Shown here one piece after another: positions 1 to 64,000 of a stretch of 64,000 nt of DNA. The notes beneath the pieces are model-generated. The model did no database searches, was not told the origin of the DNA, and worked only from the letters and a program-made list of their open reading frames with translations. A program made the position numbers and the translations under genes. Position 1 is the first letter of the stretch, and every line of letters begins with the position of its first letter. The DNA comes from an uncultured Rubritalea sp. (GTDB lineage: Bacteria > Verrucomicrobiota > Verrucomicrobiia > Verrucomicrobiales > Akkermansiaceae): positions 1-64,000 of the forward strand of contig CALAJT010000015.1 of assembly GCA_937923145.1 (NCBI GenBank), read 5' to 3'.

Positions 1-219
1 TGTAGCCGCATGGTCTACCCTGAAGATGTAGAGTGGAGTGGTGAAGTGGAGATTATTTTCCAGAATATCGAGAATCTTCATGCATCGATCAAGGGTCCGT
101 GTGGAGACTGGTATTTCACCGGGGACTTCCCTACCCCTGGCGGTGTGGCTACGGTGAACTTAGCTTACATTAACTGGTTCGATAAGATCGATGGCAGAAG
201 CTACGATTTACCGCTATAA
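1..219 (+). CDS. C-terminal end of a probable amidophosphoribosyltransferase (5' truncated by window edge)
   Basis: The reading frame is open from base 1 (Cys-Ser-Arg before the first Met) to the stop at 217-219, so this is the 3' end of a longer gene. The tail contains GDWYFTGDFPTPGG followed by an Asn-rich segment and an acidic end. From memory this matches the C-terminus of the long PurF-type amidophosphoribosyltransferases of Bacteroidetes-like bacteria, which make phosphoribosylamine in the first step of purine synthesis. No catalytic residues are in the visible part, so the assignment rests on the tail motif alone. It ends 2 bases from the convergent rhomboid gene. Confidence 0.55.
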   Translation, partial: CSRMVYPEDVEWSGEVEIIFQNIENLHASIKGPCGDWYFTGDFPTPGGVATVNLAYINWFDKIDGRSYDLPL

Positions 220-221
220 AT

Positions 222-1061
222 TTATTTTGAGTCTGGGTAATATTGCCTTAAAAGCAATTTCCAATCTCTGATCTCCTGCATCTCTTCAAGAGTAGGATTT
301 GCTTTCTGACTCCATTGACGCACGTTATAAAGAATGCTCCACGGTGACCAGAATGCCACTGTAACGCTGACTGCTAAGATGCCAATTGACGTTAGCATCC
401 ATTTAAGTCCATTTACATTTCCCCAGCAAGCCCAGAGACCAATAGTACCTCCGAATATGAGACCAGACATGTGAGCTGTGTTTGCTACATTCATAGCTGG
501 GATGATGAAGCATACTACTTGCCAGATCAGAAGAAACTTCACCGTGCTACCCCTGAATTTTTCCAGGAATCCTGTCCATCTCGGCCAAGCTGCCCACATG
601 AATCCTACCATGGCATAGACCACCCCAGAGAAGCCCACACCAGCACCTTCGATGCTAGTCTGCAGAGCAGAGCTAGCACATCCTGTCACGACTACGAAGA
701 GCAAGAATTTCAAACTTCCTATGCCTCGCTCCATGAGTGGTCCTAAAAGATAGAGCCACATCATATTAAATAGAAGGTGGATTAAACTGCTAGAGTCGTG
801 AATAAAACATGTGGAGAGATATTTCCATACTGGCTCACCCCACGGATCTAGAATTTTCATGGCGCCAAATTTGAGTTGCATCGCGCGGAAGACCTCTTGA
901 TCACCATTAGAGTGTATGAAGCCGATCATGTGATTAGCCACGCACCACAGCATGATTAGGTAGGTAACGGTGGGAAAGACGATAGGCAGCGCCTCGTATT
1001 GTCTAGAATTGCGCCAGCCTCCGCACTCGCTGATATCGTCTGGTGGAAACGTGATCTTCAT
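222..1061 (-). CDS. Rhomboid family intramembrane serine protease
   Basis: This 279-residue polytopic membrane protein cleaves substrates inside the bilayer. The rhomboid core is visible: an Asn-rich helix with NMMWLYLLGPLMERG (about residues 98-112), the catalytic serine in GFSGVVYAMVG (about 142-152), and the partner histidine in TAHMSGLIFGG (about 195-205). GxSG plus a later His is the known catalytic dyad of the family. The gene lies 4 bases downstream of a 46-codon membrane ORF on the same strand, which suggests coupling. No strong ribosome-binding site precedes the ATG. The substrate cannot be told from sequence. Confidence 0.9.
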   Translation of the reverse strand: MKITFPPDDISECGGWRNSRQYEALPIVFPTVTYLIMLWCVANHMIGFIHSNGDQEVFRAMQLKFGAMKILDPWGEPVWKYLSTCFIHDSSSLIHLLFNMMWLYLLGPLMERGIGSLKFLLFVVVTGCASSALQTSIEGAGVGFSGVVYAMVGFMWAAWPRWTGFLEKFRGSTVKFLLIWQVVCFIIPAMNVANTAHMSGLIFGGTIGLWACWGNVNGLKWMLTSIGILAVSVTVAFWSPWSILYNVRQWSQKANPTLEEMQEIRDWKLLLRQYYPDSK

Positions 1062-1065
1062 AGTG

Positions 1066-1206
1066 CTAATCTAGATAGCTTTTAGCAAATAGCAAGGTGC
1101 CTATGATCCAGAATACAGAGGCAATAAAAAGCCCCTCTATTTCAAACATTGAAGAGATAAAACCAACAACTAGCATTAATAATCCTATGGCTCTTTTATT
1201 ATACAT
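1066..1206 (-). CDS. Small hydrophobic membrane protein (46 aa), upstream of rhomboid
   Basis: A 46-codon frame starts MYNKRAIGLLMLVVG and ends LLFAKSYLD. It is nearly all hydrophobic after a short basic N-terminus and could form two transmembrane helices (about residues 7-20 and 26-41) joined by an acidic turn with FEIEG. It ends 4 bases before the rhomboid start codon, as expected for a small first gene of an operon. I recognise no family. Positive-inside charge and position support it; the absence of a clear ribosome-binding site weakens it. Confidence 0.5.
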   Translation of the reverse strand: MYNKRAIGLLMLVVGFISSMFEIEGLFIASVFWIIGTLLFAKSYLD

Positions 1207-1653
1207 TATACTTAGGCAATAGCGGCTCTAGACACTCTAGCTCTGCTTAAAAATCACTCTCACTTCCTGACATGCTCTGCCGGACTCGCATCTCTCCAGC
1301 AGACAGGAAGGTACTCTGGAATATGAATAAACCAGGACACTGAAATAGATGGCTTGAACAAAACATAGAGTATTAATGATTAATTTATAAATATCTCACA
1401 GTTAATTATCAATGCCACTGCATCAGGCAGATCAGCCTAGGGAAAGTTATTAAGAAAAAGCAAAAAAATTACCGCCGATTCTACAAAGATCTCTATGGGA
1501 AGCATTCTAGAATTAATGGGTTAGAATGGCTTCTAATTTGAAAATAACTAGCACAATTAGTAATCACCCAAATAGAGCTTTTCCCTACAGAGAGCTAAGT
1601 ATAATCAGTTAGTTTTTAAAATCTAGTCATTGTAGAGATGAGCCTATGCGCTA
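1207..1653. other. Intergenic region, no gene seen
   Basis: This stretch of about 450 bases lies between the 3' end of the propeller dehydrogenase gene and the small membrane ORF. It is AT-rich, with only very short reading frames on either strand. I see no tRNA, no strong hairpin with a T-run and no repeat. It presumably holds the promoter of the small-ORF/rhomboid pair. Confidence 0.5.
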
Positions 1654-3156
1654 CTACTTGATTACTTCATGTGCTGTGTAAAAGAATCGCGGTGCTATTA
1701 ACTTACCTAATTTACTAGAGGAAACTCCATTCAAAGTAATGTCATAGATCTGGTCAGCTACAGGGCTTTGCTCCAGAGTCACTTCGATCACATTACCTTT
1801 TACTAGTATTGAACTAGCTTTTAGTTCTGTAAGTTTCATTTTGGGTGAGCCGTATTTCTGGTGATAGAGCAGACCGTAGCGAGAGCCTTTTAGTTCTATT
1901 TCAGTTGCATCAGGAGCTTCATTTAGAGTAATCCTAAAACCTGTCTTGGTAAGCGCTATTTCATCTATGGCTAGATGTGGATTCTGATTATACTTGAGTG
2001 ACACTAACCCTGAGTCTCCTGGCCATGATAGATGGGTTTTTCCAACGTAGATTACACCATCATCGCCCAATGAGAGCTTAGCGTTTCCTCTACTAAGATC
2101 AGGATGCGCCATGAAACTAAGTGCGGCGCCTTGCTGCTTACCATTTACTGTATCAGGAAGGTAGCGAACTAAACGAGATTGATTCATTTCACCCATGATC
2201 AGATCACCTCCATAGGGACCAAAACCTTCTTTAGGTAATGTGAGTATCTGTGTCGGTGAGTTTGCTAAATCTCCTTGTGGTAGGTAACAGAGAGCCTTAG
2301 ATCTAATTTTATCTAATTCTTCCGCTGGCAGCTCAGAAGGTGTGCCTTTATCCCATCCCTTAGTCCACTGCAGGCTTGCCGGATGCCCGTAGAACTTGTC
2401 CTGCTCAATTCTATAGAGCTTACTATTAGCGAGCCAATCTCCCTGATTATCATTAACGAAGACTTCGCCTTGAGCATTCACGTGAACTCCATGTGGTGTT
2501 CTGAGCCCAGAGGCTACTGGGATCATTTCACCTGTAGTTGGGTTCACTTTTACCACCCATCCCCGATAGGGGACACGAGCGTACATTCTCGGCATTTTAG
2601 GTCTCCCTCCACTTATCCAGTCAGGTTTTATAAATTCATGGGTGAGTCCTCCAGCGTCGCTCCATTCTCCACGGATTTCCGGTCTAGCTCCGCCGCCATT
2701 AGAGGCTGTGCCAAGAGCTACATAGAAGTGACCGTCAGGTGATTTAGCAGCTCCAAATGCAAACTCATGGTAGTTGCCGCTCATCCCCCAGCTATTACAG
2801 ATGGCTTGGTAACTATCCGCTTTGCCATCCTTATCAGTATCTGTAATACGTGTCAGTTCTGCACGCTGAACTACTACTATCGAATGCTGATTTTCCACAT
2901 GCAGGCCGAGCGGTTCATGAAGCCCTTCGCCCCATTTTTTCCATACTTTATCCACCTGAGAATAAACCATAATTTCTCCACGGTGAAATGTCGCTATGAG
3001 GTCTCCATTAGGCAATGTTCCGAGTGCTCCATACTGCTGATCTACTCCTGCTGGATTAGGTAATACAGTTAATTCGCAAATGTCCTTCCAGCCACTTGCT
3101 GCAGCTGTCCAGAGTGAGCTAGCGATCATTAATGGTGTGAGATAGTATCTGATCAT
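1654..3156 (-). CDS. PQQ-dependent/membrane-bound dehydrogenase-type beta-propeller protein
   Basis: A 500-residue exported protein with an N-terminal signal sequence ending near AAASG. The body has propeller features: repeated blades with DTDKDGKAD (a Ca-binding-like Asp motif near residue 105), HEFAFGAAKSPDGHFYVALG, GLRTPHGVHVNAQGEVFVNDNQGDW and GDDGVIYVG. This resembles the PVC 'membrane-bound dehydrogenase domain' proteins related to soluble glucose/sorbosone dehydrogenases. It overlaps the upstream cytochrome c gene by 4 bases (ATGA), so the two are likely translationally coupled, with electrons passing from a periplasmic sugar-type substrate to the cytochrome. The substrate is unknown. 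Confidence 0.8.
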   Translation of the reverse strand: MIRYYLTPLMIASSLWTAAASGWKDICELTVLPNPAGVDQQYGALGTLPNGDLIATFHRGEIMVYSQVDKVWKKWGEGLHEPLGLHVENQHSIVVVQRAELTRITDTDKDGKADSYQAICNSWGMSGNYHEFAFGAAKSPDGHFYVALGTASNGGGARPEIRGEWSDAGGLTHEFIKPDWISGGRPKMPRMYARVPYRGWVVKVNPTTGEMIPVASGLRTPHGVHVNAQGEVFVNDNQGDWLANSKLYRIEQDKFYGHPASLQWTKGWDKGTPSELPAEELDKIRSKALCYLPQGDLANSPTQILTLPKEGFGPYGGDLIMGEMNQSRLVRYLPDTVNGKQQGAALSFMAHPDLSRGNAKLSLGDDGVIYVGKTHLSWPGDSGLVSLKYNQNPHLAIDEIALTKTGFRITLNEAPDATEIELKGSRYGLLYHQKYGSPKMKLTELKASSILVKGNVIEVTLEQSPVADQIYDITLNGVSSSKLGKLIAPRFFYTAHEVIK

Positions 3157-4094
3157 TTGATTATTTTCTTAGGTTGAAAGGTGAGTTTGAATGATGCTGC
3201 CTCTTTGGCAGTTAGTATAAGGACTCCGTTTTCTAGACGCCCATTTGAATGTATTAGATTAGTTTCACTTAGATCTCCGAGCTGGTATTTCAGCTCGCTC
3301 TTAGCATTGGTTACTTTGATATGTAGTGTGATAGCACCCGCTTTATTTTGAATCGCTTCAGTTACTTCAATAGAGCCTATTGAGTAGGAAAATACAGGAA
3401 GACTATCGATAATATTATAGCCATTGAACTTTGGCTCTTCATCATTCTGGGATACGAAACCTGAATTAAGCTTAGGCAGTGATCTATAGTAGACCTTACC
3501 AGTTAATTTAGCGACTGAGCTGCCATTAGACTTCCAATATGGGAAACCATCTATGAAACCTCCTATCCAAATGTAACGCAGTCTACAGCTTACAGTATCC
3601 CAGCATAGAGAGTGGTTACCATCGATAGTGACTGCAATAGATGCCGGACTTGTATCAGGGAGAAAGATGCGTTGGATCCTAGGACGCTTAGTCGCATCTC
3701 CAGTTAGCATGTAGGGATCAAAATTAGTTTCCTTAGGTGGTGTGTATTTCTTACCTTTCGTAGTGGCCATAATCCAGTGATAGATAGCTTCAAGATCCTT
3801 CTCACCTACATGAGCCATAGATGGCATCTGTATCACATCTTTTCTTTTTTTACCCGGTTCGATACACCATTTTAAATAACCTTTAAGATTATCTTTATAT
3901 ATATGGCTGATTTCCACCAAGCTAGGTCCTACAATTGGTTCCACTTTATTTTCAAGCTGATGACAGACCATGCAGTTTGTTTTAAAGTTTTTTTCTGGCG
4001 AAGCCATCAGAGCTGATGAAGCCGTAATAAAAAGCGTAATTGCTGAACCTATTTTGGAAAAATTATAGGTGTTTCTACTTATTCTAAATATCAT
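3153..4094 (-). CDS. Secreted c-type cytochrome with a C-terminal beta domain
   Basis: A 313-residue protein with a hydrophobic signal segment (about residues 12-31). The class I cytochrome c domain follows: heme motif CMVCH near residue 41, then VGPSL, and the probable distal ligand in MPSMAHVGEKDLEAIYHWI near 90-110. The remaining two thirds is a domain that often accompanies propeller dehydrogenases in this group, with Trp/Tyr-rich DTVSCRLRYIWIGGF and a closing beta-sandwich-like part. It is the first gene of a two-gene unit and overlaps the dehydrogenase downstream by 4 bases. An electron-acceptor role is inferred from the pairing. Confidence 0.85.
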   Translation of the reverse strand: MIFRISRNTYNFSKIGSAITLFITASSALMASPEKNFKTNCMVCHQLENKVEPIVGPSLVEISHIYKDNLKGYLKWCIEPGKKRKDVIQMPSMAHVGEKDLEAIYHWIMATTKGKKYTPPKETNFDPYMLTGDATKRPRIQRIFLPDTSPASIAVTIDGNHSLCWDTVSCRLRYIWIGGFIDGFPYWKSNGSSVAKLTGKVYYRSLPKLNSGFVSQNDEEPKFNGYNIIDSLPVFSYSIGSIEVTEAIQNKAGAITLHIKVTNAKSELKYQLGDLSETNLIHSNGRLENGVLILTAKEAASFKLTFQPKKIIK

Positions 4095-4189
4095 TGTAAG
4101 TAGACTATCTCACGATAAAAAAATATCCACTACAAAAGCATCATACAAGTTAATAGTTTTTTCACCACCCAGCATCTCCTAAAAAGAGT

Positions 4190-4901
4190 TTAGCTCCTTC
4201 TTCTGATCACTAATAAACCAGAAGCTAAGAGACAGAGGACTGCACTAGATGGTTCTGGTACTTGCTTTCCTGGATAGTCATAATTCATCGCTGTAGAGCC
4301 AATCGTACTAGCGTCCTCTACTCTGTATCCGAATGATGGGTGCAATGCTCCAAGTTCCTCAGATGTAAAACCTAGATTTAAACTATTAGCAGAATAGACA
4401 CCCACATTTTCCTGGAAGGCATCGTTATAGGTCTCATTATCAAAATTATAAGTCATCGTCCAACGGTCTATATTCACACTTACATCATAGATCCCTATCG
4501 TGACGGTAGAATTGATATCCATCGTCATTGCGTAGAATGAATATTCGTGATCAGTCAGAGCGCGGTGAGAATCCTTGGTGGTGACGAAAATCTTTAGTTA
4601 TATCATGGGTAGAGCTATGAGTCGTCGTCATCTGGTAGTTAGTTCAAGGATTAACCTTAGCAGTGTAAACATTCCTGTTACCGTTTGATCCAGTTAGTGA
4701 GATGGGGCCTGATGTCCCTGGAGCAACAAATCCTTCTACACTGTCATTAATATATTCTACATTAGTAGTCCAAGGATCAAGACTGGAGGAATTTTCGAAG
4801 TCATAAAACCAGCCATCACTGGGAGTTATCTGAGCAGATGAACTCAATGGATTAAGGATAAGAAATCCAACGATGTGGATAAAGATTAACTTGGGGAACA
4901 T
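4190..4901 (-). pseudogene. Broken PEP-CTERM anchored secreted protein
   Basis: Two pieces of one protein are visible. The 5' piece (4644-4901) has a signal peptide (ending SSSAQ) and an Asp/Ser-rich start of a beta domain. It stops at an in-frame TGA (4644-4646), after which the same frame continues TNYQMTTTHSSTHDITK. Near 4587-4596 the frame must shift to continue as IFVTTKDSHRALTDHEYSFYA into the 3' piece, which ends at 4190 with VPEPSSAVLCLLASG and RRR, a typical PEP-CTERM sorting tail. The parts read as a secreted, sugar-binding-like protein with one nonsense change and one frameshift. The function of the intact ancestor is unknown. Confidence 0.75.
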
Positions 4902-5042
4902 ATATTTCTGAGTGTATCGGGTTATTATTTAGAGGGCACAAAAACATCCTCTAATCGACATCTCGCTAAGTCAAACTTTCACGAATTAACCGCTCAAGCG
5001 AAGCTAAATAAACGCACACAAACTACCAGCACCTATAAGAAA

Positions 5043-5072
5043 AGCCTCCGCGGGGAAAATCCCACGGAGGCT
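5043..5072 (-). terminator. Rho-independent terminator of bamA
   Basis: Perfect 8-bp stem AGCCTCCG / CGGAGGCT (5043-5050 with 5065-5072). On the minus strand it is followed by a short T-rich run (TTTCTTAT). It lies about 50 bases past the bamA stop codon. Confidence 0.75.
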
Positions 5073-5119
5073 GATAAATTATTTAAAGATGACTAACTAA
5101 ATAGCCCTCTAGTAAAGAC

Positions 5120-7417
5120 CTAAAATTCGTAGTTAATATAGAAGTTAAACTGACCACCCTTATCAGCTTCTGGATCTGGAGTCTTGATTGGGAATGCATA
5201 GTCAAGCGCTAGAGGTCCGAACGGAAGATTCAAACGGAGACCTAAACCTACGTCAGCATGGAGCTGGTCTACACTGAAGTCAAAGCTGTCTTCATTTACA
5301 AATCCAGCATCGTAAAATGCGGCCACTCTCACGTTTTCTACTACTGGGAATGTCATTTCAGCTGTGATGTAAGCTGATGTATTACCACCTAAGATCTCTC
5401 CAGATGCAGGGTCACGTCCTGGACCTACATCGCGGAATTCAAAACCACGGAGGCTTCTTGCTCCACCGAGGAACTGACGCTCGAAGATCTGAACATTGTC
5501 GCCTTCGACTACATTAGCAGCTCCACGAAGTGTCAATACTGAGTCCCACCAGAGGTTCCAGTGTTTAGCACCAGCTACCGAGAAACCTACAGAGTCTACA
5601 TCGCCACCCAGTCCTGAGTATTGAATACCTAGGTCAATCTTGTGACCGCTACGTGGTGTGGTAAGCGCATCACGGCTATCATAGACGTAGTTAAGTGAAA
5701 GTGCACTACGAATGAAGTCACCATCCTCATCTTGGAAGTCTTGGCTAGCATCTTGCTCTACATCTATATTGATCTGTTCAAGTCTGTAGGCAGCACGGAT
5801 GTATGAACGTTTACCGAGTGGCTTACGGATCTTGATAGCCGCACCCACATTTCTCTGATCATATTCGTCTGAGAAAAACTGTGATCCCTTGTAGTAAAGT
5901 TCTCCACCTAGTGAGAGTCTACGACCCAGGAACCATGGCTCCGTGAGTGAGACGCTGAAGTCCTGACGTTCAGCACCTGCTCTTAGGTTCATCGCAAATC
6001 TCTGACCTCCACCTGTGAAGCTCCACGGGTTTCTGATGTCGAAGTTTCTCTGCTCTAGATTTATATATCCTACGATGCTGTCTACTGAACTAAATCCAAC
6101 ACCGAAGCTGAGGCTACCAGTCTTCTTCTCTGTGACTGCAACATCGATATTACGGTATCCTTTTTGTGAGCTATTGCTCGGAGAAACATATACTTCTCCG
6201 AAGTAGTCCAGGTTCTGTAGTTTCTTACGTGTGGTCTCCACGTCTACTGTGTTGAAGTTATCACCTGGTTTAAGTGGGATTTCTTGGCGGATAACACGGT
6301 CACGTGTCTTGTTGTTACCTGCGATATTTACTCTGCCTACTCTGTAGAAAGAACCTTCTGTGACCTTGTAAGTAACATTCACACGGTTAGCACCTGAGTT
6401 AGTTACGATCGGCTTCACGTTTGCATCTGCATAACCTTTAGACCCGTAGTAAGAACGGATTGTCTTGATGTCTTCTGTGATCTTCTTAGCAGAATAAGCT
6501 CTACCTGCTACAAGCCTTAGTGCTGGCGCCAGGTCAGCAGGCTTGAAAATTTTCATTGGTCCGAATGCAACGCGATTGACTGTGTATTTTGCACCTTCAT
6601 TAATATTAAGAACGAGATCTACACGACCATCTTTAAGAGGTATTCTGCCGAATCGAGGAGCAGCTGCACGGAGGTAACCTTTATTTCTATATTCTTCTAG
6701 GATGAGCTGGCGATCGTCTTCTAGCTTATCTAGATCTATGTTACCTGACTTAGTGATGAATGAGAAGATCCCCTTCTGCTTCGTCTTCATTAAGTTACGG
6801 AGTGTGTGGCTCTGAATCGCACGGTTGCCTGCGAAGCGAATCTTACGAACTACACTTTTCTGCCCTTCAGCTATAGAGTAAATAAGATCTGAGTAGCCTG
6901 AGTTTCTAGTAGGCTTGATACGGTGTGATACAATTACATCTGGGAAACCAAACGCATTGTATTTTTCGAGAATCTTATTTCTACCCTTAAGAATGACTGC
7001 ATCCGTGATCGGCGTTCCTGGCTTTAACTCTAGATCCTTCAGAAGATCCTTATCCTTAAATTTTGAATTATTAGTAAAGCCAACTCCTGCTAGTAGTGAC
7101 TGAGAATCAATTTCCACAATAAGTCTAAGAGTAGTCGCACCTGGATCAGCGAGAATGTCTACGTCTTCTACGAGACCCTTTGAAACAAGGTTTTTGATAT
7201 CGTCATCAATCTTATCTGCACTGAACTTCTGCCCTACCTTAGAAGACATATTATCGAGGATACGCTGTCTAGCTACGGTTTGAGGACCTCTGTATTTCAC
7301 AGTTATAGATGTGATGCGCTTGCCTGCTAAGTCATCTTGGGCTTGTGCCGTGCCGATGAAACTCATTGCTATCACTAGGCTAAGAAGCGAAGTGATGAGT
7401 GTTAGTGATTTTCTCAT
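5120..7417 (-). CDS. bamA: Outer membrane protein assembly factor BamA
   Basis: BamA inserts beta-barrel proteins into the outer membrane. The chosen start (ATG at 7415-7417) gives MRKSLTLITSLLSL and a signal peptide ending AQAQ; a start 18 codons further up is less likely because it hides the signal. About five POTRA repeats follow (from ITSITVKYRG onward, including VRKIRFAGNRAI and VGRVNIAGNNKTRDRVIRQE), then the Omp85 barrel with FLGGARSLRGFEFRDVGPGRDP and GLGLRLNLPFGPLALDYAFP. The protein ends in aromatic Phe, the outer-membrane barrel signal. It appears to be transcribed alone, with its own terminator downstream. Length of about 765 residues is normal for the family. Confidence 0.96.
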   Translation of the reverse strand: MRKSLTLITSLLSLVIAMSFIGTAQAQDDLAGKRITSITVKYRGPQTVARQRILDNMSSKVGQKFSADKIDDDIKNLVSKGLVEDVDILADPGATTLRLIVEIDSQSLLAGVGFTNNSKFKDKDLLKDLELKPGTPITDAVILKGRNKILEKYNAFGFPDVIVSHRIKPTRNSGYSDLIYSIAEGQKSVVRKIRFAGNRAIQSHTLRNLMKTKQKGIFSFITKSGNIDLDKLEDDRQLILEEYRNKGYLRAAAPRFGRIPLKDGRVDLVLNINEGAKYTVNRVAFGPMKIFKPADLAPALRLVAGRAYSAKKITEDIKTIRSYYGSKGYADANVKPIVTNSGANRVNVTYKVTEGSFYRVGRVNIAGNNKTRDRVIRQEIPLKPGDNFNTVDVETTRKKLQNLDYFGEVYVSPSNSSQKGYRNIDVAVTEKKTGSLSFGVGFSSVDSIVGYINLEQRNFDIRNPWSFTGGGQRFAMNLRAGAERQDFSVSLTEPWFLGRRLSLGGELYYKGSQFFSDEYDQRNVGAAIKIRKPLGKRSYIRAAYRLEQINIDVEQDASQDFQDEDGDFIRSALSLNYVYDSRDALTTPRSGHKIDLGIQYSGLGGDVDSVGFSVAGAKHWNLWWDSVLTLRGAANVVEGDNVQIFERQFLGGARSLRGFEFRDVGPGRDPASGEILGGNTSAYITAEMTFPVVENVRVAAFYDAGFVNEDSFDFSVDQLHADVGLGLRLNLPFGPLALDYAFPIKTPDPEADKGGQFNFYINYEF

Positions 7418-7596
7418 TGTGTAGATAGTTAAGATAAGTGATAGCAGAAGATCTGCCGAGTTCGATATCAACCATTTATCGCCTTATGGTCAAGGTATTT
7501 ACTATGCTAATTGTCATTAATCTTCGTATTTCAAACATCTGTATCTAGCCATGATCAGACCTTGACCATCTCAACATCCTCACTAGTTTATTAACC

Positions 7597-8181
7597 ATGA
7601 ATTTAGAGCAAACCGCCGCACTCATCGCCCACCGTAGAAGTATCAAACCTATTGACATGGATCCAGAGAGAGAAATCACCTCAGAACTCTGGGACACATT
7701 ATTCGAGTGTGCGAACTGGGCGCCGAACCATGGGCACACTGAGCCTTGGAGATTCATCATCTACTCTGGCGATGCCCGTAGTGAGATGGCATCAGCTCTT
7801 CAGCATGCTTATAAAACTGACACCCCGCCTGGAGAGTTTCGCCCTGATAAGCATGAGAAAATGGGTCTTAACCCACTCTATTCACACTCCATAGTAGCCA
7901 TCATCATGAAGCGTGGTGACAACCCTAAGATCCCAGCTATCGAGGAAATTGAAGCCGTAGCCTGCGCTGTGCAGAATTTTCATCTAGCAGCAGCTTCCAC
8001 AGGGCTCGGTGTCTTCTGGTCATCACCAGCAGTTGGCTACGGTCACACCTTTGCACAGTCTCTAGAACTCACAGAGGGTGAGCAGTGCCTGGGCGTTCTC
8101 TATGTGGGATATCCAAAAGAGGGTAAGCCGTGGCCTACTGGATCGCGTAGACCAGCGGCTGCGAAAATTACATTTAAATAA
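7597..8181 (+). CDS. Nitroreductase family protein (FMN-dependent)
   Basis: A 194-residue protein of the compact nitroreductase fold that reduces substrates using NAD(P)H and FMN. HRRSIKP near the N-terminus and WAPNHGHTEPWRFIIY (about residues 42-57) form the FMN phosphate-binding face. The C-terminal half has AAASTGLGVFWSSP and ends with a Gly-Tyr-Pro segment, as in YdjA-like nitroreductases. It is a single gene, divergent from bamA. The physiological substrate is unknown. Confidence 0.88.
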   Translation: MNLEQTAALIAHRRSIKPIDMDPEREITSELWDTLFECANWAPNHGHTEPWRFIIYSGDARSEMASALQHAYKTDTPPGEFRPDKHEKMGLNPLYSHSIVAIIMKRGDNPKIPAIEEIEAVACAVQNFHLAAASTGLGVFWSSPAVGYGHTFAQSLELTEGEQCLGVLYVGYPKEGKPWPTGSRRPAAAKITFK

Positions 8182-8241
8182 AGAATAATCACTCGGCTTC
8201 TGGCGATTGCAGGTAAGTTATCTTTTAAGTGTGCTAATAAG

Positions 8242-8946
8242 CTAATTCAATACCGGTATATACCTAATAAGACCTTCGCTATTTTCAATATCTTCAAAGG
8301 TATTCCCAGTAAGTGCTATTCTACCATTATCATTCAACGATAGATAATCACCAATCGTGGTATAAGAAAAGATGTCTAATCCTGCTTTCGGAAAACCAAA
8401 TACATATTTCGTCTCGATGTAGAAGTCATTATTATCATCGTAGTCAATATAGGCGTCAGGATCTATTTTGTTTAATTCATTATCTAAAGTGTTAATCTGT
8501 TGACTAGTGACAGGGTCACTAAGATCATTCACTGCTTGACTGAGAGGGCTATTTTCATCAGCTAATACATCATTTGCGAGTGCTACGAAACTTGACGAGC
8601 TAAGAGGTGTAATAATGGTCATAATATAGGAGTCTCCACTTTCTATGTAGGTGTAATCTAAAAGAAATTTAAATTCTTCATCATCTCCCCTATCAGTATT
8701 TATCAGCTCAAGTTGAGTATCGGATAATATTAGAAGGTTCAATGCTCCCTCCTCATCATTAACGCCAGTGATAGTAATTTGATCTCCAACATTTAATTGT
8801 TGCGGCAACACCTCTGATCTCTGATCATTCTTGCTAGTGCCATCATGATCATCGTCATGACAAGAGGCTATTGTAAATGGAATGCTTGCTGCTAATACCG
8901 CCTTTAGGATACCTATCAATAATGCTTGCTTATATTTTGTTTTCAT
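8242..8946 (-). CDS. Asp-rich lipoprotein, paralogue of the one at 10641
   Basis: A 234-residue predicted lipoprotein: basic start MKTKYKQ, hydrophobic stretch, then lipobox TIASC with the lipidated Cys followed by HDDDHDG. The mature part is acidic and beta-rich, with no domain I recognise. Overall plan, lipobox context (Ser-Cys then Asp run) and length match the protein at 10641-11351, so the two are probably paralogues although their bodies have diverged. It lies downstream of the AraC-type regulator on the same strand. Confidence 0.7.
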   Translation of the reverse strand: MKTKYKQALLIGILKAVLAASIPFTIASCHDDDHDGTSKNDQRSEVLPQQLNVGDQITITGVNDEEGALNLLILSDTQLELINTDRGDDEEFKFLLDYTYIESGDSYIMTIITPLSSSSFVALANDVLADENSPLSQAVNDLSDPVTSQQINTLDNELNKIDPDAYIDYDDNNDFYIETKYVFGFPKAGLDIFSYTTIGDYLSLNDNGRIALTGNTFEDIENSEGLIRYIPVLN

Positions 8947-9018
8947 AGAGTGGGTAAAATAGTCAAATCACTGATTTGGAGTATTGAAGATTCTTGTTTT
9001 TTCTCTAAAAAACTAAAA

Positions 9019-9594
9019 TTAACTAGTCTCCAGCCTAAAACGATGTGGAGTAATGCCGGCGAACCTTTTAAAGGTTCTTGTGAAATGCGCTTGATCTGAA
9101 AAACCGCAGTCGCAGGCTATCTCAACTAGGGTTTGACTTGTAGAAAGCAGTAATCTTGATTTAGCTATTCTTAGATATGTGAGGTATTTATGGGGAGATA
9201 TTCCCGTGATTTCCTTGAAGCATCGTGAAAAATAGAAAAGTGACATCCCCACTAATGTGGCCAAATCTTTTAGTTGAATAGAGAGATGAATATTTTCCCA
9301 CATGTATTTTTTAATTCGCTCTAGCTGGCAGCTTAATAAACCTGTTTCTAATTCATCTACTGAATAAACTGCATGTTCTCTTCCATACTTAACTACAGTC
9401 ATTTGCTCAGGATCTGTATGATACTGCAAAATAAACCAATGGAGCTTAAACTCTGAGAGTTTGAAATTAGAAGATGAACTACTCGCATAGATTTCAACCT
9501 GTGCAGACCAACGCGGCAACATGCATTTACTGACTGACTTCGGCGCTGAGGGAATTTGCCCGCCACGGGACAGAGGATTACTTATATCTACCAT
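9019..9594 (-). CDS. AraC family transcriptional regulator
   Basis: The C-terminal 100 residues form the double helix-turn-helix of AraC/XylS regulators: IQLKDLATLVGMSLFYFSRC (first HTH) and TLVEIACDCGFSDQAHFTRTF (second HTH), closing with FAGITPHRFR. The N-terminal 85 residues are short for a sensor domain and show no cupin motif I can identify. It lies between a LuxR-type regulator upstream and an acidic lipoprotein downstream, all on the minus strand. Local control of the lipoproteins is a guess from position only. Confidence 0.88.
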   Translation of the reverse strand: MVDISNPLSRGGQIPSAPKSVSKCMLPRWSAQVEIYASSSSSNFKLSEFKLHWFILQYHTDPEQMTVVKYGREHAVYSVDELETGLLSCQLERIKKYMWENIHLSIQLKDLATLVGMSLFYFSRCFKEITGISPHKYLTYLRIAKSRLLLSTSQTLVEIACDCGFSDQAHFTRTFKRFAGITPHRFRLETS

Positions 9595-9674
9595 AGTAGA
9601 TACAGTTATGCACTATCTCACATAATTGATCTATGGGGGTAACTACCCAATTCCTCTATAAACTATAAAGATTA

Positions 9675-10454
9675 TCAGAGGCAGCTATTAGAAAGGCACG
9701 TTATCAGCACCTTGCGATTCTCAAAACCTGTCTTCTCAAATAATGAAGATACATGTTTCTCCACAGTGCGGATACTAATGCCTAGGATAATTGCCATTTC
9801 AGCATTAGATTTGGCTTTAACAATTAGAGGTAAAACCTCTCGCTCTCTTTTAGTTAAATCAGAGATATAGTCAATACACCCTAATGTCACTAATGCATGC
9901 TCGTAATCTGCTGACTTAGTCAGCTTCATGTAAGCGAGTTCCAAATTATCTCTTATCATTTGAACCATTAATTTCTGCTCCGATGAAAATTCTTTATTAT
10001 GGTTAAAGCAGATCATTACGCCCTCCCCTTTGTGATCGTAAAATTCTACTACCGCATGATTTTCAATTTCAATATGTCGATACGCTTCATGGTAAATTGC
10101 TGTATTTCTAATCTCACGTAAGCTGCCAAAGTCACACGTCGTGACTATATCTTCAGGTATCTTCATAGTCTCTTCTATACCTAGACCAACGATGACAGGG
10201 TGAGTCTGAAGATTGTGATTAATAGATTCTAATCGATCAACTATTCCTTTTTTATGTGAAGGTTGAGCGAACACGCTATTTGCATCAAGACCAGTCCCTT
10301 CAAGTCGATTATGCCAGACTGTATAATTGATGCCAACGATGCAGGGAGCATGATAGATAGCTAGTTCTATAAGCTCCTCCTTTGAGCAAGCCCTATGAAT
10401 ATCTAACAAGAGTATATTTAACACCACTAAATTTCTATGATTAATTCTAGCCAT
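9675..10454 (-). CDS. LuxR-type (GerE HTH) transcriptional regulator
   Basis: A 259-residue protein whose C-terminus is a LuxR/FixJ helix-turn-helix: LTKREREVLPLIVKAKSNAE, then ILGISIRTVEKHVSSLFEKTG. The 190-residue N-terminal part carries no visible phosphoacceptor motif and may be a GAF-like sensor. The stop at 9675 is 80 bases before the AraC gene on the same strand. Sequence gives no operator or signal. Identity of the DNA-binding domain is firm; the input is unknown. Confidence 0.85.
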   Translation of the reverse strand: MARINHRNLVVLNILLLDIHRACSKEELIELAIYHAPCIVGINYTVWHNRLEGTGLDANSVFAQPSHKKGIVDRLESINHNLQTHPVIVGLGIEETMKIPEDIVTTCDFGSLREIRNTAIYHEAYRHIEIENHAVVEFYDHKGEGVMICFNHNKEFSSEQKLMVQMIRDNLELAYMKLTKSADYEHALVTLGCIDYISDLTKREREVLPLIVKAKSNAEMAIILGISIRTVEKHVSSLFEKTGFENRKVLITCLSNSCL

Positions 10455-10576
10455 TACAATATATCAAGTTCTAGTATATCTTTAATCTATAGGTTACTGG
10501 TATTTAAAGGTCAAGCCACATTCAGCATCAGGCAGTCTAACAAATGATTGGAATTGCTAGTCTCCAGATTGCCTTC

Positions 10577-10615
10577 TAAAAAAGGAAGCGACATCAAATG
10601 AAATCGCCCCCTTCC
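10577..10615 (-). terminator. Probable Rho-independent terminator
   Basis: An interrupted hairpin GGAAG-GCGA / TCGC-CTTCC lies between 10584 and 10615. On the minus strand it is followed by a run of six T. It sits about 25 bases past the stop of the lipoprotein gene at 10641. Confidence 0.65.
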
Positions 10616-10640
10616 CAAGTTAACATTTGTTTTTCAATCC

Positions 10641-11351
10641 TTAAGGAGCGGCATAATTAATATCTCCTGACGATACAGTATCTATATAACTGATGACGCT
10701 ATTCGTTACTGTAATAGATCGCGCGGTGTCCTCTTGAGTAATCTGAAGGCCTGCATTCTCAACACTAGTCGCAGTTAATTTTACAGAATTTACTACAAAT
10801 ACTGGATTATCATTATTTTCAACATCAATATAGTCTAGTAAAAAATTACTATCTTCTCTAGTAACTGCAACGATAAATGCATCAATAGTGCTTTCAGAAG
10901 GGCTCGTCACTGCTGCATTAAATTCTGATGAAAGCTCATTCGCGGCGAGACTTCTTAAACGAGTTTGAATGACCGCTGGTTCTAGATCTTTACGGCTTGC
11001 CTCAAAGGTATCTAAATCACTATCAAATGTGAATTCAGCTCCAGTCACTGTAACTGGATCGACACCATTAAATCTAACTATAACATCACAAAGGCCAGTA
11101 GCTATATTTTCATTTGCCGTTGAACTAGTAATAGTGAACTCGTATGTCCCATCCCCAATATCCGCAGTGACTTTACCGTTTTCCACCACATCTACTGCTT
11201 CTAAAGAACTTAAACTATTGATTTCGCTAATCATTTCAGATGATTCTGATTTATCATCGTCATCACATGAAACAGTAGTGAATGCTATACTTGTTGCGAA
11301 TAGAGTGGTGATCACACTTTTAAATAGGTTACTTTTATTGTTATTTTTCAT
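10641..11351 (-). CDS. Asp-rich lipoprotein, paralogue of the one at 8242
   Basis: A 236-residue predicted lipoprotein. The N-terminus MKNNNKSNLFKS leads to a hydrophobic segment and lipobox TTVSC, followed by DDDDK. The mature part is acidic, Ser/Thr-rich and beta-like (ADIGDGTYEFTITSS, VTVTGAEFTFDSD), with no family I recognise. It shares lipobox context and size with the lipoprotein at 8242-8946. The two bracket the AraC and LuxR regulators, all four genes on the minus strand. It has its own terminator. Confidence 0.7.
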   Translation of the reverse strand: MKNNNKSNLFKSVITTLFATSIAFTTVSCDDDDKSESSEMISEINSLSSLEAVDVVENGKVTADIGDGTYEFTITSSTANENIATGLCDVIVRFNGVDPVTVTGAEFTFDSDLDTFEASRKDLEPAVIQTRLRSLAANELSSEFNAAVTSPSESTIDAFIVAVTREDSNFLLDYIDVENNDNPVFVVNSVKLTATSVENAGLQITQEDTARSITVTNSVISYIDTVSSGDINYAAP

Positions 11352-11609
11352 AGTACATAGAATCTATCACTCAGGAAGCTTCGATGGATTGAAGATTCTT
11401 GCTATTACTTAATCCTGTTAAGATGATATGGAACTAAAGTATTATCGATAACGCTGGAACGATGACCCACGAAGCTTTGCTTTCATTCCGCTTAGTTATA
11501 TAGATTCTCAGTCTGCCAAGATTATTAGTAAGTAAAATCACCACGCAGCCCTAGGTAAAAATCCATTTTTAAATCTTCATTTCCTCAATAAGGTCGGTAT
11601 CATCTATCC

Positions 11610-12698
11610 ATGAAAGAAAAAGCGATCGCTCTTCTGAAGGAGCTTACTGATGCACACAGTGTCCCTGGGTATGAAGATGAAGTCCGTGCAATATTTGCGG
11701 ATGAGCTCGGTCATGTCAGCGGTGAACTCGGCTCTGATAAGCAGGGTAGTGTCTATTTAGAAAGTGGCTCAAAGGAAGGTCCACGTATTCTAGTAGCCGG
11801 TCACATGGATGAAGTAGGCTTCCGTGTTCAGAGTGTTACCCCTAATGGCTTTATCAGGTTCGTCCCTGTCGGAGGTTGGTGGCCCCACGTTCTGCTATCT
11901 CAGCGTGTTATTGTACGCAACCGTGAAGGAGAAAAAATCCTTGGGGTTATTGCCAGTACTCCGCCACATTTCTTACCTGAAGCGGCTAGATCTAAGGTAA
12001 TGACCATTGATGAACTCTTTATAGACATAGGCGCTAGCTCAGCAATAGAAGTATCGCAGATTTTCGGTATTTCTGTCGGTGACCCTATCGCCCCTGCGAC
12101 AGAATTTACTGCTATGAATAAACCTGATCACTATGTGGCAAAGGCATTCGATAACCGAGTCGGGATGGCATGTGCTATCCAAGCTGCACAGATGCTGACA
12201 ACAGACAGTGACCACCCTAATACTCTAATAACAGCAGGAACTGTCCAAGAAGAAGTAGGACTCCGTGGAGCTAAATCTCTAGCTGGAAAAGTCAGACCTG
12301 ACGTAGCCATCGTGCTAGAAGGCCCTCCAGCGGATGACACCCCAGGCTTTAATCCTAGCCAGAGCCAAGGAGCGCTCGGAGCTGGAGTTCAGATTAGACT
12401 ACACGATCCCAGTGCAATCATGAATCCACGTCTCGTAGACCTCGTGATCCAGACAGCCAAGGCAGAAGGCATCCGCCACCAAGTTACTGTCCGGACTAGC
12501 GGTGGTACAGATGCAGGCGGTTTCAGTATGGCAAATGAAGGCATCCCCTGTGTCGTCCTGGGAGTTCCATCTCGCTATATCCACTCGCATAATTCTATTA
12601 TTAATATCGGTGATTACCTAGAGATGGTAAACCTCACTGTAGCACTCGTTAAAGTGCTTGACCAAGAGACCACTGATGAACTAACACGATATTTATAG
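11610..12698 (+). CDS. M42 family metallopeptidase (glutamyl/aminopeptidase type)
   Basis: A 362-residue cytosolic dinuclear metal aminopeptidase of the M42 (FrvX/PepA-like) family. Metal-binding and catalytic motifs are in order: AGHMDEVGF (His-Asp, about residues 67-75), AFDNRVGMACA (bridging Asp, about 179), TVQEEVGLRGA (catalytic Glu pair, about 211), VLEGPPADDTPG and RTSGGTDAGGF, with a late ligand His in SRYIHSHNS. Length is normal. The gene stands alone and has no signal peptide, fitting an intracellular peptide-trimming role. The exact residue preference cannot be read from sequence. Confidence 0.93.
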   Translation: MKEKAIALLKELTDAHSVPGYEDEVRAIFADELGHVSGELGSDKQGSVYLESGSKEGPRILVAGHMDEVGFRVQSVTPNGFIRFVPVGGWWPHVLLSQRVIVRNREGEKILGVIASTPPHFLPEAARSKVMTIDELFIDIGASSAIEVSQIFGISVGDPIAPATEFTAMNKPDHYVAKAFDNRVGMACAIQAAQMLTTDSDHPNTLITAGTVQEEVGLRGAKSLAGKVRPDVAIVLEGPPADDTPGFNPSQSQGALGAGVQIRLHDPSAIMNPRLVDLVIQTAKAEGIRHQVTVRTSGGTDAGGFSMANEGIPCVVLGVPSRYIHSHNSIINIGDYLEMVNLTVALVKVLDQETTDELTRYL

Positions 12699-12772
12699 CT
12701 TATACTGTTCTAGCATTCCATTTGACAATTACACTCAAACATCTAAATATTAATACATAACAACATAAGATT

Positions 12773-13663
12773 ATGTTTCTAAAATCATTTTTCACTGTAA
12801 TAGCTCTCTCAGCACTAATCTTCACTTCATGTAATAATGAGAAGAACGAGGTTAGATCATCTAACAAATCTTCTCCAAAGAGTCGTGCAGAAGCTGCTAA
12901 AAAATTAAAAATACAAGCCGAACTAGAAAAACAGCAGGCAGAAGAAAAAATCGCAGCAGAAGCCGAGGCTGAAAGAATCGCAGCAGAAAAAGAAGCCGAG
13001 AAAATAGAAGCTCAAAAGCTCGCTGATGAAGAGTTAGCGGAGAAACAACTTCAAGCAGAATTAGCTGAGCTTGAAATAAGAACCGCTGCACAAAAAGCTG
13101 CTTGGGCAAACTACATCGGCACAAAATATGATACACTCAAGTTAGAAAATGGCAAAACTCTCACTAATGCAAAAGTCTCTGAAGTTCGCCCCACGCATGT
13201 TACTTTCATGCACTCAGCTGGCATCGCTAACATTAAATTTATAGAACTAAGTCCCTCGATACGCACTACCTGTAAATATGATCCAGAACTAGCCGCCATC
13301 TCAAAGAAGAAGCAAGCTGAACTACAGCGAAAAATCAGAACAAATATGGCTTACAGAAGAATCGCTCAAGAAAAAAGAGCTAAATCATTTACAGATAAGA
13401 CCTCTGCAAATAACAATTCTAGCTATAAAAAAGAAGAGACAACCAAAAAGGAGGTAAGACCTTTTGGAAGCATCTCAGTCCGAATTAAAAATATAGATAC
13501 AGACGGAATTAGAGACTATGGCTACAAGACTAGAACTCGTCGCGATGGACTACGTAAAACTATCGAAATCTCGGCATATAGCAATGTCCCAGCCATCCTC
13601 AGTGTCAATGGCTCATCCTATAGAGTCACACCCAAAGTTAACTTAATACAATCAGTAAACTGA
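12773..13663 (+). CDS. Lipoprotein with an Ala/Glu/Lys coiled coil
   Basis: A 296-residue predicted lipoprotein: hydrophobic N-terminus MFLKSFFTVIALSALIF with lipobox FTSC. Residues about 35-110 are a charged heptad-like helix with repeats such as EAEAERIAAEKEAEK, a probable long coiled coil. A small beta-like domain follows with NGKTLTNAKVSEVRPTHVTF, a pattern seen in PVC proteins that have SLA1/SHD1-like segments. The C-terminus is a basic domain that contains GSISVRIKNID. No enzymatic motif is seen; a periplasmic structural role is a guess. Confidence 0.65.
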   Translation: MFLKSFFTVIALSALIFTSCNNEKNEVRSSNKSSPKSRAEAAKKLKIQAELEKQQAEEKIAAEAEAERIAAEKEAEKIEAQKLADEELAEKQLQAELAELEIRTAAQKAAWANYIGTKYDTLKLENGKTLTNAKVSEVRPTHVTFMHSAGIANIKFIELSPSIRTTCKYDPELAAISKKKQAELQRKIRTNMAYRRIAQEKRAKSFTDKTSANNNSSYKKEETTKKEVRPFGSISVRIKNIDTDGIRDYGYKTRTRRDGLRKTIEISAYSNVPAILSVNGSSYRVTPKVNLIQSVN

Positions 13664-13783
13664 ATAGTCATAAATATTCTGCTGTATTAAAGACTGATAC
13701 TGGTAAGATTCTAGACGAAGAAAGGCACGACCGTAAAACTGGCTTGTAGTAACACTCAATTTTAATATATATTATAAAAGCTT

Positions 13784-14242
13784 ATGCCCTACCGAATTTG
13801 TAAAATGATCGAGGTCGAAAACGGCCACCTTCTATCAAAACACCCAGACAAATGCCGCTTCCCTCACGGACATACACGTAAAGTGGAGCTAGTATTTGAG
13901 GCAGACAGTCTAGATAACCACGAGATGGTCTTCGATTTCAAGCTAGTGAAACACATGGTGGAAGAATTTATCGAACGCTATGACCACGCTCTCTGCATGA
14001 ATACTGATGACCCAAAATTTGAGTTTTTCAAAGAAGCCTACGGTGAGCGTATCATTGGATTTAAGAGTTTAGACCCGACCACTGAAGTCATGGCTAAGAC
14101 TATTTTCGATCATACATCTGAACGCCTCACCTACCACTTAGAGAATCCTGATCCAGAATACCCTGTGCGATCAGAAGTCAGACTAAAGACCGTCCGCATA
14201 TGGGAAACCACTAGCTCGTGGGCTGAATACTCTGCGGATTAA
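13784..14242 (+). CDS. 6-pyruvoyl-tetrahydropterin synthase/QueD family protein
   Basis: A 152-residue member of the PTPS/QueD fold. The zinc-binding HGH is in RFPHGHTRKVEL (about residues 26-37), with the catalytic-type Cys just before it in PDKC. DHALCMN and a late Glu in TVRIWETTSSW complete the active-site pattern. QueD makes 6-carboxy-tetrahydropterin for queuosine. No other queuosine genes are nearby, so PTPS-type pterin metabolism is also possible. It ends 6 bases before the MauE/DoxX gene, which suggests co-transcription. Confidence 0.85.
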   Translation: MPYRICKMIEVENGHLLSKHPDKCRFPHGHTRKVELVFEADSLDNHEMVFDFKLVKHMVEEFIERYDHALCMNTDDPKFEFFKEAYGERIIGFKSLDPTTEVMAKTIFDHTSERLTYHLENPDPEYPVRSEVRLKTVRIWETTSSWAEYSAD

Positions 14243-14248
14243 TTTCGT

Positions 14249-14707
14249 ATGAACGATACTATATCAAAACAGACGCTCCCCTGGCTAGAGATCAGTCTTA
14301 GAGTAATTCTGGGCGCTATTTTTATCTGGGCTGGTTGTGTCAAACTGCTTGACCTTAATTCGTTTATAGAAAGCGTCAGCAATTTCGAAATCCCACCCTT
14401 TGGTCATGGACCTTGGGATGCGCGGCTTGGTTATACGCTACCTGCATTTGAAGTCATCGTAGGTAGCTGCCTCATCTTAGGATTTACTAAATTCTACAGA
14501 GGAGCGCTATTAACTACAGCCCTGATGAGCGCTGGCTTCTTAGGGGCCATTTTCTCAGTCCACATACGCGGCATCAATATTGAATGTGGTTGCTTTGGCA
14601 AAGCACTTTCATTTGATAACTACTACACTCACATGGCGGTCTTAGCCGTGATGACTCTAGCGGCATTAGTCCTAATTTGGCTGGAAATTAAAAAGTCAAA
14701 AGCCTAG
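14249..14707 (+). CDS. MauE/DoxX-like four-helix membrane protein
   Basis: A 152-residue inner membrane protein with about four transmembrane helices (LEISLRVILGAIFIWAG; FEVIVGSCLILGF; ALLTTALMSAGFLGAIF; MAVLAVMTLAALVLIW). The conserved MauE signature CGCFG occurs in INIECGCFGKA. MauE/DoxX-like proteins are linked to thiol redox chemistry in the envelope. It starts 6 bases after the QueD-like gene. A redox role, perhaps with the convergent thioredoxin-like protein downstream, is inferred. Confidence 0.82.
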   Translation: MNDTISKQTLPWLEISLRVILGAIFIWAGCVKLLDLNSFIESVSNFEIPPFGHGPWDARLGYTLPAFEVIVGSCLILGFTKFYRGALLTTALMSAGFLGAIFSVHIRGINIECGCFGKALSFDNYYTHMAVLAVMTLAALVLIWLEIKKSKA

Positions 14708-14723
14708 TAATCAGACCAGATAA

Positions 14724-15179
14724 TTAATCATTTTTAGACGATTTCATTTCAGATCTTCGCATCGGCATTTGGTCTATAATCTTAAATAGAAGCTGTAATT
14801 CTAGCTTACCTAATTGCTTCTTTTTAACGCCCCCGTCTTTACCGATTAACAGATGACTACCTGGAGTAAGCTTATACTTATTTATTAACTCTAGGCGTTG
14901 TGCCTCGCTAAATTGATATACCCTCTTTTGCTTACTATCCACTCTGATAATTATTAGATCTCGATCATCTATCTGCGATTCTAGCTGCAGGATCAACTTT
15001 TGCTGAATTTCCCATGCTGCTTCGTTCGTAGGATAACTAAGAATAACACGCTTTTTCCATTTAAATTGATCCATATTGGCCCCTCCACTTTTGTTTGGCA
15101 CACTAGTTGCTTCTTTATCAGCAAAAGCAGGGAGTAGACCTATGCAAATTAATAAGATGACAATGTTCAATCTCTTCAT
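14724..15179 (-). CDS. Exported DUF4174-type thioredoxin-like protein
   Basis: The start MKRLNIVILLICIGLLP (ATG 15177-15179) gives a clear signal peptide ending AFADK; an upstream Met adds 11 residues with no benefit. The mature domain has FKWKKRVILSYP, LIGKDGGVKKKQ and the closing IIDQMPMRRSEM, which matches the small DUF4174 family in my memory (a Dx-GKDGGVK loop and a terminal MPMRRxEM). No CxxC is present. It is convergent with the MauE-like gene. Function is unknown. Confidence 0.75.
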   Translation of the reverse strand: MKRLNIVILLICIGLLPAFADKEATSVPNKSGGANMDQFKWKKRVILSYPTNEAAWEIQQKLILQLESQIDDRDLIIIRVDSKQKRVYQFSEAQRLELINKYKLTPGSHLLIGKDGGVKKKQLGKLELQLLFKIIDQMPMRRSEMKSSKND

Positions 15180-15333
15180 ACACAAAGATGACATAGTATT
15201 TAAAATTCTCAACTATAAGAGCTAACTCAGCACTGTTCATTCAAAGTGATTTTATAGCACAAACTAAGAAAGACTCAATACTTGCATTATTGCCTAACTG
15301 CTATTAAAGAACGACTGAAACAAATCTAATATT

Positions 15334-16293
15334 ATGGAAGGAATCGCAATAATGACATCTGGCGGAGACGCCGCAGGAATGAACCCAGCAGTGAAATTCT
15401 GTGTGGAATATGCTAAGAAAAAAGGCTTCAAGCCATTCTTAGTACGCAATGGACTCAGAGGGCTCATCGATAACGACATCTCAGAGGCGACTAAAGAAGA
15501 CGTCTCAGGTATCCTACACAGAGGTGGAACGATACTTCGCTCATCGCGCTCAACACGATTTTTTGAAGACCAATATCGCCAGCAATCATACGAGAATCTC
15601 GACAAACTAGGTATTAAAAAACTCATCGTCATCGGTGGAGACGGCTCATTTACCGCATTAAATAGATTTTACGAAGAATATAAAATCCCCTTCGCAGGTA
15701 TCCCTGCGACAATCGACAATGATATTCCAGGAACTGATTATTGTCTTGGCGTCGATACTGCACTTAATGTCATCCGTGAGTCTATCGACTCTATTCGTGA
15801 CACCGCTCTCTCATTCAGGCGCGCATTCGTCATTGAAACCATGGGTAGGAATTGCGGCTATCTCGCTATGACAAGCGCCCTATCTAGCGGAGCAGAAATC
15901 TGTATAGCTCCCGAGTTAGAATACGATCTTGATGCCATTGGTGAGCGCCTCCGCGTGGATGTGGAAGGCGGACGTGACTATATCATGGCTGTTGTCGCAG
16001 AGGGATCTAACATGGCTGAATACCTTACTCGCTGGATCAAGATCAATCTTGAAATGGATGCAAGACTCACTGTCCTAGGTCATATCCAACGTGGTGGATC
16101 ACCTACAGTGCGCGACCGCATCATGGCTTATAACTTTGCTGTCCAAGCAGTCGAGTCGCTCCTCGAAGGACATACAAATCAGATAATGACTTACACTCAA
16201 GGTAACTACGGAACTGCACCAATCGACGTCATACACAACAAGTGCAAGATAGATCCATCGATCGTAAAGCTAGCTCAAGAACTAGCTCTATAA
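15334..16293 (+). CDS. pfkA: ATP-dependent 6-phosphofructokinase
   Basis: This 319-residue enzyme phosphorylates fructose 6-phosphate in glycolysis. It has the N-terminal nucleotide loop TSGGDAAGMNPAVK, the VIGGDGSF motif (about residues 101-108), and the catalytic loop IPATIDNDIPGTD, where the aspartates act in phosphoryl transfer. METMGRNCGYLA-type and LGHIQRGGSPTVRDR segments bind the sugar phosphate. GGDGS rather than GGDD supports ATP over pyrophosphate as donor. It stands alone upstream of a PspA homologue. Confidence 0.94.
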   Translation: MEGIAIMTSGGDAAGMNPAVKFCVEYAKKKGFKPFLVRNGLRGLIDNDISEATKEDVSGILHRGGTILRSSRSTRFFEDQYRQQSYENLDKLGIKKLIVIGGDGSFTALNRFYEEYKIPFAGIPATIDNDIPGTDYCLGVDTALNVIRESIDSIRDTALSFRRAFVIETMGRNCGYLAMTSALSSGAEICIAPELEYDLDAIGERLRVDVEGGRDYIMAVVAEGSNMAEYLTRWIKINLEMDARLTVLGHIQRGGSPTVRDRIMAYNFAVQAVESLLEGHTNQIMTYTQGNYGTAPIDVIHNKCKIDPSIVKLAQELAL

Positions 16294-16380
16294 TAACTTA
16301 GCGTTATAAAAATCACTTAGAGTTATACTTGCCGATTTGGACTATCTTGGCATAATTGCTCCATAACAAACTAACACATT

Positions 16381-17145
16381 ATGTTTAAAAGAATCGGAAA
16401 TCTAATTAAGGGCTTTTTTGGTCTATTCGTAGGCGGACTAGAGAAGCGCAATCCAAAGGCGCTTCTAGAGGTGGAGAAGGAAAATCTCAGAAAGCAAATT
16501 TCAAAGTTTAACCAAGGTCTAGCATCACATGCGGGACTCGTAGAAAAACTCGTTAGCAACTCTAAAAAACTAGACAAGCAAGAGCTAGAACTACGCGCTA
16601 AGACAGCAGCACACCTCAAGGCAGGTAACCGTCAGCTAGCTGGAGAGTTCGCTCTCAAACTTAAAGGTATAGAATTAGAGCATGACGAAGTTCAAGAGCA
16701 GCTAGAGCAATCTGAAGCCCGCTACAAAGAACTCATCAAAGCTCGTGACGTATCAGTCAAAGAAGCACGCAGGAAGATCGAAGACCTTCGCCGCGGACTA
16801 GATGACATGGAAATACAGAAGGCAACTGCCGAACTCAACGAAATGGCATCCGGCATGGTTAATACTATCGGTGGATCAGGTGACACACTTAACCGTCTCG
16901 AAGAGATCGTAGAGGAAGAACGCACAAAAGCAGCAGGCCGCGCCCGCGTAGCCCGTGACAGCATGGACCTCTCAGAGATCTCTATGAAAGAGTCAGAGCA
17001 AGAGGCTCTAGCTGAAATGGCACTCGCTGACTTCGCAGCAGCAGAAGGTATCAATATCGAGAAGACTGAAACATCATCAGTTCCAACTAAACCCGAAAAA
17101 GAAAGCTCATCTTCAAGCTCGATGGGACCTGGAGTTACGGAGTAA
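16381..17145 (+). CDS. PspA/IM30 family membrane-protecting protein
   Basis: A 254-residue coiled-coil protein of the PspA/Vipp1 group. It begins MFKRIGNLIKGFFGLFVGG, an amphipathic membrane-binding helix, and continues as long charged helices (residues about 30-190) rich in Lys/Glu/Leu. The C-terminal 30 residues are a Ser-rich tail. Such proteins form oligomers on damaged membranes. No PspF/B/C genes are visible. It has a strong terminator directly downstream, so it is likely a single transcription unit. Confidence 0.85.
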   Translation: MFKRIGNLIKGFFGLFVGGLEKRNPKALLEVEKENLRKQISKFNQGLASHAGLVEKLVSNSKKLDKQELELRAKTAAHLKAGNRQLAGEFALKLKGIELEHDEVQEQLEQSEARYKELIKARDVSVKEARRKIEDLRRGLDDMEIQKATAELNEMASGMVNTIGGSGDTLNRLEEIVEEERTKAAGRARVARDSMDLSEISMKESEQEALAEMALADFAAAEGINIEKTETSSVPTKPEKESSSSSSMGPGVTE

Positions 17146-17170
17146 GTTGCTAGTAAAACATTAAATTTCA

Positions 17171-17205
17171 AATGCCAATCTGGAAACAGATTGGCATTTT
17201 TTTAT
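17171..17205 (+). terminator. Rho-independent terminator of the pspA-like gene
   Basis: An 11-bp stem AATGCCAATCT / AGATTGGCATT with a 6-base loop (17171-17198) is followed by a T-run. This is a textbook intrinsic terminator 26 bases past the stop. Confidence 0.92.
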
Positions 17206-17289
17206 TTATAAGAATACGAGCTAAAATAAAATAGTTTGAATAGAATGGTGAATGCTTCGGTCAAACATAGTGAACCACAAAATAACTAT

Positions 17290-17697
17290 ATGAAGAAATC
17301 ATTATTACACACATTCAGCCTATTCGCAGCTCTAGCTACTGTCTTTTTGTTCACAGCAAATACTGCAGAAGCTAGAGGTCAATCGCACAGAACTACTAAA
17401 TATGTTAGTCACTACACATCATGTGGGTGCCCTGTCTATAAAACTAAAGTATTCCGGGGTCACGCTCGTTGTGGCAAGCCTGTCTACAACTACTACACGC
17501 AGCCAGTAAGGCATCGTTGTAATCGCCACAACAACTATAACAGCAGCAGATCATATAACAGTTCTAACAGATGCGGAACTGATAACAGAAGCTACTATAG
17601 AAGCAGCAGAGGATACACTTCTAAAAATCACAGAAACTACAGAAATAGGAGCCATAACTCTAGCAGAAGTGGCATCAGAGTTACTTACAGACGATAA
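17290..17697 (+). CDS. Small secreted basic Tyr/Asn/Arg-rich protein
   Basis: Start chosen at 17290 (MKKSLLHTFSLFAALATVF), which gives a signal peptide ending in AEAR; an upstream ATG adds 18 residues that would bury it. The mature part of about 105 residues is low-complexity and basic: repeats of Asn-Tyr-Arg-Ser with His and six or so Cys, including SCGCPVYKTK and RCGKPVYNYY. I recognise no family. Cysteines may form disulfides in the envelope. A terminator follows. Confidence 0.6.
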   Translation: MKKSLLHTFSLFAALATVFLFTANTAEARGQSHRTTKYVSHYTSCGCPVYKTKVFRGHARCGKPVYNYYTQPVRHRCNRHNNYNSSRSYNSSNRCGTDNRSYYRSSRGYTSKNHRNYRNRSHNSSRSGIRVTYRR

Positions 17698-17726
17698 TTA
17701 GGCTTAGATTCCTTATTTATCAAACC

Positions 17727-17760
17727 AACGGAGGCTCATTCAGCCTCCGTTTTTTATTTT
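17727..17760 (+). terminator. Rho-independent terminator
   Basis: A 10-bp stem AACGGAGGCT / AGCCTCCGTT (17727-17736 with 17742-17751) and a T-rich run. It ends the small secreted protein gene. Confidence 0.92.
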
Positions 17761-17839
17761 TAACATAGTAACTTGCGCAATTGGCGATAGTTTTTATACT
17801 ATAGCACTAAATTCTCTGCACAAACTTTGAAAACTCATT

Positions 17840-18658
17840 ATGAATCCCATTCTTACCATTCTTGGCACCGTTATGATCGGTGTGGCATTGAGATCATGTA
17901 AGACAAAGACTTACCGAAAAATAGGTGCTCTTGTTTACCTTATCGCTAGCGGTCTAATTCTCTATTTTCTCACAGGTAATATCTTTGCGGGACTAGCGGG
18001 TATAGCAGTATGGTTTTTCCTCCCTCTGATCCACCTCTTAGGGACGATAAGAAAACTCAGACTCCCGCTCAATAATAAGCTACACCATAGTTTTCCTCCG
18101 AATGAAGACATGTTCCCTAATGCTGATGCTACCATTGCCGCGCTTGAAGATGCGGGCTTTGAACATGCAGGGAATTCTGGCTGGGACTGGGCTGCCTGCT
18201 CTCAAAGTTACCAATTTTTTTGGCATCCTGAGGAGCGTTCTGTAGCTGCAGTGTGTTTCTGTAAGCAGTCTAAAATCACCTTTTCTTTTCTCACTATTAC
18301 ATCCAGAGATAGCAGTGGTACTCTTTGGAGAACTACTAATTATCCATTCTCCCAAATGCTACGTGAGTCCCCAAATGTATGGCAAAATAATATCCCATGT
18401 GCGACTGGTTGCCTCAATAAAATACTAGCCTCTCACCACTATTTCATCACCCTTCATGGTGCATCCCACGATGACTTAAGAATACCTGACCCTGATGGTA
18501 TTGATGAAGATGTGGAGCAGGACATGCGCAGGCAGATAGATCATAATCTAGAGTCCCGCCTTATCGAACTCACTGGTGATGGTCATTTCAAATACTCTAC
18601 ACGTGGTCTACTCTTCCTCTGGAAACAGTCTATCAAAGACATGATCAAGCTATGCTAA
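17840..18658 (+). CDS. Hypothetical membrane protein with a soluble C-terminal domain
   Basis: A 272-residue protein. The first 75 residues hold three hydrophobic helices (around 1-20, 29-43, 49-70). The soluble remainder is Trp- and aromatic-rich (NSGWDWAACSQSYQFFWHPE) and ends in a charged helix with WKQSIKDMIKLC. I recognise no family and see no catalytic motif. It lies 14 bases before the tyrosine recombinase gene and may share its transcript. Codon use looks like that of neighbours. Confidence 0.6.
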   Translation: MNPILTILGTVMIGVALRSCKTKTYRKIGALVYLIASGLILYFLTGNIFAGLAGIAVWFFLPLIHLLGTIRKLRLPLNNKLHHSFPPNEDMFPNADATIAALEDAGFEHAGNSGWDWAACSQSYQFFWHPEERSVAAVCFCKQSKITFSFLTITSRDSSGTLWRTTNYPFSQMLRESPNVWQNNIPCATGCLNKILASHHYFITLHGASHDDLRIPDPDGIDEDVEQDMRRQIDHNLESRLIELTGDGHFKYSTRGLLFLWKQSIKDMIKLC

Positions 18659-18672
18659 ACACTACTTACTAG

Positions 18673-19569
18673 ATGACGGATGACCAACTCATCACTGCCT
18701 TTATACAATTTCACGAAGTAGAGAAAAATTCTTCACCTCGAACATTGAGAAACTACACACTTGCTCTAGGACAGTTTGAAGCATTTTTAGGAAAAGCATT
18801 TCCTGGCTGGAAAAACTGCCTTCCAGATCAATTCCGGGCCTATCTTTTTCAATGTATGAAGGATGAGGTCTCTAGAGCAACGATTCGTCTGAGGTTCTCT
18901 GCGATGCGCTCGTTTTATAAATTCCTAGTGCATCGGCAAGGATTAGCTAAGTCCCCTCTCAATGATATTCAGCTTCCAAAAGCCGAGCGTAAACTTCCCG
19001 TAATACTTAATCAGACACAAATAGTCGAGCTACTAGAAGCGCCACTAAAAGTGGATCCTGATAAGCAAGCTCCATACTGGATGCCGCTGAGAGACACGGC
19101 GATACTCGAACTATTTTATTCTACAGGGATAAGATTATCTGAACTGGAATCACTGGATGTGAAAGACATCGATCCACTGAGTAACTGTATCAAGGTTCTA
19201 GGAAAAGGCGGTAAAGAACGTATCGTTCCAGTAGGCTCTTACGCTATGGGCGCAATTCAGAATTACCGAGTAAGCGCTACACAACATGAAGGAGCACTAT
19301 TCATCTCCAAGCTACGTAAACGACTTTCAACTCGCTCTATAGGTAAGCTGCTAAAGAAATACTTACTCCTAACAGATATCCCTTTCAATGTGACTCCCCA
19401 TAAGCTCAGACATTCATTTGCTACTCACCTGTTAGATAACGGAGCAGACCTTCGCTCAGTCCAATCTCTTTTGGGGCATGCGTCACTATCTACAACTCAG
19501 ATCTACACCCACGTAACCAAAGAGCGACTAAAGAAAGCATACGACGAGTCACACCCAAGAGCAAAATAG
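18673..19569 (+). CDS. xerC: Tyrosine recombinase XerC/XerD-type
   Basis: A 298-residue site-specific recombinase with SAM-like N-terminal DNA-binding domain (residues 1-85) and catalytic domain after it. The catalytic set is visible: Arg in YSTGIRLSELESL, Lys in GKGGKERIVP, HxxR in PHKLRHSFATHLLDNG, His in LLGHASLSTTQ and nucleophile Tyr in IYTHVTKERL. Length and motifs fit the chromosome dimer-resolution XerC/D group rather than a phage integrase. It is not next to a tRNA or direct repeats, so it is probably a housekeeping gene. XerC versus XerD cannot be settled by eye. Confidence 0.88.
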   Translation: MTDDQLITAFIQFHEVEKNSSPRTLRNYTLALGQFEAFLGKAFPGWKNCLPDQFRAYLFQCMKDEVSRATIRLRFSAMRSFYKFLVHRQGLAKSPLNDIQLPKAERKLPVILNQTQIVELLEAPLKVDPDKQAPYWMPLRDTAILELFYSTGIRLSELESLDVKDIDPLSNCIKVLGKGGKERIVPVGSYAMGAIQNYRVSATQHEGALFISKLRKRLSTRSIGKLLKKYLLLTDIPFNVTPHKLRHSFATHLLDNGADLRSVQSLLGHASLSTTQIYTHVTKERLKKAYDESHPRAK

Positions 19570-19649
19570 CATATCTGTGTTTTCTAAAGCTCGACCCTAG
19601 TGCTCTTAGAGCGTAACTAAAATTTGTAGTGCTTTAAGTAAGCCAAAAA

Positions 19650-20657
19650 CTACTTACGGCACTTATCTATAAGTCCGTCTAGGTAGAGTGTGATGTCCGC
19701 CAAACCATTGGCATATTTTGACTCAACAAGGTCACCAAGACCCTCTCTGGCTTCGTCTAGCATCACAGATGCTGTGTCGAGTGCGCTTTCTATAGCACCC
19801 TCGTAGTCCGCTATACCCACTAGAACTTCGAAGTCGAGCGGTTGCTGTTCGATGATGCGTTTGTTCAGCTTAGTCTTCTGTTCGTCAGACGCATTTTCTA
19901 ATAAATTTAGCATTGGAAGAGTGAGCTTTCCTTTCTCTAAATCCGTGCCGAGTGTCTTGCCTACGTTTTCCTCAGAACCTATAAGGTCAATACAGTCATC
20001 GTATATTTGGTAAGCTGTTCCAAGTTTCATGCCGTAGTCATAAAAATTTTTCTCAGTCGCGGCGTCAGCACCTGAAAGTGAAGCAGAAATACCCGTGGCG
20101 GCGGCAAATAAAGCGCCAGTTTTCATAGCAATTATTTTGAAATAATCAGCCTTGGTCAAAGTAAGGTCAAACCTTCGCTGGCTCTGTATGACTTCGCCTT
20201 CACATACTTCTCGAGAAGCTTTACCTACTTTTCGGTTTATAGTGATATCATCAAATTCTGTAGCAAGAAGTAGTGCGTGTGAGAAAAGTGCGTCACCCAG
20301 CAGGACTGCCATTCCATTACCCCACTTCGCATTAGCTGTAGCTATATTTCTACGTGTAGTGGCTCCATCTATGATATCATCGTGCACTAAAGTGGCTATA
20401 TGAATCAACTCTAGAACTACTCCGATCTTAATATTATCATTCGTAATTTTACCCAGTGCACCACCGGTCAAAATAGCGAGTGCGGGTCGAATTCGCTTGC
20501 CACTAGTGTTGCAAATATAATCAATGTAAGGCTCTACACCTGGGTCAAATGCTTTAACTTGAGCAAGTATTTGTTCTTCTACTTTTTTGATCTCAGGACG
20601 TACTAGCTCAAAGGGAATTCGACCTTTAGAATCTGTGAATGGTTTTAAGATAGACAT
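19650..20657 (-). CDS. Polyprenyl diphosphate synthase
   Basis: A 335-residue trans-prenyl transferase that extends isoprenoid chains for quinone side chains. Both Asp-rich motifs are present: LVHDDIIDGATTRR (first DDxxD, about residues 90-103) and YDDCIDLIGSEENVGK (second, about 221). GKRIRPALAILTGG is the N-terminal substrate region. Family and length match octaprenyl/heptaprenyl synthases (IspB-like). It precedes the convergent xerC gene, with aroK 83 bases upstream on the same strand. Confidence 0.93.
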   Translation of the reverse strand: MSILKPFTDSKGRIPFELVRPEIKKVEEQILAQVKAFDPGVEPYIDYICNTSGKRIRPALAILTGGALGKITNDNIKIGVVLELIHIATLVHDDIIDGATTRRNIATANAKWGNGMAVLLGDALFSHALLLATEFDDITINRKVGKASREVCEGEVIQSQRRFDLTLTKADYFKIIAMKTGALFAAATGISASLSGADAATEKNFYDYGMKLGTAYQIYDDCIDLIGSEENVGKTLGTDLEKGKLTLPMLNLLENASDEQKTKLNKRIIEQQPLDFEVLVGIADYEGAIESALDTASVMLDEAREGLGDLVESKYANGLADITLYLDGLIDKCRK

Positions 20658-20740
20658 CAGTATGTGTAATCGTTGTTATATTTATATACTCCACCAGTTT
20701 AGCTAATTTTTCAATCACAAACTTTATATTTATTGTATTT

Positions 20741-21313
20741 TCAGTATTTACTGAAATAATAGCGAGCGCTTTCAATAATACCATGAGTGGTATCAGCAAT
20801 AGCTAAATCATCTGTGTTTATAACTAAATCTGCACTTTCTGAATAGATACTCTCCCGATCTGCTAGCAGATTCCTTATCGTAAGCTTAGGATCTGGGGTC
20901 TGAAGAAGTGGTCTATGAGTGGCTGACTGAGTGCGCCCCATGATGCAGTCCACACCTGCTTGCAGCCAGACTACATAGCCTAGCTTTTCGAGCAGCTCTC
21001 TATTTTCTTTTCTTAGCGGCAGACCTCCGCCCGTAGAGATCACGCTTTTCTCAGTGTCGGCTTCTGCTAACTGAATAAGTAATTCTGTCTCAAGCCCCCT
21101 GAAAAAGTCTTCTCCATGCTGCTCGAAAATCTCAGGGACACTCATACCCATGTTTTCGACGATGAGGTTATCAGTATCGATGAGAGGATAGTTAAGTTCT
21201 AGACTTACTTGCCTTCCAATAGTTGACTTACCACAGCCCATGAAGCCTACCAAAATAATATTTTTTGGTAGGTCTATTTCATTGCTGGTTGTTGAAATTT
21301 CTTGCATCGACAC
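20741..21313 (-). CDS. aroK: Shikimate kinase
   Basis: A 190-residue kinase that makes shikimate 3-phosphate in the aromatic pathway. The Walker A loop is LVGFMGCGKSTIGRQ (about 22-36), followed by DTDNLI, which binds shikimate. STGGGLPLRKENRELL holds the shikimate-binding Gly-Gly-Gly, and the lid/Arg region is in RTQSATHRPLL. The N-terminal 15 residues before the P-loop are slightly longer than usual. It lies upstream of the polyprenyl synthase gene on the same strand. Confidence 0.93.
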   Translation of the reverse strand: MSMQEISTTSNEIDLPKNIILVGFMGCGKSTIGRQVSLELNYPLIDTDNLIVENMGMSVPEIFEQHGEDFFRGLETELLIQLAEADTEKSVISTGGGLPLRKENRELLEKLGYVVWLQAGVDCIMGRTQSATHRPLLQTPDPKLTIRNLLADRESIYSESADLVINTDDLAIADTTHGIIESARYYFSKY

Positions 21314-21376
21314 TAGTTTCCTATTTTCCCCACTGATAGCAAGAGAGAACTCTAGAAGATAATTAATGATAACAAA

Positions 21377-21415
21377 AAACTGGCAGACTAAGCGATGTGC
21401 TCAGTGTGCCAGTTT
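21377..21415 (-). terminator. Rho-independent terminator of the Exb/TPR operon
   Basis: Stem AAACTGGCA / TGCCAGTTT (21377-21385 with 21407-21415). On the minus strand the hairpin runs straight into TTTTTTGTTATC. It lies 33 bases past the stop of the last TPR gene. Confidence 0.9.
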
Positions 21416-21447
21416 CAAAATAATTTCTTAATGACTATTAATTACGA

Positions 21448-22485
21448 TTATTCAGGAGACTCTTCTTTAGAAGCCTCTTCTTTAGCTGCCTCGTCTCTCT
21501 CTTTGAGACGCTCAAGCATTTCATCAGAAGTGAATTCTTGAAATTTCTTGAATTCAGCTGGTAGTTCTACTCCTGCACCAAGACCAGCCTTGTCATAGAT
21601 CCTAGCTAGAGCGTTTGCCTCACCTAGTTTTGCATAGCCTGGCTTATTTTTTTCTTCGTATTCAGTCTTCCAAACTTTCATAGCAGTTTTAACTTCCTCA
21701 TCTTTAGCATAGATTCGGAGTGAATTCAGAGCAGACTGTCTGACAATAGAGTCTGACTTAGTGAAGTCAGCTGTCATTGCCATAGCATAAGCGTTGAGAG
21801 CTTCTGATGACTCGCCGAGTCCTTCATGTGCCATTCCTTCACAGAACGCTATTTGCGCTCGGATGGAGATCGGAACTTTCTTCTCTCTCCAGTCTAGAGT
21901 CATTGACTTAAGTCTAGCCCAGTTCTTAGTGTTTACTGCTGACCACAGTTTGTAGACTTCCATCTGCGTTTTATGACTAGGACGTGTTAGCTTGTCAGAA
22001 ATGAATAGTTCAAGTGTCTTATTTATACTCGCGTAGTCATAGAGCTTACGATAGCACTCTAGCGTATAGAAAATTGAAAGATCGTGGAAGTTATTCTCTA
22101 GCTCTCTAAATTTTGAATAGTATCCCTTACACTCTTCAAACTTAGCGATAGCTTCCTTATACTTACGATCTCTATATAGTGTCTTAGCCTCTGCGAATGC
22201 AGGAGGATCAAACAGGTATATTCCTGAGAATGTAGTCACTGGCTTACTAATCGTCTGCGCTGAGTTGAAGTTATTCTTGTAAAAGATCTTGCCTCCTCTA
22301 GCACCCAGAACCACGCAGCGGAGGAATGCTCCATCATCTGCGACTAACACTCCCGAGGCTACATCATTTGGAATAATTTGAGCGCCATTCTTATATACAG
22401 TCTGCGCTTCCGCATGAGTAGTGAGCGCTGCGCTCGTGGTGATGGCAACCGCCACTGAAGCTGTGATTGATTTTAAAATATTCAT
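21448..22485 (-). CDS. Exported TPR-like protein, last gene of the Exb operon
   Basis: A 345-residue protein with a signal peptide (MNILKSITASVAVAI to AEAQ). Early residues form a beta segment with GARGGKIFY. A helical repeat region follows (about 95-290) with KTLYRDRKYKEAIAKFEECKG, FCEGMAHEGLGESSEALNAY and similar TPR-like pairs. The C-terminus is a charged Glu/Lys tail. It is 28 bases downstream of the larger TPR gene and shares the operon's terminator. A periplasmic role with the Exb proteins is inferred from gene order. Confidence 0.75.
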   Translation of the reverse strand: MNILKSITASVAVAITTSAALTTHAEAQTVYKNGAQIIPNDVASGVLVADDGAFLRCVVLGARGGKIFYKNNFNSAQTISKPVTTFSGIYLFDPPAFAEAKTLYRDRKYKEAIAKFEECKGYYSKFRELENNFHDLSIFYTLECYRKLYDYASINKTLELFISDKLTRPSHKTQMEVYKLWSAVNTKNWARLKSMTLDWREKKVPISIRAQIAFCEGMAHEGLGESSEALNAYAMAMTADFTKSDSIVRQSALNSLRIYAKDEEVKTAMKVWKTEYEEKNKPGYAKLGEANALARIYDKAGLGAGVELPAEFKKFQEFTSDEMLERLKERDEAAKEEASKEESPE

Positions 22486-22513
22486 ATTTTTATCTATTTA
22501 ATGGTTCTTTGAA

Positions 22514-25500
22514 TTATTCGCCTCTGCGTTCTTTTTCGATTTGTTTGAGAGTCTTGATGTCACCATCGGCCTCCCAGCCATTTACTAAAGCTTTAAGCTT
22601 TTCGTATGCTGTAATCTCTTCAGGCGACATATCTGTTTGATATTTCTTGAATGCCTTCGCACTTCCTTTGATAAAGCGAGCTGCCATTTCATAAGCTATC
22701 TGATTTGGCTGCTTACCTTTAGCATCAGCCTTACCGACTTCGAGCGTGAGCTCTGCGGCACGAGTAAGAGCAGGAACCGAGATCACCCACTCAGACTTGT
22801 ATCGGTTATAAATGCCATTGTATGCTTGCATCGCTTCTATTTTATTACCTGAGTTGTCAAATGCTAGTGCGAGGTTGTACGAGACGTCTTTCTTGTTCAG
22901 CTTATATCCCTTCTGCACATACTCACGTGCTTCCTTGATAACAGCTTCCCAGTTTTTTTGACGAGCGGAGAGTTCGACGAGTTGGTATGAAGCTGAGTCC
23001 TTTGTCTTGGAATCAGCATCTTTACCATTCTTGACTTCTTCTAACACTTTCTTAGCGGCAGCCTGCTCAGATGCTTGATTACTCTTAGCTAGAATTCCTG
23101 CTCTACCAAACTGAGCTGGCACGCGGAACTGGACACGCTCACGCTCGATGATCTTATCATAATACTTAAGTGCTTTACGCTCATTCTTAGTCTTTGCGAT
23201 GAAGTCACCTAGACGGATTAAAATAAAGTCACTAAGATCATTAAGATCAAAACTTGCCTCCATATCCTTAAACAAAACCTGCACTATCGCAGCATGCTTT
23301 CTTGCTAGAGCTTCGTCCTTCTTCTTCAGTGCTTCTGTCTCCAGATCCTCATAGACACCGATGACCGCAATTCTTAGGAGTGCCTGAGCACGCTTATCAC
23401 CTGCATCAATTCCTGGGAAATCCTGGAAGTGCGACTTGAGTTCTTCAGGCGTTTTACCTGACTGGAGATAATATTTACCGTAGGTATTAATAGCACCTTC
23501 CATACCTGGAGCTTCTTTTTCTTTCGCCATTTCAGCGATGACTCCCTGAACATTTGCTAGAGCTTCTTCACCTCTGCCAGCTACTAAAAGAGCGGGAACA
23601 CCTGAAACAGCTATTTGTGTCTTATAGGGAGACTCTTGATAATCCTTCCAGAATTCATCATAGTAAGGGATGGCATCTTTAATATTAGGATTCGCTTCGT
23701 TACCCTCTTCTTCCTGTCCTAGGAGAGCTACTAACTTATAGAGAGACTCTCCAGATACCACCCTGTTGTCTCTCTGCTTAGCGATAGTGTAGCCTTTAAG
23801 GTAAGAGCCTTTAGATGCCTCTTTTTCACCAGTTGAACGGTAAACATCACCTCGGAGATTCATCGCCATATCTTCTACAGCTGAACCTTTAAATTCTTTT
23901 TCGATACGCTCGATTTTCTCGACTGCCATATCATACTCTTCTTCTGAAAAGTGTATGCTAGCACGATCGAAAAGAGCAAATGGTAAGTAAATGTTATCAT
24001 TCGCATCTGGGAAATCCGCTAAGAATTTGTCTAGTTTAGGGGCGGCTAATGCCCACTGTTGCATACGTGAGAGATTAGATCCCTCGAAGTATTGCGACGC
24101 TTTAGCATATTCACTATCAGGATACATCTTCACGTGTTTAACAATGTGCTTATGCGCATCGAAGAACTGAGCTGTATAGTAAAGTGAACCACTGTAGACA
24201 TGGAGACAGAGGTCGTGTTGCTTAGTATTTTCAGGCATATCTGGCAAAATATCAGCTGCTACCTTCAAAGCTACTTCGTATTCACCTGAGTAGAAGAGCG
24301 AGATGAGCATCATGCTCTGCACCTTATCTTTATACTGACTCTCAGGATATTTTTCTAAGAATGAACGCCCAAATTTCTCAGTATTCATTACTAGACCTAC
24401 AAGTGATGAAGTTCTTACGAGGTTGAAGAGGTTATCTTCGTGATCCTTGGAGTCTGAATAATATAGCTCTAACATTTCATACGCACTGTAGGCACCTCGA
24501 ACGTAACCTTCGCTCTCGTGAGTGAAAGCTAGTGAACGTAATGCTAGTAGCTCGTGTGGATCACCAGACTTGGCAGCAGTCTTTACGTGGTCGTAATCAA
24601 ACTTTATCTGATCAACTTGAACTCTATCATTAGAGTTGATGAAGTTGTCAGCAACATAGGGGAATTTGAAGCCGACAAAATTTGATTTGCGCTCAGTGAG
24701 ATCATCGAGGGTCTCCATAGTTCCTGGCATAAGTGCGTAGAGGGTAAATGCACCTTTCACCATATTCTTAGAGAATGCTTCAGAAGCATACTTGCGGAAA
24801 AATGGAGTGAACTGATACATCTTATAAGGATCAAGAGTGATCGCAGAACGATTCTTATTCACAAAATCAACAAGTAACTGTTCTTTGTTGCTCTTAATAC
24901 TAGCAGCTGCAAGGTCTTTAAATGCGCTTACTATAGCTGCATCTGGGAGTTTATACTTGTCCTTATTTTGAAGCGCATTTTCGTAGTAAACTAGTCCTTC
25001 AGCGAGCAATGGTTTCTTAAGCTTAAAGTGACAGATTGCCATGTTAATATTGAACATACCAATATTGTAACGATCCCTACCCTCTTTTTTAGGGTCACGT
25101 TCTTTTATAAATTGCTCATAATGCGCGATAGCTTCATTATACATGAGCTTAGACTGCTCTGCTTGACCCCAGTATAATAATGATAAGTAGAAGTATTTAT
25201 TATCACCCATTTTATCACTAGGAAATTTGCGGCAGTCTTTAAATGACTGAATCGCCTTATCATAAAACTCAATCGACTTTTTGATATTATCTTCACCACC
25301 TGCGCTCTTGAGCTGGGCTGCAAGCTTTAGCTCCATACGCCCTTTGTCGTAATAGATATTACCAAACTTTCCACCATAGAGTACTTTAGCACGTTCTCCG
25401 TAAGTTATCGTGACTCGCTCTAGCAGAGCTTGAGCCTCTACCCATTTACCTGCTTTCATAGCTGCAATAGCTGCAGGCATGTCGACGTTAATGTCTTGCG

Positions 25501-25582
25501 CCTGTACACTAGTCGGGAGCATTCCAATGATGGATGCGCCTGCTACCATAGCCGCGGCAGTGATTGATTTCTTCTTATTCAT
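22514..25582 (-). CDS. Large exported tetratricopeptide-repeat protein
   Basis: A 1022-residue protein with signal peptide (MNKKKSITAAAMVAGASI, cleavage near VQAQ). Nearly the whole mature chain is a helical solenoid with recognisable TPRs: KSIEFYDKAIQSFKDCRKF, YNEAIAHYEQFIKERDP, ALKYYDKIIERERVQFRVPAQ-type, and NKIEAMQAYNGIYNRYKSEW near the C-terminus. No enzymatic domain appears. It sits third after exbB and two exbD genes, so it probably forms an envelope scaffold that uses or transmits proton-motive force. That role is an inference. Confidence 0.85.
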   Translation of the reverse strand: MNKKKSITAAAMVAGASIIGMLPTSVQAQDINVDMPAAIAAMKAGKWVEAQALLERVTITYGERAKVLYGGKFGNIYYDKGRMELKLAAQLKSAGGEDNIKKSIEFYDKAIQSFKDCRKFPSDKMGDNKYFYLSLLYWGQAEQSKLMYNEAIAHYEQFIKERDPKKEGRDRYNIGMFNINMAICHFKLKKPLLAEGLVYYENALQNKDKYKLPDAAIVSAFKDLAAASIKSNKEQLLVDFVNKNRSAITLDPYKMYQFTPFFRKYASEAFSKNMVKGAFTLYALMPGTMETLDDLTERKSNFVGFKFPYVADNFINSNDRVQVDQIKFDYDHVKTAAKSGDPHELLALRSLAFTHESEGYVRGAYSAYEMLELYYSDSKDHEDNLFNLVRTSSLVGLVMNTEKFGRSFLEKYPESQYKDKVQSMMLISLFYSGEYEVALKVAADILPDMPENTKQHDLCLHVYSGSLYYTAQFFDAHKHIVKHVKMYPDSEYAKASQYFEGSNLSRMQQWALAAPKLDKFLADFPDANDNIYLPFALFDRASIHFSEEEYDMAVEKIERIEKEFKGSAVEDMAMNLRGDVYRSTGEKEASKGSYLKGYTIAKQRDNRVVSGESLYKLVALLGQEEEGNEANPNIKDAIPYYDEFWKDYQESPYKTQIAVSGVPALLVAGRGEEALANVQGVIAEMAKEKEAPGMEGAINTYGKYYLQSGKTPEELKSHFQDFPGIDAGDKRAQALLRIAVIGVYEDLETEALKKKDEALARKHAAIVQVLFKDMEASFDLNDLSDFILIRLGDFIAKTKNERKALKYYDKIIERERVQFRVPAQFGRAGILAKSNQASEQAAAKKVLEEVKNGKDADSKTKDSASYQLVELSARQKNWEAVIKEAREYVQKGYKLNKKDVSYNLALAFDNSGNKIEAMQAYNGIYNRYKSEWVISVPALTRAAELTLEVGKADAKGKQPNQIAYEMAARFIKGSAKAFKKYQTDMSPEEITAYEKLKALVNGWEADGDIKTLKQIEKERRGE

Positions 25583-25672
25583 AATTTGGGATTAAGTTAA
25601 ATGTTGTATCTTTGTTATTCGTTTTAAATATTTAGTATTCTTTAATCTAATCAGCTTGTGCATAAAAGCAAA

Positions 25673-25707
25673 CAAAGGACGTTTCTGATTTGCAAGAACG
25701 TCCTTTG
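25673..25707 (-). terminator. Strong hairpin inside the Exb/TPR operon (terminator or attenuator)
   Basis: A perfect 11-bp inverted repeat CAAAGGACGTT / AACGTCCTTTG (25673-25683 with 25697-25707) lies between the second exbD and the large TPR gene. On the minus strand it is followed by TTTGCTTTTATG, a weak T-run. It may partly end transcription and so set the ratio of channel to TPR proteins. Confidence 0.6.
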
Positions 25708-25771
25708 AGCAGGTCGTTTACTACAGTGATTAGAACGTATATCGCTGTGAAAACATTAGAATTTATTCAGG

Positions 25772-26230
25772 TTATTCGCCAGTGTCTGTAAATGTTACTG
25801 TATTAATATTAGCTCCTCGGATAGTATTTAGAACGTCGATCACCTGCTGCTGAGGACATTCCGGGCTAGCGTAAATCTGGATGATTGGCTTAGCTCCGCT
25901 TGATTGTGCCATACTACTGTATTCGTTGAGACGAGCACTTAGCGCTGGTAACGCTCTCTCTCTGCCTGAAGCAGCTGTATCCATCGGTTCAGTCTTATTC
26001 ACTGTCACCTGCCCGCTGGCTAACACTGAGATGAGCATTGGCTCGATGTCAGGCTTCTCATCAGAAGGCTGCTGCGACGGGATGGTCATAGGCAGATCTT
26101 TCTCAGTAGGATTAATAGTAGATGTTACGATGAAATAAATGAGTAAGAGGAAACACACATCAATCAATGATGAGATGTCTAAATTTGGTTCCTCTTCCTC
26201 TGGTGCTAAGCCTTTTTTTCTTCTAGCCAT
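25772..26230 (-). CDS. ExbD/TolR family biopolymer transport protein (second copy)
   Basis: A 152-residue protein with one membrane helix near the N-terminus: DISSLIDVCFLLLIYFIVTS. The Asp in SSLIDVCF is the proton-carrying residue typical of ExbD/TolR. The periplasmic part is beta-like and ends in QQVIDVLNTIRGANINTVTF. It follows the first exbD by 54 bases. It works with the MotA/TolQ/ExbB channel protein at 26921. Confidence 0.9.
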   Translation of the reverse strand: MARRKKGLAPEEEEPNLDISSLIDVCFLLLIYFIVTSTINPTEKDLPMTIPSQQPSDEKPDIEPMLISVLASGQVTVNKTEPMDTAASGRERALPALSARLNEYSSMAQSSGAKPIIQIYASPECPQQQVIDVLNTIRGANINTVTFTDTGE

Positions 26231-26284
26231 AGTAATTTATAATCGGTTATTTTTTTTAAATCTTAGTTATTCAGAATGTTTCTC

Positions 26285-26740
26285 TTAGTCCTGCTTGAAT
26301 GGGAATACAGAGAATACGATCTTGTCAACACCAGCTTCAGCGGAGGCCTTCATCACGACCTGTGAATACTTAAAGAGAGCGTCATCATCACCACGAAGGT
26401 GGATTTTAGGAACATAGTTAAGAGCTTTGATCTTTATCATATTCTCTCTAACATATTCCGTTATCTCGGAAGGTTCGGTCATCACCTGCTTGAAGTCTTC
26501 TTGAGAATAAGTTCCATCATCACGCACGTTTATCACTATACGGCCATTCTTCTCATCCACTTCTACAGCATTATAAGCTACAGATGGAGCTACCAGAGGA
26601 TCTTGAGTCACGATCATCGGAGTAGATACTACGATGAAGAAAATCAATAGCAGGAATACCATGTCAATCATGGGAGACATGTCCATTTCTTCGCCCGCCT
26701 CGTCTTTTGCGTTTAACGCTCTTAATTTATTGGAAGCCAT
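26285..26740 (-). CDS. ExbD/TolR family biopolymer transport protein (first copy)
   Basis: A 151-residue single-span protein. The key segment MSPMIDMVFLLLIFFIVVST contains the conserved membrane Asp of ExbD/TolR. The periplasmic domain includes YVPKIHLRGDDDALFKYSQV and ends VDKIVFSVFP, the usual carboxy fold. It is directly downstream of the ExbB-like gene and followed by a second ExbD paralogue. Two ExbD partners suggest a heteromeric stator. Confidence 0.92.
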   Translation of the reverse strand: MASNKLRALNAKDEAGEEMDMSPMIDMVFLLLIFFIVVSTPMIVTQDPLVAPSVAYNAVEVDEKNGRIVINVRDDGTYSQEDFKQVMTEPSEITEYVRENMIKIKALNYVPKIHLRGDDDALFKYSQVVMKASAEAGVDKIVFSVFPFKQD

Positions 26741-26850
26741 TATTCTATTTCTTTAAAATTGTTGGAGAGTCTTTTGTTAATGTAGCACTCTTGCCACAAA
26801 AACACTCTTGGGTTGGAACTTATTTTACTACTGGAAAAAGTTGAGGAAGT

Positions 26851-26887
26851 TATTGCTGGGGCACTTTACGAAAGCACCCCAACAATA
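26851..26887 (-). other. Imperfect hairpin between exbB and exbD
   Basis: Interrupted inverted repeat TATTG-GGGG-CTTT ... AAAG-CCCC-CAATA spans 26851-26887 between the two genes. It has no T-run in either direction, so it is more likely an RNA-processing or stability element than a terminator. Confidence 0.5.
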
Positions 26888-26920
26888 GAAACATTTCAAC
26901 TTGGGTATGACTTGTAAAAG

Positions 26921-27709
26921 TTAGACGGCTAGGCCTTCAGGAATCTTAGCTAATTGTGCTTCTCCATTTACAGTCGAGATAGAAGCATTGATAAGCTCTT
27001 CCGCTGAGTTGTTGCAGTCTGCAACTAGTGAACCGTAGCGGCCCTTAAAGTAAAAGTAAGCGAATACTGCAAGAATCGCAACAATAAGTCCCCACATGGT
27101 AGTAAGTAGCGCTACTGAGATCTGACCAGCTAGTCCCGCTGAGTCAGCATTACCAGTCTGTAGTTCGGCGAATGCTCCGATCATACCGAAAACTGTTCCG
27201 AATAGTCCGAGCATCGGCGCGGCTTGAGCTACCAGTGACACTAGATTAATCCAGGTCATTTGCTTTCTGCCTTCATTGATAGAGAAGTCTGCCATAGCAT
27301 CTTCTACTCCGTCACGACCGAGGTCTTCTGGGCGAGTGGCGTCTACGTTTGGTAGGGCATAAGCCATCATTCTACCCATGTAGCTCGGGTGTGACGCTGA
27401 GAGCTCAATAGCTGAGCGCACGCGGCAATTCACCATATGGTCTAGAAGACCTGCTTTTAGATCATCTGGACAGAACTTCGTCTTCGTGAGATTAATAAAG
27501 TTATAAACACTGAGTCCGATCAGTGAGATCATTCCGAAGAGAACGATAAAAATCGTAAGCCCTCCACCATCGGTTAGATAGGTTTCGAATGCTGTTTTAG
27601 TTTTGACAGCTGACTCTTCATCTTGAGCTAGCAATGGAGCTGCCGTGAGCAGCATTGTGGCGATAGTATAGCCTGCGGTTTTTAGTGGGCTGTGCGCTAA
27701 ATGTTTCAT
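26921..27709 (-). CDS. MotA/TolQ/ExbB proton channel family protein
   Basis: A 262-residue inner membrane protein with a cleavable N-terminal signal (ending PLLAQ). Three later helices match the TolQ/ExbB fold: LTIFIVLFGMISLIGLSVY, and the paired segment VAQAAPMLGLFGTVFGMIGAF with VALLTTMWGLIVAILAVFAYF. The TVFGMI region carries the conserved channel-lining residues. It is the first gene of a five-gene minus-strand operon (exbB, exbD, exbD, TPR, TPR). The family couples proton flow to envelope work; the energised target here is unknown. Confidence 0.93.
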   Translation of the reverse strand: MKHLAHSPLKTAGYTIATMLLTAAPLLAQDEESAVKTKTAFETYLTDGGGLTIFIVLFGMISLIGLSVYNFINLTKTKFCPDDLKAGLLDHMVNCRVRSAIELSASHPSYMGRMMAYALPNVDATRPEDLGRDGVEDAMADFSINEGRKQMTWINLVSLVAQAAPMLGLFGTVFGMIGAFAELQTGNADSAGLAGQISVALLTTMWGLIVAILAVFAYFYFKGRYGSLVADCNNSAEELINASISTVNGEAQLAKIPEGLAV

Positions 27710-27928
27710 AGTATTTTTCTTAACGGTGTGTGTTGTGTAACTTAAGTGTTATTACAATGACACATTCTGCGAATCCAGACCGTGTAGTAAAGAAGCATTT
27801 TAAGAAAAATGAACTCTTGCTAACTTCATTCGCGCTCAAGTTTAGTCGAAACCATTCATTCAATGGCACTTAGCAATATTAACGCTATGAAAAATTTTAT
27901 AAAATAAATGAAAGATTTACGTAATTAA

Positions 27929-28582
27929 CTATTTACGAGTCTTAACAGCTGTCTTTCTTTTCGGGTATAATGTCGTACAAATTCCACAAACCCGACCATC
28001 GCAACCTCTAGCTGAACAATACTCACGCCCGTAAAAAATAATTTGTAAATGTAATTTATTCCAACTCTCTCGGGGAAATAATTTTTTTAGATCCGCTTCT
28101 GTCTTTTCTACATTTTTACCATCTGTAAGCTTCCATCGTTGTGCTAATCTATGAATGTGTGTGTCTACTGGGAATGCTGGTATTCCGAATGATTGAGCCA
28201 TTACTACAGAAGCAGTTTTATGACCTACTCCTGGTAGTTCTTCAAGAGCGTCAAAACTCTGTGGCACTTCACCACCATGCTGATCCATAATCATCTGTGA
28301 CAATACTGAAATCGCCTTACTTTTTCTAGGTGACAGTCCGCATGGCTTGATCAGCTCACGAATTTCATCCACTGGCACCTGCGCCATATCTTTAGGGTTA
28401 TCCGCTCTAGCAAATAATCCGGGAGTTATTTTATTCACCCTCTCATCCGTGCACTGAGCAGAGAGTAAAACAGCAATTAGTAGAGTATAAGGATCTTTAT
28501 GATCTAGTGGAATAGGCGTTTCTGGATAAAGTTCTTCTAATTTCTTGAGGACGTAATCTGCCCTTTCTTTCTTAAGCATCAT
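27929..28582 (-). CDS. nth: Endonuclease III (DNA glycosylase/AP lyase)
   Basis: A base-excision repair enzyme that removes oxidised pyrimidines. The start chosen (MMLKKERADYVLKKLEELYP) overlaps the end of the upstream gene; a start 8 codons earlier is possible. Catalytic Lys/Asp lie in the helix-hairpin-helix ELPGVGHKTASVVMAQSFG and the following PVDTHIHRLAQRW. The [4Fe-4S] ligands are in CSARGCDGRVCGICTTLYP (C-x5-C-x3-C-x2-C by my count; spacing slightly non-standard from the usual C-x6-C-x2-C-x5-C). Translational coupling with the bifunctional-nuclease gene is likely. Confidence 0.93.
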   Translation of the reverse strand: MMLKKERADYVLKKLEELYPETPIPLDHKDPYTLLIAVLLSAQCTDERVNKITPGLFARADNPKDMAQVPVDEIRELIKPCGLSPRKSKAISVLSQMIMDQHGGEVPQSFDALEELPGVGHKTASVVMAQSFGIPAFPVDTHIHRLAQRWKLTDGKNVEKTEADLKKLFPRESWNKLHLQIIFYGREYCSARGCDGRVCGICTTLYPKRKTAVKTRK

Positions 28583-29051
28583 CGCCCTCCTCTTCATCTT
28601 CCTCACTAGAGTGCATGTCTTTCATATTTTCTAACAGATCAGAAACGTCAGCCTGTTTTTCCCATATAGATTTCACCATGAAGATAGGTGCTTCATCTCT
28701 TACTGCTAGAGCAATGCAGTCACTAGGTCGTGCATCCATCTCTAGTATCTTCTTCTGCGAAAGTTCATTTTCAGCCTGTATGAATAGTCTAGCGTAGTAA
28801 ACATCCCCATCCACATCCATGATCACCACCCGTGTGACTTTAGCGCCCAGTGCACCAAGCACTCCATGAAATAGATCATAGGTCATAGGGCGAGGTAACT
28901 TCTCCTTTTGAAGCCCCATATTAATAGCTACGCCAATGCTAGGATCGATATAGATTAATATCACCTTCTCCCCATCACCCAGAAAAACTGCACATCCCGA
29001 AGGCGTAGGCAGCAATGCCATTGGAACTAATTTTACTAAATCACTTTTCAT
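28572..29051 (-). CDS. Bifunctional nuclease (DUF151/BFN) family protein
   Basis: A 159-residue protein of the DUF151 'bifunctional nuclease' family. Typical segments are FLGDGEKVILIYIDPSIG, RPMTYDLFHGVLGALGAKV and MDARPSDCIALAVRDEAPIF. An acidic tail (SSEEDEEEGDD) ends the protein. It overlaps the nth start by about 10 bases, which supports co-expression with this DNA-repair gene. In plants related proteins have RNase/DNase activity; the activity here is not shown. Confidence 0.88.
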   Translation of the reverse strand: MKSDLVKLVPMALLPTPSGCAVFLGDGEKVILIYIDPSIGVAINMGLQKEKLPRPMTYDLFHGVLGALGAKVTRVVIMDVDGDVYYARLFIQAENELSQKKILEMDARPSDCIALAVRDEAPIFMVKSIWEKQADVSDLLENMKDMHSSEEDEEEGDDA

Positions 29052-29245
29052 TCATTCCAAGTTAATCCCAACACATGAAAAAACAAGCTATAGCTTTATT
29101 TTTTGAAACATGTCTAAGCAAGTTATAGACCTAAACTAAGATCCTTCTATAATAAATATATTGTTACAATTACGAGAAATCTTCTATCTAACTATTCATC
29201 CACTAACTCTTGACTGATAGAATGAACTATTGATAATGATCTATC

Positions 29246-30532
29246 ATGTCATATCTTTTTTGTAATCATTTGCGCAACTTTTCCTTCGCCTGCTTAATTA
29301 TAGCTATAACTTCCACATCTCTTTCTGCTAGAATTTTCACAAATACAAAAGGGAAGTCAATCGACGCTAAAATAGTCTCAGTCGAAAATAATAAAGTTGT
29401 TCTAAAATTACTCAAAAACAAGAAAGAATACACTCTCGATGTCGACTCTCTCTCAGAGAAAGATCAAGCTTATATAGGAGAGTGGGATAAGAGTAATAAA
29501 ACGGTTGCAGAATCAAATAATGATGAAGAGCAAGAGACAACCAGCAATGATAGTGATACTCCAAGAAGAAGTGTTTATGGTGAATTAGCATACTCTGCTC
29601 TTAAAAAAAAATATGAGATTAAAGATAATTTCGACAAGGAATGGCCTAACATGGCGAGTGCGGAAACCCCAGACATAACAATAGTGCTTGAGGATGGCGC
29701 TAAGAAAAAATATGTCTACCAGAGCAATAACTATGAGTTCATTTGTGATGTAAAATTAAGTAAGAATGTGGTGAATAAATTTGCACATCTTTTTGAAGCT
29801 ACTAAAGAGTTTTGCCAAGCGATGCCGATCTCTATGGTGAAGGCTCATATTCCAAAAGGTGGTAAGAGATATAAAATTCTGCTTTTCGAGTCTCAACAGT
29901 CTTACTTCAAAAATGGAGGTCCTATAGGCTCTGCTGGCGTATATATGTCTAGAGATGATATTATCATGGTGCCACTTACTAGCCTAGGCGTGATCAAACA
30001 CGGCTCTGGATATCGCTATGATTACAAAGGAGCCAATAATACTCTTCCTCACGAGATCACCCACCAACTTACCAATCTAGAATACTTCAGCCCTGGTTCT
30101 ATGGGCTGGTTCACAGAAGGTCTTGCCGAGTATGTAGCGATGACTGATTACAGATCTGGAAAATTTATGATTCGCAGCAACATCCGTGATATAAAGGATG
30201 CAGTCACTGGCTTTAGTAAAAAAACTAATCGTGGTAGAAACATTGGAGAAGAATTTACCGCTCCTGATTTAAAAGAGTTTATGACCATGAGCTACAGTAA
30301 TTTTACTGCAAATGGCAATTTTAATTATGGTTTAGGAGCTCTCATCACCTTTTATTTTTTACAGCTAGAAGACGATAGAACTAATATAAATGCATTCCTC
30401 AAAGCTCTGAATGAAGGTGAAAAAAGAGACGACTCTCTGGAAAAACTTTTAGGTGGTAGAACTTTTAGTGAGCTAGAAGAAGATATTGCTAAAGCCTGGA
30501 AATCTAAAGGCGTAGAGATTACTTTTAAGTAA
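29246..30532 (+). CDS. Exported gluzincin-like metalloprotease with an SHD1-like N-terminal domain
   Basis: A 428-residue exported protein (signal to LSARIF). Residues 30-80 resemble an SHD1/SLA1-like beta domain (IFTNTKGKSIDAKIVSVEN, DVDSLSEKDQAYI), common in PVC proteins. The catalytic part has HEITHQLTN (HExxH, about residue 270) with a downstream Glu in GWFTEGLAEYVAM, a gluzincin arrangement (His, His, Glu ligands). Its surroundings suggest an envelope peptidase. The substrate is unknown. It is separate from the convergent HupE-like gene by 1 base. Confidence 0.8.
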   Translation: MSYLFCNHLRNFSFACLIIAITSTSLSARIFTNTKGKSIDAKIVSVENNKVVLKLLKNKKEYTLDVDSLSEKDQAYIGEWDKSNKTVAESNNDEEQETTSNDSDTPRRSVYGELAYSALKKKYEIKDNFDKEWPNMASAETPDITIVLEDGAKKKYVYQSNNYEFICDVKLSKNVVNKFAHLFEATKEFCQAMPISMVKAHIPKGGKRYKILLFESQQSYFKNGGPIGSAGVYMSRDDIIMVPLTSLGVIKHGSGYRYDYKGANNTLPHEITHQLTNLEYFSPGSMGWFTEGLAEYVAMTDYRSGKFMIRSNIRDIKDAVTGFSKKTNRGRNIGEEFTAPDLKEFMTMSYSNFTANGNFNYGLGALITFYFLQLEDDRTNINAFLKALNEGEKRDDSLEKLLGGRTFSELEEDIAKAWKSKGVEITFK

Positions 30533-30533
30533 A

Positions 30534-31670
30534 TTATAACCGTTGGATAAACCATACCAATCCTACTATTCCTATAATTAGCGCCAATATTTTTTTCATG
30601 GGTAACGTATTATTTAGGTAATTAATGTTCGATTTAGACATCGTATAAAAGAGCCCAAATACAATTAATATGAGTAATGCCTGAGCTAGTTCTATCCCTA
30701 AATTTGCCCATACTAGCGCGGTAATCCAATGACCGCCGTCAGGAGTAATCGCTTGTAAGGAACTCCCCATACTACCAGCAAATCCCAAACCGTGGATGAA
30801 GCCAAAGCTACCGATAATTGCGTAACGAAACTTGCCATTTTTTCTCTGCAAGAAGGCTTCTAAAGCGAGAAACGAAATACTGAGAGCTATCACCGGCTCT
30901 ATCCAAGCTGATATTCCATAGCTATAGACTGGTAACCATCCCGAAATGACTAATGCCATACTAATACTATGTGCAAATGTGAATACGAGTGATTGAGCCA
31001 ATAAGTTTCGGAATCCATGAGCTGAAAGACATATCCCAATGATAAAAAGAATGTGGTCTGCACCCTCTGGAATGACGTGTCTAAAACCTATATCGACGAA
31101 TGCTGAATATCTCTTGATACTACTAGATTCGACAGGTATGAAATCGCTACTTTTACCTAGCATCAGAGGATTGTCCTTTTCTTCGAGCACATGAAATTCC
31201 ATCTCTTCGCCCCCTCTAATTGCTACTACCAGCTTAGGAGAATCCTCACCCATGACTCTAACAGATACTCCTGCTCCAATCTTTGATGGAGTCAACTCCG
31301 TATTATAATAAGCTCCTTCATTTAGAAGTTCCGGAAATATTGGTGGCGATGTATCAAAGTCAGGAAACTTAATCTCGTAGCTCACATCCTGACCATTAGA
31401 CACAAAGCTAATGTAATCTCGTAAATAAACCTTAGCCTCTCGCCTGAGCTTCTCGTGCTCGCCTTCAGACCTTGTTAATAGCCAGCCTCTTTTAGGCTGT
31501 GGGCCGTTAGGGTCATCTCGGGTCTCAGGTATAGCATACCCAACATCGAAATTTACTTTTAGTACTCCTTTTTCTTGATCAAATGATGAGTAGAACTGTT
31601 CAGCCACATGAGCGCTAGAAACTAAGCTCAAAAATAGGAGCAGTGCTAGATTAAGAATCGCGATTTTCAT
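30534..31670 (-). CDS. HupE/UreJ-like membrane protein
   Basis: A 378-residue protein with signal peptide (MKIAILNLALLLFLSL to SSAHV) and a periplasmic N-terminal half of about 190 residues. The C-terminal half has about six helices and the HupE/UreJ signatures HVIPEGADHILFIIGICLSA, FTFAHSISMALVISGW and GFIHGLGFAGSM, with conserved His that may bind metal. HupE/UreJ proteins are linked to nickel uptake; this longer 'HupE_2' type is of unclear cargo. Its start overlaps the end of the JetB-like gene by 20 bases. Confidence 0.85.
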   Translation of the reverse strand: MKIAILNLALLLFLSLVSSAHVAEQFYSSFDQEKGVLKVNFDVGYAIPETRDDPNGPQPKRGWLLTRSEGEHEKLRREAKVYLRDYISFVSNGQDVSYEIKFPDFDTSPPIFPELLNEGAYYNTELTPSKIGAGVSVRVMGEDSPKLVVAIRGGEEMEFHVLEEKDNPLMLGKSSDFIPVESSSIKRYSAFVDIGFRHVIPEGADHILFIIGICLSAHGFRNLLAQSLVFTFAHSISMALVISGWLPVYSYGISAWIEPVIALSISFLALEAFLQRKNGKFRYAIIGSFGFIHGLGFAGSMGSSLQAITPDGGHWITALVWANLGIELAQALLILIVFGLFYTMSKSNINYLNNTLPMKKILALIIGIVGLVWFIQRL

Positions 31671-32364
31671 CTTCGCCTAGCTCAGATTCTTCTTCCTCAC
31701 GCTCTTCCATTTCTTCTGCTTGAGCTTCTAACTCTTCATCGCCTTGGAAATTATTTGCTACCTTGAGCCATTCTTCTATATCTGGGAAAGGTATGGCAAA
31801 TCTTAGGGTCGGTAGAATCTGAATATTAGAGTCAGAAAAATCATCCGTCCATTCGGTCTCTATCAGATTAAATCTAACGAAACCACGGAGAATTTCCTTC
31901 AGCCTGGAAGCAGAGAGTTGCTGGATAGATGGGAACTTACTGCGGAACGATTCATTAAACTCACGCACAGAGAGAAATACCTCATGAGCACCTTCTTCTC
32001 GAACTTGAATATCGTAATCATACCAGAGAGCTAATGCTACCAGAGTCTCATCTCGACGAAGTCTTCTCGTCATGGAAGGCACTAATGGAATCGCCATCAG
32101 GAGACGGTCATCACGTTGCAGAATAATCTTTAAACCTAGTAATGCTGCCCACTCTTCTACCCACCTGAGATGCTCCACTGACCAGTCGTAGAGCACACGC
32201 TCAGAAGCACGATTGCGTAGCAGAGATCCATGTGCTAGCAGACGGTGAGCGATATCCTGTAACATCTGCTTATCACGTTCTTGCAGCGAGCTATTGATCA
32301 GCGCGTTTGATGTGGGCTCTGCTTCTTCTATTTCGGTTGCTTCAGTTATCGTTTCTTCACTCAT
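31651..32364 (-). CDS. JetB/MksE-like condensin subunit (DUF4194)
   Basis: A 237-residue protein of the MksE/JetB (kite-type, DUF4194) group. It has a predicted winged-helix region, MLQDIAHRLLAHGSLLRNR, then AALLGLKIILQRDDRLLMAI, LRRDETLVALALWYDYDI, and ASRLKEILRGFVRFNLIETE, and a strongly acidic tail. Such proteins bind a kleisin and the SMC ATPase in MksBEF or the Wadjet plasmid-defence complex. It overlaps the JetA-like gene by 4 bases. No SMC (JetC/MksB) or JetD gene is next to it. Identification is by family pattern, not by search. Confidence 0.7.
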   Translation of the reverse strand: MSEETITEATEIEEAEPTSNALINSSLQERDKQMLQDIAHRLLAHGSLLRNRASERVLYDWSVEHLRWVEEWAALLGLKIILQRDDRLLMAIPLVPSMTRRLRRDETLVALALWYDYDIQVREEGAHEVFLSVREFNESFRSKFPSIQQLSASRLKEILRGFVRFNLIETEWTDDFSDSNIQILPTLRFAIPFPDIEEWLKVANNFQGDEELEAQAEEMEEREEEESELGEDENRDS

Positions 32365-33797
32365 TTAGTAGTGGGAGCTTTAGATTTAGGTTTAATCTTA
32401 AATTCATCAAAATCGTAGTCGCCATTTTCATATACTTCTGGCTCCTTCTCATCTTCACGTGGTGAATGGATGAGGTATTCAGCATCAGCAGTTTCTCCGT
32501 GTAGCAATAGTCCTACGATGTCTAAGATATCTTCTTCCTCCGTGAGCTTAAGTTTGTCTGAGCTCAGTCCTTTCTTCGGCATTTTGAGCGTCTTGTAATA
32601 GTTATTTGCTCTGATCGTAGTTAGCGATGAGTTTATATTCTCAGCCATTTCATCCATTGCAAAATTATTATCTGCATCATGATCAAAGTCATCACCCAGC
32701 GGAGTACGCTCTCCTCTCTGGCGAGATGTCCTAGGAATAAATAATGAATCTGTACCTGAGAGTAATCCTACAGATGGAATATTTAATTTAGGCAGGTCTA
32801 AATCATCAGGTAAATTCGCCATCCTACAGTCAGCATAGCGATTATTTATCAACTCAAACACCGATCTCACCTCAGACCGTCGGCCACTGGAAACCTCTTG
32901 TAAATAACGGAAACGAGCAAACGATCGACGAGCAAAATCTGCAGCTCTACGGTCAACTGCCTCAGACTGTGGCTCTACACTTTCGAGCATGACCACAGCC
33001 TCCTGGATACCTCTAGCGATACGCTCCGTAGCTTCCGCATCAGTCAGCTCTGGACGACGTTTCTGCAATTCTATCTCCATCTGAGTCACCACTGCTGGGC
33101 TATGCTTTATCTCGTCTAGTTTATCTCTAACAAGTGGCAGGCGAATAGGGATATCAAGGTCGATAAGAGATTTATAACAACGCTGACCGATGTTCTCAGA
33201 AAAGTCATCATAAAGTACGTGGAGATTTTCTTTTAGCGAATCCGAACGCAATTGACGCTGAGTTAGACGAGCCATCCCCTGCTGCAGCGAGCGGAGTTCT
33301 TGGAGTCCGTAGCGGAGGTTATCGATGCAGGATTCTAAGTCAGAAAGTGGGTGCTGGGTAAAGGCATCTGGATCTTGTAGGCGTGAGCAGACTAGGTGGA
33401 GCTTATCAGTGAATGTAACATTCTCAGGATAGGCCATCTTACGAAGGCAATCTAACAGAATTTCAGCTCGGTTATCTAAATAGTAGACGCGCTGATAATC
33501 ACTCCTCTTAGGCTCCTCCAGCCACCTACATTTAAGCATATAGCGTAGCATCGCAGCAGGAGTGATGTTCTCTTCATCTGGCTGATCAGAAGGGTCAGGA
33601 AGATCTTCCACTTTACTCTGGATCACTGACTCACAAACACTCATCAGCTCCTCACGTGTCAGTCCTACGCCGTGGCGCATCCGCTGAATTTCTTCAATTT
33701 TATCGAGAGCATCTATGTAGTGGCGCCCGTAACGTAACGTCAACACCGCAAAGAAATCTGGCGGTGTGTCATCAAATATATGGTTGCTCAAGCTCAC
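32361..33797 (-). CDS. JetA/MksF-like kleisin subunit (Wadjet family)
   Basis: A 478-residue protein resembling JetA/MksF kleisins. It starts with IFDDTPPDFFAVLTLRYGRH, a pattern seen at the start of JetA, followed by winged-helix content (RMRHGVGLTREELMSVCESV), a helical middle (LRSLQQGMARLTQRQLRSDS) and an acidic C-terminal segment ending KPKSKAPTTK. It is the first gene of a minus-strand unit with the JetB-like gene (4-base overlap). In Wadjet the order is jetABCD; here C and D are missing. Confidence 0.7.
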   Translation of the reverse strand: MSLSNHIFDDTPPDFFAVLTLRYGRHYIDALDKIEEIQRMRHGVGLTREELMSVCESVIQSKVEDLPDPSDQPDEENITPAAMLRYMLKCRWLEEPKRSDYQRVYYLDNRAEILLDCLRKMAYPENVTFTDKLHLVCSRLQDPDAFTQHPLSDLESCIDNLRYGLQELRSLQQGMARLTQRQLRSDSLKENLHVLYDDFSENIGQRCYKSLIDLDIPIRLPLVRDKLDEIKHSPAVVTQMEIELQKRRPELTDAEATERIARGIQEAVVMLESVEPQSEAVDRRAADFARRSFARFRYLQEVSSGRRSEVRSVFELINNRYADCRMANLPDDLDLPKLNIPSVGLLSGTDSLFIPRTSRQRGERTPLGDDFDHDADNNFAMDEMAENINSSLTTIRANNYYKTLKMPKKGLSSDKLKLTEEEDILDIVGLLLHGETADAEYLIHSPREDEKEPEVYENGDYDFDEFKIKPKSKAPTTK

Positions 33798-33845
33798 TTT
33801 TCAGAGAATGAAGTAATTTCCTCCATTTGCAAAATCATTTTTAGG

Positions 33846-34400
33846 TTAGATTCCACTACCGTCCATGTGAGTCTCATTGATAGGCTCGTAAACTTGGGAA
33901 TATTTAGAATTAGTAGAGAATGTCTGTATCTTCTTTAGTGGAGGAGAATAACAATGTAGAGTCACAAGGTCTTCATCAGGACCTTGTAAGTTCGCTATAT
34001 GATGAGTGTCATCATCTTGCGACCCTACTACACCTTCTCTGTAGTCAACGGTGGAGAGTGGCTTTATAAAGCCGCTAGCAGTCATTTCGTAGACAGTCTC
34101 AGAGGCGACGCCTGTGATTACTTTCACACCACAGATGGAGTCTGCATGGTCGTGGATAGGACTACGCTGACCACTTTTCCAGCAGAGACAGAGCAGCTGC
34201 ACATGTTTGTTCTCAAACATTAAATTCCGATGGTAATGGCTACTGTGGAATCGAACATTTTCACCAAGCTCCTCTGCTGTAATATCAAAGCTATTCAACT
34301 TTTCAACTAACTCATCTAGATTAGGCCGCCGAGTGAGCCCATGCATATACTCCATAAATGGAGCAAGCTTTTGATGATAGTTTTTGAAGGTCTTGTTCAT
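33846..34400 (-). CDS. Cysteine dioxygenase-like protein
   Basis: A 184-residue cupin of the cysteine dioxygenase type I family, which oxidises L-cysteine to cysteine sulfinate. The iron ligands are visible: two His in SPIHDHADSICGVKV (about residues 80-94) and a third in DDDTHHIANL (about residue 128). Family spacing fits. It lies upstream of the GlcD-type oxidase? No: it is on the minus strand after GlcD and before the JetA-like gene, so it probably belongs to its own or GlcD's transcript. Substrate choice among thiols is not certain. Confidence 0.85.
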   Translation of the reverse strand: MNKTFKNYHQKLAPFMEYMHGLTRRPNLDELVEKLNSFDITAEELGENVRFHSSHYHRNLMFENKHVQLLCLCWKSGQRSPIHDHADSICGVKVITGVASETVYEMTASGFIKPLSTVDYREGVVGSQDDDTHHIANLQGPDEDLVTLHCYSPPLKKIQTFSTNSKYSQVYEPINETHMDGSGI

Positions 34401-34455
34401 TACTTCCTAGTTGTAGGTAAGATACAGAATACTTATTAATTTCCAATCTTTTACC

Positions 34456-35829
34456 TTAGTCTAGGAACTTTCCAGGGTTAAGAATCCCTTTAGGATCCAT
34501 CGCTTTTTTAACTACTAAATGGGTGGTGTATCCTACTTCTCCGAGAGCTTGTTTGATCCAGCGTTTCTTAGCGATGCCTACTCCGTGTTCCCCTGTGATA
34601 GCGCCATTGTTATCTAGCACCCAAGTGAAAAGCTTATCCAGAGCTTGATCAGCTACACGCTTTATCTCTGGGTCGGTATAGTTTTCTACCATTAGGTTAG
34701 TGTGAATATTACCATCACCTGCATGTCCAAAACACGCTACTGAGATCCCTGTTTCTTGCTGAAGTTCATTAGCAAATTCTACTAGCTCCACGAGCTTCGA
34801 GCGTGGGACTACGATGTCTTCATTCAGCTTAGTAAGTCCTGTATGACGCAGTGAGTAGGAGAAATCTCTGCGGAGTTGCCAGATACGCTCGCACTCAGCT
34901 TCGTCTCTAGCTAGCTCGATTCGGAGTGCTCCGAGCTCTTCTAAAAATGTCTTTAGGGATTCTATCTCTGTAGCTAATGAGCTCACCCTGCCGTCGATTT
35001 CTACCATGAGGTATGCATCACCTGGAGGGAGTTTATCTTCTCCTAAGTACTCTCGTGCGGCAGCTAGAGTGAAAGCATCTGTGATCTCTAAAGCACTTGG
35101 TAACACACCGCTATCTAGGATAGACTGCACTGCGGCAGCAGCCTGAGAAAAGTCCGTAAATGATGCACCTAACATCGCACGAGTTTCTGGGTGCGGGATG
35201 ATTCTTAGTGTAGCTTCAGTAATAACACCTAGCATTCCTTCCGAACCTACCATCAATGATGCTAGATCAAATCCGGTCTTATTTTTATGGCAGCGACCAC
35301 CGAGTTTTAATACTTCACCAGCCGCATTTACCACTGTGAGACCTAGCACGTATTGCTTAGTAACTCCGTATTTCAGACATCTAGGTCCACCAGCATTAGT
35401 CGCTATATTTCCACCTATTGAACATTCTTTTAAAGAAGCGGGGTCTGGCGGGTAATACCAACCCACATTGCGAGCTGCTTCCTGGATATCACCAGTAATT
35501 ACACCCGGCTGGGTGACTACACAACCATCCGCAGGGTTAAGTTCTAGGATCTTATCCATCTCTGCTACTGAGAGCGCTATACCTCCATTCACAGGCACGC
35601 AGCCACCCACATAGCCTACTCCTGCCCCTCTAGTGTATACTGGGATTTCATGCTCATTTGCATAGCGCATGACAGCACATACATCCTCAGTAGACTGAGC
35701 TAAAACCACCACATCTGGCATTCCGCTAGCATACCATCTGTCGATAGAATGTTCGTCTAGCACCTCCTTGGCAGTGGATACGATTGCAGGATCTATTAGT
35801 TTGCATAAGTCTTCCGATAGTGTCTTCAC
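34456..35829 (-). CDS. FAD-linked oxidase, glycolate oxidase subunit GlcD type
   Basis: A 457-residue flavoprotein of the FAD_binding_4 / FAD-oxidase C family that oxidises 2-hydroxy acids such as glycolate or D-lactate. The FAD loop is PVYTRGAGVGYVGGCVPVNG, followed by GGNIATNAGGPRCLKYG, and the C-terminal part has GHAGDGNIHTNLMV (His ligand loop) and the closing TGEHGVGIAKKRWI. Full length. No GlcE/GlcF partner is nearby, so the electron acceptor is unknown. Confidence 0.92.
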   Translation of the reverse strand: MKTLSEDLCKLIDPAIVSTAKEVLDEHSIDRWYASGMPDVVVLAQSTEDVCAVMRYANEHEIPVYTRGAGVGYVGGCVPVNGGIALSVAEMDKILELNPADGCVVTQPGVITGDIQEAARNVGWYYPPDPASLKECSIGGNIATNAGGPRCLKYGVTKQYVLGLTVVNAAGEVLKLGGRCHKNKTGFDLASLMVGSEGMLGVITEATLRIIPHPETRAMLGASFTDFSQAAAAVQSILDSGVLPSALEITDAFTLAAAREYLGEDKLPPGDAYLMVEIDGRVSSLATEIESLKTFLEELGALRIELARDEAECERIWQLRRDFSYSLRHTGLTKLNEDIVVPRSKLVELVEFANELQQETGISVACFGHAGDGNIHTNLMVENYTDPEIKRVADQALDKLFTWVLDNNGAITGEHGVGIAKKRWIKQALGEVGYTTHLVVKKAMDPKGILNPGKFLD

Positions 35830-35880
35830 GATAGCGGTTTAGCTCAGACTGGAAAAAATTGCAACATTTCGGATGGATTT

Positions 35881-36438
35881 ATGACTGAAACCAGCTATAT
35901 TTTAAACAACATGGAAACATTTACAGAAATCATCTCCCACCCATTTTCTTGGGGTCTTATCGTAGGACTCATACTTATGTTCCTAACTTGGAACTCTGGA
36001 CGTAAGGACAGAAAGTATCTTAAAGCCGAGATTAACCGCCTCACACTAGAGAACAGCGAGCTACAAACTCACTTAGGAACACAGCTCAAAATCAATGCTA
36101 AAGGCAACGAAACTCTCCAAGTTCAGCTCGATGAATACAAAGAGAAAAACGAAACTCTACGCATGAATATCCAGTCTCTCCAGCAGAAGCCAGAGAAGAT
36201 AGAGCACCGTAGACTTGAAGTAATGGAGGCCGCTGTCACGTCTATGCGTGAGCAAGCACCAGGGTTTGCTTCTGCATGGGAGAAATCCATGCGTGAAGCC
36301 GAGAACCAGATGGAAGAGGCAGAAGGTGGTCTAAAAAAGCTTATGCGAAAAGTAGTCCCTAGCTTCCGCTCCACTCCATCTACCTCTCATGATGACAAAG
36401 ACAACAAGCTTATCGGAATCGACTCAAATCAGTCTTAA
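35881..36438 (+). CDS. Membrane-anchored coiled-coil protein
   Basis: A 185-residue protein with one hydrophobic segment (SWGLIVGLILMFLTW, about residues 24-38) followed by a basic stop (SGRKDRKYLK) and a long charged helix to about residue 155, likely a cytosolic coiled coil (AEINRLTLENSELQTHLG). The last 35 residues are Ser-rich. I recognise no named family. It is a single gene, divergent from the GlcD gene. Function unknown. Confidence 0.65.
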   Translation: MTETSYILNNMETFTEIISHPFSWGLIVGLILMFLTWNSGRKDRKYLKAEINRLTLENSELQTHLGTQLKINAKGNETLQVQLDEYKEKNETLRMNIQSLQQKPEKIEHRRLEVMEAAVTSMREQAPGFASAWEKSMREAENQMEEAEGGLKKLMRKVVPSFRSTPSTSHDDKDNKLIGIDSNQS

Positions 36439-36500
36439 ACTACTCTCAATTTTCAATATCATTACGGAATCTTGATATATCTAGATATTCATCTTTCACC

Positions 36501-36638
36501 ATGAAAGGCTTTATACCTATGGGATCAGCTGAATACTCTAAATATGGCAGAACAATAATTCTCATTGATAACCCAGGGTATTCAGATGGTGATGCAGTTA
36601 AGAAATGTGATTTTAAAGAACTCTTCAAAAAGCATTAA
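36501..36638 (+). CDS. Small hypothetical ORF (45 aa)
   Basis: A 45-codon frame with start MKGFIPMGSAEYSKYGRT, then IILIDNPGYSDGDAVKKC and DFKELFKKH. It reads as protein-like (balanced charges, one Cys), but no family is known to me. It lies between the coiled-coil gene and the amidase gene. No ribosome-binding site is obvious. Existence is uncertain. Confidence 0.3.
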   Translation: MKGFIPMGSAEYSKYGRTIILIDNPGYSDGDAVKKCDFKELFKKH

Positions 36639-36748
36639 TCGCTAGCAATTCTCTAAAACGCCTAGAAATCCTAGGCAATCATATTGGACGCAATTAAGAT
36701 CACGCAGACATTGTCTACCTATTCTTAGGCAGCTCACATATATTACCG

Positions 36749-37519
36749 CTATAGTTCTGAACTATCGTTCGGTCTTGAAAGAGGGCGGTTCAACGGTCTA
36801 GGGAGACTTCCCATTCCGCTGTCACCATAAGCATTTTGGTCCTTGATCGCATTCGCTATGGCTGATGCCATTTTCTGACGATACGATGATTGCATCAGCA
36901 GAGCTCGATCGCTGCTGTTAGAGAGGTAGCCTAGCTCTAGAAGAACTGATGGAATCTCTGGGTTTCTGGTAAGTCTGAGCCTTCTACGGACTAGACCTCT
37001 GCTAGATGTCTTAGGGCTTACTGATACCATACTTCTATGTAATCTCTTCGCTAAACTATGGCTATCTACTCGGAAATAATAGGTTTCAGGTCCTCTTAAA
37101 TAGTGGCTACTGCCATGGTTTAAATGGATGCTTACCAATATAGCATTCCCATAAGGCTTAGTAGCTCTAACACGGCTATCGAGATCTACGAAGTAGTCAC
37201 CATTCCTTACAAAAACTACTCTGAATTTCCCATGAAGTTCATTTCTGAGACGTTTTGCTACATCCATGGCTAGTGATTTTTCGGTAACACCATTGACCAC
37301 TGCCCCTGAATCTTTACCACCATGCCCAGCATCGATAATCACAGTGCGGAAATTTTTAGGACCAGCTTTGTGGCCTAATGCATCACGCGTCCCATATTTG
37401 GAGGAAGGTCCTGATTGATAGCCATTATAGGAATCATTTGAAACATATGGGTCACTACTACAGCTAGGGAGCAGGAAGGTGAAAACTGGAAGGATAAGTA
37501 GGATGAAAGCTTTAGTCAT
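36749..37519 (-). CDS. N-acetylmuramoyl-L-alanine amidase (Amidase_3), lipoprotein
   Basis: A cell-wall amidase that cuts between N-acetylmuramic acid and the peptide. The ATG at 37517-37519 gives MTKAFILLILPVFTFLLPSC, a lipoprotein signal with lipobox; an ATG 11 codons upstream is an alternative. The Amidase_3 zinc site is visible: His in VIIDAGHGGKDSGA, Glu in GVTEKSLAMDV, His in VSIHLNHGSSH, and catalytic Glu in VLLELGYLSN. A second family member lies at 43960. The C-terminal Arg/Pro-rich tail is extra. Confidence 0.93.
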   Translation of the reverse strand: MTKAFILLILPVFTFLLPSCSSDPYVSNDSYNGYQSGPSSKYGTRDALGHKAGPKNFRTVIIDAGHGGKDSGAVVNGVTEKSLAMDVAKRLRNELHGKFRVVFVRNGDYFVDLDSRVRATKPYGNAILVSIHLNHGSSHYLRGPETYYFRVDSHSLAKRLHRSMVSVSPKTSSRGLVRRRLRLTRNPEIPSVLLELGYLSNSSDRALLMQSSYRQKMASAIANAIKDQNAYGDSGMGSLPRPLNRPLSRPNDSSEL

Positions 37520-37594
37520 AATGTGTATCCAGTATCTACAGGTTTTCTTCATTTGCCAAAGCAGATTTTCTCTTTTTAGAAAATTATTTATTTC

Positions 37595-38941
37595 TTAGCC
37601 TCGGAAACCAAATGGAGCAGCCTCATCTAACTGATCCATGAGCCGCCTAAGGATGCGCCCTCCATCGACTCCTATTCCATTGTGCTCCCATTCATTCGTA
37701 ACCCATATACGAAAATTACCCACATGCTGAGCAGTCTCTTCTGACCACTCTACAGGCACATACATGTCATCGTAGTATGCGATAGCCGAGACGGGAACTT
37801 CATTTTGGGCTAGCTGACCTAGATCATAGAGTGGTCCCCAGTCTTCTTTCTCAGCAAGTAATTGCGCTACTTCTTTCAGAGGCTTAAGCGAGTAGTGATC
37901 TTCCAGCATACTAGGTGCTACCATTTCTCCTGTGAACAGGTAGCGACCATGATCGCCATCTACATCGAACTCAGGGAATTCACCGCGTAATTGCTCGGCT
38001 GCCCAGTTAGTAGCGTATCCTTCAGCATAGATAGATTCATGGAGAATACAGAATATCGGGCTATTCTCGAAGCTAGATGCTCTCTCTACCTTTGAAATGA
38101 ATAACTCACTTAATTCCCTGCCTGTGACTCCATTAACAAAAGCTTTTTCGAGCAGATAATGCATTGCCTCAAGACCTCCCCCACTTCCAAATAGCATCCC
38201 TAGCTGCTGGAAGCGTCTAGCTGTTAGACGCACACCACTCGGTAGCATCACTTTATTTATTTTAATGTATTCGAAGATTTCTCTGACCTGCTTTTCATCT
38301 TCTGAATAGCGGTGATAATAAAGATCATTTTTCTCGCGGACCCTCTTGTATGTGAGTCTGTAGTTTTCTTTAATACTACGTTCAATACAGGCTGTACCGC
38401 CAGTGATGATGACTCCACTTAGTCCTTCTGGATAAAATGAAAGGTAATTTAACAGACAAAATCCCCCGTAACTCTGCCCCCATTCCCCTCCACTTAGTCT
38501 CGCCGATTAGCGTCTTACGAATACACTCTCTTTTACGATACTATCAGCACGAAAATTCGCTAGATACTCTGCCTGTGCACGGGCATCTCCTCTAGTATCT
38601 AGGATCTGAGGCAGGACTTCTGTGCTGAGTCCAGTGCCACGTTGATCTAATAACAGTAAACGGTGGCTTTTTAAGATCTCAGCCATCCAACCAAAACCGA
38701 GCGTATTTCTAGGCGATTCACCCCCAGGCCCTCCTTGGAAAAAGATCATCATGGGCAGGTCTTTAGAAACACCTTTTTTACGCACTTCACGTGCGAACAC
38801 TTCTATCTTTTCGCCATTGAACTCTTCATGATTAAGAGGAACTTTAAAGCGATGGTCGATTGAATGATGTCCATTTACCATTCTAGATACTGAGCTTTCT
38901 ACAGCTACCGCTACGGCTTTAGGCGCTGAGTTCTGATTCAT
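37595..38941 (-). pseudogene. Proline iminopeptidase-like alpha/beta hydrolase, frame-disrupted
   Basis: Two fragments belong to one hydrolase. The 5' part (start MNQNSAPKAVAVAVESS, ATG 38939-38941) reaches GGPGG-type and DQRGTGLST motifs and stops near 38509 at FRADSIVKESVFVRR. The 3' part carries the nucleophile region GQSYGGFCLLNYLSF and ends at 37595. Between them another frame reads TLIGETKWRGMG, which is the expected family sequence before GQSYGG. Two compensating indels explain this: one near 38518 and one in a five-G run near 38475 (one G too many). The family cuts N-terminal Pro from peptides. True pseudogene or sequencing error cannot be separated here. Confidence 0.8.
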
Positions 38942-39059
38942 ATTTATATAGTTCTGGATTACTCTGCACCAAAAAAACATACGATTATTGATAGTATAAC
39001 ATTGGGATAACATTGGGATAGGCGGTTACTCCTTAGCACTTATTAGCAGATACACTCAA

Positions 39060-39290
39060 CTATGAGCTCTGAGGAAGCAACCTAGCGAGCATATTAAGTA
39101 TGTATATCTTTACCCAGCCTCCATTATTTTTACTGCTACTTCCTTTGTAGAGTTGAACATAAAAAACACGGTATTCCCAAACCTTCGGTAGATCAGAAGT
39201 CATCAAAGCTACTTCTCTAAAAGAGCTACTCTTACAATCGTCAATAAATATTAATTTTGCTTCATCAAATATATTATTACAATTAGAAGA
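39060..39290 (-). pseudogene. Open frame without a normal start, probable gene remnant
   Basis: The frame directly after the MscS stop codon continues open for about 75 codons to a stop at 39060-39062. It reads protein-like: FDEAKLIFIDDC, SSSFREVALMTSDL, KVWEYRVFYVQLYKG, GGWVKIYILNMLARLL. The only ATG is internal (39201-39203), giving 47 residues. I recognise no family. It may be the tail of a lost gene in a decaying stretch next to two broken genes. Confidence 0.35.
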
Positions 39291-40637
39291 TTATTTTTTC
39301 TTCAACAAGTTTTGCTCCTCAAGATTAGATATTTCTTTAGATACAGCCTCCTCTATATCCGTATCTTTACCAGTGTCTGTGGAAAGTAGTTCTGCATGTT
39401 CTTCTTCCTCATTCTGCTGATCCTTGGCTGCACCATCTTCTATCGATTTTGCTGCATTTGAAGCTAAGTTGATAACCCTGTAAATAGGTTCTGGCATCTC
39501 TATTCCTTCTCGATCGAACTTAGATTTGATCAAGCGTATCGACTCACTGCGAACTTTCTGAAGGTCACTTTCATTCTGATCCATCCAGCCATAGAAACGC
39601 ATTTTAACCGAGCTATCTCCTAACTCCTCGATGACCACACTCGGTCCAGGATCGTCCAAAACACCTTTTATTCTACTTAGGATATCTAGCCCCAGTTCTT
39701 TTACTCTGATAAGGTCAAGCTCTACAGAGACACCCACCCCAAAGTCAAATCTACGTCTTGGGTTACGACTGTAGTTAACTATATCTTCCTTTAGAATCTT
39801 GCCATTTGGCACGCGGAGATGATTACCATCTGGAGTCATTAGCACCGTGTCTCAGGAAGTAAGCCGCACTACCGTTCCTTTACGTGACCCCACTTCCACG
39901 AAGTCTCCTAGCTCGAATGGATTTCTAGCACTAAGAAGCATTCCGGCTAAGTAGTTCTCGACGATGCCTTGGACAGCAAAACCAACCGCAATACCAGCAA
40001 CTCCAGCAAGACCTAGCACCGCACCAACCATAGTGGTAGCGTCTAAGATTTCTAGTGCTAAGGCGATACCGATCAATGTGACGATGATGCGGATGAGGCG
40101 CTTCACTAGGAGTTCCGGCATCCCATCTAGACCGATCACATTATAGATTTTAGTCCAAGAAGCGATCCACCTTCCAAAGATGTAGGAGACTACGACTATT
40201 CCAAGAGCTAGTAATAATAGAGGCAATTTATCATTGAGACTTTTCCACCAGCCTCGTAGTTTTTTTCCTAGTGGATTTATCCTGCTGGTAATCTCCGTAT
40301 CTACCTCTAATTCACTACGCACATAGATCACCCCTTCAGCCTTTTCAGCTAGAGATACTGCAGTGTCTACAGACGCTGTGTCCAGCACTTTACCTCTGAG
40401 AATTACTACTCCACTTATCGCTTTAATTTCTATATTACCTAAACCATCAAGGACTGCATAGATCTGTCCGAGACGCTGACTAATACGCTGATCTGCAGTC
40501 ACTTTCTCGACCTTCACCTTCTCTTCTGTCAGCCCGCCTTCTTGCGCGCCGCAGAGGATTCCAACGGTAGTCCATAGAGTAAGAAGTGTGTAACTTAGCA
40601 GCAACTTCTTAGTAAGATAATGTTGTAAAAACGTCAT
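39291..40637 (-). pseudogene. MscS family mechanosensitive channel interrupted by an in-frame TGA
   Basis: One frame spans 39291-40637 apart from a TGA at 39852-39854. The 5' part has a signal/TM start, a BON-like segment (VVILRGKVLDTASVDTAVSL), membrane helices and the pore helix VLGLAGVAGIAVGFAVQGIV, then FELGDFVEVGSRKGTVVRLTS. After TGA it reads DTVLMTPDGNHLRVPNGKI, the normal beta-domain continuation (family: GxVxxI...TxLxTxDxxxxxxPN). A CGA-to-TGA change would explain the stop. The C-terminal tail is acidic. MscS channels release osmolytes on hypo-osmotic shock. An ATG at 39845 could restart only the soluble end. Confidence 0.85.
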
Positions 40638-40671
40638 GTTTTAATTCTATAATAAGTCTATTATAAGTGAT

Positions 40672-41649
40672 CTAAACTAGTTTGAGCCTAGCAAAATCTT
40701 GAGTATCTACTAGTCCTACAGGTATATCTCCATCTAGTACTACAAGATCATCTATACGGTGCTTTCCTATGGTGCTGATCACCTCTGCTGCTAGGGATGC
40801 GGCTTGAACTGTTATAGGATCTTTAGTCATGAATTCAGCTACTTGCTTCCCACGGACGCTATCGTTTTCATTAAATGCTCTGGCGAAGTCACCATGAGTA
40901 AATACACCCGCTAGGGTAGCGTCTGGATTAACAATTACACATGCACCAGCTCGGCTCTTACTCATCGCAGAGATCGCAGCATCTACGGTTGAGTCAAGAT
41001 CCAGCTTAGCGAGGGCTTCATCTGTCCTCATTATATCTGAAACAGTCGTAAGCAGCGCTCTGCCTAATGAGCCTCCTGGATGAAACTTTGCAAAGTCTTT
41101 CTCAGTAAATCCACGTGCCTCTAACAGAACCATTGCCAATGCATCCCCCATCACCAGTGCTGATGTAGAAGACGATGTAGGAGCGAGATTCAGAGGACAC
41201 GCTTCCCGCTCTATCGGAGTTAGTAGAGTTACATCTGAGTGTCTAGCTAGTGAGGAATTCAATTTACCAGTGATACAGATCATTTTCACATTAAAACGCC
41301 TAATAAAAGGTAGGATTTCTATCAGTTCATTAGTCTCACCTGAGTAAGAAAGAGCTAAAAACACATCACCATCTGAGATCAAGCCAAGATCACCATGAAT
41401 TGCGTTTTGTGAGTTGAGCACTACAGCAGTCGTGCCGGTAGAATTAAGAGTCGCAGCTATCTTATAACTAATATTCCCCGACTTTCCTACTCCGCAAACG
41501 ATGATCTTATTGCGGTTCGCTAGTGCCTCTATTATGACGTCCACGGCCTTAGAGAACTTGCTATCAAGATGCTCGCTGAGTGCATTGAGAGCCTCGATCT
41601 CAATGTCGATGACTTTTCGGGCACATGCTATTTTCTCTTCATCTTTCAC
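40672..41649 (-). CDS. kdsD: Arabinose-5-phosphate isomerase (KpsF/GutQ family)
   Basis: A 325-residue sugar-phosphate isomerase that makes D-arabinose 5-phosphate for KDO of lipopolysaccharide. The SIS domain has IIVCGVGKSGNISYKIAAT, HGDLGLISDGDVFLALSYSG and SSSTSALVMGDALAMVLLEARG. Two CBS domains follow (ACVIVNPDATLAGVFTHGDF; EVISTIGKHRIDDLVVL). Length and order match KdsD. It is minus-strand, divergent from the AlkB gene. A Gram-negative envelope is consistent with BamA. Confidence 0.93.
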   Translation of the reverse strand: MKDEEKIACARKVIDIEIEALNALSEHLDSKFSKAVDVIIEALANRNKIIVCGVGKSGNISYKIAATLNSTGTTAVVLNSQNAIHGDLGLISDGDVFLALSYSGETNELIEILPFIRRFNVKMICITGKLNSSLARHSDVTLLTPIEREACPLNLAPTSSSTSALVMGDALAMVLLEARGFTEKDFAKFHPGGSLGRALLTTVSDIMRTDEALAKLDLDSTVDAAISAMSKSRAGACVIVNPDATLAGVFTHGDFARAFNENDSVRGKQVAEFMTKDPITVQAASLAAEVISTIGKHRIDDLVVLDGDIPVGLVDTQDFARLKLV

Positions 41650-41757
41650 TGCACTATGATCGATTATTTCGCTGGTTTATCAATTCATTTATTTGAGACA
41701 TTGAGCATACTGTGAAAAATCATGTAGCGTAGAGAAAAATAGGTAGTACTATTCATC

Positions 41758-42390
41758 ATGGCAGAACAGATAGATTTTGATCTGGGAGACAGTCCCCAAG
41801 AAGACTCACCACCCTATAATATTCTGCCCTATGATGGAGAGACTATTTACCATGGATCTATCTATGGAGAGATAGATGCAGATCAAATCTATCACTATCT
41901 TCTCGGAGAAATCCCGTGGAAACATGATGAGGCGCTGATCTACGGAAAACACATCATCACTGCTAGAAAAATAGCTTGGTATGGGGATAAAGACTACGAC
42001 TACACCTACTCAGGAAGAACACGCACAGCTCTCACCTGGACTCCTGAATTACTTAAAATCAAAGAGCTAGCGGAACAACATTCTGGTGTTGTCTACAATT
42101 CCTGCCTACTCAATCTCTACGCAGATGGCTCGCAAGGCATGGCTTGGCATAGTGATGATGAGAAATGTCTGGGAAAAGATACCAGTATCGCATCCTTAAG
42201 CTTCGGTGCTGAAAGAAGATTTGATCTACGCCATAAAGCAAGACGAGAAAAAATCTCCCAGCAGCTAGAGCATGGTAGCCTGATAGTAATGCAAGGTGCT
42301 ACTCAGACTAACTGGCAACATCAAATAGCCAAAACTAAAAAGGTGACGACTCCACGAGTCAACCTTACCTTTCGAACCATGCAGTTTTAA
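41758..42390 (+). CDS. AlkB-like 2-oxoglutarate/Fe(II) dioxygenase
   Basis: A 210-residue dioxygenase that repairs alkylated bases by oxidative demethylation. The iron ligands HxD are in AWHSDDE, the later His in NWQHQI and 2-oxoglutarate-binding Arg residues in VTTPRVNLTFR. NSCLLNLYADGSQGMAW is the start of the jelly-roll core. Closest in pattern to ALKBH2/3-type enzymes. It overlaps the convergent rhodanese-like gene by 4 bases. Confidence 0.9.
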   Translation: MAEQIDFDLGDSPQEDSPPYNILPYDGETIYHGSIYGEIDADQIYHYLLGEIPWKHDEALIYGKHIITARKIAWYGDKDYDYTYSGRTRTALTWTPELLKIKELAEQHSGVVYNSCLLNLYADGSQGMAWHSDDEKCLGKDTSIASLSFGAERRFDLRHKARREKISQQLEHGSLIVMQGATQTNWQHQIAKTKKVTTPRVNLTFRTMQF

Positions 42391-42929
42391 TCCATTTCTA
42401 ATCGATAGCGAGCGACCGTGGGATCTACCTCTTGGCTCCAAGCATCAATTCCACCTGTTAGAGCACGAGTATTTTTCATGTTATGACCTATAAACCATGC
42501 GCAGGTATCTAATACCGATTGCCCACTGTGATCGTAGAGTACGATAAGCTTCTCAGGATCATGTTTGCCGAATACTTTCTGCTGGTATTCCTGAGTCATG
42601 AGCCTAGAACCTTCTATTTTCACTGCTTCGTGTTCCTCTCTGGTGCGAGTATCTATGAGTAAAACTTCTTCACCTGCATCCACTTTCTGCTTCAGCTCAA
42701 GAGGTGAAATTAGCATGGCTAGATCATTATCATGACAGCTCAGGATGTAAGAAATGGCTTCTTCTACATTGATCTCATTTCTATCACAGACTGCAGACAG
42801 TCTCTCAGATTCCTTATAAGCGCATGAACTACAGCCGCCAATGTGGTATTTAGCAAACAGAGCTCTTCTTGCTCCTGGGTAATCTGAAGTTATTTTCCCC
42901 ATTTCTATCTGAGCGTGAATCTTTTCCAT
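42387..42929 (-). CDS. Rhodanese-like domain protein with an N-terminal Cys-rich domain
   Basis: A 180-residue protein. The N-terminal 70 residues (GARRALFAKYHIGGCSSCAYKE) resemble a DUF1858/hybrid-cluster-like domain and contain several Cys. The C-terminal part is a rhodanese fold with VLLIDTRTREEHEAVKIEGS and LTGGIDAWSQEV. The position where active rhodaneses carry Cys reads LYDHSGQSVLDT, so the catalytic Cys appears replaced. It may be a sulfur-binding or protein-binding module instead of a transferase. It overlaps the alkB-like gene at the 3' ends. Confidence 0.82.
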   Translation of the reverse strand: MEKIHAQIEMGKITSDYPGARRALFAKYHIGGCSSCAYKESERLSAVCDRNEINVEEAISYILSCHDNDLAMLISPLELKQKVDAGEEVLLIDTRTREEHEAVKIEGSRLMTQEYQQKVFGKHDPEKLIVLYDHSGQSVLDTCAWFIGHNMKNTRALTGGIDAWSQEVDPTVARYRLEMD

Positions 42930-43005
42930 AGACGAGGTAGATATACCTAGTTGGTGGAATTTTCCACTGTTTCTTTACTTCATTTCATGTAAATGTGTGA
43001 GAACC

Positions 43006-43902
43006 ATGAGCGACCAGCCATCAGAAAACACCTCTCTGGAAGAAGAGCAGACTCTATACACTGTCACTGTAGAGAGTCTAGAGCCTAAGATCTATCTTCT
43101 ACCAAATTTAATGACAGCAGGTAATTTGCTATGCGGGTTCTTGGCCATACTCTCTATTATCCAAGGAATGCACTACGAGTTACAGCTGGAAATGGATATG
43201 CCAGACGTTACCAAGACAATGATTTACGATTATTATCAGGACGCAATTCTCTATATCTTTGGCTCATGTTTGTTTGATCTGTTAGACGGCAGACTTGCTC
43301 GTATCGGTGGTCGAGAGTCCCCATTCGGAAGAGAATTTGACTCTATTGCTGATGTCATTTCCTTTGGTATGGCTCCTGCACTGCTCGTATCAAAGACGGT
43401 GCTATTTAACCTCTCGGAAGAGATCAGTTGGCTCGGATGGGCTGTCGCGTTCTCTTACTTACTCTGCGGAGCGATGCGTCTGGCTAGATTTAACTGCCTT
43501 GCGGTAATGCCTGATGATAATAGTAGCAAAGATTTCCTAGGCATCCCTATTCCAATGGCAGCTGGCTTCATAGCATCTATAACTTACCTACTAACTAACT
43601 TTTACGAGCTAGGGAAGGACCTCGGTGCATGGAACTATGTGCTGGTGGGAGCTATGCTAGGTCTTTCTATTCTCATGATTACTAATGTGCGCTACCCTAG
43701 TTTTAAGAAAGTAGATTTTAGCACAAAAGGCTCACTTTGGGGCATTCTTGCAGGAGCACTTGTGATTGGACTAATCTTCAATCCGATCACCCGCTCATAC
43801 ACACCAGCCCTTATCTTCAGCTGTTACCTACTTTACGGATTGATTAGACCATTTTTCTCGAAGTCTCTACGCAAGCTACTAAAGGATAAAATCGATGGTT
43901 AA
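43006..43902 (+). CDS. pssA: CDP-diacylglycerol-serine O-phosphatidyltransferase
   Basis: A membrane enzyme that makes phosphatidylserine from CDP-diacylglycerol and serine. The CDP-alcohol phosphotransferase motif DGxxAR-x8-GxxxDxxxD is visible in DLLDGRLARIGG and FGREFDSIADVISFG. At least six helices follow. The ATG at 43006 (MSDQPSENTS) is preferred; a GTG at 42997 adds three residues. Followed closely by a cell-wall amidase gene on the same strand. Confidence 0.92.
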   Translation: MSDQPSENTSLEEEQTLYTVTVESLEPKIYLLPNLMTAGNLLCGFLAILSIIQGMHYELQLEMDMPDVTKTMIYDYYQDAILYIFGSCLFDLLDGRLARIGGRESPFGREFDSIADVISFGMAPALLVSKTVLFNLSEEISWLGWAVAFSYLLCGAMRLARFNCLAVMPDDNSSKDFLGIPIPMAAGFIASITYLLTNFYELGKDLGAWNYVLVGAMLGLSILMITNVRYPSFKKVDFSTKGSLWGILAGALVIGLIFNPITRSYTPALIFSCYLLYGLIRPFFSKSLRKLLKDKIDG

Positions 43903-43959
43903 CCTCCGCGTAATAAATTAGTTCTTTCCACTTGGGAGATCAATCTTGAGTATGAGTCT

Positions 43960-44553
43960 ATGTTGATCAAACCGACTCTCTCGTTCCTACTGATTTTACT
44001 AACAACATTAGAAGGATTTTCAGGACCCAACACGAGAGTCGTGATCGACCCTGGTCACGGAGGTAAAGATGAGGGGGCAGTCTGGTATGGAGTCAGAGAA
44101 TCAGATCTAAATCTAAAGGTAGCCAAGAAAGTGGAGGCGCTTCTTATAGCTAAAAACATACCCGTCACGATGACTAGACGCAGCGATGTATTTGTCACGC
44201 TTACTAAGCGTGCAGCTGTCGCTAATAAATATACGGATGTCATCTTCGTAAGCATACATTTCAATGCCCACAGACTTACCTCAGTAAGAGGAGTAGAGAC
44301 TTTTTACGCTAGTGATAAAGGCAAACCTATTGCCATTAGCATTCAGCGTAAGCTCGTCAGCTTGCTAAAAACTAGAAACCGCTATATCAAACGTGGTATC
44401 AATTATGCAGTCTTAAATAAAACTAAATGTCCAGCAGTTCTAGTAGAATGTGGCTTCATTAGTAATCCTACTGAAAGAAGTAAATGTAATAGCTCCGGGT
44501 ATCAAACTTTAGCTGCAAAAGGCATCGTGTCTGGAATACTTCAAGCTAGGTAA
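43960..44553 (+). CDS. N-acetylmuramoyl-L-alanine amidase (Amidase_3), secreted
   Basis: A 197-residue cell-wall hydrolase: signal peptide (LIKPTLSFLLILLTTLEGF), then a compact Amidase_3 domain. Zinc ligands and catalytic residues are in VVIDPGHGGKDEGAVWYG, GVRESDLNLKVA, VSIHFNAH and VLVECGFISNP. It is shorter than the lipoprotein paralogue at 36749 and lacks its lipobox and tail. It lies 57 bases past pssA and probably shares its promoter. Confidence 0.93.
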   Translation: MLIKPTLSFLLILLTTLEGFSGPNTRVVIDPGHGGKDEGAVWYGVRESDLNLKVAKKVEALLIAKNIPVTMTRRSDVFVTLTKRAAVANKYTDVIFVSIHFNAHRLTSVRGVETFYASDKGKPIAISIQRKLVSLLKTRNRYIKRGINYAVLNKTKCPAVLVECGFISNPTERSKCNSSGYQTLAAKGIVSGILQAR

Positions 44554-44691
44554 AACAATCTAACATCTATTCCAGCATCATTAGCTAATTTATAGCTGAA
44601 AAGTAAATACAATGAATTTACATATACAGAATATGTTTAATTATTGTAGAATATTACTTGCACAATAGCCCATTCTAACGCATCTATCGCT

Positions 44692-44760
44692 TGCGGTCTA
44701 TGGTTTTTGATCTCAAGCTTTTGGGAGGGGGCTCGAGGTTATGTTTTACCATAGGCCGCA
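44692..44760. repeat. 13-base inverted repeat with a structured 43-base spacer
   Basis: TGCGGTCTATGGT (44692-44704) pairs with ACCATAGGCCGCA (44748-44760) with one G-U-type mismatch. The spacer holds a nested imperfect repeat (CTCAAGC / GGCTCGAG). It sits between the amidase and rnhA 3' ends, with no T-run, so it is not a standard terminator. It may be a structured RNA or a relic of mobile DNA ends. Confidence 0.5.
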
Positions 44761-44820
44761 CTTCTTCCCTCTAACTACCTAGTTATACTATAGTTACTAA
44801 ATAGTTATTCTTTTCTATAT

Positions 44821-45315
44821 CTAATTAAAAAGATCAGTGTCTCCTTCTTCTGCTATTAAATAAGCCTCATCTGGTGGAAGCTTTTTTCCCTGTGCAGCAG
44901 TTGTCGCCAATATATCACAGCGTTCATTATACAGATTTCCAGCATGACCCTTTACCCATGTCCAGGTCATCTCATGCATTAGAGCAGTCAGATAGAGCCT
45001 CTGCCATAGATCTGCATTCTTCAACGGCTGTTTCTGCTTTTTCGCCCAGCCATTCGCTTTCCAACCTAAAATCCAGCCCTTCTCCATCGCATTGATCACG
45101 TATTTAGAATCTGAAATAACCTCAACTTGGCAAGCACGATTCAGAGCCTCAAGACCAGTTATGACCGCCATCAGCTCCATTCGGTTATTAGTAGTCTTAG
45201 CAAATCCACCACTAAGCTCACGCTTGTGATCACCCGATAGCAGCACAGTACCATAGCCACCAGGACCAGGATTCCCTCTGGAAGATCCATCTGTATAGAT
45301 AACTACTTTCTTCAT
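44821..45315 (-). CDS. rnhA: Ribonuclease HI
   Basis: This enzyme cleaves RNA in RNA-DNA hybrids. The start MKKVVIYTDGS (ATG 45313-45315) places the first catalytic Asp in YTDGSSRGNPGPGGYG as in the family; a start 14 codons upstream is less typical. The other catalytic residues are in NNRMELMAVITGLEAL (Glu), VISDSKYVINAME (Asp), and CDILATTAA (Asp). Length of about 164 residues is normal. It is divergent from trmD and 66 bases from it. Confidence 0.94.
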   Translation of the reverse strand: MKKVVIYTDGSSRGNPGPGGYGTVLLSGDHKRELSGGFAKTTNNRMELMAVITGLEALNRACQVEVISDSKYVINAMEKGWILGWKANGWAKKQKQPLKNADLWQRLYLTALMHEMTWTWVKGHAGNLYNERCDILATTAAQGKKLPPDEAYLIAEEGDTDLFN

Positions 45316-45381
45316 TACCAAAACCGTAGTAGTCTTTTTTTCATTAGCAAACACCATTTCTCAAACACCATTTCTTATCCC

Positions 45382-46050
45382 ATGCGTATCGACATTATCA
45401 CCCTCTTCCCAGAAATAGCTCTAGCCCCTCTCAGAGAAAGTATCATCAAGCGTGCTCAGCAAGCGAATATAGTTGAAATCTATGCACATAATCTCAGGGA
45501 CTGGACTACGGATAAGCATCGCAAGACAGATGACTACCTCTGCGGTGGCGGTCAGGGGATGCTACTCAAGCCTGAACCTATATTTGCAGCTATCGAGGAA
45601 CTGCGCTCAGAATCTTCACGTGTACTGTTAATGACTCCTCAGGGAAAGCAATTCACCCAGAGCAAGGCTCAAGAACTCTCTGCCTCTGATCACCTGATTC
45701 TCCTCTGCGGACATTACGAGGGTGTGGATCACAGAGTTATCGATACATTAGTAGATGAGGAAATCTCCATCGGTGATTATGTTCTGACCAATGGCGCTAT
45801 CGCAGCTGCAGTAGTTACAGACGCTATTGTAAGGTTACTACCTGGTGCACTGGGTGATGAGCGTTCGCATCAAGACGAGTCTTTTACTGACCCTAATCTT
45901 CTAGAAGCTCCTTCCTATACAAAGCCCAATGATTTTCGAGGCATGAAAGTCCCTGATGTCCTGCTCAGTGGTAATCATGCTAAAATAGAACAGTGGAAAT
46001 CTGAACAGGCAAAGAAGCGCACGTTAGATAACAGACCCGATCTAACATGA
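45382..46050 (+). CDS. trmD: tRNA (guanine-N1)-methyltransferase
   Basis: TrmD methylates G37 of tRNAs and is nearly universal in bacteria. Motifs are MRIDIITLFPEI at the start, GQGMLLKPEPIF, LCGHYEGVDHRVIDTLVDEEISIGDY (SAM-binding knot) and TNGAIAAAVVTDAIVRLLPG. Length of 222 is slightly short of E. coli TrmD. Here it is not in the usual rpsP-rimM-trmD-rplS operon. It may be relevant that a tRNA-like array lies 6 kb downstream. Confidence 0.95.
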   Translation: MRIDIITLFPEIALAPLRESIIKRAQQANIVEIYAHNLRDWTTDKHRKTDDYLCGGGQGMLLKPEPIFAAIEELRSESSRVLLMTPQGKQFTQSKAQELSASDHLILLCGHYEGVDHRVIDTLVDEEISIGDYVLTNGAIAAAVVTDAIVRLLPGALGDERSHQDESFTDPNLLEAPSYTKPNDFRGMKVPDVLLSGNHAKIEQWKSEQAKKRTLDNRPDLT

Positions 46051-46141
46051 TTAAGCGCAGCTTACTATCTCACCCCCCAAATAATCAGCTTGAGTAAAAG
46101 TGGTATATCACCTAAAATAATCTTAAGCCCAAGAACTTTTC

Positions 46142-48550
46142 ATTTCCCCCTTTATACTTTGTAAACAATTATCCTTTTTCCTATTCACCTCTACTCTGTG
46201 TATCTCTGGACCTTTGCAAGTTACAGATACTGGACTAACTCTGCCCACCGATACTGGTCCCATTCTCCATGGCGGTTACACACCTGCTCAGTTATCTGCT
46301 AGAACGACTGATCCGAACTATAGCGCAAACTACGCTTCCTTCAAAGGCTTTGTAGATGCCCGGCTATCCAACCTAAATGCCCAATCAGATCAACAGCTGG
46401 CTAAATTCGCTAAAGCAGCGGCTCTACTAGATTATATGGGCAAAGCACCTACAGCAGGTGGAGCATACTCCAGTTACGCAGACGCCTCCATAGCTGCAAT
46501 TGGAAATATTGATGGACGCAATCCTAGAACCAACATTTTTGATATCCCATTTCCTCCTTCTGGTGCCGCCTCAATAGTAACAGACTCTACCACACTTCAG
46601 GTCATGTCTGAGGCTTATGATTTGCTCAGAGGCTCTAGTTCATTCACTACTGGAAAAGCTTCTATGCAGGCGAAGATAGATGACTGGGCTGACGCAATCG
46701 GTAATGACTACTATCTAACAGACTTAACTCAGGGTGAGTCCAACTGGGCGACCAAAGCTGGAGCTGCTCTAGTCACCACTGGTCTAGCTCTAAGAGATAC
46801 TAGCCAAGCAAATACTTACTTATCGCAAGGAACTTCCTACATCAATGCCTCACTGGCTAAAATGGTAGATGAAACCGGCTATAACCGCGAAGGACACTGG
46901 TATACTAACTACAGCTTAAACAACCTTCTCCCAGCAGCTATACATGTCAAAGCAGCCACAGGCGTAGACTGGGTTCAGGATATAAAGCCGATGGTTGAAT
47001 ACTCACTAAAGACGAGGTTGCCAGATGGTAGTAATGTCGCTTTTGAGGAAGGTCTACGCACCTACGCTCCGAGCGATGTCTTAGCTGCTCAATATTCAGG
47101 AGAGTTCAGTCAAAACCTCGCCTGGGCTGAGCAAAATACGAACACTACTGACATTTCATCAAATTTTGCGAACCAGCAAATCATAAGTACCACAAGATTC
47201 CTACACACTGACCTCAACATCACAGTAGCCCCCACTGGAAGTCCTACCAGCTTTCACCAGTCAGATGAGGTGAAGTCCGTTACCTTAAAAACCTCATTCC
47301 TAGACACTGCTGTCCAAGCTAACCTCATAGCAGCCACTGACTATGCGAGCACACAGCTAACGAATTCTAGACACAACTCTCAGAACTTCGCCGACATGAT
47401 CATCTACGGTAACGGCAAGCAACCGCTAGTAACCAGCACAGGTGGAAATAAAGTCACCAGCACAGACGCTACAGATAGAGCCAACTTCATGAATAACCCG
47501 ATGTGGAAAAATATCCCTCTAGTAGACGGAGCTTCCGCATACATCACTGATTCCAATCAACTCGGGATGAAGGATACAATTGACTCCAGTAATGTAGGTA
47601 TTCACGTAAATCAATACCTCGATGCCGCCACCGTCTCTGCAAGTAATCTCGCTGGAGCAGACTCCGTTAGCAGGACTACTGCTATAGTAAATAGCCGTAT
47701 GGTAGCAGTGAAGGACGACTTCCAGGACAGCTCCGCTCATGACTACTCTATCAGCTGGCACGGTAGAGGCACCCGAACTACTACTAGCCCCTCTGCTACA
47801 TCATCTCAGAGCACTTGGATAGACGGAACTAGTAGGCTCACTTCATTTTCTGTTGCGAATCAAGCGCTTGCAGAAACTTCTGTAAATCGTATTTACGCAG
47901 AATACTTCGGCGGTCCAGCTGAAACGATCGAAAGCATAAATCTAGCGATGGCTAATAGCAATAACGCTAGCGCTCTAACAGTCTTTGCCATCTCAGAAAC
48001 TACTGCAACAGCACCAGTCTTCACTGAAATCATTACGAATACATCAGTGAGCGTAGGTATTAAAATTACCGAGGTTAGCCAAGAACACCTCATTTTATCA
48101 TCTCTAGGAGGTACTAACTTCGCCGCTGATAAAGTTCTTACTGATGCTAGCTTTGCTTCCATCACGCTAGAGTCAGCGGAAGTCATCGCCTTTGGAGTGC
48201 TTAATAGCTCTCTCATCACTTATGATGGTGACACTCTCTACAGTGGAGACGCAGTAGACATATCAGCAGAATACACAGATCGCACTATCACAGGAGTCAT
48301 CGGAGATGATACTTTAGGAAGCCACGATTACTTTATTGGAAAGACGAAAATACTCACCTCTAGTGGCTTATGGAAAGCTACTTTTAATGGCATCTCACTA
48401 GATTCTACACAGTTCGAAGAGACCGCAGATGGATTCATGCTACGTAACTTAGATGGAAATGGGCAGTTTCTCATACAAGTTCCTGAGCCATCTACTAACT
48501 CACTGATCCTACTAGGTTCAATAAGTTTACTTCTCAAAAGGAGACGATAG
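46142..48550 (+). CDS. Heparinase II/III-like PEP-CTERM protein, non-standard start
   Basis: A large exported protein of about 800 residues. An alpha-helical toroid-like N-terminal half (DTSQANTYLSQGTSYINASL; EGHWYTNYSLNNLLPAAIHV) leads into a beta-rich half with RHNSQNFADMIIYGNGKQP, the family's His-Asn region in heparinase II/III and alginate-type lyases. It ends VPEPSTNSLILLGSISLLL then RRR, a PEP-CTERM sorting tail. The TTG at 46214 gives no signal peptide. The frame is open upstream and from ATT at 46142 encodes a good signal (SPFILCKQLSFFLFTSTLC). Either ATT is used or the ATG was lost. Likely polysaccharide lyase; catalytic residues were not verified. Confidence 0.72.
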   Translation: MSPFILCKQLSFFLFTSTLCISGPLQVTDTGLTLPTDTGPILHGGYTPAQLSARTTDPNYSANYASFKGFVDARLSNLNAQSDQQLAKFAKAAALLDYMGKAPTAGGAYSSYADASIAAIGNIDGRNPRTNIFDIPFPPSGAASIVTDSTTLQVMSEAYDLLRGSSSFTTGKASMQAKIDDWADAIGNDYYLTDLTQGESNWATKAGAALVTTGLALRDTSQANTYLSQGTSYINASLAKMVDETGYNREGHWYTNYSLNNLLPAAIHVKAATGVDWVQDIKPMVEYSLKTRLPDGSNVAFEEGLRTYAPSDVLAAQYSGEFSQNLAWAEQNTNTTDISSNFANQQIISTTRFLHTDLNITVAPTGSPTSFHQSDEVKSVTLKTSFLDTAVQANLIAATDYASTQLTNSRHNSQNFADMIIYGNGKQPLVTSTGGNKVTSTDATDRANFMNNPMWKNIPLVDGASAYITDSNQLGMKDTIDSSNVGIHVNQYLDAATVSASNLAGADSVSRTTAIVNSRMVAVKDDFQDSSAHDYSISWHGRGTRTTTSPSATSSQSTWIDGTSRLTSFSVANQALAETSVNRIYAEYFGGPAETIESINLAMANSNNASALTVFAISETTATAPVFTEIITNTSVSVGIKITEVSQEHLILSSLGGTNFAADKVLTDASFASITLESAEVIAFGVLNSSLITYDGDTLYSGDAVDISAEYTDRTITGVIGDDTLGSHDYFIGKTKILTSSGLWKATFNGISLDSTQFEETADGFMLRNLDGNGQFLIQVPEPSTNSLILLGSISLLLKRRR

Positions 48551-48699
48551 AAACCTGATATTGGGACCTGTTTCTGATCTAAGTAGATATTTTAAGTCAT
48601 TAAATAAATCAAACTTGCGGAACTCTCTAATTAATGAGATTGTTCTTAGACGATAACGACTTAATAGCGACCTAAAAACCGTTACATTCTATACCCCAT

Positions 48700-49989
48700 A
48701 TGGCAAAAAATACTAATCTAACAATGTGTTCCTTTTGTGGCAAAAGCCATTCTGAGGTGAAGAAACTAATCGCAGGTCCTGGCGTCTATATCTGCAATGA
48801 ATGCATCAATGTCTGCTCAGACATCATGCAAAAAGAGCTAGCTAATATCTCTCATGATTCTAAAGACAAAAAGACACGCACTCTAGAGGCACTCCTAGCA
48901 GAGCAGACACAGTTGACTCCTAGGCAAATTACTGACCGCCTTAACGACTACGTAATCGGTCAAGAGCACGCTAAGAAAACTCTCTCCGTCGCAGTCTATA
49001 ATCACTACCAGCGACTACTCCAGTATGAAGTAGACCATCAGGATAGTGAGTTCGGAGATGTAGAAATAGAGAAAGCGAACATTCTCATGCTAGGACCTAC
49101 AGGTTCTGGCAAAACACTCCTCGCACGTACTCTTGCTAGAGTATTAGACGTACCATTCACCATCGTAGATGCCACCACTCTCACAGAGGCTGGCTATGTA
49201 GGTGAGGATGTCGAAAACATCATTCTAAGACTACTACAAGCCGCTGATGGCGACGTTGAAAAAGCAGAACGTGGGATCATCTACGTAGACGAGATCGACA
49301 AAATCGGTCGCAAGACTGAAAACGTCTCCATCACACGTGATGTATCAGGCGAAGGTGTCCAACAGGCACTCCTAAAGATACTAGAAGGCTCCGTCTGCAA
49401 TGTCCCTCCAGGAGGCGGTCGCAAACACCCGAACCAAGAATACATCCAAGTCAACACCGAGAAGATCCTCTTCATCTGTGCCGGCGCATTCGTAGGAATG
49501 GAAGAACACGTCAAGAACCGCCTGGGTAAGCGAACACTTGGATTTAAAATTGAAGAAGAAGTAGAGCTAACAGAGTCAGACCTACTCACAAAAGTAGAGC
49601 CACAAGACCTTCTACACTTCGGACTCATTCCTGAATTTGTAGGCAGACTTCCAGTAGTCTCCTCACTACGTAAACTTACAGAGGACGAGCTAGTTCAGAT
49701 TCTAACAGAGCCGAAAAACGCGATGGTAAAACAATACCAAAAGCTGCTCGCCATGAACGGAGTTAAACTAAAGATCACCAAAGACGGTCTAACAGCTCTT
49801 GCAGACGAAGCAGTAAACCGAGGCACCGGAGCCAGGGCACTACGCTCCATCTTCGAGAAGCTCATGTTAGAGATAATGTATGACCTACCAAGTCGTAACG
49901 ATATCGAGTCAGTAACCATTAATAGACAAGTAGTGGAAGGTAAAAAGCAACCCACACTCACTAAGAAAAAGAACATAGACGCGGCATGA
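48700..49989 (+). CDS. clpX: ATP-dependent Clp protease ATP-binding subunit ClpX
   Basis: An unfoldase that feeds proteins to ClpP. The N-terminal zinc domain has [14 protein letters not shown] and [10 protein letters not shown] (four Cys). Walker A is [17 protein letters not shown], Walker B is [14 protein letters not shown], and the sensor/arginine region ends [17 protein letters not shown]. Length of 429 is normal. It overlaps proC by 4 bases. clpP is not adjacent in this window, unlike many bacteria. Confidence 0.96.
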
Positions 49990-50804
49990 GTGACTCGATC
50001 AAACTAGGCTTAATAGGCTGTGGCAAAATGGGCAGAGCACTCATAGAAGGAGCTATAAAATCTGGCGTAGTTAAATGCCAAGACACCTACATTTCAAGCC
50101 GTACTAAGACTGCTGTAGAATCCATGGTCACCGAGTTAGGAGTCAATGCTGTAAACAGCAATGCTGGAGTAGCTCAGAAATCAGACATCGTCCTACTCTG
50201 CACCAAACCAGCAGACATCCCACTCGTTCTGTTAGAACTTTCAAACGAGCTTGAATGCCTCACTAACACTTTACTCGTCTCTGCAGCCGCAGGGCTCACT
50301 ATCGAACAACTTGAAAAAATAGTACCTCAAGGAGTGCGCATCGTCCGCTGTATGCCCAACACGCCTGCCCTCATCGGTCAGGGAGCAGCTGCCTACACAC
50401 TCGGCACATCCGCTACTTCACAAGATGCAGAGCTAGTCTGCTCTATCCTAGAAGGCACTGGCAGTGTTATCGAAGTTCAGGAGAAACTCATGAACGCAGT
50501 AACTGGTGTTTCAGGCAGCGGACCTGCCTACGTATACACATTCATAGAAGCCCTAGCTGATGGTGGAGTAGCCGAAGGCCTCCCCCGCGCTCAAGCACTG
50601 GAACTAGCGGTGAAGACTGTTCAGGGAGCCGCCGCCATGGTAGCAGAAACAGGGCTACATCCTGCACTCCTACGCGACATGGTCACAAGCCCAGGCGGAA
50701 CTACTATCGAAGCTCTTGTAAGCCTAGAAAAAGATGGTTTCCGCAAGGCTACTATCAATGCAGTGCGCAGTGCTAGTAAAAGAGCTGATGAAATGGGGAG
50801 GTAA
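49986..50804 (+). CDS. proC: Pyrroline-5-carboxylate reductase
   Basis: The last step of proline synthesis. The NAD(P)-binding Rossmann motif is [22 protein letters not shown] near the N-terminus (only the core [16 protein letters not shown] is quoted). [17 protein letters not shown] and [22 protein letters not shown] are family hallmarks, and the C-terminal [13 protein letters not shown]-type segment ([17 protein letters not shown]) completes the active site. It overlaps clpX by 4 bases, so the two are likely cotranslated. Confidence 0.95.
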
Positions 50805-50882
50805 AGTTTACCAACTCTATAACTGTTTTAGGATTAAAAGTTGACACCTTATCTCAACTGTGTATATACATTGTAAACTCTA

Positions 50883-51803
50883 ATGAAATTTATGAAACTT
50901 TCCTATATTTTAATCTCTCTCTTTGTAACTAATAATCTTAGCCATGCGATTACCATTCGAACCGACACGGTTAGCCATGATCGTTTTAATAATACTACAC
51001 CAGGTGCATTAGAGAATGCTTCATTCAAATATAGTTCACAGCAGTTTAGTGGAGTGGGGTGGGATGATACTGATACTCGTAAGTCTATCACCATGATAAG
51101 TGACAGACATTTTCTAGCTGCATCACATTTTGCAGTCCCAATTGGAAATACCGTTCACTTCAGAGACAATAATGGATTAGTCTTAGACTACATGGTATCT
51201 GCCATCACATCAATTTCTAACGCAGATAACTCTTTATCAGGAAATTCCGACTTAATTATTGGAACATTATCTAGCGCTGTAAGTAGCGATGTGAACTTCT
51301 ATCCACTTTTAGATCCAACATTAACTCCAGTCGGTCAAAATATCCTTATCTACGGACAGAAGGGTAAAGTAGGTGAAAGCACAATAGTTTCACACCAAGA
51401 TGCTTCGGTTCGCCTCACTCCAACTGCTACTCCTGTAGAAGGACGATCTTCAGTTTCTCAATACATAATTGCTGCAGGTGGAGGGGATGACGCTTTCTTC
51501 ACCAATGGGGATTCAGGAGGACCCAGTTTCATAGTCGGACAAGCAGGTGAGCTTATTGTCTCAGGAGTGCACTGGGCAGTTGGGAGCGATGAAATAACAG
51601 ATCCAATTGCAATTCCTGCTAAAAATAGATTTAATTTCGATACGCATGCATCTGATTATATAAATCAAATCAACATGATCAATGGGCTTACCGTGACAAC
51701 TTCATCTAATATCATCCCAGTCCCAGAGCCGAGTTCAGCTCTTTTAATCGCTATTTCTTCATTAACATTAATCATGAGGAGAAAGAAAAAAATCACTTTT
51801 TAA
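50883..51803 (+). CDS. PEP-CTERM anchored trypsin-like serine protease
   Basis: A 306-residue exported protein (signal SYILISLFVTNNLSHAIT). The trypsin triad is visible: His in FLAASHFAVP, Asp in SGNSDLIIGTL, Ser in NGDSGGPSFIVG. It ends VPEPSSALLIAISSLTLIM then RRKKK, a PEP-CTERM tail. It lies just upstream of the tRNA-like region and downstream of proC. Its target is unknown; extracellular or surface proteolysis is likely. Confidence 0.88.
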   Translation: MKFMKLSYILISLFVTNNLSHAITIRTDTVSHDRFNNTTPGALENASFKYSSQQFSGVGWDDTDTRKSITMISDRHFLAASHFAVPIGNTVHFRDNNGLVLDYMVSAITSISNADNSLSGNSDLIIGTLSSAVSSDVNFYPLLDPTLTPVGQNILIYGQKGKVGESTIVSHQDASVRLTPTATPVEGRSSVSQYIIAAGGGDDAFFTNGDSGGPSFIVGQAGELIVSGVHWAVGSDEITDPIAIPAKNRFNFDTHASDYINQINMINGLTVTTSSNIIPVPEPSSALLIAISSLTLIMRRKKKITF

Positions 51804-52094
51804 GTCTTTTATATAATCCCCAATACAAAACAAAGATATAGCAATTGTCTTGATATTTCTCAGCGAAAAACATTTTAACATTAAAAAAGATATAGTTTCG
51901 TCTTGCTTTTGAATCCAACCCGTGACACCTTACCCGCAGTTCAGTAAGAAAGCCGAACAGAAACTGCTCAACATATAATCAAACGTTCAATGTTATCCAA
52001 CAACATATTAAACTTCAGCCAAGGCTTAGCGCTTTGTATTACTTCCATTATTGGCAGTGTGCAATTAGTTATGGAATCATGGCAGAGTTTACTC
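51804..52094. other. Intergenic start of the tRNA-like region
   Basis: AT-rich sequence after the serine protease gene. It has no ORF I trust; a 79-codon frame at 51990-52229 has no family and overlaps the Ala-like element. A weak inverted repeat GCAGTT / AACTGC surrounds 51936-51966. It may hold the promoter of the downstream array. Confidence 0.4.
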
Positions 52095-52170
52095 GGGATG
52101 ATAGCTCGAAATTCAGAGCGCCAAGTGTGTTTTGCAAATACATTAGTAGCCCATCAAATGTATCCCATGG
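52095..52170 (+). tRNA. tRNA-Ala(TGC)-like element, degenerate
   Basis: Acceptor GGGATGA with TATCCC, TA at 8-9, D-arm GCTC gaaattca GAGC, then the canonical Ala-like GAGCGCC continuing into loop TTTGCAA (52131-52137), anticodon TGC at 52133-52135, with stem TGTGT/ATACA. About five extra bases lie before the anticodon stem, and the T-arm region (52143-52160) has no GTTC. Encoded 3' end is ATGG, not ACCA. D-arm and anticodon loop are convincing; the rest is decayed. Confidence 0.4.
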
Positions 52171-52266
52171 TAACACTCAGACCAGAGACAAACCATAAAC
52201 TCAACTCAGGAGGCAAGCATTCAGTATAGACAAACCTATATAATATATAGAACTACAATCTACACT

Positions 52267-52300
52267 GACTCGCTCTCCGAAAACGGAAGCGGGTTTTTTA
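52267..52300 (+). terminator. Probable Rho-independent terminator
   Basis: An imperfect 11-bp stem ACTCGCTCTCCG / CGGAAGCGGGT with loop AAAA and then TTTTTTA. It lies in the + strand direction, 100 bases past the Ala-like element, so it could end a transcript that starts near 51.9 kb. Confidence 0.65.
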
Positions 52301-52460
52301 TTTCCCAAATCATGCATATACCAGAAATCAAAGTAGTAAAATAGATACCCAAAAAATAAACAATTTTTAATCAACAAACCAACCATTAACCAAAAATATC
52401 TGGAGCACTGAGAGGCTCCCCAACAACAAATAAGTTACAATAATCATCCATAACAAACTA

Positions 52461-52501
52461 CCGAGGCAGCCTTCACCAGCTGTAACTGATGAAGGCCTCG
52501 G
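52461..52501. other. Long interrupted hairpin in the array region
   Basis: CCGAGG (52461-52466) pairs with CCTCGG (52496-52501), and CCTTCA (52470-52475) pairs with TGAAGG (52489-52495 region), around a loop. No T-run follows on either strand. It may be a structured RNA or an acceptor-like stem of a lost tRNA. Confidence 0.4.
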
Positions 52502-52994
52502 ATTAGACTACAATTAATATTTGGCAACTAAATGCCTAAATGCGGTCAATCAACGATAAATATAGATTACGCTTTAGGGACTAATGTCAAGTAATAGGGA
52601 AACCTATGTCTACACATATGATATATTATAATATCTACTAGATGTATTTTGTTCCTAAAAGGTATCGATTGGGAAGTGTACCTGAAACACCGAAACGTCC
52701 GCCAGAGAAATCCTGCGGCTGTGGCTTGGAAATCGAGCGACAAGGGTGTTCGTTTCTTAAAAAAATGAATAATAACGACTCTTTGAGATCTATCTAAAGC
52801 CATCTGCATACGCCATACGATGAGGCCAACCTAATATAAATAATAAAACAAACTACGCGTGCCAAGGCGAAGGCGAACCTAGTTCTCCAAATCGCTGCTG
52901 TTAAATCAACACAATGTAGTCTAGGTGATAGCTATTCTAGGTAACATGCAATCTTAGGCTTTAAACTCTCTTGATCAGTCGTTTCATAAATAAA

Positions 52995-53068
52995 ATACAT
53001 AGAGCATCAGTATGCAAAATGGATTCCAAATCCGATCACCCTTGGTGCAGCACCAAGTCTACATGTTA
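52995..53068 (+). tRNA. tRNA-Trp(CCA)-like element, degenerate
   Basis: D-arm GCAT cagt ATGC (53004-53015), anticodon stem TGGA/TCCG around TTCCAAA with anticodon CCA at 53026-53028, T-stem CTTGG/CCAAG (53041-53045 with 53053-53057). The T-loop is TGCAGCA, not TTC-type. Acceptor pairing is poor (4 of 7). No CCA. The Trp-like anticodon loop and perfect T-stem are the support; the stems alone could arise by chance. Confidence 0.3.
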
Positions 53069-53158
53069 CATTTAGTATGTAGTCATCTCATCTGTAAATG
53101 GCCATATGCTATTATAAAAACTAAATTTAGTTGGGCACATATTCTCCACTAATTTATT

Positions 53159-53233
53159 AGCGAGGTGAATGCTGGTATTCAAGACGGTCTCATAAGCCGT
53201 TTCTCGTGGGTTCGATTCCCATCCTCGCAACCA
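53159..53233 (+). tRNA. tRNA-Met(CAT)-like gene with encoded CCA
   Basis: Acceptor AGCGAGG/CCTCGCA (A-A at the first position, six pairs), D-arm GAAT gctggt ATTC (four pairs but shifted by one base), anticodon stem ACGGT/GCCGT with loop CTCATAA and anticodon CAT at 53191-53193, T-arm GTGGG TTCGATT CCCAT, and A then encoded CCA (53231-53233). The T-loop is canonical. An unpaired 1:72 and CAT suggest an initiator-like type, though the three G-C pairs of initiators are not present. A T-run follows. Confidence 0.6.
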
Positions 53234-53243
53234 ATTTTTTCAC

Positions 53244-53318
53244 ATTTTCATAATGAAACTAGCATCTTGCTGGACTGTTGACCCGCAATTCATGGGCAGA
53301 AACCATGTGGAAGTGCTA
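53244..53318 (+). tRNA. tRNA-Asn(GTT)-like gene, derived
   Basis: A seven-pair acceptor ATTTTCA/TGGAAGT (two G-U), TA at 8-9, short D-arm ATG/CAT, an anticodon stem TTGC-T-GG/CC-C-GCAA with one mismatch and an eight-base loop ACTGTTGA with GTT at 53277-53279, T-stem CATGG/CCATG with loop GCAGAAA. It ends G-CTA, so CCA is not encoded. It begins 10 bases after the Met-like gene. The long acceptor match makes chance unlikely; the T-loop is very unusual. Confidence 0.45.
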
Positions 53319-53339
53319 TCTTTTAACAAATAATAAATG

Positions 53340-53431
53340 GGAATTAGCCTAGCCTGCTCAGGGCGCTGCATTTGGAGAGCAGGGACCGCTGGCTCGTGTG
53401 GCCCGTGTTGGCAACGCCAATGAATCCTCCC
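53340..53431 (+). tRNA. tRNA-Pro(TGG)-like element with a long variable region
   Basis: Acceptor GGAATTA/TGAATCC (six of seven with G-U), D-arm GCCT...AGGGC, anticodon stem CTGC/GCAG with loop ATTTGGAGA (enlarged, anticodon TGG by centring), a long variable region that has GCTGGCTCGTGTGGCCC, T-arm TTGGCAACGCCAA-like. It lies 21 bases after the Asn-like gene. The anticodon loop is enlarged, so identity is weak. Confidence 0.3.
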
Positions 53432-53491
53432 AATTACAATCTGGAAGAGGATTTTTACAAACATGCACAGCCGCAAACGGAGCCAAGGCAA

Positions 53492-53567
53492 TCCAGTATT
53501 ACCGAACTGGTTAAAATCCCACCCTGTGAAGGTGGATATCTCGGTTCGATCCCGAGCGAAGGAACCA
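53492..53567 (+). tRNA. tRNA-His(GTG)-like gene lacking a matching 5' acceptor
   Basis: The 3' half is canonical: anticodon stem CCACC/GGTGG around CTGTGAA with GTG at 53526-53528, T-arm CTCGG TTCGATC CCGAG, acceptor 3' strand CGAAGGA, A, encoded CCA (53565-53567). The 5' acceptor should be TCCTTCG but the sequence reads TCCAGTA, with only three or four pairs; the D-arm region is also irregular. A GGTTAAAATCC segment just before the anticodon stem looks like an unrelated T-arm, suggesting a fusion or lost half. Confidence 0.45.
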
Positions 53568-53711
53568 ATTTATCATCATCGTTTCATTAGTTCAGTAGTA
53601 ACCACTTTTTAATACGCTGAATACCTCCACTTCGGTTTTCTGAATCATCGATAGTATCCAGAGAAGTTAAAATCCTCCACCTCGCTCCACCTCGCTCCAT
53701 TTCAGACAAAC

Positions 53712-53797
53712 GTAGCCACGACTCAATTATATTAGAGCGCCAGATTACGGATCTGCCGTTTGAATATTCAAAACCATTTGAGGCATGGGCTGCAAGT
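53712..53797 (+). tRNA. tRNA-Arg(ACG)-like element with a long variable arm
   Basis: Acceptor GTAGCC/GGCTGC (six pairs with G-U), D-stem CTC/GAG, anticodon stem CAGA/TCTG around TTACGGA with ACG at 53747-53749, a variable arm TTTGA atat TCAAA, and T-stem CCAT/ATGG with seven-base loop TTGAGGC. The extra variable hairpin is usual only in Leu, Ser and Tyr tRNAs, so Arg identity is tentative. No CCA is encoded. Confidence 0.35.
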
Positions 53798-53824
53798 CTT
53801 CAGTGTCCTGCCTCTTTTCAGAAT

Positions 53825-53901
53825 TAATCTGTAACTCAACTGGACAGAGTAACCGCCTTTTAAGCGGTAAGTTGTGGGTTAAAATCCAACCATATCAACT
53901 A
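53825..53901 (+). tRNA. tRNA-Lys(TTT)-like gene, derived
   Basis: Acceptor TAATCTG/CATATCA (five of seven pairs), TA at 8-9, D-arm ACTC aactggaca GAGT with GG in the loop, perfect anticodon stem ACCGC/GCGGT with loop CTTTTAA and TTT at 53859-53861, five-base variable loop, T-arm GTGGG TTAAAAT CCAAC (four pairs, loop lacks the C of TTC), end A-CTA. Spacing of every element is standard for a class I tRNA. The 77-base length is normal. Confidence 0.55.
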
Positions 53902-54056
53902 AACTTAAAACCTAATTTAACCATAACCATAACCAATAGAATAATATAAATAACTATCCAACAAATCTAGATAGGTAAGACACTCTCCGAGCAAGTGCTG
54001 GAGATGAGATTATTCTACTTAATAACTTAGTAAGAACTGAGCAAATCGGCGTGAAA

Positions 54057-54257
54057 ATGTTACTACAAAATGTAGCTGAAATACTTGATGATGATGAGAG
54101 CTTACTCGTCGATATCGTTCTGCTCATCACAGACTCTAACCGTATTGCTGAGAGTGATGTAATTCCAGAAGATTACGCATCAGCTCTTATAGCTGTACAT
54201 CGCGGAAACATGAGAGCTCGTAATGTACTTTTATCAGCGATAAATCACTCAGCATAA
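54057..54257 (+). CDS. Small hypothetical ORF (67-69 aa)
   Basis: A short acidic helical protein-like frame: MLLQNVAEILDDDESLLVDIVLLITDSNRIAESDVI, quoted only in part as VAEILDDDESLLVDIVLLI, and closing RARNVLLSAINHSA. A GTG two codons upstream (54051) is an alternative start. It lies between the Lys-like tRNA and the HNH gene. I recognise no family. Composition is plausible for a real protein, but position in a non-coding region makes it doubtful. Confidence 0.4.
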   Translation: MLLQNVAEILDDDESLLVDIVLLITDSNRIAESDVIPEDYASALIAVHRGNMRARNVLLSAINHSA

Positions 54258-54530
54258 AAGGCAGTTTTTCTAGCACTAACTAGCTAATAAATACTTTTTG
54301 TCGTGTGTTAATAAACAGAAGATGGTAGCAGAGTGCTCTGCTGTATGAACCAGGCGCTCTACGTTAACTAACATACTCACTATTAGACATATGTAAACTA
54401 TTTACTTTGTTTCAGATACCCACTGTGCTAGGTTAAAACTAGCAAACACATTGGATCATCTTTTTGTCATTTCTTAGAAGCGGACGCTCCAAATACCTCA
54501 CCTCTAACAGAACCTAACATAACATTACTC
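54258..54530. other. End of the tRNA-like region with tRNA-like fragments
   Basis: Between the small ORF and the HNH gene. GGTAGCAGAGTGCTCTGCTGTATG near 54332 looks like a tRNA D-loop/anticodon half with possible GTA, but the reverse strand also looks tRNA-like, so neither is called (only the 20-base core GCAGAGTGCTCTGCTGTATG is meant). GCTAG gttaaaa CTAGC (54427-54443) is a perfect T-arm-like hairpin without a 5' half. No other gene seen. Confidence 0.35.
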
Positions 54531-55115
54531 ATGAAAGATATACTCCATAAAAACGTAGTCCTAGTCCTCAATAGGAACTGGCAAGCTATCGCTATCACCA
54601 CACCTGCACAAGCATTCGGTCAGATGGCTACTGATGCAGCCACTGGTCTGGACATACAGTCGTGCGACTGGATGATGCCGGTGAAGTGGGACGAATGGAG
54701 AGATCTAGATGTGCGTGATGAAGACCTATCCGTAGGTGTGGCAAATGGCCGTATCCGTGTGCCCACTGTATTAGTATTGTGCAGATACAATAAAGTTCCT
54801 ATCCACCGTCCAAAGCTTAACTCTAGAAATATATGGCTTCGTGATGGCGGTGTCTGTCAATACTCTGGAAAGTCTCTGAGACCTAGCGAGGGCAACATTG
54901 ACCACGTAATACCTCTCTCTCGTGGAGGCTCTAACAGCTGGGAAAACTGTGTTCTTTCTTGTAGACAAGTTAACCAGAAAAAAGCTGACAAGACTCCGAA
55001 CGAAGCAGGTCTAAGACTCATCAGAAAACCATTCCAACCTAGAGCTGTTCCCATCACTGCGACGCTTAAAAACCTCCACTGTTTAAAGGAATGGAGTCAT
55101 TTCCTCATGTCTTAA
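54531..55115 (+). CDS. HNH endonuclease
   Basis: A 194-residue protein with an N-terminal domain (VLVLNRNWQAIAITTPAQAF), common to chromosomal HNH proteins of PVC bacteria and cyanobacteria, and a C-terminal HNH fold. The motif runs NIDHVIPLSRGGSNSWENCV with Cys near VCQYSGK and LSCRQVNQKKADKTP. The His-Asn-His type metal site is in DHVIPLSRGG...NCVLSCRQVN. It is the first normal gene after the tRNA-like region. DNA or RNA target unknown; a role with the array is only an idea. Confidence 0.85.
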   Translation: MKDILHKNVVLVLNRNWQAIAITTPAQAFGQMATDAATGLDIQSCDWMMPVKWDEWRDLDVRDEDLSVGVANGRIRVPTVLVLCRYNKVPIHRPKLNSRNIWLRDGGVCQYSGKSLRPSEGNIDHVIPLSRGGSNSWENCVLSCRQVNQKKADKTPNEAGLRLIRKPFQPRAVPITATLKNLHCLKEWSHFLMS

Positions 55116-55133
55116 TTAGGGGCTGTTGGTGTG

Positions 55134-55853
55134 CTATCCGCCGCAGCCTCCACAGCCACCACAACTACTGTCAGCACTACAGCCGACACCTCCAATGTCA
55201 GTGCCAGTGCTATTATCACCGCCGCCACCTTTACCTCCAGAACCTCTGCCGCCAAAAATCAGCACTAAGATAAAGATAAAAAATGCTATTACGAAAACGA
55301 TAATGGGAGATCCACCATCACTAGAAACGCAGCTCAAAAGACAAAGACTTAGTGCTGTAACGGCGCTACTTAGATAGAGCGATCTCTTAGAGATAATGAG
55401 GTTCTTCTGGCAATCGATATTTCTCATTTCTTGCCTAGCAAATCTAACAGCAGGCTTCGGCCATATATCTGCAGGTGGCTTACAACCAAAATTAATCTCA
55501 TAACTATCTAGAGTTTTTTGATACCATTGGTTGAATTTTATTCGTTCATCAGTCCCCCCTTTAGTCGGACCATGGTGCAAAGGAAACCCTAGTGTATCAC
55601 GACAGAGATCATGCCAATAACTCCTAGTGTAACAAAGGTGAAGATGCCAAACCTGATCAACTTCAACAGAAGGAGTAACGGGGTGAGAAGCCTCTCCACT
55701 TAAGTAAAGAAATCGTTTATATTCATCAATTACACGCTTGGAGTATTCTAGACTCCATCCATTTTCCCTCGCTATACGATCAGAAAATTTAAACTCAGAA
55801 CCCCTATCGTCTATAGAAAATGAGGTGAGTTTATCTAGTAGAATTGCGTTCAT
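55134..55853 (-). CDS. Glycine-rich domain (GRDP-like) membrane protein
   Basis: A 239-residue protein. The N-terminal 140 residues match the glycine-rich-domain-protein type with EVDQVWHLHLCYTRSYWHDL and FPLHHGPTKGG, an HLH-like His cluster. Two hydrophobic stretches follow (about 155-172; IIVFVIAFFIFILVLIF), and the tail is Gly-rich with Cys (GCGGCGG). The C-terminus is close to the convergent HNH gene (18 bases). Function is unknown; a membrane location is predicted. Confidence 0.75.
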   Translation of the reverse strand: MNAILLDKLTSFSIDDRGSEFKFSDRIARENGWSLEYSKRVIDEYKRFLYLSGEASHPVTPSVEVDQVWHLHLCYTRSYWHDLCRDTLGFPLHHGPTKGGTDERIKFNQWYQKTLDSYEINFGCKPPADIWPKPAVRFARQEMRNIDCQKNLIISKRSLYLSSAVTALSLCLLSCVSSDGGSPIIVFVIAFFIFILVLIFGGRGSGGKGGGGDNSTGTDIGGVGCSADSSCGGCGGCGG

Positions 55854-55867
55854 TGATTCGATACTTA

Positions 55868-57808
55868 CTACTTCATCCGCTCTTGCATGTCAGCTTCGAT
55901 TGCTGTCCAAAGGTCTTCGAGACTCTTCGCTACGGACTCTTGACTCGCTTCAAGATCATCACCAGGAGCATCATTGCCGAAGAGGTAATACTTAATCTTA
56001 GGCTCTGTTCCCGAGGCTCTAACAGCGAATGAATTACCATCCGCCATGTCGACTATGATCATGCCTGCTTTAGGCACTTCATCGCCTTCTGTGTCTTCGA
56101 ATGTGTCTACCTCAAAGTCGCGAACATTGCTCACTTTAACACCTGCGTATTCAGTAGGTTTATTTGAGCTATAGGAAGCATTGAGACTAGCGATCTGTGA
56201 GGCGCCTTCTGCACCTTCCATGACCACGCTCTTATTCACTTCTAGGTGATAGCCGTATTCCTTGTAAATCTTATCTAACAGACCAGCCACGCTTGTTCCC
56301 TCGCTCTTCGCGTAGGCTGCGATCTCTGCGAACATTACTGTCGCCATGTTGCCGTCTTTGTCTCTCACGAAGTCAGCTCCCAAGTAACCGTAGCTTTCTT
56401 CACCACCGAAGACGAAGTAGCGTGAATACTCAAGTCTGAGTGCTCGGCTAGTCGCCTCATCAAGATCGCGGTATTCGCCTTCTATCTTATCAGCTGGGAT
56501 ACCCTCTTCATATTTCTGGAGTTTGTCCGCTATCCACTTAAATCCTGTCAGAGTATCCACTACATTAATACCAGCCTTCTCAGCTATCTTATTCTGAAGT
56601 GGTGAAGTCACGTAAGTTTTTAGGACAACTGCATGCCCTCTGTTAGAGTCATTGAGGAAGCCGATATCGAACATCGTTTTGATGCGATACCATGCCATGA
56701 GTGTGCCTGTCTGGTTTCCTGTGAGGATCTGCATCTTGCCTGCATCGTCACGAACTACTACGCCCATACGGTCGCAGTCTGGGTCAGTTCCTATAACGAT
56801 TTCTGCACCTTCTTTTTCTGCTAGATCTACGCCCATCTGGAGTGCCGCAGCGTTCTCAGGGTTCGGTGAGGCTACTGTCGGGAAGCGCCCGTCTTGGACA
56901 TCTTGCTCAGCCACTGTGAGAACACCGAAGCCGAGTTCCTTCAGCATTGGCACCGCGATGTGTCCACCAGTTCCGTGGATATTCGCGAAGACTACTTTCG
57001 CCCCTCCACCATCTAACAGATCAGGTCTGAGGAGTGTAGTCTTCAGCTTATCCATATATCGTCTATCAGCGTCAGCACCTACTACAGTGAGTTTGCCTTG
57101 CTCTGATGCAGGGAGAGCATCATACGCTTCACTAGTGATTGCATTCACCTCGTCGATCACACCAGTTGCGTGTGGTTCTACGAGTTGCGAGCCTTTGTCG
57201 AAGTATGCTTTGAAGCCATTATCATGACTCGGGTTATGACTGGCAGTTAGAACTACACCTGCATCTAGTCGGAGCTCACGGATAAGAAATGACAGCTGTG
57301 GAGTAGCACGAGGTCCATCGAAAAGGTAAGCATCGCAGCCGAGGTCATTACAGATCTTAGCGCAGAATTCAGCGTAGTCAGTAGAGAAGTGGCGCGTGTC
57401 TTGAGCAAAGGCGAATATTGGCTTTCTATTAATACCCTCTTTCTCAAAATGCTTTTTTGTATATGCGATCATGCCACGGATGGCCCTGCCTACATTATAG
57501 AAGTTCATGGTAGCAGATCCCACACATGGAAACTCTGGGCGGTCATTAGGTCCGCCAGCACCCTGCTCGGCTTTGGTCACTACTTTACCTATTGTTCTGC
57601 CTCTGAGTCCGCCAGTACCGAAGGCTAGTGTCTTAAAAAATCTATCGTTTAGCTCTGCCCATTCACCAGCTTCTACGAGTTCAGTGACAGCTCTCTCAGC
57701 GAGGTCTCCAGTGGTTCCAGCGAGGTGATCGATAATATTTTCACGTGATGATGTGAGGAGGTCACCGCTAGCTACAGCGTTGTCTAGGTTTGTTGCTAAA
57801 TTACTCAT
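55868..57808 (-). CDS. Phosphoglucomutase/phosphomannomutase family enzyme
   Basis: A 646-residue alpha-D-phosphohexomutase. The active-site Ser loop is VVLTASHNPSHDNGFKAYF, the metal loop is GTDPDCDRMGVVV, the sugar loop is VFGGEESYGYLGADFVRDKD and the phosphate loop is AVRASGTEPKIKYY. It interconverts sugar 1- and 6-phosphates, linking glycolysis to glycogen or cell-wall sugars. The N-terminal region (about 60 residues) and length match the long bacterial PGM/PMM group. Substrate (Glc or Man) is unresolved. Confidence 0.93.
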   Translation of the reverse strand: MSNLATNLDNAVASGDLLTSSRENIIDHLAGTTGDLAERAVTELVEAGEWAELNDRFFKTLAFGTGGLRGRTIGKVVTKAEQGAGGPNDRPEFPCVGSATMNFYNVGRAIRGMIAYTKKHFEKEGINRKPIFAFAQDTRHFSTDYAEFCAKICNDLGCDAYLFDGPRATPQLSFLIRELRLDAGVVLTASHNPSHDNGFKAYFDKGSQLVEPHATGVIDEVNAITSEAYDALPASEQGKLTVVGADADRRYMDKLKTTLLRPDLLDGGGAKVVFANIHGTGGHIAVPMLKELGFGVLTVAEQDVQDGRFPTVASPNPENAAALQMGVDLAEKEGAEIVIGTDPDCDRMGVVVRDDAGKMQILTGNQTGTLMAWYRIKTMFDIGFLNDSNRGHAVVLKTYVTSPLQNKIAEKAGINVVDTLTGFKWIADKLQKYEEGIPADKIEGEYRDLDEATSRALRLEYSRYFVFGGEESYGYLGADFVRDKDGNMATVMFAEIAAYAKSEGTSVAGLLDKIYKEYGYHLEVNKSVVMEGAEGASQIASLNASYSSNKPTEYAGVKVSNVRDFEVDTFEDTEGDEVPKAGMIIVDMADGNSFAVRASGTEPKIKYYLFGNDAPGDDLEASQESVAKSLEDLWTAIEADMQERMK

Positions 57809-57853
57809 GCAATGTATGTAATGAATTGCTGAGTGTAATGCAATAACTGACTA

Positions 57854-58126
57854 TCATTCTGACAAAATTTTCACTTTCGCTGCTGCAATCGCATCATAGA
57901 GAAATTTCTTCTCCTTATTTATCGTATCTATCTGATTCCGTATTCCATCATAAGATTCGCTAGATAATCGCTGCTCAGTGAGTTTATTCTGAGCGGCGAT
58001 AATCCGTCCTTTGAGAAGCTATGGATTCGCCAATAACCTGCACAATACCTTGTGTGTTTTACTATGCCATACACTCATGATTCCTGAGTAGTCTGCGGTG
58101 AGAAATTTCGACTCATCGTGAGTATA
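57854..58126 (-). pseudogene. Remnant of a WD40-type protein tail
   Basis: One minus frame reads HDESKFLTADYSGIMSVWHS (a WD40-like blade: DYSG, VW) then KVLCRLLANP, an in-frame TAG (58019-58021), and LLKGRIIAAQNKL to KILSE-stop at 57854. It is the pattern of C-terminal WD40 tails in PVC c-type-cytochrome proteins. There is no start codon, a stop codon lies just upstream, and the rest of the gene is missing. Confidence 0.5.
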
Positions 58127-58238
58127 TTCACACTAGTAGCCATTGTGTATTCATGTTTGATCTCCTGAGTAAATCAACTATTTGTCTGGAGATCGCATGA
58201 TTTTATTGTTCGGCTCGCTATTAGTGTTCTCATAAAAA

Positions 58239-58266
58239 AAGCGCCTCGATATCCACCGAGACGCTT
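58239..58266 (-). terminator. Rho-independent terminator
   Basis: A 10-base stem AAGCGcCTCG / CGAGaCGCTT with one mismatch, around ATATCCAC (58239-58248 with 58257-58266). On the minus strand it is followed by a run of seven T. It ends the DUF3597-like gene. Confidence 0.88.
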
Positions 58267-58298
58267 CTAAATTTTAATATCACTTAATCAATGCTCGA

Positions 58299-58670
58299 CT
58301 AGATGATGAGGTCGTCTGGGACGGTTCCGCCTTCTTTACTAAGTCTTACTAATACTGCCTTATTAAGTGCGATGTTATCATCAGCAGATCCGCCGTAACC
58401 TTCTACGCCTACTTCTGCAGCGAGCCCTTTACGCGCTCCGTAGCTAGAATCTTCTCCTACTAGCTTGAGTAGATCTACGATAGATGTGCGCCAGTTTAGA
58501 TCTTCAGCATGTTTTGCATTCATAGCATCTAGGTTAGCTGCTACGTCTATTTGTGCCACCTCAGCTTCCTTGGAAGCTTCTTCGAATGATGTTGTGATTA
58601 CTTCTTCTACGGAGATATCTTCAGCGTTTTCGCTGAAGATCTTATCTTTGATTTTTGACAAAAAACTCAT
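58299..58670 (-). CDS. DUF3597 family protein
   Basis: A 123-residue protein with a charged helical N-terminus (MSFLSKIKDKIFSENAED) and a conserved core DLNWRTSIVDLLKLVGEDSS, ARKGLAAEVGVEGYGGSADD, NIALNKAVLVRLSKEGG. This matches the small DUF3597 domain in my memory (LNWRxSIVDLLKLLxxDSS). It is a single gene with its own terminator. The function is unknown. Confidence 0.85.
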   Translation of the reverse strand: MSFLSKIKDKIFSENAEDISVEEVITTSFEEASKEAEVAQIDVAANLDAMNAKHAEDLNWRTSIVDLLKLVGEDSSYGARKGLAAEVGVEGYGGSADDNIALNKAVLVRLSKEGGTVPDDLII

Positions 58671-58888
58671 AATAAAATCTTAACCTTCTGTGCTTATCTG
58701 GCAAGCTAGAATCTTGATTCCTTCTTGTTATTAGAGTTCTGTGTGTGTTTGCTAGGCTATTTTCTATTATAAAACATGCATTAATCAGTAAGTTTAAATC
58801 CTTACTTAGAATATCTATTCTGATAGTCCTATAGAAGAAGAACCTGTTTTCCCTGGAATGATTGCAACTAATGTAATGATTCTTAGGA

Positions 58889-59773
58889 TTATTTAAGCCC
58901 AGCTACAATAGTCCGCACGTTGTGGGCGAACATTGCCTCGATGGAGGAGTGGGAATCTGCATAGAGTTTGCCAGCTAGTTTGATACCTGTAGCGTTTGAG
59001 GCTGTTTTGAGAGCCTTGGGGTTTGAGGATTCGTCTGGGAATATGGCTTTTACTTTTTTCCCTTTCAGAATATCGACTACTTCTGCGAGGTATTGTGGGG
59101 TGACGGATTGCTCGCTGTTGAGACCGTTGAGAGGGATGGATTGAAAGTCAAAATCCCTGCAAAAGTAGCCGAACGATGCGTGAGCGGTGGCTAGCTGGCG
59201 GTTCGGCTTAGGGATTGAGAAGAGTTGCTTTTTAGCCCAGTTATCGATGCCCTCTAGCTTTTTGCGGTAGGTCTTTGAGTTTTGCTTGTAGTAAGCTTTA
59301 TTAATAGGATCTAGATTTGAAAGTTTACCTTCCAGTTCCTTCGCAGCTTTTTGCCAGTTGACGAGTGAGTGCCACCAATGTGGGTCTACTGCACCAGAGC
59401 TATGGTTAGGGCAACAGGCGTAGATGGATGAGCCTGCTTTGATATTAAGCGAGCGGATTTTACGCCCGATCTCTACTACTTCTGCTGAGCTACCTAAGAG
59501 TGATTTAAGCTTTGGGAGGTAAGGTTCTAGGTTCTTGCCTGAGGCTAAGTAAAGTTTAGCTCCAGCGGCTTTCTGGAGAGTCTTGGAGGTAGGATTAAAT
59601 GTGTGTGGATTCCCGTGGGAACCGATGAGGTCTACTACAATTACTTTATCGCCTCCTATCTGACGGGCCAGGTCAGCTAAGAGCGGTGAGAGCGTGGCTA
59701 CTTTCACTTTGCCCTGCGCAGATAGATTGACCGCAGTTAGTGCAACTAGTATGAATGTGAGTAGTGATTTCAT
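58889..59773 (-). CDS. Zinc/manganese-type metal ABC transporter substrate-binding protein
   Basis: A 294-residue secreted or periplasmic protein (signal to LSAQG) of cluster A-I metal-binding proteins (ZnuA/MntC type). Metal-ligand candidates are His in GSHGNPHTFNPTSK, His in VDPHWWHSL, His in TAHASFGYF, and the C-terminal Asp/Glu in AIFPDESSNPKA. A short His/Cys-rich segment CCPNHSSG lies between. No permease or ATPase gene is nearby in this window, so the transporter partner is elsewhere. Metal identity is uncertain. Confidence 0.88.
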   Translation of the reverse strand: MKSLLTFILVALTAVNLSAQGKVKVATLSPLLADLARQIGGDKVIVVDLIGSHGNPHTFNPTSKTLQKAAGAKLYLASGKNLEPYLPKLKSLLGSSAEVVEIGRKIRSLNIKAGSSIYACCPNHSSGAVDPHWWHSLVNWQKAAKELEGKLSNLDPINKAYYKQNSKTYRKKLEGIDNWAKKQLFSIPKPNRQLATAHASFGYFCRDFDFQSIPLNGLNSEQSVTPQYLAEVVDILKGKKVKAIFPDESSNPKALKTASNATGIKLAGKLYADSHSSIEAMFAHNVRTIVAGLK

Positions 59774-59893
59774 AGTTTTAATTAAACACAGTTTTGAGTC
59801 ATTTCAAGCGCTAATGCAAATTAGTTGCATTAATGGGACTTAGCATTAAGAAAAGGCATTGCAAAACTGATTTCAAATGGGCAAGATTTCTCC

Positions 59894-60433
59894 ATGAGTA
59901 AGGGGGTAATGGTGGATACTAGTAGGACGGATTGGGACAACTGGGAGCCTAAGATTAGAGCGACGTTAATGTTTATCACTCGTGGTGATGAGGTGCTGCT
60001 GATCGAAAAGCTAACGGGGATCGGCATGGGCAAGGTGAATGGTCCTGGTGGTAAAATTGACCCAGGTGAGACTGCTGAGCAGGCTATCATCCGTGAGTGT
60101 CAGGAAGAGTTGCACATTACGCCGCTAAATCCCGTGAAGTGTGGTGAGCTATGCTTTGCAATGACTCATATTCCAGATATTCACTGCCATGTGTATGTGG
60201 CTAGTGAATTCACTGGTGAGCCTACTGCTACACGGGAGGCTAATCCATTCTGGGAGAAGATTTCTAATATCCCGTATGATAAGATGTGGGAGGATGATCG
60301 CTATTGGCTGCCTCAGGCCTTAGCTGGTGATTTCTTCCACGCTCGGTTTGATTTTGTGGAAGAGGATATTGTTTGGATGGATTTGAAGTTTGGGGCTTTG
60401 AGTAGTGAGTTTTGGCTAGGGGATGGGAGTTAG
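59894..60433 (+). CDS. NUDIX hydrolase, MutT/MTH1-like
   Basis: A 179-residue NUDIX protein. The Nudix box is GGKIDPGETAEQAIIRECQE then EL, containing the REUXEE metal site. RATLMFITRGDEVLLIEK begins the fold. Similar proteins remove oxidised purine triphosphates such as 8-oxo-dGTP, which fits a housecleaning role. The start could be ATG 59894 or GTG/ATG a few codons down. It is upstream of trpD on the same strand. Confidence 0.9.
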   Translation: MSKGVMVDTSRTDWDNWEPKIRATLMFITRGDEVLLIEKLTGIGMGKVNGPGGKIDPGETAEQAIIRECQEELHITPLNPVKCGELCFAMTHIPDIHCHVYVASEFTGEPTATREANPFWEKISNIPYDKMWEDDRYWLPQALAGDFFHARFDFVEEDIVWMDLKFGALSSEFWLGDGS

Positions 60434-60613
60434 GTGCATTAAACGATGGAGTTTTTCGACCACGCAAAAGCATGGAATAGACGGAACCGGCACGATGAAG
60501 CCGCTGAGAAACAAACGTCTTTTCATATCTGTAGAAGTTGGCGCTTTCAAATCTAAGGTTAAGATAATTAGACTGGTCAGGAATCTAGTTCCCGTGTTAA
60601 CATCAGCACTGAT

Positions 60614-61657
60614 ATGGATACGATGAGCAAACATTTACAAGCAGGTAATGAACTTAGTGAACGCGAAGTATACGTAGCGGTGGAGACTCTGTTAGATGAC
60701 AGTGTCTCAAATGAGATCAAGGCGAACTTCCTACGTAGCTTGACTGCTAAGGGCGAAACTGCGGCTGAGATCACCGCTTTTGTCGAGGCGTGTCTAGAGC
60801 ATGCGGTCGACCCAGGTCTAGATAAAATGTCACTCGAGGGTCCTACTATAGATGTCTGTGGCACTGGTGGTGACAAGCTAGATTTGTTTAATGTTTCTAC
60901 TACGAGTATGTTCGTCATAGCAGCTGGCGGCGCTACGGTTGTGAAGCATGGTAACCGTGGGATTACTTCTAAAAGCGGTGGTGCAGATGTGCTGGAAGCT
61001 CTGGGTGTTAGGCTCGATATCCCTCCGGCACAGTTCCGTGATTGTTTAGGTCAAGCTGGGGTCGGCTTCATGTTTGCTCCTGCATATCATCCTGCATTTA
61101 AGGCGATTGCTCCTGTAAGACAGGCATTGGCTAAAGAGGGAATACGGACGATTTTTAATCTGATAGGACCACTTCTAAACCCCGCTAGACCTGAGTGTCA
61201 GCTGGTGGGAATATGTGATGATGGACTCGCTCCAAAGTATGCCGAAATCTTGCAACGCCTCGGTCGCAATAGCGCCTGGGTAGTGCATGGGAAGACTGCG
61301 AGTGGGCAGTCTGTGGATGAGATGAGCCTTATGGGGTCGTCGCATATTTTTAAGTCCGGTAATTATCAAAACATAGTGGATGAACAAATTGTTCCCGAAG
61401 ATGTGGGGCTCAAAACTTGCGCTGTTTCTGACCTAGTAGGTGGTGAAGCTGAGCTTAATGCTGCTATCCTAACAGATATCCTTAGCGCTAAAGATCAGGG
61501 TCCTAAACGTGATATGGTATTACTGAATGCTGGAGCTGGCTTAGCTTGTGCTGGACTAGCGGATGACATTTCTGATGGAGTTGAAAAAGCTGCTGTGTTA
61601 ATCGACTCTGGAGCTGCCCTAGAGCGCCTCAGATTGTTGCAAAGATGCGCTAAGTAA
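60614..61657 (+). CDS. trpD: Anthranilate phosphoribosyltransferase
   Basis: The second step of tryptophan synthesis after anthranilate. Motifs are DVCGTGGDKLDLFNVSTTS (PRPP loop), VVKHGNRGITSKSGGADVLE (Gly-rich anthranilate site), and FNLIGPLLNPARP. Length of 347 residues is full. Other trp genes are not adjacent, so this copy is not in a trp operon here. It ends 4 bases before the deleted dehydrogenase gene. Confidence 0.95.
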   Translation: MDTMSKHLQAGNELSEREVYVAVETLLDDSVSNEIKANFLRSLTAKGETAAEITAFVEACLEHAVDPGLDKMSLEGPTIDVCGTGGDKLDLFNVSTTSMFVIAAGGATVVKHGNRGITSKSGGADVLEALGVRLDIPPAQFRDCLGQAGVGFMFAPAYHPAFKAIAPVRQALAKEGIRTIFNLIGPLLNPARPECQLVGICDDGLAPKYAEILQRLGRNSAWVVHGKTASGQSVDEMSLMGSSHIFKSGNYQNIVDEQIVPEDVGLKTCAVSDLVGGEAELNAAILTDILSAKDQGPKRDMVLLNAGAGLACAGLADDISDGVEKAAVLIDSGAALERLRLLQRCAK

Positions 61658-61661
61658 GTGA

Positions 61662-62296
61662 ATGACAATTGTATTTTTAGACAGCAGTACGCTGCATAGC
61701 GGTGAGTTAGACCTTAGTCCTCTGAGTCAGCATGGTGAGCTAGTAACATATCCTACCACCTCCCCTGAAGAGACCGCTATGCGCTGTGCAGGGGCTCATA
61801 CAATTATTTCTAACAAGGTGGTGATTTCTGAGGAGACTATGGCAGCATCTCCTGAGCTAAAGCAGATTATTTCATGTGCTACGGGAGTGAATCAGATCGA
61901 TACCGAGGCGGCAAAATCACGAGGAATTACGGTGCAGAATGTTGCGGGGTATAGCACTCATGCAGTCGCCCAGCATGTGTGGTCTATGATTCTGAGTTTG
62001 GCATCGAAGACACATCTACTAGATAGAGAATCTTTTAAATGGCCAGATTATCCTATTTTTACTACTTTAAAATATCTGATTTTTGAGGTGCGGGGTAAGA
62101 CTCTGGGTATAGCAGGCTTAGGTGATATAGGACAGGCGGTGGCAGATATTGGGAAATGTTTTGGAATGGAGATAATCTCATGGTCAGCCCACACACTGCC
62201 TGGAGCGCTATAGAGACTAGGAAAACGCTTCTCGCTGGGCTGGTGCAGAATCTGGATACTTTTATAGGGGGTGAACCTAGCAACTTGGTTGTTTAG
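61662..62296 (+). pseudogene. D-2-hydroxyacid dehydrogenase with an internal deletion
   Basis: The 5' part (to about 62185) covers the substrate domain and the start of the NAD-binding domain (RGKTLGIAGLGDIGQAVAD, GxGxxG). The frame then ends at a TAG (62211-62213). The frame +1 continues SPHTAWSAIETRKTLLAGLV and QNLDTFIGGEPSN to a stop at 62294-62296, the normal C-terminus of the family. About 100 residues with the catalytic Arg, Glu and His are missing. It is a deletion relic of a 2-hydroxyacid dehydrogenase, next to trpD. Confidence 0.85.
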
Positions 62297-62395
62297 TCAA
62301 TTATTCGTTTAGACAACTACACGAGTTATCTCCTATTTCTTTGCTCAGCTTGATGTTGCGTTTTGAGATCCACCTGAACCTCCATTGGAAGGTCC

Positions 62396-62527
62396 TCAGC
62401 CGGGTAAGCTTATTTTCGGAAATACCCAAGCTTGGAGCGCAGCGTAAATGATCACACCCAAGATCAACCAGATGACTGGATGAATGCTCTTTTTTTCAGG
62501 TTTTGGTTTATCGCTTGCTCCGCTCAT
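62396..62527 (-). CDS. Small membrane protein (43 aa)
   Basis: A 43-codon frame starts MSGASDKPKPEKKSIHPVIW, then has a hydrophobic segment (LILGVIIYAALQAWVF) and a short tail (PKISLPG). A basic N-terminus and a single helix predict a small inner membrane protein. It has no family I know. It lies between the deleted dehydrogenase and the anti-sigma-like gene on the opposite strand, and is clearly codon-like for its length. Confidence 0.55.
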   Translation of the reverse strand: MSGASDKPKPEKKSIHPVIWLILGVIIYAALQAWVFPKISLPG

Positions 62528-62649
62528 AGGTATTTAAGTAAGCAGATACAAAATTTTTTTAATTAGTGCAAAAAAAGATTTCATGAATAGTAATCTTTTT
62601 ACAACTTTCTTCTTTGAGGAGGGTTCTATCCATAACCAAATTTATTAGC

Positions 62650-63123
62650 ATGAATAATTCAGACCACATCCCTACTACAGAAGAGCTTAAGAATCTTGAA
62701 GCTGACCCAGTCTGGTCATTACTCAATGAGGCTTCCAGTCAAAAGGTGAACCCTACTTTCGTAGACTCTGTCATGACCCAGATCAGTGCTAATATTCCTG
62801 ATAATGTAGTAACTTCTCCATCATTCTGGAAGCGTTATTCATTGCCTATCAGTGCGGCAGCAGTTGCAGGTATTGCGGCTTGTTTGATGGTGGCTCTCAG
62901 TTCAGATAACATTATACAAGCTGACGTAGCGCCAGCTGAGATCGAATTTAGCGATGATGACTACACGTTTATCGAACAAGGAATGCCTTTTGTTGAAGAA
63001 GCGAATACTGCTTCTGAAGTAACTTCTGAGATTGATATATATACGGAACAGATGGTGGAAATCGATAATGAAGATCCATTTATCATGACCGCTGACGATA
63101 TCGACGCGCTCGTAACGATGTAG
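62650..63123 (+). CDS. Membrane-anchored acidic protein, anti-sigma-like layout
   Basis: The ATG at 62650 (MNNSDHIPTTEELKNLEA) is preferred over one 12 codons upstream. About 157 residues: a cytosolic N-terminal part (DPVWSLLNEASSQKVNPTFV), one hydrophobic helix (LPISAAAVAGIAACLMVAL) and an acidic C-terminal tail. This is the layout of PVC anti-sigma-type proteins that follow sigma-70 genes, but no sigma gene is seen upstream. Function is inferred only from layout. Confidence 0.65.
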   Translation: MNNSDHIPTTEELKNLEADPVWSLLNEASSQKVNPTFVDSVMTQISANIPDNVVTSPSFWKRYSLPISAAAVAGIAACLMVALSSDNIIQADVAPAEIEFSDDDYTFIEQGMPFVEEANTASEVTSEIDIYTEQMVEIDNEDPFIMTADDIDALVTM

Positions 63124-63141
63124 TTAGCGAACATTTCTGGA

Positions 63142-63984
63142 TTACTCACTATTCAGTTTCAAAAGCTGACTACTGACTTGTGACAGGTCTTTTCGTAACT
63201 CAGGATCTTTAAGGATTTCTAATAACTCAGGATTCTCTAGAATTACTTTAGGGTCATTACTATCTATCGCGCGTTGAATTTCTACGTTCTCCATCAGTAA
63301 TTTTCTCACTTTTTCGTTTCTGAAAACACGTTGCACAGCAGGATCACTCTTCAGTTCCCCTAGCTTTTCTCTGGAGTTGTTTGCTAGCACCACTAACCTG
63401 GCCAAGTTGTGCTGTTCATCCTCTTGTAGGTGATAGACGCTTGAGATTGCTTTACCTATTGTGGATTCACCTAGCTTATTTTTAAGCCTAGCAAGTATGG
63501 GTAATTGCTCCATCGGTTGATTTCCGTTCTGAGAAATCCAATATTTCATTTCGTCCTGTGTTCCCTTGTCCCGTAATTGATTCACACTAAACCAGACGAG
63601 TCCCGCTGCCACGGCTGTGCTGATAATAGCGGCTGGGACACCAAAGGCGAATCCCCCTACAATACCATTCTGCTCCATAGGATCAGTTAGGAAGCCGAAT
63701 ACCTTTCTTAACAGCATGAAGGCGATGAATCCGCAGACACCTCCGATGACATTGCCAGATAGGTCTGGAACTTCTGCCCAATGCTGGCGGATGTAGTCTA
63801 GCCCGAATTCACATCCCCAGTAGGCTGCAAAAGCGGCTCCGATCAGGGTAAAGACGAAGAATACCAGGCGCACGGCCCCCTTCATGAAACCTAATACGCC
63901 AAAAACTACGAGCAATACCATCAGGCTGCTGCTCATATTGTGTGAGCTAAACTCATTATATTTTTCTAACAGGAATTCAATCAT
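63142..63984 (-). CDS. CvpA-like membrane protein
   Basis: A 280-residue protein with four hydrophobic segments in the first 145 residues (SSLMVLLVVFGVLGFMKG; LVFFVFTLIGAAFAAYWG; VIGGVCGFIAFMLLRK; GFAFGVPAAIISTAVAAGLV), as in CvpA family proteins. The C-terminal half is charged and helical (NSREKLGELKSDPAVQRV). CvpA is linked to colicin V production and purine-gene neighbours in E. coli; here it is a general envelope protein. It ends near the window edge. Confidence 0.8.
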   Translation of the reverse strand: MIEFLLEKYNEFSSHNMSSSLMVLLVVFGVLGFMKGAVRLVFFVFTLIGAAFAAYWGCEFGLDYIRQHWAEVPDLSGNVIGGVCGFIAFMLLRKVFGFLTDPMEQNGIVGGFAFGVPAAIISTAVAAGLVWFSVNQLRDKGTQDEMKYWISQNGNQPMEQLPILARLKNKLGESTIGKAISSVYHLQEDEQHNLARLVVLANNSREKLGELKSDPAVQRVFRNEKVRKLLMENVEIQRAIDSNDPKVILENPELLEILKDPELRKDLSQVSSQLLKLNSE

Positions 63985-64000
63985 AGGGATATTTTAGGAA

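Follow-up and report, generated by a model that had tools for sequence, protein, structure and literature searches.

The DNA analysed here probably carries the eroded form of a chromosomal operon of back-up tRNA genes that belongs to the order Verrucomicrobiales. At this locus, in a window of 64,000 nt from the genome of an uncultured Rubritalea sp. (G000), the system is nearly lost: a leader RNA, a Met tRNA and an HNH gene remain, six tRNAs are decayed, and GOLLD RNA and RNA-repair genes are absent. Relatives carry it in a fuller state. Judged from sequence, we think it fairly probable that the family represents an inducible back-up set of tRNAs tied to RNA repair.

The preliminary description of this region had proposed eight tRNA-like elements. 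Seven of them stand: each lies at the position of an array member, bears the anticodon proposed for it (Trp-like CCA, Met CAT, Asn GTT, Pro TGG, His GTG, Arg ACG and Lys TTT) and aligns with two to four orthologues from the congeneric genomes G001, G002, G004 and G006. As had been proposed, all lie on the + strand, which also carries the leader, open-reading-frame and HNH features located below. The eighth, a TGC element near 52095, had to be dropped. The Rfam search gives no tRNA match there at E≤10, the cloverleaf scan lends it no support, and the stretch aligns poorly with four congeneric sequences. The best cloverleaf at this site (52063–52148) has the anticodon GAT, and 1 of 100 shuffles reaches its score; it may be a relic of another kind.

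Decay, also suspected at the outset, is evident in six of the seven elements, which have lost pairs, loop signatures or continuity relative to their orthologues. Only tRNA-Met(CAT) (53159–53233) is intact by ARAGORN, Rfam and orthologue alignment; in its mapping onto the orthologues the T-loop is shifted and the pair count is equal in all four sequences, the tRNA itself being taken from ARAGORN. The tRNA-Trp(CCA)-like relic (52997–53064), placed by orthologue alignment, is of a rewired T-loop class and keeps 15 of 20 pairs, against 17–18 of 20 in four orthologues, with a D-arm that is weak in all; its T-loop reads TGCAGCA, and that of the four orthologues GGCAGCA. The tRNA-Asn(GTT) relic (53244–53315) has 18 of 21 pairs versus 21 of 21 in three orthologues. 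Next comes a tRNA-Pro(TGG) pseudogene (53338–53432; 17 of 21 pairs versus 21 of 21 in G002 and G006), whose T-arm is broken by an insertion of ∼21 bases. The relics of tRNA-His(GTG) (53492–53564) and tRNA-Arg(ACG) (53712–53786, ends approximate) retain 15 and 13 of 21 pairs, versus 20–21 and 19–21 of 21 in three orthologues each, and the Arg relic has lost its D-loop GG. tRNA-Lys(TTT) (53825–53899; 18 of 21 pairs versus 21 of 21 in three orthologues) is scored as a tRNA by ARAGORN and Rfam, though its T-loop (TTAAAAT) and acceptor stem are damaged.

Seven array positions are thus kept, and two of them, Met and Lys, pass standard tools; these are also the only two that ARAGORN reports in the window array. 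The Rfam tRNA model adds His at 24.0 bits, below the gathering threshold of 29. Met and His have TTC T-loops; that of the Trp relic is TGC. Between 52961 and 54000 we count four cloverleaves at a score of ≥13; 20 shuffles average 0.65 and never exceed 2. No cloverleaf of the window reaches the stricter threshold that we applied to relatives. The arrays of congeneric G002 and G006 have the same tRNA order. Simple duplication, against which the distinct anticodons had already been held to argue, is rejected: their orthologues are of distinct isotypes and keep the same order, in a true multi-isotype array that in one relative (locus L183) carries anticodons for 19 amino acids. The region is indeed poor in open reading frames, but not empty: a 68-codon frame lies 3′ of the array (54051–54257), is conserved in the genus (58–64% identity in the four congeneric loci L030, L032, L034 and L035) and matches no Pfam family. 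As it stands, the array in the window is hardly a source of tRNAs.

The leader is in better condition. In an alignment of five congeneric sequences, the conserved leader region starts with a stem-loop-like stretch followed by six T (52267–52299), which a terminator scan did not call. An inverted repeat at 52469–52496 gives a hairpin with 11-bp arms and a 6-nt loop, and a comparable hairpin lies 5′ of the core element in most of 20 loci inspected by eye (the flank of L058 is incomplete). The core structured element (52670–52756) is intact and scores 90.5 bits, like the leaders of intact loci, with model R1, which was built from 23 sequences, the window among them. It overlaps no Rfam match, a T-box included, at E≤10 (51500–55000 searched). 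Of 288 genomes of the order, 94, G000 among them, have the leader RNA (≥58 bits in 90); they represent 26 of 50 genera, and 93 have just one copy. Its structure has 97.1% of cells paired and double changes in 14 of 17 pairs (56 distinct sequences, in an alignment fitted to the structure). A switch is predicted in which an AACACC segment pairs either upstream, in hairpin P1, or downstream, in a closing stem that has a U-rich tail. Against this, the T-rich tail is confined to 40 of 62 elements, and members of the genus with a changed P1 kept the downstream strand unaltered, although L159 and L173 show the reverse. On this model, the leader may gate transcription.

GOLLD (RF02032) is matched in six of 58 genomes searched (own included), two of them above the Rfam cut-off, each time in the array locus. 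In G002 and G004 it lies between the leader and the Met tRNA, with a tRNA inside GOLLD; at this site the window has only ∼90 bases (53065–53158), and RF02032 has no match in the window or elsewhere in G000. The leader core might itself be taken for the 5′ half of GOLLD. We disfavour this, since the window, G001, G022 and G034 have the core but no RF02032 match, and in G002 and G004 the core sits upstream of a further stretch that precedes RF02032; most leader loci tested likewise lack a GOLLD match. Where the gap to RF02032 is ∼500 bases, the core may be such a 5′ half. Downstream of the array, the window encodes an HNH endonuclease (54531–55115, PF13395), and 22 of the 32 oriented loci, the window's among them, have HNH with the array. 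PADLOC hits of this protein to Cas9, PtuB and restriction enzymes seem to reflect no more than the common HNH domain.

In relatives the arrays are intact, with 487 cloverleaves in 39 regions. L169, which shares its genome with L052, and L184, which lacks an array, are left out of this count; it includes two contigs of G004 among the regions and, because whole 13-kb stretches were scanned, a few hits outside arrays. The cloverleaf finder and its thresholds are our own, and long-arm serine tRNAs are partly missed. Chance cloverleaves can be rejected: at the strict threshold, 22 regions hold 192 cloverleaves versus 1.0 in shuffles (three each), and 985,944 strand-bases of array-free loci gave 22 hits, nearly all with unrelated T-loops. 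The arrays are dense one-strand runs of many isotypes, with up to 33 cloverleaves. Roseibacillus ishigakijimensis has a small set consisting of the leader, Met, His, Lys and HNH. Some array genes escape ARAGORN, among them Val and Gly of the AGC class in L037, and such arrays are therefore probably undercounted.

A rewired elbow is the rule among these tRNAs. The textbook tertiary signature of tRNA is G18:U55 together with U54:A58. Across the 487 array cloverleaves, G55 replaces U55 in 380, and 103 have T55. Position 18 follows: it is A in 329 and C in 16 of the 380 G55 cloverleaves, and G in 95 of the 103 with T55. Our choice of position 18 prefers GG, then AG; the raw count of D-loop GG, 98 of 103 (T55) versus 35 of 380 (G55), is the unbiased figure (Fisher 3e-65, kinship ignored). 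Moreover, A18 and G19 are near-invariant in 65 aligned tRNAs chosen by T-loop, not D-loop. Position 54:58 alternates between T:A, A:T and G:G. Most array cloverleaves lack the T54-T55-C56 and G18-G19 of a canonical elongator. By comparison, 30 of 30 sampled chromosomal tRNAs of G000 are canonical, in a sample that is biased toward this outcome because a canonical Rfam model found it. There are exceptions to the rewiring, namely Glu-TTC (17 of 30 canonical), Met-CAT (14 of 21) and mainly canonical arrays such as those of Roseibacillus persicicus (7 of 8 TTC) and Nostoc. The earlier suggestion of specialised tRNAs gains support, in relatives, from this elbow. PMC4810234 describes U55 (as pseudouridine) as a universally conserved tRNA residue, and a title cited there reports the 18:55 pair as relevant to translocation; rewired tRNAs might therefore translate poorly.

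The array tRNAs of relatives nevertheless keep several predicted charging signals. We counted identity elements in 483 cloverleaves of relatives, a set that further omits G004a, G019, G031 and the window. G3:U70 is present in 12 of 12 Ala tRNAs versus 5 of 471 others. Position 73 is U in all 24 Cys, G in all 18 Asp and G in all 18 Asn tRNAs, and G-1 with C73 occurs in 17 of 27 His tRNAs, the four T55 His tRNAs having A73. Gly has mostly A73 (25 of 36) and Thr mostly T73 (13 of 17). The expected elements are thus found for Ala, Cys, Asp and Asn and in part for His; position 73 of Gly and Thr, and the A73 of T55 His, deviate from the E. coli identity pattern. CCA is encoded in 285 of 376 G55 tRNAs and 59 of 103 T55 tRNAs, and U33 is present in 340 of the 376. 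With several charging elements retained, tRNA decoys, the other role first offered for this array, are not the better reading.

The neighbourhood of the leader points to RNA repair. TROVE matches at E≤1e-8 occur in 19 genomes, all leader-positive (p 1.5e-10), and in 15 of these within 10 kb of the leader; eight of 11 members of a conserved downstream protein cluster were scanned and all eight are TROVE. That TROVE was detected in no more than 19 of the 94 leader-positive genomes (at least 23 with further protein scans) counts against the back-up reading; the genome search misses some cases (G067, G090, G098 and G127 carry TROVE proteins) and may equally miss some in leader-negative genomes. 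By hand count, at least 29 of the 94 have RtcB no more than 12 kb away from the leader. L183 has HNH, a sigma factor, RtcB, Band-7, DUF4145 and two RlaP as neighbours; L174 has TROVE, an RNA ligase, Band-7 and RlaP. A repair operon with TROVE or RtcB is found in many relatives and not at the window. The link therefore rests on the relatives, because we found no TROVE in G000 and its two RtcB matches (one partial, one with internal stops) are on other contigs.

Parts of this arrangement are known elsewhere. According to PMC10272220, TrcR represses the 26-tRNA trn operon of Anabaena sp. PCC 7120, which is silent until translation inhibitors induce it; this operon too is a large multi-isotype array beyond a full housekeeping set. 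In the same account, rtcB, an HNH gene and a slipin gene (Band-7 type) go up as well when trcR is deleted, a regulatory link to gene types that recur here. An HNH homologue, ∼31–34% identical to the window protein over 85% of its length, lies next to the array on related Nostoc plasmids, with the array directly downstream in the two examined. However, the cyanobacterial arrays are on plasmids, whereas those of Verrucomicrobiales are chromosomal; in the two Nostoc arrays compared almost every cloverleaf is canonical (rewired: 2 of 19 and 2 of 22), with no leader R1 match; and rtcB of Anabaena is chromosomal, whereas many Verrucomicrobiales relatives have repair genes adjacent to the array. Mycobacterial array units, described in PMC6582537 and PMC5966550, unite a tRNA array, GOLLD and HNH in one locus. 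They differ in being reported from chromosomes, plasmids and phages, and the one array compared, of pCBMA213_1, has canonical TTC in 26 of 26 and no leader R1 match. The Salmonella rsr-yrlBA-rtcBA operon and RlaP-type systems, as PMC7790460 and PMC7824862 present them, encode Ro60/TROVE, RtcB or an RNA ligase, and RlaP, with tRNA-shaped RNAs alongside; in Salmonella these are Y RNAs, whereas Verrucomicrobiales have up to a near-complete tRNA set with identity elements. Jumbo-phage arrays are described with RtcB, RNA ligase, RlaP or TROVE (PMC7824862). Phage Tunturi_5 shares HNH, tRNAs and a tRNA splicing ligase, but its elbows are canonical (19 of 21 TTC). The rewired exceptions that we found among phage-type arrays are L073 and L074.

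These two bear on an alternative: the locus could be phage or mobile-element cargo (tRNAs, GOLLD and HNH) that serves the invader or counters tRNA-cutting defences, and the window a prophage relic. L073 (a 210,956-bp IMG/VR contig) and L074 have rewired tRNAs beside a homologous HNH, with AGC, TGC or GGC classes in 6 of 17 and 2 of 6 cloverleaves, and three of six other L073 proteins match PHROGs. HNH relatives occur on 24 IMG/VR contigs, GOLLD appears only in array loci, PMC6582537 reads the mycobacterial cluster with GOLLD and HNH as horizontally acquired, and the window neighbours proC, clpX and pgm are not found in 20 related stretches (short, 4.5–16 kb). The leader argues otherwise. It is a single-copy element spread over 26 genera of one order, and we obtained no convincing match to a phage source: blastn with the window leader finds none in phage records, the leader model gives nothing better than E 0.11 on seven phage or IMG/VR loci, and an exact leader pattern, which fits 42 of 62 known elements but not the window's own, has no match in IMG/VR. 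RNA-repair genes, moreover, are the conserved downstream neighbours found, and a phage origin would be compatible with domestication. We regard cargo as unlikely.

Less probable still is that the rewired cloverleaves do not translate but mimic tRNAs, whether to bind Ro60 as Y RNAs do, to divert anticodon nucleases as decoys or to sense damage for the repair operon. All 19 TROVE-detected genomes carry the leader; for Ro60 binding, which is putative, the evidence is gene neighbourhood. PMC7790460 describes bacterial Y RNAs as tRNA mimics and YrlA as uncut by a Salmonella nuclease that it may inhibit; loss of U55 and G18 would alter elbow recognition. A decoy, however, would have no need of the identity elements, U33, CCA and up to 19 amino acids that are kept, and TROVE is found in a minority of leader-positive genomes. 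A further reading concerns the window copy only and is compatible with a back-up operon in the family: here the array would be a set of pseudogenes in which Met alone functions, kept for some other purpose of the leader, Met or HNH. We find this fairly probable, given six decayed tRNAs beside a high-scoring leader and an intact Met, and the comparable small set of R. ishigakijimensis; Lys, which still passes ARAGORN and Rfam, speaks against it.

How would a back-up operon work? In relatives it comprises the leader RNA, then one run of tRNA genes (a few to ∼30), often followed by HNH and RNA-repair genes. The locus would be off in normal growth and come on in response to a translation block or tRNA cleavage, with transcription gated by the alternative AACACC pairing of the leader. 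The transcript would be processed to tRNAs, which host synthetases would be expected to charge because identity elements, and often CCA, are encoded. In most of them the elbow swap puts A18:G55 in place of G18:U55, and A54:U58 or G54:G58 in place of U54:A58. Enzymes that need U54, U55 or G18 should therefore not act on these tRNAs, which may evade elbow-reading nucleases or modification control. Meanwhile, RtcB or another RNA ligase, RlaP and Ro60 would mend the housekeeping pool. In its boldest form, which we hold with somewhat more doubt than belief, the proposal is of a second, near-complete and chargeable tRNA set with compensatory elbow pairs, made only in emergencies from a leader-gated repair operon and beyond the reach of housekeeping modification enzymes and elbow-reading ribonucleases; the window would be the last stage of its loss.

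Novelty was judged against open-licence papers, and an earlier mention of tRNA arrays in such operons is possible. If the proposal is true, these arrays would encode a functionally separate class of translating tRNAs. Natural, widespread and coordinated, their elbow swap would test directly, in vivo, which elbow features translation requires and why cells protect these. The link to Ro60, RtcB and RlaP suggests back-up translation under tRNA-damage stress, with the new leader RNA as its likely control point.

The window locus is a tRNA array in decay. Eight tRNA-like elements had been proposed there on the plus strand, but seven stand as array positions and one does not. On the reported stretch, ARAGORN calls two tRNAs, Met-CAT (53159-53233) and Lys-TTT (53825-53899), and the same pair scores above the Rfam cut-off. 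A His match at 53492-53564 is weak (24.0 bits), and the TGC element near 52095 does not score as a tRNA and lies in a stretch that aligns poorly with relatives. A 68-codon ORF (54051-54257) is followed by an HNH endonuclease gene (54531-55115; PF13395). DNA from 51810 to 54530 finds matches, some of them short pieces only, in 24 of 58 genomes including the window's own (G000; 2.7 Mb, 53 contigs, with the window at C15:1-64000), and we took 20 stretches around such matches for comparison. At the same place, ARAGORN finds 12 tRNAs in the congeneric genome G002 (locus L030) and 13 in its congener G006 (L034), in the order of the window elements with extra tRNAs interspersed. Each window element was aligned with its orthologues (orthologue pair counts in brackets). 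Met-CAT is unchanged; pairs are kept in 18 of 21 positions for Asn-GTT (21), 17 of 21 for Pro-TGG (21), which has an insertion in the T-arm, 15 of 21 for His-GTG (20-21), 13 of 21 for Arg-ACG (19-21), 18 of 21 for Lys-TTT (21), whose T-loop is damaged, and 15 of 20 for the Trp-CCA-like element (17-18). Seven of the eight elements are therefore genuine members of the array. Six of these seven have decayed, in line with the derived or decaying array that the preliminary description had supposed.

Other features of the window are recorded here. A 239-aa protein with a Gly/Cys-rich end and without a Pfam family (55134-55853, minus strand) adjoins HNH, and is an HNH neighbour in congeneric G004 too (L032, 58% identity). 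The 778-aa product of positions 46214-48550 matches an alginate-lyase domain, and its C-terminus, judged by eye, resembles a PEP-CTERM sorting signal. Near 58-59 kb the GC skew, negative before, becomes positive, and over the final 2 kb it returns to roughly zero. The minimal locus of Roseibacillus ishigakijimensis (L067:7484-8000) comprises the leader element, Met, His, Lys and HNH, a set resembling what survives in the window.

Most tRNAs of the relatives' arrays have a rewired elbow, with G55 and mostly A18 replacing canonical U55 and G18. A custom relaxed finder, which partly misses long-armed tRNAs, counted 192 cloverleaves in 22 array regions (the window is included and contributes none) versus 1.0 in dinucleotide shuffles. 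Twenty further regions around the leader element yielded more arrays, of up to 33 cloverleaves; one, L184, had no array. Of 487 cloverleaves from 39 regions (L169 and L184 left out, shared ancestry uncorrected), 380 have G55 and 103 have T55. T55 is accompanied by G18 in 95 of 103, and G55 by A18 in 329 of 380 and C18 in 16. A D-loop GG is present in 98 of 103 T55 versus 35 of 380 G55 cloverleaves (raw Fisher test 3e-65, ancestry uncorrected). Positions 54:58 are T:A in 313, A:T in 68 and G:G in 66. A18 and G19 are nearly invariant in an alignment of 65 rewired tRNAs picked by G55 and C56, the D-loop not being a criterion. Anticodons such as those of Lys, Pro, Asn and His fall into different classes in different genomes. 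In our reading, tertiary contacts have been replaced in a coordinated way, and the pattern is not one of decay. All 30 chromosomal tRNA loci taken from G000 are canonical, though the canonical Rfam model that found them biases the set in that direction. Over 985,944 strand-bases of array-free loci there were 22 cloverleaf matches, and almost all of these have unrelated T-loops. Our limited search of open-licence literature found no earlier description of rewired elbows.

The array tRNAs look chargeable. Across 483 cloverleaves, G3:U70 is present in 12 of 12 Ala and 5 of 471 others, U73 in 24 of 24 Cys, G73 in 18 of 18 Asp and 18 of 18 Asn, and G-1 together with C73 in 17 of 27 His. Encoded CCA ends are present in 285 of 376 G55 and 59 of 103 T55 tRNAs, and U33 is retained in 340 of 376 G55 tRNAs. 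Departures at position 73 are A73 in all four T55 His and 25 of 36 Gly, and T73 in 13 of 17 Thr; the E. coli pattern for these three isotypes differs. Array anticodons cover 19 amino acids at L183, 18 each at L174 and L175, and 15 each in G002 and G006. In the closed genomes G384 and G090 the array is one cluster among 64 and 65 Rfam tRNA matches, respectively, and therefore comes on top of housekeeping tRNAs that are scattered over the genome. An array cloverleaf with anticodon TCA, which reads UGA, and T-loop TGAAAAT lies near oriented position 3833 of L181; ARAGORN also calls a TCA tRNA at L031 685-759, within a GOLLD stretch, and a CTA tRNA in the Nostoc array L185.

Window positions 52670-52756 belong to a leader RNA, matched by no Rfam family, that is found at the head of arrays. 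A covariance model (R1) built from 23 sequences has matches in 94 of 288 genomes from the order, counting the window's own; 90 of them reach at least 58 bits, 26 of 50 genera are represented, and the element is single copy save one weak second match. In a phylum-wide sample 12 of 288 matched, all eight strong ones within the order; G384, of the same class and another order, has a moderate match (37 bits) that likewise heads an array. On 56 distinct sequences, in an alignment fitted to this structure, 97.1% of cells pair and both sides change in 14 of 17 pairs, more than in any of 500 shuffles or any slid control. The leader's AACACC is predicted to pair with either an upstream GGUGU or a downstream GGUGUU, the latter preceding a tail that is T-rich in 40 of 62. 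This choice of partners and the tail suggest an attenuator; covariation for the alternative pairings is mixed. In G002 and G004, a GOLLD RNA (RF02032) above the Rfam cut-off separates the leader from Met. Matches under the cut-off (91-140 bits) occur in four other relatives, which makes six of 58 genomes altogether, and there is no match in the window or G000. At L063:12692-12777, near a contig end, the leader is instead some 4 kb downstream of HNH, and the order can thus vary.

RNA-repair genes adjoin the arrays. Downstream blastp clusters in 32 oriented loci, the window included, comprise HNH (22 loci), a 475-519 aa protein (11), an RtcB-type protein (9) and a Band-7 protein (9). All eight of the 11 475-519 aa members scanned are TROVE/Ro60, and scans confirmed two RtcB and three Band-7 members, those scanned. 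L174 carries TROVE, RNA ligase, Band-7 and RlaP; L183 carries HNH, a FliA-like sigma factor, RtcB, Band-7, DUF4145 and two RlaP genes. That FliA/WhiG-like gene (L183:5764-6483), between HNH and RtcB after a 33-cloverleaf array, is a possible regulator. At E<=1e-8, TROVE is detected in 19 of the same 288 genomes from the order, all 19 leader-positive (p 1.5e-10), and within 10 kb of the leader in 15; this search missed confirmed TROVE proteins in leader-positive G067, G090, G098 and G127 and may miss others elsewhere. At least 29 of the 94 leader-positive genomes have RtcB no more than 12 kb from the leader, by hand count among the matches listed. G000 has no TROVE match, and its two RtcB matches lie on other contigs, one partial (C4) and one with two internal stops (C8:48689-49381, minus strand), in keeping with a loss of the repair side too.

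Exchange with large phages at some stage is likely. On IMG/VR contigs L073 (210,956 bp) and L074, rewired and canonical tRNAs adjoin a homologous HNH. Three of six other L073 proteins match PHROGs, one of them a ribonucleotide reductase, so the assignment of L073 to a phage comes mainly from its IMG/VR listing. The leader RNA was not detected in phage records by blastn with the window's copy, and the covariance model gave nothing better than E 0.11 in seven phage or IMG/VR loci. An exact-pattern IMG/VR search, with a pattern that fits only 42 of 62 known elements and not the window's, likewise found no leader RNA. The array may be phage-derived and later domesticated, or may have been captured by phages. 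Four IMG/VR contigs with an HNH relative (L087, L094, L095, L096) have a tmRNA gene at the same locus.

The closest studied system is the Anabaena trn operon of 26 tRNAs, described as silent, inducible with translation inhibitors and under repression by TrcR; rtcB, an HNH gene and a slipin gene go up as well when trcR is deleted (PMC10272220). On Nostoc plasmids, a homologue of the HNH in the window adjoins 20-23 tRNAs, with few cloverleaves rewired (2 of 19 and 2 of 22). Mycobacterial arrays are described as combining tRNAs, GOLLD and HNH (PMC6582537), those of M. avium are discussed as a putative antidefence device (PMC12803027), the Salmonella rsr-yrlBA-rtcBA operon is described as reacting to cut tRNAs (PMC7790460), and jumbo phages as carrying tRNAs, RtcB, RlaP and TROVE together (PMC7824862).

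Our conclusion is that these arrays of the Verrucomicrobiales probably serve as a back-up set of tRNAs in the context of RNA repair. The array would be induced, with the leader RNA acting as a switch, and its tRNAs would be charged. TruB, TrmA and TrmH need U55, U54 and G18, respectively, and the rewired tRNAs may resist such elbow-reading enzymes.
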